Origin: a virus
IMG/VR virus record: IMGVR_UViG_3300044956_000318
Coordinates: 1 to 27,516 of that record
DNA: 27,516 nucleotides
Reading direction: 5' to 3' (one strand)
The notes beneath the pieces are model-generated. The model saw nothing but the letters and a program-made list of their open reading frames with translations, searched no databases and was not told where the DNA came from. Shown here one piece after another: positions 1-27,516 of the stretch (position 1 is its first letter; each line of letters begins with the position of its first letter). The position numbers were made by a program, and so were the translations under genes.

Positions 1-12
1 TGGAAGAAGATA

Positions 13-192
13 ATGGCTAAAATAGATTTTTATGTTCCAGAGCCATCAGATGTTTATAATAAGGATACACAACGTCAAATTATACAAGCAATTGATACAT
101 TAAAAACACAACTTAACACAAGTTATAACGAAGAAACAAAAGAAGAATTGCAAATTTTTACTTGGTTTTTAAGTTCAGGAAATAGCACATGA
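13..192 (+). CDS. Small conserved phage protein (59 aa)
   Basis: A 59-residue ORF beginning MAKIDFYVPEPSDVYN and ending SSGNST. GGAAGAAG sits just upstream of the ATG and serves as ribosome-binding site. The stop overlaps the next start (ATGA at 189-192), so translation is probably coupled. The sequence is soluble and mostly helical after residue 15. I associate proteins of this look with the tail/virion gene cluster of marine podoviruses, but I recognise no domain. The role is unknown; gene order suggests a small structural or assembly factor. Confidence 0.75.
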   Translation: MAKIDFYVPEPSDVYNKDTQRQIIQAIDTLKTQLNTSYNEETKEELQIFTWFLSSGNST

Positions 193-530
193 CAATATTT
201 TATAAAGTTCAAGGTTATGATTTAACCACAACTAATTTAACAACGGTGTTAACTATTAACGTTTCTTCTGTTGCATTAGTAAAAGAAATTTCTGTGGCTA
301 ATGATGATAGTACTGCTGTTGAAGCAAATTATTTTTTTCATGATATTTCAGAAACAACTGACTATAAATTTTATCATGCAAGCGTAGCAGCAAACTCACA
401 TGATAACGCGGTACATAATGTATTAGTATTAGAAGCTGGAGATTCGTTAAAATTTCAAGTTGGCACAGCAAATAAAATTTCTGGACAAATATCTTTTGCT
501 TTAATAAACAGATCACAACAGAATGGCTAG
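189..530 (+). CDS. Small virion-associated beta-rich protein
   Basis: A 113-residue protein rich in alternating hydrophobic and polar residues (VLTINVSSVALVKEISV, HNVLVLEAGDSLKFQVG). This is what a beta-sandwich decoration or tail-attachment protein looks like. No signal peptide or membrane segment is visible. It is coupled upstream by ATGA and overlaps the next gene (start 523) by 8 nt. The fold and the virion role are inferred from composition and from its place beside structural genes. No catalytic motif is seen. Confidence 0.7.
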   Translation: MTIFYKVQGYDLTTTNLTTVLTINVSSVALVKEISVANDDSTAVEANYFFHDISETTDYKFYHASVAANSHDNAVHNVLVLEAGDSLKFQVGTANKISGQISFALINRSQQNG

Positions 531-657
531 AAAACTACAAACAGGTCATGGAACGTTTATAAAAAAAACAAACAAAAAAAGACCAGGGAGACATAGTAAA
601 AGACCAAATAAAAGAAATAAAATAAAAACTTATAACGGACAAGGAAAAAAAAAATGA
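523..657 (+). CDS. Highly basic 44-aa phage protein
   Basis: The ORF begins MARKLQTGHGTFIKK and contains the Arg/Lys-rich core KKRPGRHSKRPNKR. Nearly half the residues are Lys or Arg, so binding to nucleic acid is likely but unproven. Its start lies inside the end of the previous gene and its stop overlaps the next start (ATGA, 654-657). The tight coupling and unusual composition support a real gene despite its size. It could be a small packaged DNA-binding protein. Confidence 0.65.
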   Translation: MARKLQTGHGTFIKKTNKKRPGRHSKRPNKRNKIKTYNGQGKKK

Positions 658-788
658 TATTTTATATTTGGCATACATTAATAGTATTACTATTTGTAGC
701 TTTTTCATTTTTTATTGGTTATAAATTAGGTAAAAGCAAATCAAACAAAGAAGAAGTTAAACGTAAATGTCCAATGGGTTTTAATTGA
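654..788 (+). CDS. Single-span membrane miniprotein (44 aa)
   Basis: Residues 1-24 form one hydrophobic segment (MIFYIWHTLIVLLFVAFSFF), followed by a Lys-rich tail (KLGKSKSNKEEVKRK) that should stay in the cytoplasm. It starts in the ATGA overlap with the basic protein and ends 1 nt before the next gene. A membrane-anchored role is clear from composition; a holin-like or accessory lysis function is one possibility but is not shown. Confidence 0.6.
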   Translation: MIFYIWHTLIVLLFVAFSFFIGYKLGKSKSNKEEVKRKCPMGFN

Positions 789-789
789 T

Positions 790-1041
790 ATGGATGACGA
801 AATAATATTAACGGATCAACATATAAAAGAATATAGAATTATAGATGGTAAAGAGGTGCCAGTTATAAAATGTCCTACAAAAATTACATACAGAAACAAA
901 ATAACGGGTGAGGTTTATGGATCGGCCGCGGAAGCAAATGCTGATGTTGCAAACCCTAATACACCAACTAAACAAGAGGATATCGCACAAGACGTTACAG
1001 TAACTGTTGCACATTTGTCATTATTTGGTAAGACTAGGTAA
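790..1041 (+). CDS. Conserved phage protein, 83 aa, unknown function
   Basis: Begins MDDEIILTDQHIKEYRIIDG, has a central TYRNKITGEVYGSAAEA and ends DVTVTVAHLSLFGKTR. It is acidic at the start and beta-rich at the end, with no membrane segment. The stop codon shares one base with the next start (TAATG at 1039-1043). This type of C-terminus appears in small proteins beside tail genes in marine podoviruses, as far as I recall. Function is unknown; the operon position points to a virion or assembly role. Confidence 0.65.
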   Translation: MDDEIILTDQHIKEYRIIDGKEVPVIKCPTKITYRNKITGEVYGSAAEANADVANPNTPTKQEDIAQDVTVTVAHLSLFGKTR

Positions 1042-1976
1042 TGGATCCTAGAGGTGGCACCGAACTTCAATTTGAGTTTTTAAGAAAATATGTAAGTCCA
1101 GATTTACTTGATCAAGTACAGATATGTACATCAATACCAGGTAAGGTGCCTTTACATCCTACAAAATTAAATATTCTTTGGCAAAAAAATTCTTATGATC
1201 AACCTAATATAGCACCTTGGTTTAAAGATAAATCAAATCATAAAGCTTATGATTGGTATGTGTTTAATTCTCATTGGAATTATGAAAAATTTAGAATGGC
1301 TTTTGATTTACCCACTGAACGTTGCACAGTAATAAAAAATGGAGTTGTTAATATAAAACCTGTAGATTTTAGTTTTAAAAAAGGAGATCCAATAAAATTA
1401 ATATTTCATCCAACTCCTTGGCGAGGTTTGAATGTAATACTTGCTGCAATGCAGTTTATTAACAATCCATTAATTACATTAGATGTGTATTCCTCAACAC
1501 AAGTTTATGGAGATAATTTTAAACAAGCAAACGATACTATTTATCAAGGGCTTTACGATCAAGCACGACGTTTATCTAATGTAAATTATATTGGTTATAA
1601 ACCACACGAATTTATATTAGAAAATTTACATAAATATCATGTATTTGCTTATCCAAGCATTTGGGAAGAAACATCTTGTATATCAGCTTTAGAATCAATG
1701 TCTGCTGGATTATATTTAATAACAACAAATTTTGGTGCTTTGTTTGAAACTTGTGCAGAATTTCCAATTTATGTTAATTATGAAAAAGATTTTATTAGAT
1801 TAGCAAAAAAATTTGCCATGGCAATAGATATTGCTGCAAATCATTTGCACGAAAATTACATTGTCAATCATTTAAAATTTCAAATAAAATACACAAATGA
1901 TTTTTACAACTGGAAAAAACAAGGTAATCAGTGGACACAGTTTATAAAAGGTGCTTTAAATGCAAGACTCAAGTAA
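1041..1976 (+). CDS. Glycosyltransferase, group 1 (GT4)-like
   Basis: A 311-residue protein with a GT-B-like pattern. Residues 1-10 (MDPRGGTELQ) match the donor-site Gly-rich GGTE loop seen near the N-terminus of GT4 enzymes. Around residues 206-228, IWEETSCISALESMSAG matches the family's E-x7-E nucleotide-sugar motif. The usual first Rossmann strand before GGTE is missing because translation starts right at this loop; no in-frame upstream start is available. It overlaps the next gene by 17 nt. With the two GT-A-like genes that follow it forms a sugar-modification cassette, probably acting on virion proteins or host surface glycans. The acceptor and donor are unknown. Confidence 0.8.
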   Translation: MDPRGGTELQFEFLRKYVSPDLLDQVQICTSIPGKVPLHPTKLNILWQKNSYDQPNIAPWFKDKSNHKAYDWYVFNSHWNYEKFRMAFDLPTERCTVIKNGVVNIKPVDFSFKKGDPIKLIFHPTPWRGLNVILAAMQFINNPLITLDVYSSTQVYGDNFKQANDTIYQGLYDQARRLSNVNYIGYKPHEFILENLHKYHVFAYPSIWEETSCISALESMSAGLYLITTNFGALFETCAEFPIYVNYEKDFIRLAKKFAMAIDIAANHLHENYIVNHLKFQIKYTNDFYNWKKQGNQWTQFIKGALNARLK

Positions 1977-2775
1977 ACCAATTTGGATTAAGCCTTTACC
2001 AGCTGATAAACCTAAAGATAATGAAATAGGGTTTTCAATATTTATAGCAACTCCAGTGCACTCAGAGGTATCTATTCATTACACACAATCGTTATTAGAA
2101 TTTCAAAAAGAATGTTACGCTAAAAAAGTAAAGATCACAATTCAATTGTTTAAATCATCATTAGTAACACAAGGTAGAAATTTATGCGTAGGAGGGTTTA
2201 TGGAAACTGGACACACGCACCTATTGTTTATAGATGCTGACATAGATTTTCAAGCAAAATCTATATTTACAATGATTGAAAAAGACAAAGACGTAATTTC
2301 AATTCCATATCCAATGAAAACAATAAATTGGGAAAAAATATTTGAAAATTTTAAATCTGGTAAAATTAAAAATGCAGTGGATTTATCACTAAGTGGCAAT
2401 ACTTATCCTATGCGGATCGATGATCAAGAGCGTTTAAAAGTAGAAAATGGTGTTATAGAGGTTTCTCATTCACCAGCAGGATGTATGTTAATTAAAAGAT
2501 CTGTAATAGAAAAAATGATTGATAAATATCCACATTTAAAAATTATACAACCTACAATTATAAATGGCAAACCAATTGATAAACCTTTTTTGTATAATTT
2601 TTTTGATACTTTGTTTGATCAAGAAAAACATACTTATATGGGCGAGGATTTTGCATTTTGTAAAAAATGGAAAGATATAGGTGGTAAATGTCATGCGTAT
2701 GTTAATGACATCATAACTCATGTAGGCGAACATCAATTCTGCGGTAAATTTGTTGACGAATTAATAATAGAATGA
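1960..2775 (+). CDS. GT-A type glycosyltransferase-like protein, copy 1
   Basis: A 271-residue protein. The segment HLLFIDADIDFQAKSIF holds a DxD-type metal/nucleotide-sugar motif after a hydrophobic strand, as in GT-A enzymes. Further conserved blocks are QGRNLCVGGF, PYPMKTINW, SPAGCMLIKR and YMGEDFAFCKKW; the GEDFAFC block plus a late ITHVG histidine resemble acceptor and metal-site elements of GT2-like folds. It overlaps the previous gene by 17 nt and the next by 4 nt (ATGA at 2772-2775). The next gene is a clear paralogue. The substrate is unknown. Confidence 0.75.
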   Translation: MQDSSKPIWIKPLPADKPKDNEIGFSIFIATPVHSEVSIHYTQSLLEFQKECYAKKVKITIQLFKSSLVTQGRNLCVGGFMETGHTHLLFIDADIDFQAKSIFTMIEKDKDVISIPYPMKTINWEKIFENFKSGKIKNAVDLSLSGNTYPMRIDDQERLKVENGVIEVSHSPAGCMLIKRSVIEKMIDKYPHLKIIQPTIINGKPIDKPFLYNFFDTLFDQEKHTYMGEDFAFCKKWKDIGGKCHAYVNDIITHVGEHQFCGKFVDELIIE

Positions 2776-3476
2776 AACTTTTTGTTAGCTCACCAACCAT
2801 GGGTCAAGTGGATATGCATTATTTACAATCAATATTTTTATTACAATCAGAATGTTGCAAAAGAAAAAAACATATAAGTTTACATTTGCATAAAGCATCT
2901 CTAGTAACTGTAGGGCGTAATAATTGCACCAATGCTTTTCTTCAAAGTGATTGCACTCATATGATATTTATAGACACTGACATTCAATTCAATGCCAAAG
3001 ATATATTTAGAATGATTGATGCTGAAAAAGAAATAATTTTAATTCCTTATCCTCTTAAATATTTTGATTGGAAAAAAGCAGACGAAATGTGGACTAAATA
3101 TAAAATTCCAATTGACAAAGGTGGTTTCGTTTGGCCATTAAAAGTTTTAAATCCTAATGACATGATTTGTGAAAATGGTATTGTTGAAATAGAAAAAGGA
3201 CCTGCTGGATGTATGGTTATTAAAAGAGAAGCCTTTGTAAGGTTAATTAATTATTATTCAAATTTAAAACTTAAAAAAGATAAATTTGCATACAATTTTT
3301 GGGATACAATGTATGATGAATCTGAAGGTAAAATTATTGGAGAAGATTTTGCTTTTTGTAGTAGGTTTAAAGCAGCTGGTGGTAGTATATTTGCTTTGAT
3401 TGACGCAGAGATCACCCATCACGGATCGGCACCATTTAAAGCTAGGTTCATTGACGAATTTGCTAAAATTGAATAA
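2772..3476 (+). CDS. GT-A type glycosyltransferase-like protein, copy 2
   Basis: A 234-residue paralogue of the preceding gene, lacking its first ~25 residues and a mid-protein insertion. Shared blocks, in the same order, are SLVTVGRNNC, MIFIDTDIQFNAKDIF (DxD), IPYPLKYFDW, GPAGCMVIKR, YNFWDTMYD, IGEDFAFCSRF and ITHHG. Catalytic-type residues are therefore kept in both copies, so both are probably active with different acceptors or donors. Starts in an ATGA overlap; the 40-nt gap after it separates the sugar cassette from the structural block. Confidence 0.75.
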   Translation: MKLFVSSPTMGQVDMHYLQSIFLLQSECCKRKKHISLHLHKASLVTVGRNNCTNAFLQSDCTHMIFIDTDIQFNAKDIFRMIDAEKEIILIPYPLKYFDWKKADEMWTKYKIPIDKGGFVWPLKVLNPNDMICENGIVEIEKGPAGCMVIKREAFVRLINYYSNLKLKKDKFAYNFWDTMYDESEGKIIGEDFAFCSRFKAAGGSIFALIDAEITHHGSAPFKARFIDEFAKIE

Positions 3477-3516
3477 AGTGTTCTAAATACGTATTTAAAA
3501 CAGGAGCAAGCCATAT

Positions 3517-4947
3517 ATGGATCCGATTACAGCGTCGATTTTGATATCTGGAGGTATCAACGCATTACAAGGTAAAAGAGGTTCAGATTTACTTAAAAGC
3601 ACTATTAGCGATGCAGCTTTAGCTTATGCAACTCAAGGAGCTTCTGCTGGAGCACAAGAAGGTATATCTACAATTCCTGGTATAGATGATCTAAGTCAAG
3701 TAGGAAGTAATGTTGGACGAGAAGTATTAGCACAAGAAGCGGGATTAGCTGCAACTAGAAAAGAATTACCAATGCAGTATGACGCAGGTGACTACATGCA
3801 GTTTCAACAAAGTGTTCAAGGTTCTCCTTCTTTTTCTTTTGGAAAAGGATTAAGTGATGCATTTGAGCAAGGAAGTAAAGCAATAAATAAAGGATTAGAC
3901 TTTTTTAGAAAAACAGATGAAGCTGGTAAAATTTTACCAAGTAAAGAATATGATAAGGGAAAAGTTTTATTAGGAGCTGGGGCATTAGGAGCAGGATTAT
4001 ATGCTGCTGGAGCTTTCAAGCCAACACCTGCACCTCAACCAAAGTACCCTGGATTTAATAGATTCTATGCAGCAGATCCTGGAATGTTTCAACCATTCTC
4101 TGGCAGATACGGACCAGATCCATCTAAATATCCAGAAGGATCTCCTTACAGCGGAATGCAAGAAGGTGGTCTAGCATCACCAGATGATTTAATGAACCAA
4201 TCAGCAATGGCCATAAATACACCCTCATCGCCAATAAGTAGTTTGTACGCGATGGCTAAAAATAGATTTTTACCGCAACCATCAAAAGGTGAATCTTTGC
4301 AAACTGAAACTGAACCAATGTCATTGGGAATTGACACTATTGCTGAAAATTTGCCAGAGGCCCTAAAAAGAAAATATATTTTGGAATATAAATCAGACCC
4401 AAATAATACTGCTATAAAATTTGCGCAAGAAATGAAAGACACAGATAGATTATCTATTGCTGACATTAATCAGGCTAAAAAAATATTAAATAATTTATCA
4501 AATGATGTTAAAATGCCAATAAATGATTTAAAAGGCATACTAGGACTTGTTGGTGAAAGCGATGTAAGTGTACCAAAGGCTCCTAATACACCAGAATATA
4601 TACAAAGATTAATAGAATTAATACAAGCAAGGTCAGTAAATGAACCACCAAAAGCATTTATGAGCGGTGACGTGGTTGATGTATTACCCTCAAAATTAAT
4701 TAGAAATGAAAATGATGAAATGAATTACAAAAGAACTTCCGGTAAATTAGTCAGAGATGAAACTGGTAAAGGAAGCGGAAATAAAGACACCATGTTAGCT
4801 CAACTAGCAGATGGTGAGTTTGTTACAAAATCTAAATCAGTCCTTGGTGCTGGTAAATTAATGGGGGGTAAATCTAAAGAAGAACAAAGAAATTTAGGTG
4901 CTCAATTTTTTTACAAACAAATGGCTGAATTAGAAAAATTTGCATAA
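3517..4947 (+). CDS. Virion structural protein with LADGEFV motif
   Basis: A 476-residue protein with Ala/Gly/Gln-rich low-complexity N-terminus, a hydrophobic Gly-Ala segment at residues 149-168 (LLGAGALGAGLYAAGAF) and a C-terminal motif LADGEFVTKSKSV (from residue 430). The Gly-Lys-[ST]-x-D-x-hydrophobic-x-A-x-L-x-DGEFV pattern recurs in phage tail and internal virion proteins. An AGGAG site precedes the ATG. It begins the block that runs to 11051 and shares one base with the next gene (TAATG). A tail-associated or ejected internal protein is the best reading; no enzymatic motif is visible. Confidence 0.7.
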   Translation: MDPITASILISGGINALQGKRGSDLLKSTISDAALAYATQGASAGAQEGISTIPGIDDLSQVGSNVGREVLAQEAGLAATRKELPMQYDAGDYMQFQQSVQGSPSFSFGKGLSDAFEQGSKAINKGLDFFRKTDEAGKILPSKEYDKGKVLLGAGALGAGLYAAGAFKPTPAPQPKYPGFNRFYAADPGMFQPFSGRYGPDPSKYPEGSPYSGMQEGGLASPDDLMNQSAMAINTPSSPISSLYAMAKNRFLPQPSKGESLQTETEPMSLGIDTIAENLPEALKRKYILEYKSDPNNTAIKFAQEMKDTDRLSIADINQAKKILNNLSNDVKMPINDLKGILGLVGESDVSVPKAPNTPEYIQRLIELIQARSVNEPPKAFMSGDVVDVLPSKLIRNENDEMNYKRTSGKLVRDETGKGSGNKDTMLAQLADGEFVTKSKSVLGAGKLMGGKSKEEQRNLGAQFFYKQMAELEKFA

Positions 4948-5360
4948 TGTATTGTGTAAAATTTAAGTCTGAAAACGTTAAAGATGTTTGGATTTTAGTT
5001 AAAGATAAGATTCAAGCAGCTTGTGAATACAACGGAGGTTTCGCAGACGCTGAAGACTTTAAAAAATGGTTAGAAAAAGATCTCATGCAGTTATGGATTG
5101 CTTGGGACAATGTAGAAAAAAAAGTTTTATGTGTTTGTATTACTGAAATAAGACAGTATCCCAAATACAAAGTTTGTAGTTGTAAAATAACTACAGGCAA
5201 TAACATGAAAAGATGGGTGAATTTTATGAATTATATACTTGAATTTGCAAAAGACGAAGGGTGCAAGAAAATGGAAATGATTACAAGACCTGGTTGGGAA
5301 AAAATTTTAAAACCAAAAGGATTTTTAAAAACGCAAGTTCAATTAGAAAAAGTATTATGA
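4947..5360 (+). CDS. GNAT-like internal virion protein (T7 gp13-like)
   Basis: A 137-residue protein with an acetyltransferase-like layout: an N-terminal helix, a central strand pair (LWIAWDNVEKKVLCVCITEIRQ), a helix (MNYILEFAKDEGCKKMEMIT) and a closing strand after RPGWEKILKPKGF. In T7, gp13 is an internal virion protein of almost the same length, located just before gp14-16, and shows the same GNAT-like pattern. The gene here sits directly before three large Ala/Gln-rich proteins, which supports the comparison. No canonical acetyl-CoA loop (Q/RxxGxG/A) is visible, so catalysis is doubtful. The stop overlaps the next start (ATGA, 5357-5360). Confidence 0.65.
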   Translation: MYCVKFKSENVKDVWILVKDKIQAACEYNGGFADAEDFKKWLEKDLMQLWIAWDNVEKKVLCVCITEIRQYPKYKVCSCKITTGNNMKRWVNFMNYILEFAKDEGCKKMEMITRPGWEKILKPKGFLKTQVQLEKVL

Positions 5361-6313
5361 AAATTTATACAAAACTAGTTATTGATATGGCTACAGATAA
5401 GATTCTTATAGAAGAGTCTTTTGAGTATAATGGATCTGTTGCACATTGCGGATCATCTGGAGGAGGTGGTGGTGGAAGCCAACCAGCAAATACTACAAAC
5501 GTTCAAACGATAAGAGAAGCACCAGAAATAGAAGCTAGAAGATTAGGTTTAATGGATCAAGCTGCAATAACTGCAAGTCAACCATTAGGATTACCAGCGT
5601 TTCAAGTGGCTCCTTTGTCTACAGCAGAAAGAGCTGCACAAACATTAGCTGGACAAACTGGTCAGGGTATTAGTGCTTTAACAGGTGCTCAACAAAGAGC
5701 TGGAGCAGCTGTTTCTGCTTCACAATTAGATCCTTCTTCTGCACAATTTCAGAGATTTTTAAATCCCTATAATCAATTTGTGCTTGATGAAATTAATAGA
5801 CAATCTCAAATGGCACAGAATCAATTACAAGCAAAAGCAATTGCTGAAGGAGCTTTTGGTGGTGGTAGGCAAGCAATCGCTGCTGGTGAATTTGAAAGAG
5901 CACGACTTGGTAAAATAGGTGAAGCTCAGTTTGCTGGATTTGGGCAAGCGTTACAAGGTTTTCAAGCTAACCAAGCATTGCAAGCACAAACAGGACTAGG
6001 AGCAGCACAAGTTGGTTTAAGTGTTAGTGATGCTTTATCTAGACAACAAACTCAAGATATACAAAATTTAATGGCAACTGGTGGAACTGGAAGAGCAATA
6101 GAACAAGCTACACTAGAAGCAGCCAGACAAACTGCTGTTCAACAGGCAACAGATCCATATCAAAGGTTATCTTTTCTATCAGATATTCAAAGAGGAGTGC
6201 CTTCTTCTCAACAAACTGTTACGCAAGGTTTTGCACCACAAACATCTCCTCTTGCTCAAGCTGTTGGAACAGGCATTGCAGCTTATTCAGTTTTTAACCG
6301 TCAACCATCATAG
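5357..6313 (+). CDS. Internal virion protein (gp14-like position)
   Basis: A 318-residue protein. The start at 5357 is chosen over an upstream in-frame ATG at 5261 because it gives an ATGA coupling with the preceding gene. An N-terminal module MKIYTKLVIDMATDKILIEE leads to a GSSGGGGGGSQ linker (residues 32-42). The remainder is Ala/Gln-rich and helical, with NPYNQFVLDEINRQ and GAFGGGRQ (from residue 165), a signature I associate with phage injection or internal core proteins. It probably enters the cell envelope with the DNA, as T7 gp14 does. Function is inferred from composition and gene order. Confidence 0.7.
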   Translation: MKIYTKLVIDMATDKILIEESFEYNGSVAHCGSSGGGGGGSQPANTTNVQTIREAPEIEARRLGLMDQAAITASQPLGLPAFQVAPLSTAERAAQTLAGQTGQGISALTGAQQRAGAAVSASQLDPSSAQFQRFLNPYNQFVLDEINRQSQMAQNQLQAKAIAEGAFGGGRQAIAAGEFERARLGKIGEAQFAGFGQALQGFQANQALQAQTGLGAAQVGLSVSDALSRQQTQDIQNLMATGGTGRAIEQATLEAARQTAVQQATDPYQRLSFLSDIQRGVPSSQQTVTQGFAPQTSPLAQAVGTGIAAYSVFNRQPS

Positions 6314-6324
6314 GAGCACGGACC

Positions 6325-8157
6325 ATGGTTCCTATTCATAAAAGAAAATTAGTAGTTCAAAAAGCACAGTTAGGAAAATTTTTTGAATATCCTGAACAAG
6401 GAGGAAAAATACCACAAACTCCTAAACCTTTAATACAATTTCAAAGATCTAAATATTTTCCTTTTTTTGAAACTAGTTTTTCTGGTTCAGGTCAGTCATT
6501 AGCAAATCTAGGAAAAGGAACACTTAAAACTTTAAGAAGTCCTTTAGGTATAGCAGGTTTAATTGCTGGTGCAGGCGGATTAGATTATTTAACAACCGAC
6601 AGAGATCAATTAAAACAAAAAAGAGATGATTTAATTTATCAATTAGGGAGAGGTGCAAGAGAAAAAAAAGCAGAATCATTTATTGCATCAGAAACAGGAC
6701 CTGCAATACCAGGTTCTGAATTAGAAGAACGTCGTAAAGCAGATTTAGAAAGAGAGGCCATGGGTGATATAGGTCAGTACGATAGAAATGTGCAAAACTT
6801 ACAACCGCCAACGGTTACTGGACAACCTTTTGGAACAAATCAAGTTCAAGCTGGCATAGATGCTCAAAAAAATATTTTACAAAATGCTGATTCTACTGCT
6901 TTAAAATTAGATTTACTTGCAGCTAAACAAGGACGACTAGTGCAACTTCAAGCAGTAAAAGATTTGGTTAAAGATATAATGGGTGAAGAAGGATACGATA
7001 AAGCTGGAAATTTAATGCTTTTACAAATTGCATCAAATTTACTATCTGGAAGAACTGACAAACCTGGTTTAGGGGGTTTTTTAGATGTATTAGGACAAGC
7101 AGGTCAAAAAGTAATTCCAATAGCTATAGCTTTAGAGAGAGAAAGACAAAAAGATGAGTTAGACTTAACAAAAAGTATACTTTCTCAATTAGGAAAAGAT
7201 ACAAAAAAAATTGAAAAAATAGAGCCACCTAAACAAAGAGTATTACTTTTAGATAAAATCACTGGAGAAAAAAAAATAAGATACGCCACTCCCACAGATG
7301 ATGGTAAATTTACTATTTTTGAAAATGTTAAAGGAACACCTACGCCTTATAAAGTGGATCCATCAGAAATATTAAATTTTTTTAAATTAGAGGAAAATCC
7401 CATAGAACGTAGAAAATTTGTTTCTGATTATCGAGCAAAAGCCGCTGGAGATAAAGTAACTGAATCTGTGTTAGAAATAGTAAGAAGAAATCCAAGTGCC
7501 TCTGGTGCATTCGGTGGATATAATTTAATTATTGGAAGAAGTCTTGCACAAATAAACCAATTGATGGGCGGTAAAGATTATGCTGAATCAATTAATAGGT
7601 TGGTTGATGAATTATCAGCAGATTTACCAAATGCAATTGATTCTAACAAACCTCCTGCAAATGCTAAAGACACAGCTAGTGGGATTAAAGCAGCTAATGA
7701 AATTTTTTTTGAATTAAAAAAAATTTCACCAAATTTAAATAGTACTGATGAAACATTACGAGATCAAGCTCAATTACGAACCTTTGAATTAATTGCTGTA
7801 TATTCTTTAGCACAAGTTAATAAAAGACAAGATAGAATAGCTGTATCTGACGTAGATAATGCAAGAGATGTTGCTGGTGGTTTGATTACATATATTCCTT
7901 TCTTAAATCCATCAAATGAAGAGATTATAGCAAGATATAGCGTATTACGTAATCAATTTAAATCTGGCAGGGAAGCTACAATAAATGACGCTTTTGCAGC
8001 TGGTATTGATTTATCAGATATAGACGAAAAATATAACAAAGCATTCAACTTACCAAGTTCAACAAAAAATATAATTGAAAATACAACTAAAAATAATCAA
8101 AGTATCTTTAATAAAATATTTTCTAGAGATGCAATAGGTGGAGCATTATTAAAATGA
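6325..8157 (+). CDS. Internal virion protein (gp15-like position)
   Basis: A 610-residue protein preceded by TAGGAG about 10 nt before the ATG. Near residues 68-90 is a Gly/Ala hydrophobic stretch (LGIAGLIAGAGGLDYL), a possible membrane-inserting helix. The rest is helical and charged (RERQKDELDLTKS, ERRKADLERE), without a recognisable enzymatic motif. It is coupled to the next gene by ATGA at 8154-8157. Size rank and order (GNAT-like, 318, 610, 965 aa) match the T7 gp13-14-15-16 ejectosome block, so a core/ejection role is inferred. Confidence 0.7.
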   Translation: MVPIHKRKLVVQKAQLGKFFEYPEQGGKIPQTPKPLIQFQRSKYFPFFETSFSGSGQSLANLGKGTLKTLRSPLGIAGLIAGAGGLDYLTTDRDQLKQKRDDLIYQLGRGAREKKAESFIASETGPAIPGSELEERRKADLEREAMGDIGQYDRNVQNLQPPTVTGQPFGTNQVQAGIDAQKNILQNADSTALKLDLLAAKQGRLVQLQAVKDLVKDIMGEEGYDKAGNLMLLQIASNLLSGRTDKPGLGGFLDVLGQAGQKVIPIAIALERERQKDELDLTKSILSQLGKDTKKIEKIEPPKQRVLLLDKITGEKKIRYATPTDDGKFTIFENVKGTPTPYKVDPSEILNFFKLEENPIERRKFVSDYRAKAAGDKVTESVLEIVRRNPSASGAFGGYNLIIGRSLAQINQLMGGKDYAESINRLVDELSADLPNAIDSNKPPANAKDTASGIKAANEIFFELKKISPNLNSTDETLRDQAQLRTFELIAVYSLAQVNKRQDRIAVSDVDNARDVAGGLITYIPFLNPSNEEIIARYSVLRNQFKSGREATINDAFAAGIDLSDIDEKYNKAFNLPSSTKNIIENTTKNNQSIFNKIFSRDAIGGALLK

Positions 8158-11051
8158 CATTAGAAGAAATACAAGAATTGTTAAATACAAATCAAATCGA
8201 TTTGCGTAAATTAGATTTACAAAGATTAAATATTTTAGATGGCCTACAAAAAAAAGGTGAACTTCAGACAAGACCTATAAAAGACATTCTAGAAGATCAA
8301 AAAAGAGTAGCAGATCAATTAGCTCAACAAAAAACTGCTGAATATGACCCAATACGAGCTGCAACTGGCGATATTTTAAATAGAGATACTGTTCAATCTG
8401 TATTTGATATCGGAGCTTTTGGAGCTCAATTATTAATGGATAGAACAAGACTTGCTAAAATTGTGGCTAATCCAACTAAGTATGCTTCTTTAATATCAAA
8501 ATTAAAACCAGAAGCATTTACAAAACCAGCTAATACTCAATTTTCAAATGCATTAATGAACCTTGATAGAATTGGAGGATTGGATCCTAGTAAACCAATA
8601 GGAGCTATTTTAAGACCTGTAGTTGCTGGAACATTAGGATACACTGCCGGAGGTCAAGCGTATGACATAGCAGATGAAATTATAAGAGCAAAAGAAGGAA
8701 TTGAGGCAAAAGGTTATAAAGGTAAAGACATCAATGCTAATCCATTTATTCAGGCAGCTGATGATTTAGCAGTTGGTTTAGCTTGGAGTGCTGGAGCAGA
8801 ATTATTAGCTCCTATTGCTTTTGGAGCAGGAAAATTAACAAGACAATTTTTAGGACTTGAAGGTGATTATGCAAAAAAAATTAAACAATTAGCTGAGACT
8901 AATGGACTTGAGGCATCTGCTTTTGAAGCAGCAGATCCTAATACAATAGGAGGTAGAATTTTAAGTGGTTTTAATAAAGTATTTGGACAAGTTCCTTTTG
9001 TTGGAAGACCAGCTGAACAAGCAAAAGCAAAAAGAATAGCTGCATTTGCAGAAAAAGTTGAAAGTGTATTTAATTTACAACCTAATATGCACTTAGCTCA
9101 ATTAGCCTCAGTATCAGATAATGTTGCTCGTCAAATGGAAAAAAATTATTTGAATTTTAGAAATATGAACGATGTAAATTACGATTTATTTAGACAGATG
9201 TCTAATCAATTTGGAGATCCAATGATAATACCAATGAATCATCAAAGAAAATATTATAATTTTATAAAGCAAAGCGATACCTCACCTGTAGAATTCAAAT
9301 TAAGTCTAACTAATGAAGTATTGCAGACTCCTATTGGTAGATTTATGTTTGATTATGAAAATTTACTTAGATCAAATAGATTGATTTCTCCTAATGAATA
9401 TTTAAGAATGAGGCAACTATTAAATAATGCAGTGGCGAGATCTCCGAATAACTTAGAATTAATAAATACTTACAAAGAGTTAGTGCAATCCATGGAAAAA
9501 GATTTTGCAAGCATTAACTTAGATCCTTCTGCTGAAATTTTTTTAAGATATAATCCAACAAATAAGGCTATAGCTGATCAAATTTTAGACGTATCACAAC
9601 CAATTAAAACAACTATTGGTCAAGTTACTGGTGCTCAAGGAGCTAAATTAAACGCTGATGCTATAAGCAGACTTGAAAAACAATTAGTTGAAGCTAATAA
9701 ACAATATGCTCAAAATATTATTTCATTTGAAACACCTTTAGCAGATAAAATAAGAAATAATTTTGGTAAAAATTTATTCTCAGATAAACAAGTAGCTGGT
9801 TTTTTTGAATCAGGAAATAAAAATGCAGACCAACTTGCAAAAACAGTGGCCGACAATATTTTTACATCTGCACCAAGCAGACAAAGTTTTGATGCTGTGA
9901 CTGATTTACAAAAATTATTACAAGCGGATCAATATAAAATAAATCCAGAAACTGGACAATATCAATTTTTAAAAGCAGGTTCAAAGGAAGGTAATGAAAC
10001 TTTAAAAAGACTTCATTCAGCATATTTATCAGATGCTTATCAAAAATCATTTGTAAGAGCGGCTGGTGAAGATAATTTTATTTTAGATTTGATTGGCAGA
10101 GAACGAACTTTTCAAGAGGCAGGTTTACCAGCAACTAGAATTGCAGATATGAAATTACCAAATGGAAATAGTGTTTCACAATATGCTAGAGGAAATATCC
10201 AATTTGATCCAGATACTTTTAGAAAATTAGTTTTACCAACAGCCGAACATGCTAAAAAATTTGAAATGATTTTAGGACCTGAACAAGGTAAAAAAATGGT
10301 TAAGGAACTTGAAGATTTAATTGGTTATGTAACAGCTTTAAATAAAATGATAGTTCCTGATGCATCTACTTTCTTAGCGAGAAGGTTAATATTATCAGGT
10401 AACGTAGCAGGTTTAGCACTTGGAATGTATGGTTTTGGTCCTTTGGGTATGGTGCCTTTGTTAGCTTTAGGTTATTTTACTAATAGATTTTTTGCAAGTC
10501 CTCAAAGATTAAAAGCAATTAATAGTTCTTTTAAAACTTATTTAGAAGCCGCTGAAACAGGCGACACAACATTAGTCGCAGCAGCAATGCGTAGATCAAT
10601 TATAAAAATATTAAATGTTTTGTCTAATGATTATCCAAATGATCCAAGAAAATTTGAAGGTAGAAACATATCTACTCAGGAACTATTGCAAAGATTATCG
10701 AATGAAAAATATGTTCCAGATGATTTAAAAGGTTTACATATAGATCCAAAACAAAAAGAAAGATTGTTTGCTTCGGTTCCTGATAACATGTTAGGAAAAG
10801 TTTTACCTCCACCAGAAATTGATGATTTATTTAGACCAATTGGCGGAGCACCAAGAAATGATAGTGAAGAACAATTAATGAGAGAAGCAGTAAGACAAGC
10901 TCCTCCAGGGCCTTTACAAGCAGCATTACCAAGATTGCCAGGTATTGTGCCTTTGTCTGCACAACAACCGATTAATGCACAAAGATTTGCCGCAGCTTTT
11001 CCAACTGATACTTTAGGAATATTAGCAGCACAAGGTAGGGAAAATGTATAA
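8154..11051 (+). CDS. Large internal virion/ejection protein (gp16-like position)
   Basis: A 965-residue protein, the largest in the window. It is mostly helical, with a hydrophobic hairpin near residues 745-775 (SGNVAGLALGMYG, PLLALGYFTN) that may insert into a membrane, and a Pro-rich C-terminus (QAPPGPLQAALPRLPG). T7 gp16 carries an N-terminal lytic transglycosylase domain; I do not see one here, so wall degradation must come from elsewhere if at all. It overlaps the following small membrane gene by 8 nt. The assignment rests on order, size and composition. Confidence 0.7.
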   Translation: MTLEEIQELLNTNQIDLRKLDLQRLNILDGLQKKGELQTRPIKDILEDQKRVADQLAQQKTAEYDPIRAATGDILNRDTVQSVFDIGAFGAQLLMDRTRLAKIVANPTKYASLISKLKPEAFTKPANTQFSNALMNLDRIGGLDPSKPIGAILRPVVAGTLGYTAGGQAYDIADEIIRAKEGIEAKGYKGKDINANPFIQAADDLAVGLAWSAGAELLAPIAFGAGKLTRQFLGLEGDYAKKIKQLAETNGLEASAFEAADPNTIGGRILSGFNKVFGQVPFVGRPAEQAKAKRIAAFAEKVESVFNLQPNMHLAQLASVSDNVARQMEKNYLNFRNMNDVNYDLFRQMSNQFGDPMIIPMNHQRKYYNFIKQSDTSPVEFKLSLTNEVLQTPIGRFMFDYENLLRSNRLISPNEYLRMRQLLNNAVARSPNNLELINTYKELVQSMEKDFASINLDPSAEIFLRYNPTNKAIADQILDVSQPIKTTIGQVTGAQGAKLNADAISRLEKQLVEANKQYAQNIISFETPLADKIRNNFGKNLFSDKQVAGFFESGNKNADQLAKTVADNIFTSAPSRQSFDAVTDLQKLLQADQYKINPETGQYQFLKAGSKEGNETLKRLHSAYLSDAYQKSFVRAAGEDNFILDLIGRERTFQEAGLPATRIADMKLPNGNSVSQYARGNIQFDPDTFRKLVLPTAEHAKKFEMILGPEQGKKMVKELEDLIGYVTALNKMIVPDASTFLARRLILSGNVAGLALGMYGFGPLGMVPLLALGYFTNRFFASPQRLKAINSSFKTYLEAAETGDTTLVAAAMRRSIIKILNVLSNDYPNDPRKFEGRNISTQELLQRLSNEKYVPDDLKGLHIDPKQKERLFASVPDNMLGKVLPPPEIDDLFRPIGGAPRNDSEEQLMREAVRQAPPGPLQAALPRLPGIVPLSAQQPINAQRFAAAFPTDTLGILAAQGRENV

Positions 11052-11250
11052 AAACGGTAAAACAGCCTTAACTAGAATTAATGAACACGAAAAACTTTGC
11101 AGAATGATGCAAAGAGAAACGTTTAAAAAAATTGATCAATTACATGAAAGAATCGTTAGACTTGAAAAAGTAATTATGGTGTCAGCGGGTGTAATTATCG
11201 CAGCTATGGGCAGTATAATTGTTACTTTACTTACGGCTGTATTAAAGTAA
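11044..11250 (+). CDS. XhlA/holin-like small membrane protein
   Basis: A 68-residue protein with an amphipathic, charged coiled-coil (NEHEKLCRMMQRETFKKIDQ then LHERIVRLEKV) followed by one C-terminal transmembrane helix (IMVSAGVIIAAMGSIIVTLL). This arrangement matches the haemolysin XhlA family, which works with holins in some phages. Its position at the end of the structural block suits a lysis helper or a membrane-anchored assembly factor. No endolysin is in the window to confirm a lysis cassette. Confidence 0.65.
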   Translation: MYKNGKTALTRINEHEKLCRMMQRETFKKIDQLHERIVRLEKVIMVSAGVIIAAMGSIIVTLLTAVLK

Positions 11251-11259
11251 TAAGTTAGT

Positions 11260-11958
11260 GTGTTAATTAAAAAATACAATTATTTAAAATACGACAAAGA
11301 CACTCAAGAGAGTGGAAGAACATATGTTGTTAATGGAATGAAGATTCCGTCAGTTACAACTATACTATCTAAAACAAAAGATAGATTAAATCTTGATAAA
11401 TGGATAAAAAAAGTTGGTAACGAAGAAGCAGAACGAATTAAACAAGAAGCATCTAAAATTGGAATTGAGATGCATAAATATTTAGAGAAATATATTGAAG
11501 GCACCAATTATATGTCCATGACAGATGAAGGACAGAAAGCTAAGGACATGGCTAATATGATTATTAAGGAAGGATTGAAGAATGTGAAAGAAGCTTGGGG
11601 ATCTGAAACTAGTTTAAGATATGAAGACCTGTATGCTGGAACTACAGATTTAATAGGTATTTATAAGGATAAACCAACAATCATTGATTTTAAACAAACT
11701 AATAAACCTAAACGAGCTGAGTGGATCGAAGATTATTTTTTACAGTTAGCAGCATATGCTGAAGCACATAGTAAACATTATGGAGAAATAGAGGGCGGTG
11801 TAGTGTTAATGTGTTCAAGAGATTTACAATTTCAATCGTTTGAAATATTCGGAGATCAAATGAAAATGTGGAAAGACAAATGGTGGAAAAAATTTGAAGA
11901 ATATAAAATTATAACCAAGTCCGAACAACCTCTCCCAAGGTTGCAGCCGATAGTTTAA
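11260..11958 (+). CDS. PD-(D/E)XK exonuclease (RecB/Cas4-like)
   Basis: A 232-residue nuclease. Motifs in order: GIEMHKYLEKY with the conserved His (H72) and Glu of motif I, WGSETSLRY, GTTDLIG (D130), IIDFKQT (D143-x-K145) and the QLAAYAEA helix (Q162). This is the classical RecB-family metal site. The start is GTG, supported by the conserved N-terminal strand that precedes the next ATG. It probably degrades host DNA or processes ends in replication and recombination. Its 3' end overlaps the 3' end of the opposite-strand helicase by 50 nt (11909-11958), a tail-to-tail arrangement. Confidence 0.85.
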   Translation: MLIKKYNYLKYDKDTQESGRTYVVNGMKIPSVTTILSKTKDRLNLDKWIKKVGNEEAERIKQEASKIGIEMHKYLEKYIEGTNYMSMTDEGQKAKDMANMIIKEGLKNVKEAWGSETSLRYEDLYAGTTDLIGIYKDKPTIIDFKQTNKPKRAEWIEDYFLQLAAYAEAHSKHYGEIEGGVVLMCSRDLQFQSFEIFGDQMKMWKDKWWKKFEEYKIITKSEQPLPRLQPIV

Positions 11959-13333
11959 ATTTATTTTTTAAAGAAAGCACAATTTTTTCATCTACACTAT
12001 CTTCAGTTATTAAATCAATATAAGTTACTTTTTTAGTTTGGCCTATTCGATGAGCTCTTTCTTCAGATTGAATTCTATGCTCAGCATTAAAACTATTTGA
12101 ATAATAAATAACTAATGTGGCCGATGTCAGTGTTAAACCAAATCCTCCAGTTGATGGGTTAGCGACAAAAAATCTACAATTGCGATCATTCATAAATAAA
12201 TCAATAGCTTTACTTCTTTTTTCAGAATTTACTGCGCCGTAAAAATTAACAACGGACGACGGACCATAAATGTCTATAAGTTTATTAGTTATCTCTTCAA
12301 TATTATAAACCCAGTTTGCCCATATAATAATTTTTTCGTCAGTGTCTTCTATAATTTCTAATAGTGCATCTAATTTATTATTATTTAATTTTTGTATCTT
12401 ACCAGATTCTCCAGAAAAAAAACCCGCAGTAATTTGATGAAGTCTAATAATTTCAGTGAGCACATTATTGACAGTCATTCTATCTCCGTCTAAGTTTGCA
12501 ATAGCTTGTTCTTTTATTTCATTGTAAACTTTTTTCTGTTCTTCAGTTAATTGCACCACTCTTTTTGTATATACTTTATCTGGTAAATCTAAACAATCTT
12601 CTTTTTTAATTCTAAAAGAAAACGTTTTTAATTTTTGTTCTAGCTCTTCAAGATTCTTAAATCCTACTGGTACAGCAATTTGTCTGTCCCCTGTAATATG
12701 AACAATATCAAATACACAGTATCTATTTTTAAAAGCTACAAATGAATTAAAACCTAAATGTTTAGGGTCTAAAAATTCGCACTGAGTATATAAATCTACC
12801 GGACTTTTAGTCACCGGTGATCCTGTCAAAATTCTACGATACTTAGAAATTTTTCTTAATTTTAAAAGATTTTTAGTTCTTTTAGCTCTATAGTTTTTAA
12901 CAGTAGATGATTCGTCTACTGCAATTAATGCATTATGTTTTATTAAAAATTGTACTGCAAATTGGTAACCCTTAATCGTAGACAAAGCTTCTATGTTCAT
13001 GACAAACAATTTAAGTTTATCACTTTGTTTTAAAATAAATTCTTGACAAGTTTTTTCTTTTGTTGGTTTCCATAAATAAGTTTCATAAGGAACGTTTAGA
13101 TGTTTAGGTATTTCATCATTAAACCATACTGTGTATACAGATTTTGTTGCTATTATTAATGAAGCATTTATATTATTTAATGTGTATAATACTCCAACAT
13201 TATCCAATAAAACTTTAGTTTTTCCTGTGCCCATCTCCATAAAAAGAGCGTAACTCTCTTTATTCCAAGAAAGCTCCAATGCTTTGCGTTGATGTGCAAA
13301 AGGTTCAGTTTTAAAAATATATTTTGCTACCAC
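11909..13333 (-). CDS. SNF2-family (SF2) DNA helicase/ATPase
   Basis: A 474-residue protein with full SF2/SNF2 motifs: HQRKALE Q-motif-like start, MEMGTGKT Walker A (GTGKT at 35-39), LIAVDESS motif II (140-143), LTGSPVT motif III (about 169-175) and QSEERAHRIGQ motif VI (422-432). The length is compact, lacking accessory domains, as in other phage members. It probably remodels DNA or displaces proteins during replication or recombination. It is the only long minus-strand gene and divides the structural block from the replication block. Its start is 55 nt from the divergent gene at 13389; the 3' end overlaps the exonuclease gene. Confidence 0.88.
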   Translation of the reverse strand: MVAKYIFKTEPFAHQRKALELSWNKESYALFMEMGTGKTKVLLDNVGVLYTLNNINASLIIATKSVYTVWFNDEIPKHLNVPYETYLWKPTKEKTCQEFILKQSDKLKLFVMNIEALSTIKGYQFAVQFLIKHNALIAVDESSTVKNYRAKRTKNLLKLRKISKYRRILTGSPVTKSPVDLYTQCEFLDPKHLGFNSFVAFKNRYCVFDIVHITGDRQIAVPVGFKNLEELEQKLKTFSFRIKKEDCLDLPDKVYTKRVVQLTEEQKKVYNEIKEQAIANLDGDRMTVNNVLTEIIRLHQITAGFFSGESGKIQKLNNNKLDALLEIIEDTDEKIIIWANWVYNIEEITNKLIDIYGPSSVVNFYGAVNSEKRSKAIDLFMNDRNCRFFVANPSTGGFGLTLTSATLVIYYSNSFNAEHRIQSEERAHRIGQTKKVTYIDLITEDSVDEKIVLSLKNKFKLSAATLGEVVRTWL

Positions 13334-13343
13334 AAAATTATGT

Positions 13344-13369
13344 TTGACATGTGTTTATAGTAGTTTAAT
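13344..13369 (+). promoter_or_regulatory. Possible promoter of the replication operon
   Basis: TTGACA at 13344-13349 is a perfect -35 box. The best -10 match, TTTAAT at 13364-13369, is only 14 bp away; TAATAA at 13366-13371 has better spacing but poorer sequence. On the other strand TATAAA (complement of 13354-13359) could serve the helicase gene. The 55-bp divergent gap must hold starts for both directions, which favours a real promoter here. Confidence 0.4.
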
Positions 13370-13388
13370 AAGACGTCAAGGAGAAAAA

Positions 13389-13937
13389 ATGGTGGCAACA
13401 AACAGTCTTGATGCACTGCAAAGTGTTGATCAAGATAAAATGCACTCAATATCAAAATTATGTCAAGATTTAAAAAAAACACAAACTGATATTGAAGAAA
13501 AACAAGCAGAAGTAAAAAAGCTTGTTGAAAAAGAAGCCCTAATATCCTCTGAGCTAATTCCTAATTTAATGGCTGAGATGGATATATCAATGATTAAACT
13601 CTCTGATGGAACTATGGTTGAGGCTGTTCCAACATACAAAGCTTATATTACTAAAGCGAATCAATCTAAGGCATTTGATTGGCTAAGGAAAAATGGCTAC
13701 GGAGATATTATTAAACACGATATTTCTGTTGAGTTTAGTATGGGTGAAGATAGTAAAGCAAGAGAAGTGCTAGAACTTCTAAGATCTAAAGGCACAACTC
13801 CAATTCAAAAAGAACATGTTCATCATATGACTTTGTCTACGTTTGTTAAGGAACAAACTGAAAGAGGAATGGACATACCTGATGATTTGTTTGGAGTGCA
13901 CATTTCTAGTAAGACTAAACTAACCACTAAGGACTAA
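13389..13937 (+). CDS. Conserved phage replication-cluster protein
   Basis: A 182-residue protein. The start at 13389 is chosen over 13344 because AAGGAGAAAAA lies directly upstream. An N-terminal coiled coil (LCQDLKKTQTDIEEKQAEVK) leads to IPNLMAEMDISMIKLSDGT, then YITKANQSKAFDWLRKNG and a C-terminal THLSTFVKEQ-like block (HMTLSTFVKEQ) ending near PDDLFGVHIS. I have seen this layout in many phage proteins next to single-strand-binding genes, but its activity is not known to me. It is 1 nt from the SSB-like gene, which suggests a shared role on replication intermediates. Confidence 0.75.
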   Translation: MVATNSLDALQSVDQDKMHSISKLCQDLKKTQTDIEEKQAEVKKLVEKEALISSELIPNLMAEMDISMIKLSDGTMVEAVPTYKAYITKANQSKAFDWLRKNGYGDIIKHDISVEFSMGEDSKAREVLELLRSKGTTPIQKEHVHHMTLSTFVKEQTERGMDIPDDLFGVHISSKTKLTTKD

Positions 13938-13938
13938 A

Positions 13939-14763
13939 ATGCAAACACAAGTCAAGAAAGAAAAAACTGCAATCGTAGAAAAACCTACATTTAATGTAGC
14001 TTCTATAATTGATCAGTACGGTGATGCAGGGCTAGAAAACGTAACAGCCAATCAAATGGCTATGCCGTTTATTAAATTAATTAGCGATGCATCTTACGAA
14101 AAAAGACTTGGACACGAAAAATATATTGAAGGTGCTCAAACAGGAATGATTTGTAACTCTGTTACAAAAAAACTGTATGACGGAGCCAAAGGTATATTAG
14201 TTGTTCCTTGTTATTATAAGTTTGAATATATTGAATGGAAAGAAAGAGGAACTGGAGGTGTAAATGCACCTGTTAAAATTTACTCTGCTGATTCAGATAT
14301 TGTATCTCAAACAAAAAGGGATGCTCAAAATAGAGACAGGCTTTTAAACGGAAACTATTTAGAGGGAACAGCATCTCACTTTGTTCTTTTATTAAATGAG
14401 GATCAAAGTCCAAACACTACAGGGTTAATTTCCATGAGTAGAACTCAAGCTAAAAAATCTCGAAAGTGGAACTCAATGATGAGAGCCTTACCAAAAGTTA
14501 AAAACAGTAAGGGTGATTTGGTATCACAACCATCATTTAGCCAAGTTTATAAACTAACTACTGTTCAAGAATCAAACGGTAAGGGTCAATGGACTGGTTG
14601 GGCTATAAATCATATAGGGCAGGTATCAAATCAAAATGCATTTAAATCTGCAGTTGATTTGTACGAAACTTGTCGCAAAGGTGTGTCTGTAAATTATGAA
14701 GATGATACGCCAGTTGCAACTGAAACTCAACAAAGCTCAAAATCTGAACAAACTCCTTTTTAA
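13939..14763 (+). CDS. Putative ssDNA-binding protein
   Basis: A 274-residue protein typical of a phage family placed beside the primase. Recognisable parts are MPFIKLISDAS near residue 42, GAKGILVVPCYYKFEYIEW in the first third, and SRTQAKKSRKWNSMM in the second half, with GQWTGWAINH near the end. The C-terminus is acidic then ends in SEQTPF, resembling the acidic -DIPF tail by which bacterial SSB proteins recruit partners. Basic and aromatic residues in the core are compatible with ssDNA binding. The stop and the primase start share one base (TAATG). The role is inferred from the tail and the neighbours. Confidence 0.65.
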   Translation: MQTQVKKEKTAIVEKPTFNVASIIDQYGDAGLENVTANQMAMPFIKLISDASYEKRLGHEKYIEGAQTGMICNSVTKKLYDGAKGILVVPCYYKFEYIEWKERGTGGVNAPVKIYSADSDIVSQTKRDAQNRDRLLNGNYLEGTASHFVLLLNEDQSPNTTGLISMSRTQAKKSRKWNSMMRALPKVKNSKGDLVSQPSFSQVYKLTTVQESNGKGQWTGWAINHIGQVSNQNAFKSAVDLYETCRKGVSVNYEDDTPVATETQQSSKSEQTPF

Positions 14764-16292
14764 TGGTCGAGAAATTTATCGAAATATTTCAAGGCTTAGA
14801 TATTGCCTACGGGGAATATTATCTTGAAGGCGATAAAGACCAAAAGACTGGAAAAGAGAGAGGGCGCGCTGTAACTAAGCGTGCTCCTCTCACTCAAGAA
14901 TTATTTCAAAAACATTTAAATGGTGAAATTAATTTAGGTGTTATACCCATTCGACAAGACAATACGTGTATTTGGGGATGCATAGACGTAGATAAATACG
15001 ATTTAAACGTAAAAAATTTAATAGGAAATATTAGAAAAAAAAAGTATCCACTTGTGCCTTATAGGTCAAAGTCAGGTGGAGTGCATTTATTTTTACATAC
15101 AAAAGAACCAATACAGGCCTCTGATATGATTGATAAACTTAGTTTGTTATCGACTGATTTAGGACTATCTAGTTGTGAAATATTCCCAAAACAAAGACAA
15201 ATCATGGTTCACAGAAATGATTTAGGTAATTGGTTAAATATTCCTTATCAAAAAGCGGCTAGGACAACACGTTATGCACTTTATGATAATGGAGCAGGAA
15301 TACCTTTAATTGATTGGTATAGTTTTATTGATAAGTTTAGATTAACAAAAGAACAATTTTTTTCAATAAAAGTAGATGATAGTTTAATTGAAGAAAAAGA
15401 ATTTAATCAATTTCCTCCCTGCTTACAAGCTATAATAAGAAATGGATGTGAAGGTGGATATAGAAATAATGCTCTTACTGCTTTTGCGACTCTTGCAAAA
15501 AAGAAAAATCCAGATGGATGGCAAAAAGAAGTTTGGGATCGTAATGATCAGTTCTATGAACAATTACCTGCACATGAAGTTCAAGCTGTAATTAAAAGTT
15601 ATGAAAAAAAAGATTATGGATATAAGTGTAGTGACAAACCAATGAAAGATCACTGTAACGCTGGCTTATGTAGAACATTATTATATGGCATTGACAGTTC
15701 AGCTTACATGCCAAAAGTAGATTCGTTTCAAAGATTAAAAACTAATCCGCCAATTTATTTTTTAACAATAGACAAAAAAACTATAGAATTAAATGGCAAA
15801 CAATGTAATCAACAACAATTATTTGCAGAAGCATTATTTGATCAAGCTGATATGGTTTGGCAAAAATTGAAAGACAAGGAGTTCAGAGTATTTTTAAATC
15901 AATTAAAAACAATGCAACAAGACATTGAGGGTTACGATGAAGATAAAGAAGCACAAGAAGAATTTGCAGATTTAATGATTCAATTCACACAAGAAACTCA
16001 ACAAGCAGACAATGCTTCGCAAGTAGAGGCAGACATGTGGTATTTACACAATAATAATGTAGTTTTTAAATATAAAACTTTTGAAAGATTTATTAGAAAA
16101 AATAATAAGGCAATAAAAAAATTTGAAATTATCAATACACTAAAAAAGAATGGTTCAATTAAAAAAGAATATTATGATAAATTAAAAATTAAAAATATTT
16201 GGTATTGTAGGAAACCAGAAGAACCAATAATCGAAAGGTCAAATGTCTTATTCAAAAGAGAAAAAGCACCGTTTGAAGAACCGAACCATTAA
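14763..16292 (+). CDS. AEP-type primase (TOTE-like)
   Basis: A 509-residue primase of the archaeo-eukaryotic type. The catalytic pair is in WGCIDVDKYD (D75, D77). PYRSKSGGVHLFLH (S102-H108) supplies the sxH nucleotide-binding motif and SSCEIFPKQRQ the third acidic site. A second domain from about residue 220 (GYRNNALTAFATLAKK) ends in a Cys/His cluster, YKCSDKPMKDHCNAGLC, probably a zinc-binding primase C-terminal element. A helical, acidic tail follows. It should make primers for the family A polymerase encoded downstream. The last 50 nt overlap the start of the UvrD-like helicase gene in another frame, which couples their expression. Confidence 0.85.
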   Translation: MVEKFIEIFQGLDIAYGEYYLEGDKDQKTGKERGRAVTKRAPLTQELFQKHLNGEINLGVIPIRQDNTCIWGCIDVDKYDLNVKNLIGNIRKKKYPLVPYRSKSGGVHLFLHTKEPIQASDMIDKLSLLSTDLGLSSCEIFPKQRQIMVHRNDLGNWLNIPYQKAARTTRYALYDNGAGIPLIDWYSFIDKFRLTKEQFFSIKVDDSLIEEKEFNQFPPCLQAIIRNGCEGGYRNNALTAFATLAKKKNPDGWQKEVWDRNDQFYEQLPAHEVQAVIKSYEKKDYGYKCSDKPMKDHCNAGLCRTLLYGIDSSAYMPKVDSFQRLKTNPPIYFLTIDKKTIELNGKQCNQQQLFAEALFDQADMVWQKLKDKEFRVFLNQLKTMQQDIEGYDEDKEAQEEFADLMIQFTQETQQADNASQVEADMWYLHNNNVVFKYKTFERFIRKNNKAIKKFEIINTLKKNGSIKKEYYDKLKIKNIWYCRKPEEPIIERSNVLFKREKAPFEEPNH

Positions 16293-17823
16293 AATATATG
16301 GTCCTCCAGGCACAGGAAAAACAACAACTCTACTAGAAAGAGTTGATAAATTTATAACAAGAGGCATCAAACCTAGGGACATGGCCTACTTATCATTTAC
16401 AAATAAAGCAGTTAATGAGGCAAGATATAGAGCATTTAAAAAATTTGTAGGCTGCACAGATGATGATTTAAGAAATTTTAGAACAATACATAGTTTTTGC
16501 AGACAAAATTATAAGCAAGTTCCAGTAGTTGATCCTGATATAGATATGGTAGAGTTTGCTCAAACATTAGGTTTGCCTAGAGTTAGATTTGAAAATTACA
16601 ATGGACATCTTGTTTGGAATGATTGGTCTTTACGAGTGTACGACAAAGCAAGAAATAGATTAATTCATCCAGATGATCAATACAAAGAAGAAAAAATTAA
16701 AAGAGTTGTTTACGAAAAATTTAGATTAATTATTGAAGCTTATGATGAATATAAGCAAGATCATAGAGTAGATTTTACTGATATGATCGAGCATTATATT
16801 AAAAATGCTCCAGCACCAAAATTAAAAGTTTTAATTATAGATGAAGCTCAAGATTTAACTCCTTTGCAATGGAAATTAATTTATAAGTTAGCTAACAACT
16901 CTAATAGAATTTATATAGCGGGAGATGATGATCAGGCGATTTATGAGTGGAACGGAGCTGAAGTAGAGTACTTTAATGAGTTTCCTGGTAAAGATTTTAT
17001 TTTAAAAACTTCTTATAGAATACCTAAAACAATACACGATTTTTCTCAATACATTGCAACTTATATTAAAGGTAGAAAGAAAAAAGATTTTGTGCCTAAA
17101 ATAAATATAGGAAATATTACTATATATCAAAGACTTAAAGATATAAATTTTGGTGCATCAGACAGTTGGATGATACTTGGCCGAACAAATGAAATTGTAG
17201 ATGAATTAAAACAAGAAGCAAAAACTTTGGGTTTATTTTTTCAAAGTGCAAAAGGTTCAAAGTCTTTTGACATACATAAATGGAGAGCGATTAAACTTTG
17301 GAACCAATTAATGCGTGGTAATAAAATTAATAAAGAACAATGTCAAATTCTTTACACTTATATTAATGAAATAACATATGGTTGGAGAAGCTTAGACAGT
17401 AAAAAATGGATGGCTATAAATAACAATTTATTATTTGACTATAATTTTTTAGTTACAGAAGCTGGTCTTAGAGTTCCTAAAGATGATTGGACTAACATAT
17501 TTAATAGAAATTTTTCTGAGCATGACAAATATTATTTTAATAAATTAATTGAAGCTGATATCAATCCTGATTTAGATTCTGAAATTATTATAGACACAAT
17601 TCATTCAATTAAAGGTGGTGAAGCTAATGATGTAGTAATTTATGAAAAATCTAATTGGCCTGCTCATTTAGAAAATAAAATAGGAAAAGATCGTTGCTCT
17701 GAATATAGAGTATGGTATGTAGGAGTAACAAGAGCTAAACAAAACTTACATATATTGAGAAGTAATCATCAATATACGTTTCCACTTTGTAGAATGTTAA
17801 ATGAAATTAAAAGAAATATTTAA
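16243..17823 (+). CDS. UvrD/Rep-like SF1 DNA helicase
   Basis: A 526-residue SF1 helicase. Motif I is GPPGTGKTT (20-28), Ia AYLSFTNKAVNEA, motif II DEAQD (200-204), motif III GDDDQAIYEWNGA (227-239), motif IV LKTSYR, motif V DTIHSIKGGEANDVVIY and motif VI VWYVGVTRAKQ (about 490-500). The protein is shorter than UvrD, lacking large inserted 1B/2B domains. It is expected to unwind DNA ahead of the polymerase or during repair. The ATG at 16243 is the only one before Walker A, so the 50-nt overlap with the primase gene is real. Confidence 0.88.
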   Translation: MSYSKEKKHRLKNRTIKIYGPPGTGKTTTLLERVDKFITRGIKPRDMAYLSFTNKAVNEARYRAFKKFVGCTDDDLRNFRTIHSFCRQNYKQVPVVDPDIDMVEFAQTLGLPRVRFENYNGHLVWNDWSLRVYDKARNRLIHPDDQYKEEKIKRVVYEKFRLIIEAYDEYKQDHRVDFTDMIEHYIKNAPAPKLKVLIIDEAQDLTPLQWKLIYKLANNSNRIYIAGDDDQAIYEWNGAEVEYFNEFPGKDFILKTSYRIPKTIHDFSQYIATYIKGRKKKDFVPKINIGNITIYQRLKDINFGASDSWMILGRTNEIVDELKQEAKTLGLFFQSAKGSKSFDIHKWRAIKLWNQLMRGNKINKEQCQILYTYINEITYGWRSLDSKKWMAINNNLLFDYNFLVTEAGLRVPKDDWTNIFNRNFSEHDKYYFNKLIEADINPDLDSEIIIDTIHSIKGGEANDVVIYEKSNWPAHLENKIGKDRCSEYRVWYVGVTRAKQNLHILRSNHQYTFPLCRMLNEIKRNI

Positions 17824-17900
17824 TGTTTAAATTGTAAAAACTCAGTTGTGCTACAGTTGGTTGAAAAATAGAGTTATGCAATTTTAACAGCATAAAAAAC

Positions 17901-18032
17901 ATGAAAAAAGAATTAATACTAATAAGAAAACGTTTAAAAATATTACAGTTAATGTGTAAAAGATTAAGAATAATTAGAGACGAATATCATAAAAAATTTA
18001 AGCCAAAAATAAGATATATTTATGACAAATAA
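17901..18032 (+). CDS. Basic 43-aa miniprotein
   Basis: Begins MKKELILIRKRLKILQLMCKR and ends KIRYIYDK; about one third Lys/Arg, one likely amphipathic helix. It overlaps the DUF3310 gene by 11 nt. No strong ribosome-binding site is seen, so this is a tentative gene. It could be a nucleic-acid-binding peptide or a leader ORF for the DUF3310-polymerase pair. Confidence 0.4.
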   Translation: MKKELILIRKRLKILQLMCKRLRIIRDEYHKKFKPKIRYIYDK

Positions 18033-18237
18033 AAATTTTTTTAAACAAGTTGGTGGAAAACATTATAAAAAGTATGCCATTCAACCATCGCAATATATAA
18101 ATAAAAATAAATTATTTTTTGCAGAGGGTAATGTAGTAAAATATATAACACGACATCAAGACAAAGGTAAGTTGGCTGATATTAAAAAAGCAATACATTA
18201 TTGTGAAATGATTATTAAAAGAGATTACACAAAATGA
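18022..18237 (+). CDS. DUF3310 family protein
   Basis: A 71-residue protein with the full family pattern: VGGKHYKKYAIQPSQYI near the start, then LFFAEGNVVKYITRHQDKGK and DIKKAIHYCEMIIKRD. DUF3310 (SaV-like) proteins are widespread in phages, often next to replication or nucleotide genes, with no settled biochemical role. The ATGA overlap at 18234-18237 couples it to the DNA polymerase gene, which suggests a role in replication. The length is typical of the family's minimal form. Confidence 0.85.
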   Translation: MTNKNFFKQVGGKHYKKYAIQPSQYINKNKLFFAEGNVVKYITRHQDKGKLADIKKAIHYCEMIIKRDYTK

Positions 18238-20096
18238 GTCATCAAATAAATTTTGTATTTAAAGAATCCGATTGGACTCCCCCGACACACTTTCCTGATT
18301 TAAAAAATGCAAAAGAAATAGCAATAGACTTAGAAACAAAAGATCCAAACATAAAAGAAAAGGGATCTGGTTGGCCTACCATGGACGGAAACATTGTAGG
18401 CATAGGTGTGGCCACGGAAGGCTTTGTTGGTTATTACCCTATCAGTCATGAAGTTGGTTCCAACATGGATTACAAAATGGTAATGGATTGGGTTCAAGAC
18501 ATAGTAAGTGGTTCAGGTGATAAAATATTTCACAATTCATCATACGATGTGGGTTGGTTAAGAGCGCACGGGATCAATATTAAAAATGGAAGAATAATTG
18601 ATACTATGATAGCTGCAGCTATTGTAGACGAAAATAGATTTTCCTATTCACTAAATTCTCTCGGCTTCGATTGGTTAGGCGAAACAAAATCTGAACAAGA
18701 GCTTAAAGAAGCAGCGGCCGATTGGGGTCTAGACGCTAAACAGGAGCTTTATAAACTACCAGCACAGTATGTAGGATTTTATGCCGAACAAGATGCATCA
18801 TTAACTTTAAAACTTTGGCAATATTTAAAATTCAAAATTTACGACAACTCTTTACAAACTATATTTGATTTAGAGACTAGACTTACGCCGATTCTAATTT
18901 CAATGAGAGCAAAAGGAATACGTGTAAATGTCATGCAGGCTGAAAAATTAAAGAAAGAATTTTTAGAAAAAGAAAAAACTTTATTACATCAAATTAACAA
19001 AGAATGCGGTTTGAATGTAGAAATTTGGGAGGCAAGAAGTATAGCAAAAGCTTTCGATAAATTAAAGATAGACTATCCAAGAACAGAGAAGACAAAAGAA
19101 CCAAGCTTTACAGCAAATTGGCTATTAAATTGTTCTGCACCGATTGCAAAATACCTGCGAGAAGCAAGAGAAATAAACAAATTTACATCTACATTTATTG
19201 ATTCAATTATAAAGTATCAACATAAAGGCAGAATTCACGCGGAAATAAATCAATTAAAATCAGATTCAGGGGGCACAGTTTCTGGCAGATTATCCATGTC
19301 AAATCCAAACTTACAGCAAGTTCCAGCAAAAAATAAAGAGTTTGGATCTAAAATTAGATCTATATTTAAACCTGATTTTAATTTACTATGGGGTTCATTC
19401 GACTATTCGCAACAGGAGCCAAGACTTGTGGCACACTATGCTTACACAGTTGGATTTAAGGGATCAGATCAATTAATAAAAGCTTATGAGAAAGACGACG
19501 CAGACTTCCATCAAACAGTCGCAGATATGGCGGGCATACCTAGAGGACAAGCGAAAACTATTAACTTGGGACTTTTTTATGGAATGGGTGCCAAAAAATT
19601 ATCCGCTCAACTTGGAATCGGAGAAGAAGAAGCAAAAAAACTTTTGGAGAATTACAACAAGAAAGTTCCTTTCGTAAAACAATTAGCGTCAAAGTGTCAA
19701 GAATCAGCAGAAGCAAATGGGTCTATAAGAACAATTAGAGGAAGACGTTGCAGATTTGATAAATGGGAAGTTGCAAGTTGGGGATTAAATAAATCAACAA
19801 CTTATGATGATGCAGTTCAAAAGTATGGAATTAATAACATTAGAAGATCCGGTACATTTAAAGCTTTAAATAGACTCATTCAAGGTTCAGCTGCAGATCA
19901 AGTTAAACAAGCTATGATTGACTGTTATAATGCTGGATTTTTACCTATGTTGCAAATACATGACGAATTATGCTTTAGTGTAAGGGAAAGCAAAGATTCA
20001 GAAGAAATAAAAAAAATAATGGAAAGTTCTATTCCAGAATTAGTTGTGCCGTCTAAAGTCGATGTTACAATTGGAAAGGACTGGGGAGATGCATAA
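18234..20096 (+). CDS. polA: Family A DNA polymerase with 3'-5' exonuclease
   Basis: A 620-residue replicative polymerase without a 5' nuclease domain. The proofreading exonuclease has IAIDLET (D32, E34), FHNSSYDVGWL and YAEQDASLT. Polymerase motif A is FDYSQQEPR (D390), motif B RGQAKTINLGLFYG and motif C LQIHDELCF (H576, D577, E578). In motif B the residue matching E. coli F762 and T7 Y526 is Leu445 (TTG at 19566-19568). In marine viral surveys Leu here has been linked to temperate or slower-replicating phages, while Tyr or Phe mark lytic ones. It is coupled to DUF3310 upstream and to a zinc ribbon downstream. Confidence 0.93.
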   Translation: MSHQINFVFKESDWTPPTHFPDLKNAKEIAIDLETKDPNIKEKGSGWPTMDGNIVGIGVATEGFVGYYPISHEVGSNMDYKMVMDWVQDIVSGSGDKIFHNSSYDVGWLRAHGINIKNGRIIDTMIAAAIVDENRFSYSLNSLGFDWLGETKSEQELKEAAADWGLDAKQELYKLPAQYVGFYAEQDASLTLKLWQYLKFKIYDNSLQTIFDLETRLTPILISMRAKGIRVNVMQAEKLKKEFLEKEKTLLHQINKECGLNVEIWEARSIAKAFDKLKIDYPRTEKTKEPSFTANWLLNCSAPIAKYLREAREINKFTSTFIDSIIKYQHKGRIHAEINQLKSDSGGTVSGRLSMSNPNLQQVPAKNKEFGSKIRSIFKPDFNLLWGSFDYSQQEPRLVAHYAYTVGFKGSDQLIKAYEKDDADFHQTVADMAGIPRGQAKTINLGLFYGMGAKKLSAQLGIGEEEAKKLLENYNKKVPFVKQLASKCQESAEANGSIRTIRGRRCRFDKWEVASWGLNKSTTYDDAVQKYGINNIRRSGTFKALNRLIQGSAADQVKQAMIDCYNAGFLPMLQIHDELCFSVRESKDSEEIKKIMESSIPELVVPSKVDVTIGKDWGDA

Positions 20097-20287
20097 TGGA
20101 TTTAGAGGAAGTATATGTCAATTTAGGAATTTGTCCTCATTGTGGAACCCCGGTGCATTTTAGAAAAACAAAAGAAGAAAGTATTTTTGCTTGTCCGATT
20201 TGTTTAGAAAAATCTAGACAATATAAAAACGGTAAAGTTTTATTTACAAAAATGAATTTAAATATTAAAGACGAAAGTATCCTTTAG
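20096..20287 (+). CDS. Zinc-ribbon miniprotein
   Basis: A 63-residue protein with two CxxC knuckles, GICPHCGTP and FACPICLEK, 18 residues apart, enough to bind one zinc ion. The rest is charged and basic at the end. It shares one base with the polymerase stop (TAATG), making it the last gene of the replication operon, followed by a terminator. A nucleic-acid or protein contact role is likely; it could assist the polymerase or affect host transcription. Confidence 0.7.
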   Translation: MDLEEVYVNLGICPHCGTPVHFRKTKEESIFACPICLEKSRQYKNGKVLFTKMNLNIKDESIL

Positions 20288-20311
20288 AATTTTAACTATT
20301 CTATTTTTTTT
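20285..20311 (+). terminator. Rho-independent terminator of replication operon
   Basis: TAGAAT (20285-20290, including the stop codon TAG) pairs perfectly with ATTCTA (20298-20303) across a 7-nt loop, and eight Ts follow (20304-20311). The stem is short and AT-rich, but the layout is canonical and it lies between convergent gene ends. Confidence 0.65.
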
Positions 20312-20317
20312 GTTGCC

Positions 20318-20527
20318 TTAACTAGAAATATCTGAGTATTCTCTTAATAATTCTTGTCTTGCAACAACATTGGCTAGATCTCTCATTGCTAGTCTTGTTT
20401 TTTTAAGTTCAAGATCTATCCACTTCATATCTGGTGTCTCGCAACCATTATCAAGATAAGATTGGTTCCACTTGGATTCCAAGCTGATCTTTTTTAGTAA
20501 CAGAGACTGTAACGTTTCTATCATCAT
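20318..20527 (-). CDS. Small helical protein, minus strand
   Basis: A 69-residue ORF, predicted helical and charged (MKWIDLELKKTRLAMRDLAN). It overlaps the 3' end of the 85-residue gene by 77 nt in another frame, so the start is uncertain and may lie further in. No domain is recognised. It forms a two-gene minus-strand unit with the gene at 20451-20708, opposed to the surrounding plus-strand operons, a position often taken by early regulators. That role is a guess. Confidence 0.5.
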   Translation of the reverse strand: MMIETLQSLLLKKISLESKWNQSYLDNGCETPDMKWIDLELKKTRLAMRDLANVVARQELLREYSDISS

Positions 20528-20708
20528 TTATTTCTTCATAAGTTATGAAAACTTTGGAAGGAGAATACATATTTTCATCTCTCCACGTTCCTCCGCCTTG
20601 CTTTAACCCATTTATGAAATTAACCTTAGCTTCATCATCGTTATGTGCTTTAACGTCTATTATTATACGTTGCCCTGCATAACGTGCAATGAAACGATAT
20701 AATTTCAT
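20451..20708 (-). CDS. 85-aa protein, minus strand, unknown function
   Basis: Begins MKLYRFIARYAGQRIIIDVKA, continues with HNDDEAKVNFINGLKQGG and ends in a beta-rich segment (DRNVTVSVTKKDQLGIQVE). The alternation of strands and one helix suggests a small alpha/beta fold. It is read from a TTGACA-type promoter in the divergent region 20709-20807. No family is recognised. With its downstream partner it is the only minus-strand unit outside the SNF2 helicase. Confidence 0.6.
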   Translation of the reverse strand: MKLYRFIARYAGQRIIIDVKAHNDDEAKVNFINGLKQGGGTWRDENMYSPSKVFITYEEINDDRNVTVSVTKKDQLGIQVEPILS

Positions 20709-20714
20709 GAGGTA

Positions 20715-20743
20715 TTAGTAGATATTATGGGATAGTTTGTCAA
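20715..20743 (-). promoter_or_regulatory. Promoter for the minus-strand gene pair
   Basis: On the minus strand TTGACA (complement of 20738-20743) is followed after 17 bp by TACTAA (complement of 20715-20720), 6 bp before the start codon of the 85-aa gene. The 8-mer TATGGGAT (20726-20733, plus strand) lies between the two boxes, where a bound protein would block or modulate transcription. Confidence 0.5.
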
Positions 20744-20771
20744 TATCCTTAATATTTAGTTGTTTTTTTAC

Positions 20772-20799
20772 TTGACATTATCTTCTTAATTTATATATT
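20772..20799 (+). promoter_or_regulatory. Sigma70-type promoter, likely leaderless
   Basis: TTGACA (20772-20777), 16-bp spacer, TATATT (20794-20799). A start site 6-8 bp downstream falls at about 20806, next to the ATG at 20808, so the mRNA would be leaderless. CATGGGAT (20800-20807) sits directly after the -10 box. It is back to back with the minus-strand promoter. Confidence 0.65.
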
Positions 20800-20807
20800 C
20801 ATGGGAT

Positions 20808-21029
20808 ATGAATGTAACTACTGAATTTAAGTTAGATACAAGGGAATTAATTAAACTTAATCCATTGAGTATTGAGTCTTTTTCTGTAGAATTTAATAAT
20901 AAAGAAAAAACAATTTCAATGTTTGTGAACCACAGAAAAGTTTCAATGACTTTTGATACGACAATTGAAAAATTTAATGAATTATTAGATCAAACAAATA
21001 AAATAATTAATTTATGGAAAATGCAATGA
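20808..21029 (+). CDS. 73-aa phage protein, unknown function
   Basis: Begins MNVTTEFKLDTRELIKLNP and ends KIINLWKMQ. Two beta strands in the middle (SVEFNNKEKTISMFVNHRK, VSMTFDT) and a C-terminal helix are predicted by eye. It is the first gene after the promoter at 20772-20799 and appears to start without a leader. The downstream gene can start in an ATGA overlap (21026-21029). No family is recognised. Confidence 0.65.
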   Translation: MNVTTEFKLDTRELIKLNPLSIESFSVEFNNKEKTISMFVNHRKVSMTFDTTIEKFNELLDQTNKIINLWKMQ

Positions 21030-21298
21030 AAAGAATTCCTAGAAAACCTGGACAACCAGCTAAATCAAAAAAACACTCAGATTTGTACACAGATGAAAAT
21101 CCCAAAGGGACAATTAGGGGATTAAAATTTGCAACTTTAGCGGACGCTAAAAAAAGCGTATCTAAAATAAAAAATAGTGGTAAAACACATGCACATAAAA
21201 TACAAGCGGCTATCGCCATGGAACAAAGAGCAAGAGTTATGGGTAAAACTTCAGCAGCAAGTGTTTATAGAAAATTTATTAATTCAATAAAAAAATAA
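21026..21298 (+). CDS. Basic conserved phage protein with KTHAHKIQAA motif
   Basis: A 90-residue, strongly basic protein. The start at 21026 is preferred to 21014 because it overlaps the upstream stop as ATGA and has GGAAA ahead. Blocks are KSKKHSDLYTDENPKGTI, GLKFATLADAKKSVSKIK, GKTHAHKIQAAIAMEQRA and AASVYRKFINSIKK. The same succession occurs in proteins from diverse marine phages and large viruses as I remember it, without an assigned function. The charge suggests DNA binding. It shares one base with the next gene (TAATG). Confidence 0.7.
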   Translation: MKRIPRKPGQPAKSKKHSDLYTDENPKGTIRGLKFATLADAKKSVSKIKNSGKTHAHKIQAAIAMEQRARVMGKTSAASVYRKFINSIKK

Positions 21299-21504
21299 TG
21301 GCTAAAGATTGGTTTGAGTATTTAAAAGAAGTACAAGACATAGCTAAAGCTGTGCCTAAAAATGATTTGTCAGATAGCGTGTTTTATAAAGCATGTAAAG
21401 AAAAACTTTGTAATTTAAAATTACAGTTAAACGACACAGGATATGTTTTAATAGACAGTGATATTGCAGATCATATAATTAAACAATACCAAGGTGTTAA
21501 ATGA
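21298..21504 (+). CDS. 68-aa phage protein, unknown function
   Basis: Starts MAKDWFEYLKEVQDIAKAVPK and ends DHIIKQYQGVK; a soluble, helical, mixed-charge protein with two Cys (KACKEKLCN) seven residues or fewer apart but no full zinc site. It lies in a run of overlapping genes: its first base is the last base of the previous stop, and its stop overlaps the next start (ATGA, 21501-21504). No family is recognised. Confidence 0.6.
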   Translation: MAKDWFEYLKEVQDIAKAVPKNDLSDSVFYKACKEKLCNLKLQLNDTGYVLIDSDIADHIIKQYQGVK

Positions 21505-21599
21505 TTTTATTTTTATTTGTTACATTAATTTTGTTTTACACATTGTTACCAAGATTTAGTTTACTGGTAACGTGTTTTGTATTGTGGAGTTTCTTATGA
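21501..21599 (+). CDS. Membrane microprotein (32 aa)
   Basis: MILFLFVTLILFYTLLP is followed by RFSLLVTCFVLWSFL, giving one long or two short hydrophobic helices broken by Pro-Arg. It is ATGA-coupled on both sides (21501-21504 and 21596-21599), the strongest argument that it is translated. It may be a pinholin-like or membrane-effector peptide; the function is unknown. Confidence 0.5.
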   Translation: MILFLFVTLILFYTLLPRFSLLVTCFVLWSFL

Positions 21600-21829
21600 A
21601 AAAAATAGTAGTTGATAAAAACCATCCTTTATATAAATGGATTGAAATGTTAACGAAAAAATATGACTGCAATAGTTTAATTGCAGAACATGTTTATTGT
21701 AATGGGAAAAAACCTAAAAATGAAAAAGAAGCTCAAAAAAGAGTTTTAAACTTTTTTGTAGCATTAGGACAAAAATATAATTATACTCCAGAACAAGCAA
21801 TTTTAGATATTAGGGGGTTTAGACATTGA
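21596..21829 (+). CDS. 77-aa phage protein, unknown function
   Basis: The start at 21596 (MKKIVVDKNHPLYKWIEML) is chosen over 21572 because of the ATGA coupling with the microprotein gene. The protein is soluble and helical, with AEHVYCNGKKPKNEKEA and a final YTPEQAILDIRGFRH. Two Cys are present but no zinc knuckle. No family is recognised. Confidence 0.6.
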   Translation: MKKIVVDKNHPLYKWIEMLTKKYDCNSLIAEHVYCNGKKPKNEKEAQKRVLNFFVALGQKYNYTPEQAILDIRGFRH

Positions 21830-21830
21830 T

Positions 21831-21938
21831 ATGAAGAAAAGTAAACAACCTGCATGGTTAAAAAAAGGAATAGCAATGTATAAAAAAAAATATGATGTAT
21901 TTGGTAATCTAAGAAAGAAAAAAAATGGTATTAACTGA
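21831..21938 (+). CDS. Basic 35-aa microprotein
   Basis: Begins MKKSKQPAWLKKGIAMYKKK; over a third of residues are Lys or Arg. It starts 1 nt after the previous stop and overlaps the next start by 14 nt. It is too short for a fold call. Its place in a continuous coupled chain is the reason for keeping it. Confidence 0.45.
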   Translation: MKKSKQPAWLKKGIAMYKKKYDVFGNLRKKKNGIN

Positions 21939-22002
21939 TTTTGTTATTTTATCAACTTTAGTAGTTACTATAATTATAGCCATAAAAATTTATAGGGATT
22001 AA
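21925..22002 (+). CDS. Membrane microprotein (25 aa)
   Basis: A single hydrophobic helix (FVILSTLVVTIIIAIKIY) with short polar ends MVLTD and KIYRD, the minimum for a bitopic membrane peptide. It overlaps the previous gene by 14 nt and is 1 nt from the next. Very short, so the call depends on the chain of similar genes. Confidence 0.4.
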   Translation: MVLTDFVILSTLVVTIIIAIKIYRD

Positions 22003-22003
22003 T

Positions 22004-22096
22004 ATGAAATTAAATAATTTTGAGCCTTACCCTTGGTTATTGTTCATCATAATTTGTTGGTTATTAATGATCTTAACAATTGTTCTATACACATGA
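22004..22096 (+). CDS. Membrane microprotein (30 aa)
   Basis: Polar start MKLNNFEPYP, then one transmembrane helix (WLLFIIICWLLMILTIVLYT) running to the C-terminus. The stop overlaps the next start as ATGA (22093-22096). Its architecture suits a small membrane effector; no family is recognised. Confidence 0.45.
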   Translation: MKLNNFEPYPWLLFIIICWLLMILTIVLYT

Positions 22097-22278
22097 AATA
22101 TATTAAAAGAATAATTAATAATTTTTTATTATACACGTCTAGAAAATATTATATGGACAATCACCCAGATGGCAAAAGTTACCCGCCATTAAAAAATCGA
22201 TTAAGAATTTTTTGGAAACTGCGTAACGAACCCACAATCGAGGAACGTTGGGCAATGATACGAGATTTTAAAATATGA
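22093..22278 (+). CDS. 61-aa basic phage protein, unknown function
   Basis: The start at 22093 is taken rather than 22033 because of its ATGA coupling upstream. The protein begins MKYIKRIINNFLLYTSRKYY, continues NHPDGKSYPPLKNRLRIFW and ends IEERWAMIRDFKI. It is basic and aromatic, without a clear membrane span. Its stop overlaps the start of the lipoprotein gene (22275-22278). No family is recognised. Confidence 0.55.
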   Translation: MKYIKRIINNFLLYTSRKYYMDNHPDGKSYPPLKNRLRIFWKLRNEPTIEERWAMIRDFKI

Positions 22279-22424
22279 AAATAATTTTAATATCTATACT
22301 ATTATTATTAATTGGATGTATGGGTCCCACTTTATTTACAGTAAATGGATTTAAAATAACTGCAAGTGATGTAATAACAATGCCTCATAAAATTGAAACA
22401 TTAATAAATAAAAGAGAAAAATAA
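22275..22424 (+). CDS. Small lipoprotein, possible spanin-like lysis factor
   Basis: A 49-residue protein with a lipoprotein signal peptide: MKIILISILLLLIGC ends in the lipobox LIGC, so Cys15 would be lipidated and the mature protein held in a membrane. The mature part is about 35 residues (CMGPTLFTVNGFKITASDV...), similar in size to phage Rz1-type outer-membrane spanins but not rich in proline. Among several membrane microproteins, a lysis role is plausible. Superinfection exclusion is another option. No endolysin is nearby. Confidence 0.6.
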   Translation: MKIILISILLLLIGCMGPTLFTVNGFKITASDVITMPHKIETLINKREK

Positions 22425-22640
22425 ATGGACATAAAAAACTGGAAGTCAGTTGCGGTTAGAAAATCAAGCTATGATAAATTATTAGCGCTTTGCGATAAAG
22501 AGTATCGTAACCCTGCAGCTTTTATAGCTTTATTAGTTGATAAAGAAATAGAAAGACGTGCAAATTTAAAAAAAATGAGTCCAGAGGCCTACCTTGAAAA
22601 AATCTTTAAGGAACATAAAAATGGCCAAAAATCAAAATAA
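22425..22640 (+). CDS. Ribbon-helix-helix-like DNA-binding protein
   Basis: A 71-residue protein with a strand-helix-helix pattern: WKSVAVRKS (strand), SYDKLLALCDKEY (helix A), NPAAFIALLVDKEIERR (helix B), then a basic tail. This is the layout of Arc/MetJ-type repressors, where paired strands from a dimer read DNA. It is the only regulator candidate in the window and could bind the repeated YATGGGAY sites, though nothing tests that. It starts right after the lipoprotein stop. Confidence 0.6.
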   Translation: MDIKNWKSVAVRKSSYDKLLALCDKEYRNPAAFIALLVDKEIERRANLKKMSPEAYLEKIFKEHKNGQKSK

Positions 22641-22806
22641 TTGCACAGTTTGTAAGGGTAATAATTATATTAAAAAACAAGGTTTTTATCCTTCAATTTT
22701 TTTCTTGTACAAGGACTTAAATAACTTTATAAATTGCCCCAAGTGTACATCACACCTAGACTCACGGAAAACGACTCAAGAAACACGAATCACGGACAAT
22801 GCTTGA
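22621..22806 (+). CDS. Zinc-ribbon-like 61-aa protein
   Basis: The start at 22621 has AAGGAA upstream and is preferred to 22594. CTVCKGNNY and NCPKCTSH give two CxxC pairs about 27 residues apart. The C-terminal tail (HLDSRKTTQETRITDNA) is encoded by G+C-richer sequence that contains CGAATCACGGA (22786-22796), a motif found again in non-coding DNA at 26619. The tail may thus come from an inserted repeat. The function is unknown. Confidence 0.55.
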   Translation: MAKNQNNCTVCKGNNYIKKQGFYPSIFFLYKDLNNFINCPKCTSHLDSRKTTQETRITDNA

Positions 22807-22888
22807 ACTGCTAGTTGGTTTACATTGGATTGAGATAATATTTGTTTTTGTGTCTTTAATTCTAATAATCTGCTGGCACAACAAATGA
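22799..22888 (+). CDS. Membrane microprotein (29 aa)
   Basis: MLELLVGLHWIEIIFVFVSL then ILIICWHNK: one transmembrane helix with a short polar tail. It overlaps the zinc-ribbon gene by 8 nt, and its stop lies within the start region of the next ORF. Kept because it follows the same coupled pattern as the membrane microproteins upstream. Confidence 0.4.
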   Translation: MLELLVGLHWIEIIFVFVSLILIICWHNK

Positions 22889-22894
22889 AAACTT

Positions 22895-23113
22895 GTGAAC
22901 AAGACAGAATTTGGAAAAACATTAGCGATTATCGCATCTCGCACAACGAGAGAAGAGTATAGAAAAATATCGTCTGTACTATTCGGTCTCTATTGTGGCA
23001 CCACTTTTGGCTTTAGTGATAGTACATTAGGATTTAAATCCTATCTTGATGAAGTTTATAAACGAACCAATAAGGATCGTTTGGCTATGCGTGGCCTACG
23101 TGTAGTAAAGTGA
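22895..23113 (+). CDS. 72-aa phage protein, unknown function
   Basis: Starts at GTG: (M)NKTEFGKTLAIIASRTTREE, then GLYCGTTFGFSDSTLGFKSY and ends MRGLRVVK. No strong ribosome-binding site is seen; coupling to the microprotein stop at 22888 could bring in ribosomes. An alternative ATG ORF at 22885-22962 in another frame encodes only 25 residues. A 16-bp perfect palindrome (23028-23043) lies within the coding sequence. A stable RNA hairpin begins directly after the stop codon. Confidence 0.5.
   Translation: MNKTEFGKTLAIIASRTTREEYRKISSVLFGLYCGTTFGFSDSTLGFKSYLDEVYKRTNKDRLAMRGLRVVK
23028..23043. repeat. 16-bp perfect palindrome
   Basis: TAGGATTTAAATCCTA reads the same on both strands without a spacer. 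It lies inside a coding region. It could be a dimeric-protein site, but a palindrome of AT-rich words can arise by chance. Confidence 0.5.
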
Positions 23114-23176
23114 TTTGGATGAAGGTCGGTTTGATCTCGTTAAAGAGCTACCATACCTAGCCGGCCTTCGTCTAAA
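23114..23176 (+). ncRNA. Stable RNA hairpin between genes
   Basis: Positions 23114-23131 pair with 23159-23176 over 18 consecutive base pairs, four of them G:U. A smaller stem, CTC (23136-23138) with GAG (23145-23147), sits in the 27-nt loop. The wobbles keep the stem intact only in plus-strand RNA; the minus strand would have C/A mismatches. The element fills almost the whole 72-nt gap from the stop at 23113 to the start at 23186 and is G+C-richer than its surroundings. No T-tract follows, so it is not a standard terminator. It may be a processing, stability or ligand-sensing element for the next gene. Confidence 0.6.
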
Positions 23177-23185
23177 TGAACTACA

Positions 23186-23533
23186 ATGCAGGAGCTAAAA
23201 ACAGAAATTTACGAAGACGAAGTCTTACCAGAAACAAAACTTTGGAGAGCAGTAATTCAACGAGCATTCGAGGATGTTATTTATCCCGGAATGGAACGAT
23301 CGTTAATTATGTTTAAATATCAAGCTCACTTGTGGTTTATAAATAATAGTGAAAACTTTAAGATCATTTGTAACTTAGCAGATTTAAACGATAAAACAGT
23401 TAGAGAAAAATATCTTAAAATGGTCGACAACGAACAAATTTATTTCACTAAAGAACAAATTAATTACATTAACTGGCGAAAAAAATACAATGAACGAAGA
23501 AACATTGACAACGGCACAGGAAACTTCTTATAA
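23186..23533 (+). CDS. Conserved phage protein, 115 aa
   Basis: A soluble, helical protein: MQELKTEIYEDEVLPETK, LWRAVIQRAFEDVIYPGM, FKYQAHLWFINNSENFKIIC, NLADLNDKTVREKYLKM. The pattern W-x-x-V-I-x-x-A followed by A-x-x-W-[IL] and C-x-[LF]-A-x-[LD] is one I know from small phage proteins in early regions; its function is unsettled. The preceding hairpin may control it. The last 44 nt overlap the HNH gene in another frame. Confidence 0.65.
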   Translation: MQELKTEIYEDEVLPETKLWRAVIQRAFEDVIYPGMERSLIMFKYQAHLWFINNSENFKIICNLADLNDKTVREKYLKMVDNEQIYFTKEQINYINWRKKYNERRNIDNGTGNFL

Positions 23534-24020
23534 AAATTGTCCAAAATGCAAACAAAAAAAATTATCAACACTTTTTTATAAAAGAGGTGATCGAGAAACC
23601 CTTGATTCTTGGTGTAAGGATTGTAAAAATAAGGAACAAAAACAAAGATGGTCTTTGAATTCAATTGCTTTTGTAAGACGAACTTATCAAGGATTAAATA
23701 GACAACGTAAAAATTCAAAAAGAGCCGAATGTTTAATTTCATTAAGTGAGTTTTTAGATGTTTGGCAAGAACAATATCAAAAATTTGGAATGCGGTGTCC
23801 GTACTCTGGAATTGAAATGACGCACACGTTAGGTGTTGGTAAAACTTTATATAATATTTCTATTGATCGGATTGATAGTACAAAACCCTACATAGATGGT
23901 AACCTTGTATTTTGCTGTGCTATTATTAATAGCATGAAAAATAATTTGAATTTGAAAGATTTTATAATGATTTGTAAGCTCATTGCTAAAAATAATATGA
24001 TTGAGCATTTAACCACTTGA
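23490..24020 (+). CDS. HNH endonuclease with N-terminal zinc finger
   Basis: A 176-residue protein. NCPKCKQKK (C17, C20) and WCKDCKN (C42, C45) form a zinc finger, followed by a basic linker. MRCPYSGIEMTHT and YNISIDRIDSTKPYIDGNLV (124-140) make the beta-beta-alpha-metal nuclease core; the usual first His of HNH is replaced by Ile-Asp-Arg-Ile-Asp, as in the related IDR-type subgroup, and NSMKNNL completes the site. It is probably a free-standing homing nuclease, common in phages and mobile on its own. Its 44-nt overlap with the previous gene suggests recent adaptation of the border. Confidence 0.8.
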   Translation: MNEETLTTAQETSYKNCPKCKQKKLSTLFYKRGDRETLDSWCKDCKNKEQKQRWSLNSIAFVRRTYQGLNRQRKNSKRAECLISLSEFLDVWQEQYQKFGMRCPYSGIEMTHTLGVGKTLYNISIDRIDSTKPYIDGNLVFCCAIINSMKNNLNLKDFIMICKLIAKNNMIEHLTT

Positions 24021-24024
24021 ATTT

Positions 24025-24039
24025 TGTTGCACTGCAACA
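24025..24039. promoter_or_regulatory. Palindromic operator TGTTGCA-C-TGCAACA
   Basis: A perfect 7-1-7 inverted repeat just upstream of an AT-rich TATATATTT stretch and an AGGAG ribosome-binding site. TGC/GCA-rich palindromes before phasin genes are bound by PhaR-type regulators in alphaproteobacteria; whether this is such a site is inference. Confidence 0.6.
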
Positions 24040-24067
24040 TATATATTTAGAAAACAGGAGAAATAAC

Positions 24068-24193
24068 ATGGAAAAACTATTTATAATACCTTCTTATAGT
24101 GATGTTAAAGCATTTTGGAGCAATTATTTTAATAATATTCAAAAGTTTTACACAGATGCTGCAGAAGATTTATTTAAAACATTTAAAAAATAA
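24068..24193 (+). CDS. 41-aa amphipathic miniprotein
   Basis: Starts MEKLFIIPSYSDVKAFWSNY and continues FNNIQKFYTDAAEDLFKTFKK. Residues 12-41 form one long amphipathic helix with aromatic residues at regular intervals. Ribosome-binding site AGGAG lies 10 nt upstream, and a perfect palindrome precedes it. Helix type and operator resemble a shortened phasin (granule-surface protein) of alphaproteobacteria, but I cannot confirm homology. It may instead be a membrane-surface peptide. It is a monocistronic unit, isolated from the chains on either side. Confidence 0.6.
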   Translation: MEKLFIIPSYSDVKAFWSNYFNNIQKFYTDAAEDLFKTFKK

Positions 24194-24211
24194 ATATTTT
24201 TAATTTTCATA

Positions 24212-24247
24212 GTCTATTGAGCATTTATCGTCTACTGAGCATACATC
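24212..24247 (+). repeat. Two tandem 18-bp repeats
   Basis: GTCTATTGAGCATTTATC (24212-24229) is followed at once by GTCTACTGAGCATACATC (24230-24247), identical at 15 of 18 positions. They lie upstream of the acidic miniprotein pair, at a distance suitable for an activator or repressor. The helical phase (18 bp) is not an integer number of turns. Confidence 0.65.
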
Positions 24248-24275
24248 GCGAAAATTAAGGCTTTTACGGGGCTTT

Positions 24276-24287
24276 ATCCCATATAAT
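24276..24287 (+). promoter_or_regulatory. Possible promoter with ATCCCATA overlapping TATAAT
   Basis: A perfect TATAAT (24282-24287) overlaps ATCCCATA (24276-24283), the reverse of TATGGGAT, found at other promoters here. No good -35 box is seen at 15-18 bp, so activation, perhaps through the tandem repeats upstream, would be needed. The first acidic gene starts 33 nt downstream. Confidence 0.4.
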
Positions 24288-24319
24288 TTTTTGTATATTT
24301 GGCCTCGTGGAGGTAGATT

Positions 24320-24475
24320 TTGGGAAAGAAAAAAAAAGAAACAATCCAAGACATTATCGACAGAATTGAAGATGATTTAATTGCTTTACGAGATAAGGTA
24401 ATAGAGCTCGAAAATGATGTTGAAAATGACGAGGATGAAGATAAGAACCAAGACGAAGACGAAGACGAAGAGTAA
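24320..24475 (+). CDS. Acidic coiled-coil miniprotein, copy 1
   Basis: A 51-residue ORF from a TTG start, supported by GGAGG 6-7 nt upstream. A basic tip (GKKKKET) leads to a coiled coil (IQDIIDRIEDDLIALRDKVI then ELENDVE) and a tail nearly all Asp/Glu (DEDEDKNQDEDEDEDEE-like). The next gene has the same length and plan. Acidic phage miniproteins often mimic DNA and inhibit host nucleases or nucleoid proteins; that role is a hypothesis here. The gene is absent from searches with ATG only. Confidence 0.6.
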   Translation: MGKKKKETIQDIIDRIEDDLIALRDKVIELENDVENDEDEDKNQDEDEDEE

Positions 24476-24498
24476 AATAAAAAAAATAGGAGAATACA

Positions 24499-24654
24499 AT
24501 GAGTGAAGACAACAAAAACGTTATAGAACAACTACAAGAAAAAATCGAAAAACTAGAATCTGACGTAGAAAATATTAAGTCAGTTCTTGAAATACAAGAT
24601 GAAGATGAAGATGAAGATCTGAAAGATCAAGACGAGGACGATAAGGACAATTAA
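24499..24654 (+). CDS. Acidic coiled-coil miniprotein, copy 2
   Basis: A 51-residue ORF with ATAGGAG upstream. Heptad-like VIEQLQEKIEKLESDVENIK is followed by an acidic tail (IQDEDEDEDLKDQDEDDKDN). Length, coiled coil and tail match the preceding gene, including the shared D-V-E-N at the end of the coil, so the pair is a tandem duplication that diverged. The two could form a heterodimer. A hairpin starts 4 nt after its stop. Confidence 0.65.
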   Translation: MSEDNKNVIEQLQEKIEKLESDVENIKSVLEIQDEDEDEDLKDQDEDDKDN

Positions 24655-24657
24655 CCT

Positions 24658-24780
24658 ATTGCCTGCATTAATTTAGGCAATTATTGAACGCAGGGGTGTG
24701 GACAACGGATCACGGACTGTGATATAAATAACACACCTACCTTTCATTAGTTATGGTGGGCTGATTCATTCAGTCCACCA
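24658..24780 (+). ncRNA. Candidate structured RNA with three hairpins
   Basis: Stem 1: ATTGCCT (24658-24664) with AGGCAAT (24675-24681). Stem 2 is nested: GGGTGTG (24694-24700) with CACACCT (24732-24738), enclosing ATCAC (24709-24713) with GTGAT (24719-24723). Stem 3: TGGTGGGCTGA (24754-24764) with TCAGTCCACCA (24770-24780), 11 pairs including one G:U, loop TTCAT. No T-tract follows stem 3. The G:U pairs favour a plus-strand RNA, either the 3' UTR of the acidic genes or a separate RNA. Confidence 0.5.
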
Positions 24781-24865
24781 TCAAAAAAATCAATTAAATC
24801 ACAAATTTCAGCCACATATATAGATACATTAGACCTTTTCATGTCTCTACATAAAAATAAACTTA

Positions 24866-24951
24866 AAAGTACACTGACAAGCTGAAAACATCAAATAAGA
24901 TAGATATACCAATAGTTATTCTTTCAGCATACTACCCTGAAAGTACACTGA
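24866..24951 (+). repeat. 12-bp direct repeats with inverted repeats between
   Basis: AAAGTACACTGA occurs at 24866-24877 and 24940-24951. Between them, CTTTCAG (24921-24927) pairs with CTGAAAG (24937-24943, overlapping the second repeat), while GCTGAAA (24881-24887) can pair instead with TTTCAGC (24922-24928). The two pairings exclude each other. Iterons and alternating cruciforms are typical of replication origins, but an RNA switch is also possible. Confidence 0.5.
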
Positions 24952-25061
24952 ACACTAAATTCAATAAATACAAATAAAATAACAATAATAATCAATATAG
25001 TTAACATATATGTACTATTATTCTACTGGACAAGAAAACTTTTCTTACCTTTACAGTGTTA

Positions 25062-25088
25062 TTTACATAGAAATATCTATATTATAAT
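25062..25088 (+). promoter_or_regulatory. Possible promoter for terS
   Basis: TTTACA (25062-25067), 15-bp spacer, perfect TATAAT (25083-25088). The start site would be about 25095, 3 nt before the ATG of terS, so the mRNA would be nearly leaderless; no ribosome-binding site is seen, in agreement. Confidence 0.45.
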
Positions 25089-25097
25089 TAAAAATTC

Positions 25098-25604
25098 ATG
25101 GAAACTTTAGTTCAAGAAGTTAAAGCAAATTTGAAAGGGGCTGAGCTTTTAACTGGTAAACAACGTGCATTTGCAGAATTTTATGTTGCTAATTACCCTG
25201 ATTGTACAAAACAAGAAGCTGCCCGTCACGCAGGTTATGCCGAAACAACCACTGGTAAATGGGGAAGTCTATTAACAAACCCAGATAAGTTTCCTCATGT
25301 TGTTGCGTATATTGAAAGATTGCGTGAGACAAAAACAAATACCTATAAGGATTATTTAAGACATTTAAAAAGATTAGACTCACTTTCAAAAAAAGCCGAA
25401 GATAAAAACCAACTTGCTGCGGCTATTAATGCAGAATTTAGGCTTGGGCAAGCAGCAGGCTTTTACATTGATCGAAAAGAGATTAAAGTGCAAGACTTGT
25501 CAGCGATGACAAAAGATGAATTAATCAAAACAATCAATGAGCTTAAAGATGAGATATCGTTTGAAAAAGTCCTTGAAATCGAAGAAAACAAAAAATCTTC
25601 TTAA
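25098..25604 (+). CDS. terS: Terminase small subunit
   Basis: A 168-residue protein with the Terminase_2 pattern: LTGKQRAFAEFYVANYPDCT, KQEAARHAGYAETT (helix-turn-helix), then HVVAYIERLRETKTNTY and a long helical oligomerisation region ending in a charged tail (SAMTKDELIKTINELKDEIS). It recognises the phage packaging site and presents DNA to the large subunit, which is outside the window. No Shine-Dalgarno sequence precedes the ATG; a promoter ends 9 nt upstream. The gene stop lies inside a terminator hairpin. Confidence 0.85.
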   Translation: METLVQEVKANLKGAELLTGKQRAFAEFYVANYPDCTKQEAARHAGYAETTTGKWGSLLTNPDKFPHVVAYIERLRETKTNTYKDYLRHLKRLDSLSKKAEDKNQLAAAINAEFRLGQAAGFYIDRKEIKVQDLSAMTKDELIKTINELKDEISFEKVLEIEENKKSS

Positions 25605-25615
25605 AGAAGATTTTT
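25591..25615 (+). terminator. Terminator overlapping the terS stop
   Basis: AAAAATCTTC (25591-25600) pairs with GAAGATTTTT (25606-25615) around a 5-nt loop that contains the TAA stop. The T-run is the 3' arm itself, and the A-run at the 5' arm makes it work in either direction. GGGTG follows. Confidence 0.55.
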
Positions 25616-25684
25616 GGGTGCAGTTTAATAGAGTACATAACAAGCACTTAAACATGTCTTTAGGTGCGGTGGAGATTAAAACTA

Positions 25685-26113
25685 ATGAAAAAAAAGATTA
25701 AAATTGGATTTGAAGATATTGCAATTAATTTAATTAATTTTGAGACAAAAGACAAGAAGGATGATAATGTTTTAGGAGAATATGACAGTAGCAACGCTAA
25801 AATCGATATCCAAAAAGAACAGAATGCTAGATCAGAGGCCAATACCCTCTTACACGAAATTATTCACGCTTGTGTCTATCAAGCGGGACTTAGCTCACAA
25901 GGAAATTTACTTTTTAAAGAAAAAAACGAGGAATTAATTGTTAACGCTATTTCAAACAGTCTTTCACAAGTTTTTAGAGATAACAAATGGTTTTTACCCT
26001 ATCTACAAACGCATTTAGTTTGCGGAAAATTTGATGCAAAAAGAAGAATCGAAGCTATACCAAAAAATAAAAAAAGCGTTGCCAAACGTACACTTTCAAA
26101 GAATCGAAACTAA
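25685..26113 (+). CDS. HExxH zinc metallopeptidase-like protein
   Basis: A 142-residue protein. The start at 25685 gives a normal N-terminus (MKKKIKIGFEDIAINLINFE). NTLLHEIIHACVYQAG (HEIIH at 57-61) is the zinc motif, and Glu82 or Glu83 in NEELIVNAISNSL supplies the third ligand, as in ImmA/IrrE-like and related small phage peptidases. There is no attached helix-turn-helix domain. It could cleave a repressor or a host protein; the target is unknown. The C-terminal 80 nt overlap the VRR-NUC gene in another frame. Confidence 0.75.
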   Translation: MKKKIKIGFEDIAINLINFETKDKKDDNVLGEYDSSNAKIDIQKEQNARSEANTLLHEIIHACVYQAGLSSQGNLLFKEKNEELIVNAISNSLSQVFRDNKWFLPYLQTHLVCGKFDAKRRIEAIPKNKKSVAKRTLSKNRN

Positions 26114-26465
26114 TGTTGGACTTGGCATTCCCGATGTCAATGGATGTTATCGAGGAACTGAATTTTGGCTCGAGTTGAAGGTAAAAAAGAGAAAACAAAC
26201 TTCATTAACTAAATATCAAAAAGCGTGGATTTTAAAACGCGGTAGTGCTGGTGGCAGAGTTTTTATCTTAAATTTCGACCTCAGGCTGAGGGCCGTAAAA
26301 CTTTATGACTACAATTCTTGCTTGCACCCTGATCCGTTATTCACGCTTCCCGTTTCCCATTTCCCGCACCCCGTTTCATGGACCGCGGTTTTAAATAAGA
26401 TAATCACCCATCAGGCATCTACTTCAGGGCACCAGGATGCAAGTTCAAAAACAAATAAAAAATAA
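26034..26465 (+). CDS. VRR-NUC nuclease with atypical C-terminal tail
   Basis: A 143-residue protein; ATG 26034 is used rather than TTG 26031. The VRR-NUC core is complete: SKLYQKIKKALPNVHFQRIE, GLGIPDVNG (D34), EFWLELKVKK (E47-x-K49) and LTKYQKAW (Q62), ending about residue 95. VRR-NUC enzymes are PD-(D/E)XK nucleases acting on branched DNA, useful before packaging. From residue ~96 the sequence turns His/Pro/Ser-rich (HPDPLFTLPVSHFPHPVSW) and G+C-richer, because the frame runs through repeats shared with non-coding DNA at 26569-26659. The tail is probably not part of the original enzyme. Confidence 0.8.
   Translation: MQKEESKLYQKIKKALPNVHFQRIETNVGLGIPDVNGCYRGTEFWLELKVKKRKQTSLTKYQKAWILKRGSAGGRVFILNFDLRLRAVKLYDYNSCLHPDPLFTLPVSHFPHPVSWTAVLNKIITHQASTSGHQDASSKTNKK
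26347..26440 (+). repeat. Duplicated G+C-richer module, copy 1
   Basis: A C-rich stretch built on TTCCCGTTTCCC-like words (26347-26377) followed by a 39-nt unit (26402-26440). Copy 2 at 26569-26659 has the same parts in the same order, 219-222 bp away. Between the two 39-nt units 27 positions match, 21 of the first 25. Copy 1 is translated as the VRR-NUC tail. Confidence 0.6.
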
Positions 26466-26468
26466 TTG

Positions 26469-26497
26469 TTGACATCACATCCCATGATGATTATATT
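26469..26497 (+). promoter_or_regulatory. Sigma70-type promoter ahead of hairpin RNA
   Basis: TTGACA (26469-26474), 17-bp spacer, TATATT (26492-26497). The predicted start site is about 26504. ATCCCATG (26479-26486), the reverse of CATGGGAT, lies in the spacer. No gene begins within 290 nt, so the transcript is non-coding at first. Confidence 0.65.
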
Positions 26498-26504
26498 TGT
26501 GGTC

Positions 26505-26565
26505 GGTAGCTCGACATCCTCTAAATAATTAGCTCCTGTTTAGTGTCCGTTGGGCTACCATTTTT
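26505..26565 (+). ncRNA. Candidate ~60-nt small RNA or attenuator
   Basis: GGTAGC (26505-26510) pairs with GCTACC (26554-26559). Inside, GACA (26513-26516) pairs with TGTC (26544-26547) and CTAAA (26521-26525) with TTTAG (26539-26543). TTTTT (26561-26565) follows. Promoter start, hairpin and T-run are contiguous, which is how a short phage RNA or an early terminator would look. Confidence 0.5.
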
Positions 26566-26568
26566 AAG

Positions 26569-26659
26569 CTCCCATTCCCGTTTCTAGTTCCCGTCCCGTA
26601 GCCAAGATCCACAAACATCGAATCACGGATCAGGATTCTACTTCACCAGGGTAGCATGC
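26569..26659 (+). repeat. Duplicated G+C-richer module, copy 2
   Basis: C-rich words (26569-26598, CTCCCATTCCCGTTTC...) and the second 39-nt unit (26621-26659), which begins with AATCACGGATCAGG. The unit is preceded by CG, giving CGAATCACGGA, identical to 22786-22796 and one base from 24706-24716. It lies between the two promoters and is non-coding. Confidence 0.6.
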
Positions 26660-26728
26660 TGCTCACCAAGGTCTGTGGTCGGTGCGTCACAATCTGTGGC
26701 GTAGTAGAAAAATATTTTAAAATTATAC

Positions 26729-26757
26729 TTGACATTAGGAATTACTTATCTTATATG
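26729..26757 (+). promoter_or_regulatory. Sigma70-type promoter of the 100-aa gene
   Basis: TTGACA (26729-26734), 17-bp spacer, TATATG (26752-26757). TATGGGAC follows at 26758-26765, the same place as CATGGGAT after the promoter at 20772. A 35-nt leader with AAAGGAGCC precedes the ATG at 26799. Confidence 0.65.
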
Positions 26758-26798
26758 TATGGGACAGTTTGCTTTAACAATTAACAAAAGGAGCCACG

Positions 26799-27101
26799 AT
26801 GCAGAAGCCGAAAGAAAATATGATTTATACGTGCAAAGAGCACGGTAAAGAAACTTACTTCAAAATAAAAAAACAAGAACTATTAAAGGACTTTAAAAAT
26901 TTTGTTTACGTATGGTTTACTGAAGGTAATGTAAACGAAAAGATGTGGGTGCAGATAAGATCAGGAACTCAGCGCCGTGGTTTTGGGACTGTGGCCAACG
27001 AAGCTCGTCATCTTAAAAAATGGAAACTTCATGATACTTTGTTTTATGAAACTGGTAGAGATAGAGTTACAAGGCCTAATCAAATTAAATTAAAATATTA
27101 A
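26799..27101 (+). CDS. 100-aa phage protein, unknown function
   Basis: Strong ribosome-binding site AAAGGAGCC and promoter upstream. The protein has an N-terminal ENMIYTCKEHGKETYFKI, a middle FVYVWFTEGNVNEKMWVQIR and a basic end (GRDRVTRPNQIKLKY). It is beta-rich and basic without Cys pairs for zinc; one Cys and one His occur close together (CKEHG). It opens a new early-type operon with small genes after it. No family is recognised. Confidence 0.7.
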   Translation: MQKPKENMIYTCKEHGKETYFKIKKQELLKDFKNFVYVWFTEGNVNEKMWVQIRSGTQRRGFGTVANEARHLKKWKLHDTLFYETGRDRVTRPNQIKLKY

Positions 27102-27102
27102 A

Positions 27103-27282
27103 ATGAAAAATAAAAATAAACTTTTTGTATACGATATACCTGCAACTATGCAATATAAGATCTATGCAAAAAATGAAAGAATGGCTAAAAAAATTTTAAT
27201 AGAACAAGCGGGCTATGAAATATCAGGAGAGCCAATTTTTCTTGAAGACGATTTTAGAAAAGCTGAACCAATTAGGTTTTAA
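27103..27282 (+). CDS. 59-aa phage protein, unknown function
   Basis: Starts MKNKNKLFVYDIPATMQYKI and continues YAKNERMAKKILIEQAGYEI to SGEPIFLEDDFRKAEPIRF. The strand-helix-strand pattern with a final acidic patch suggests a small alpha/beta fold. It begins 1 nt after the previous stop and ends 2 nt before the next start. No family is recognised. Confidence 0.6.
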   Translation: MKNKNKLFVYDIPATMQYKIYAKNERMAKKILIEQAGYEISGEPIFLEDDFRKAEPIRF

Positions 27283-27284
27283 TT

Positions 27285-27516
27285 ATGAGAAAGAAAAAAT
27301 TACCGAAGTGGGGTTGGGTTGATGATGATCACATCTCCATTTTGTGGAATGTCGAAGACGTTAAGGAACAAGCCCAAAACATAAATATCAGACTAAACAA
27401 GGAGGAATGCCGTCAAGTTCTTGATTTGTGTTTGAAGTATCATGATGCAAATGTTGGCATCTCGTGGGAAATTCTGGATACACACATCTTAGATTTGTTT
27501 GGTCATCGGAAAAAGG
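27285..27516 (+). CDS. Partial phage protein, runs off the window
   Basis: The first 77 codons of a gene cut by the window end. It starts MRKKKLPKWGWVDDDHISIL and continues WNVEDVKEQAQNINIRLNKE, then CRQVLDLCLKYHDANVGISW. The protein is mixed-charge and helical, and codon use (CTC, GTC, TCG, CGT) is slightly less AT-biased than that of its neighbours. The function is unknown. Confidence 0.65.
   Translation, partial: MRKKKLPKWGWVDDDHISILWNVEDVKEQAQNINIRLNKEECRQVLDLCLKYHDANVGISWEILDTHILDLFGHRKK

Follow-up and report, generated by a model that had tools for sequence, protein, structure and literature searches.

What do two adjacent genes for 51-residue proteins, each combining a short helix with a strongly acidic tail, do for the phage that carries them, and do their products act as one unit? 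The pair studied here, which we call A and B, lies in a 27,516-base IMG/VR record (the window). Compared with pelagiphage HTVC023P, this record has a DNA polymerase 59% identical over its whole length and a small terminase subunit (25098-25604) 44% identical over 85%, which makes the window a distant HTVC023P-type relative.

Two small genes of one design

A and B are placed between an endonuclease-like ORF and the small terminase gene, and each has its own ribosome-binding site:

23490-24020: endonuclease-like ORF flanking the A/B region upstream, matching endonuclease VII/HNH PHROGs
24309-24314, plus strand: Shine-Dalgarno of A, GGAGGT, with the TTG start 5 nt further on; kept before ATG in close relatives
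24320-24475, plus strand: ORF A (family A), 51 aa, TTG start; basic N-terminus MGKKKK, coiled-coil helix at about 9-31, acidic tail 32-51
24488-24493, plus strand: Shine-Dalgarno of B, AGGAGA; AGGAG is common to contigs L068, L063 and L061
24499-24654, plus strand: ORF B (family B), 51 aa, ATG start; coiled-coil helix at about 8-32, acidic tail 33-51

The original prediction, made from this DNA alone, described two 51-aa genes sharing a plan of coil then acidic tail, and both are indeed real genes. The 3-4 hydrophobic spacing is clean in both helices, and the heptad contrast of the segments, which were chosen by the analyst, was reached by 23 of 20,000 shuffles for A and 101 of 20,000 for B. 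AlphaFold, run on single chains, gave one helix each (A 9-40, B 3-35), predicted with good confidence as far as residue 30 or so; confidence is low in the tail, and the helix of A extends into it. The tails had been called almost pure Asp/Glu; they are acidic, but that purity was overstated, as a hand count gives about 70% D/E (14/20 residues in A, 13/19 in B). Net charge is -15 for A and -16 for B, and the calculated pI of 4.05, presumably the lower limit of the program used, is read as about 4 or lower.

Both helices contain self-complementary g-e' pairs (D19-R24' and K26-E31' in A; K15-E20' and D22-K27' in B), from which we infer that A and B each form a parallel homodimer. Each protein is thus probably a short, self-pairing helix with a disordered, negatively charged tail.

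A further ORF of 41 aa (MEKLFIIPSYS...) lies ahead of A at 24068-24193; it has relatives in close contigs and a weak, sub-threshold match to the BSD domain (E 0.0018).

The helix is under purifying selection and the tail varies

A profile scan of viral contigs returned 97 stretches related to A, the best 80 of which were used, and 11 contigs with B. After duplicate removal these best 80 gave 66 distinct A loci and, counting the window's, 58 distinct A proteins that are 44-64 aa long; there were seven distinct B proteins. Over 25 codons of the helix, dN/dS between window A and 15 relatives was 0.03-0.21 in the 10 comparisons with finite dS; in the remaining five dS was saturated and dN was 0.17-0.76, with L068 as the outlier. 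Between the window and L068, the B helix differs by six synonymous and no non-synonymous changes (93% nucleotide identity), and against L061, L062, L065 and L160 dS was saturated with dN 0.06-0.16. The helix is under purifying selection, and the tail is variable yet acidic. These helix dN/dS values rule out that A and B are repeat junk, and the coil is kept in the relatives of both families, which are not reduced to low-complexity tails.

Among the 58 A proteins, which are related so that residue counts are not independent, D11 and I12 (position g, window numbering) are invariant; D14, R15, I16, R24, K26 and E31 are kept in 57, and E18 (D in two, the window included), D19 and E29 in 56. All four g-e' residues of A are on this list (D19 in 56/58; R24, K26 and E31 each in 57/58). 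Besides the a/d core, several outer helix positions are near-invariant, D and E hardly interchanging there, and the core accounts for only part of the helix conservation. These invariant outer residues suggest a specific partner, since a polyanion alone would not require them.

The tails of A proteins vary in length (5-33 residues as split by script) and in residue order and remain acidic, with a D/E fraction of 0.57-1.0; the median is 0.65 in family A and 0.72 in family B. Cysteine is present in 46/58 A proteins, just after the helix in the rows shown; window A has none, which makes its tail atypical.

Compared with the neighbouring gene, A is 63-68% identical to window A in L055 and L058, where the small terminase is 48-50% identical, and 44% identical in L057, against 50% for the terminase. 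In two of these three contigs, then, conservation of the miniprotein exceeds that of the neighbouring terminase. As a test of paralogy, hhalign aligned A with B at a probability of 38% and E 3e-4, over 15 columns only.

A is accessory in its phage group and present in other phage types

Seventeen contigs carry a small terminase at least 92% identical to the window's; L018 starts inside that gene and was left out, and A is present in all 16 others by hand count. B is also present in two of these 16, identical to window B in both. Among 26 contigs with a terminase 59-71% identical (many of them near-duplicates), each holding about 1.5 kb or more upstream of that gene, shorter contigs having been left out, A was found in none by hand count. 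Nor was it found in 14-kb pieces of HTVC023P, HTVC027P, DSL-LC04 and 023Pt_psg01, and the corresponding gap of HTVC023P contains no acidic ORF. A is accessory in its phage group. Small acidic ORFs occur in some relatives without A (e.g., L021, L044); they are not consistently present and match neither the A nor the B profile.

Family A spreads over HTVC023P-type relatives, T4-like phages and further contig groups. In T4-like contigs, A and B lie among tail-fibre-like, virion-structural or baseplate genes: L064, T4-like by its neck gene, has both among tail-fibre-like genes; L165 and its relatives have the gene order of L064 with A alone; and L068 has both and a baseplate-wedge gene. L061-type contigs have B alone, with a neighbour gene common to L068. 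In the further groups, A lies beside an exonuclease-like gene and others, some of these genes being common to the window's group.

Two kinds of neighbour were noted. A gene for an Hsp20-like chaperone adjoins A at L175:3094-3540, L219:4348-4794 and L241:2798-3220; the L175 copy matches phrog_432 (4.6e-28), and the L219 and L241 copies were assigned by BLAST. Directly after B, L061:5203-5382 and L068:4198-4371 encode a small protein with an apparent single membrane helix and a strongly basic C-terminus; a possible acidic-tail/basic-tail pair formed by B and this protein would be worth testing.

Among 84,980 cellular genomes scanned, the sole match lay on a 5.6 kb contig of a Chitinophagia MAG (RFVO01000098.1, L241). 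A cellular origin was rejected, as this is phage sequence: of its 19 matched ORFs, 16 have their best match, at 87-100%, in phage contig L225. The phage genes on it reflect either binning contamination or real infection.

No description of the A/B family was found in the phage isolate records, named family libraries or literature searched. A and B, whole or as helix only, had no credible match among 50,697 phage records, a weak negative because the BLAST low-complexity filter was on; for the helix of B, nothing beyond Bacillus SPO1-like records came up, with E between 1 and 10. Pfam, PHROGs, PADLOC and NCBIfam gave no convincing match, only weak coil-like ones (four sequences for PADLOC and NCBIfam). 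Specifically, B matched phrog_9414, of unknown function, at a best E of 0.0012 (four of seven B members at E 0.01), and A matched phrog_3671 in 4/41 members (best E 0.0022). Similarity between coils alone may explain the matches of B to the defence model SduA (E 0.0056) and to phrog_473, a head and packaging family (E 0.053). Profile searches of the PDB with A and B returned nothing below E 0.04. The literature search returned no paper combining DNA mimic, phage, acidic tail and coiled coil. On HTVC023P, the main text of PMC9599517 contains neither "acidic" nor "DNA mimic", and PMC6811365 concerns phages of freshwater SAR11 of other types than this one.

Promoter-like and other signals around the genes

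Three noncoding elements were mapped around the pair:

24213-24248, plus strand: two imperfect tandem repeats (18 bp, 15/18), private to this phage
24273-24299, plus strand: promoter-like element with -35-like TTTATC(CCA) and alternative -10s, TATAAT at 24282-24287 and TATATT at 24294-24299 (15 bp after TTTATC)
24753-24781, plus strand: terminator-like hairpin (inverted repeat) downstream of B, 92% complementary with a 5-nt gap, in a region conserved in relatives

The pair had been proposed to follow a repeat-bearing promoter. Both 18-bp copies are there (24213-24230 and 24231-24248, 15/18 bases alike), as is a TATAAT at 24282-24287 lacking a -35 at the usual distance. No other tandem pair in the window reaches this likeness when the spacing is 15-30 bases, and a comparable pair arose in 5 of 300 shuffles of the surrounding 2.5 kb region. 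At the same place in 12 close relatives, judged by eye, eight have a hairpin-like sequence and four have neither. Repeats as a conserved operator are thereby ruled out, being absent from the relatives examined. The promoter proposal is only partly borne out: a promoter-like box before A is conserved, and the repeats are not supported as part of it.

This box, TTTATCCCA, occupies 24273-24281, immediately before TATAAT, and precedes A at all 12 distinct loci of the window's group, the window included. A sister group has TTGATCCCA before A at 16/16 distinct loci. Overall, one of these -35-like boxes is found at 28 of 63 informative A loci and neither at 35, three further loci being cut. In the sister group, TTGATC is followed after 17 bp by CATAAT or CATACT at 12/16 loci, the other four having a weak -10; in the window's group, the choice is between TTTATC with TATATT at 15 bp and TATAAT without a -35, judged by a sigma-70-type criterion of 16-18 bp. 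The box has one exact copy in the window; in the 14 sister-group loci scanned, out of 16, exact copies stand nowhere but before A. At several loci, a GC-rich hairpin follows the A stop at a distance of 5-12 bases. The promoter-like box and, in some loci, this hairpin point to A as a putative transcription unit of its own in part of the family. L068 instead carries TATAAATA upstream of A, which we take to resemble T4 late promoters.

A conserved noncoding block (24690-24785), with inverted repeats and the terminator-like hairpin, runs from B (from A in relatives) to the small terminase gene. The hairpin was not in the output of the terminator scan, and Rfam gave no match at gathering scores. 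Read as an RNA structure, the block shows two-sided changes in only 2 of 22 predicted pairs; the block could be a protein-binding or packaging site.

For the stretch before the small terminase gene of HTVC027P, PMC12753301 reports high expression of gp33 and gp34 early to middle, and of gp30 early and late. None of the three matches the A profile, so the comparison with A is one of gene position only and not of orthology. The 46-aa gp34 (L148:5094-5234) is a possible functional analogue of A despite lacking an A-profile match; that paper annotates it by a Pdase_C33_assoc match.

A tentative decoy function and its rivals

Our leading reading, held tentatively and somewhat short of an even chance, is that A and B share one design and are separate accessory miniproteins of the phage, each a docking coil with a polyanion tail that would work, much like T7 gp5.9, by mimicking DNA or RNA or acting as a decoy. 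Each would form a short parallel homo-oligomeric coiled coil, most simply a dimer; its conserved outer face would bind a single specific partner protein, whose basic nucleic-acid-binding surface the disordered polyacidic tail would then cover and block, during host take-over or counter-defence. A decoy is suggested by the design itself, a conserved docking coil joined to an interchangeable polyanion, and the target may be a nucleic-acid-binding protein. Against this reading counts the finding that 35 of the 63 informative A loci lack a conserved box, and the main point against a take-over role is the late, tail-side gene context in T4-like phages.

That context belongs to the main rival, a late assembly factor. 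Here A and B would serve either as a chaperone of tail-fibre or head assembly or as a core protein packaged in minor amounts, and during morphogenesis their acidic tails would bind counter-ions or basic partners. We consider this unlikely, though it deserves serious weight. The neighbours of A and B in T4-like contigs are tail-fibre-like or virion-structural genes on either side, with a neck gene further on, or else baseplate genes nearby; together with the late-like TATAAATA of L068, they suggest late expression and an assembly role there. An Hsp20-type gene adjoins A in L175 and in four sister-group loci (the PHROG test being made on L175 only), and the prohead core protein gp67 of T4 has a D/E tail. 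On the other side, A is missing from all 26 less close HTVC023P-type relatives counted by hand, and in the window's group its place is ahead of the small terminase gene and not next to genes for head or tail. In the T4-like pelagiphage Mosig, an unnamed protein occupies the gp67 slot right after the portal, so A and B need not fill that slot. Expression timing probably differs between phage types, judging by these upstream sequences and gene neighbours.

We find it improbable that A and B instead regulate transcription or translation, with the helix binding RNA polymerase or a ribosome-associated factor and the acidic tail repelling nucleic acid. The conserved docking face and the promoter-linked units in part of the family would fit such a role, as would the early expression of genes in the corresponding HTVC027P stretch (PMC12753301); similarity to a known regulator did not rise above noise, and nothing singles out this target.

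Whichever function holds, A is an accessory family with a clear architecture and a strictly conserved helix that reaches other phage types. If the decoy reading is true, A and B would give a way into host take-over by these phages that can be tested directly.

A and B are separable, and B was probably gained by transfer

The least probable account, and a very unlikely one, is that A and B are an obligate heterodimer, the new paired design originally proposed. In its favour, the two stand in tandem in three phage lineages (the window's, that of L063/L064/L066, and L068), and shifting their registers by one heptad gives four attractive contacts (three with another shift). Paired in register, A and B meet in no attractive contact and in five of like charge, of which one lies in the tails; each homodimer has four attractive contacts. 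The two genes are also not always together: A lacks B in 14 of the 16 closest relatives, and B lacks A in 5 of 11 B contigs, within 4.7-10 kb of sequence each. Across the distinct A loci from the best 80 of 97 stretches, B was seen at 3 of 66.

The origin of B in the window can be read from one further feature:

24463-24600, plus strand: segment close to T4-like contig L068, covering the A tail end, the A-B spacer and the B helix (one alignment)

Window B and the A-B spacer match L068, and the helix of window A matches its own group. The match of B and the spacer to this T4-like contig makes it probable that the window's lineage acquired B by transfer; in the one alignment of window and L068, the joints would fall in the GA-rich DNA encoding the acidic tails. 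Synonymous divergence between the two B genes (dS 0.49) does not make the transfer recent.

This leads to a wider and more speculative proposal, which we rate as doubtful: a mobile class of phage decoys, each a docking coil with a swappable polyacidic tail, the tail DNA serving as a recombination joint and the genes passing between unrelated phages. If this is true, the class would comprise modular nucleic-acid mimics directed at different host proteins, with tails and partner genes swapped, and the window's gain of B from a T4-like phage would exemplify such a joint.

Comparison with known systems

A known parallel in size and charge is T7 gp5.9, a 52-aa protein of pI 4.0 that forms a parallel coiled-coil DNA mimic and blocks RecBCD and MukBEF (PMC9836394, PMC7617805). 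The charge pattern of A and B had been said to suit DNA mimicry; it is compatible with it, and gp5.9 shows that a natural coiled-coil DNA mimic of this length exists. Like gp5.9, A and B are strongly acidic, about 50 aa long and short coiled coils, by heptad test, predicted helix and charge. A is accessory in its group, and gp5.9 is non-essential according to its record note. The gp5.9 dimer is described in PMC9836394 and PMC7617805, whereas the dimers of A and B are deduced from g-e' pairs only. The geometry differs too: gp5.9 has N-terminal beta strands and acidic residues along the coil, without an acidic tail, and unlike gp5.9, A has a basic N-terminus. This difference, acidic residues on the coil in place of a tail, counts against a gp5.9-type decoy. 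BLASTP produced no alignment between gp5.9 and A or B, and at E 0.01 none of 41 A and 7 B members was listed with PHROG 9014, the gp5.9 family, which gp5.9 itself matches at 5.6e-40. By these tests, A and B are not relatives of gp5.9.

On the side of the assembly reading stands T4 gp67 (PIP, the prohead core protein, PHROG 1064), present at about 340 copies per core according to PMC9958956. Like A and B, it is a small protein with an almost pure D/E tail. BLASTP of gp67 against A aligned, with gaps, only the end of the helix and the tail (49 columns at 41% identity; E 0.017 for one comparison). The N-terminal part of gp67 is rich in helix; unlike those of A and B, it has no heptad pattern (17,337 of 20,000 shuffles reach its contrast). 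No scanned A or B member was listed with PHROG 1064 (41 A and 7 B members, E 0.01; gp67 itself 1.7e-30). T4 gene 67 lies directly after portal gene 20, whereas the mapped loci have A and B ahead of the small terminase gene or with tail genes around them, never directly after a portal gene.

Synthetic coiled-coil DNA mimics are, to our knowledge, designed molecules without an acidic tail. Like A and B, those directed at restriction enzymes use a coiled-coil scaffold, as mentioned in PMC9836394. If A and B are decoys of the tail-type polyanion kind, they would represent a second natural design beside the coiled-coil mimicry of gp5.9.
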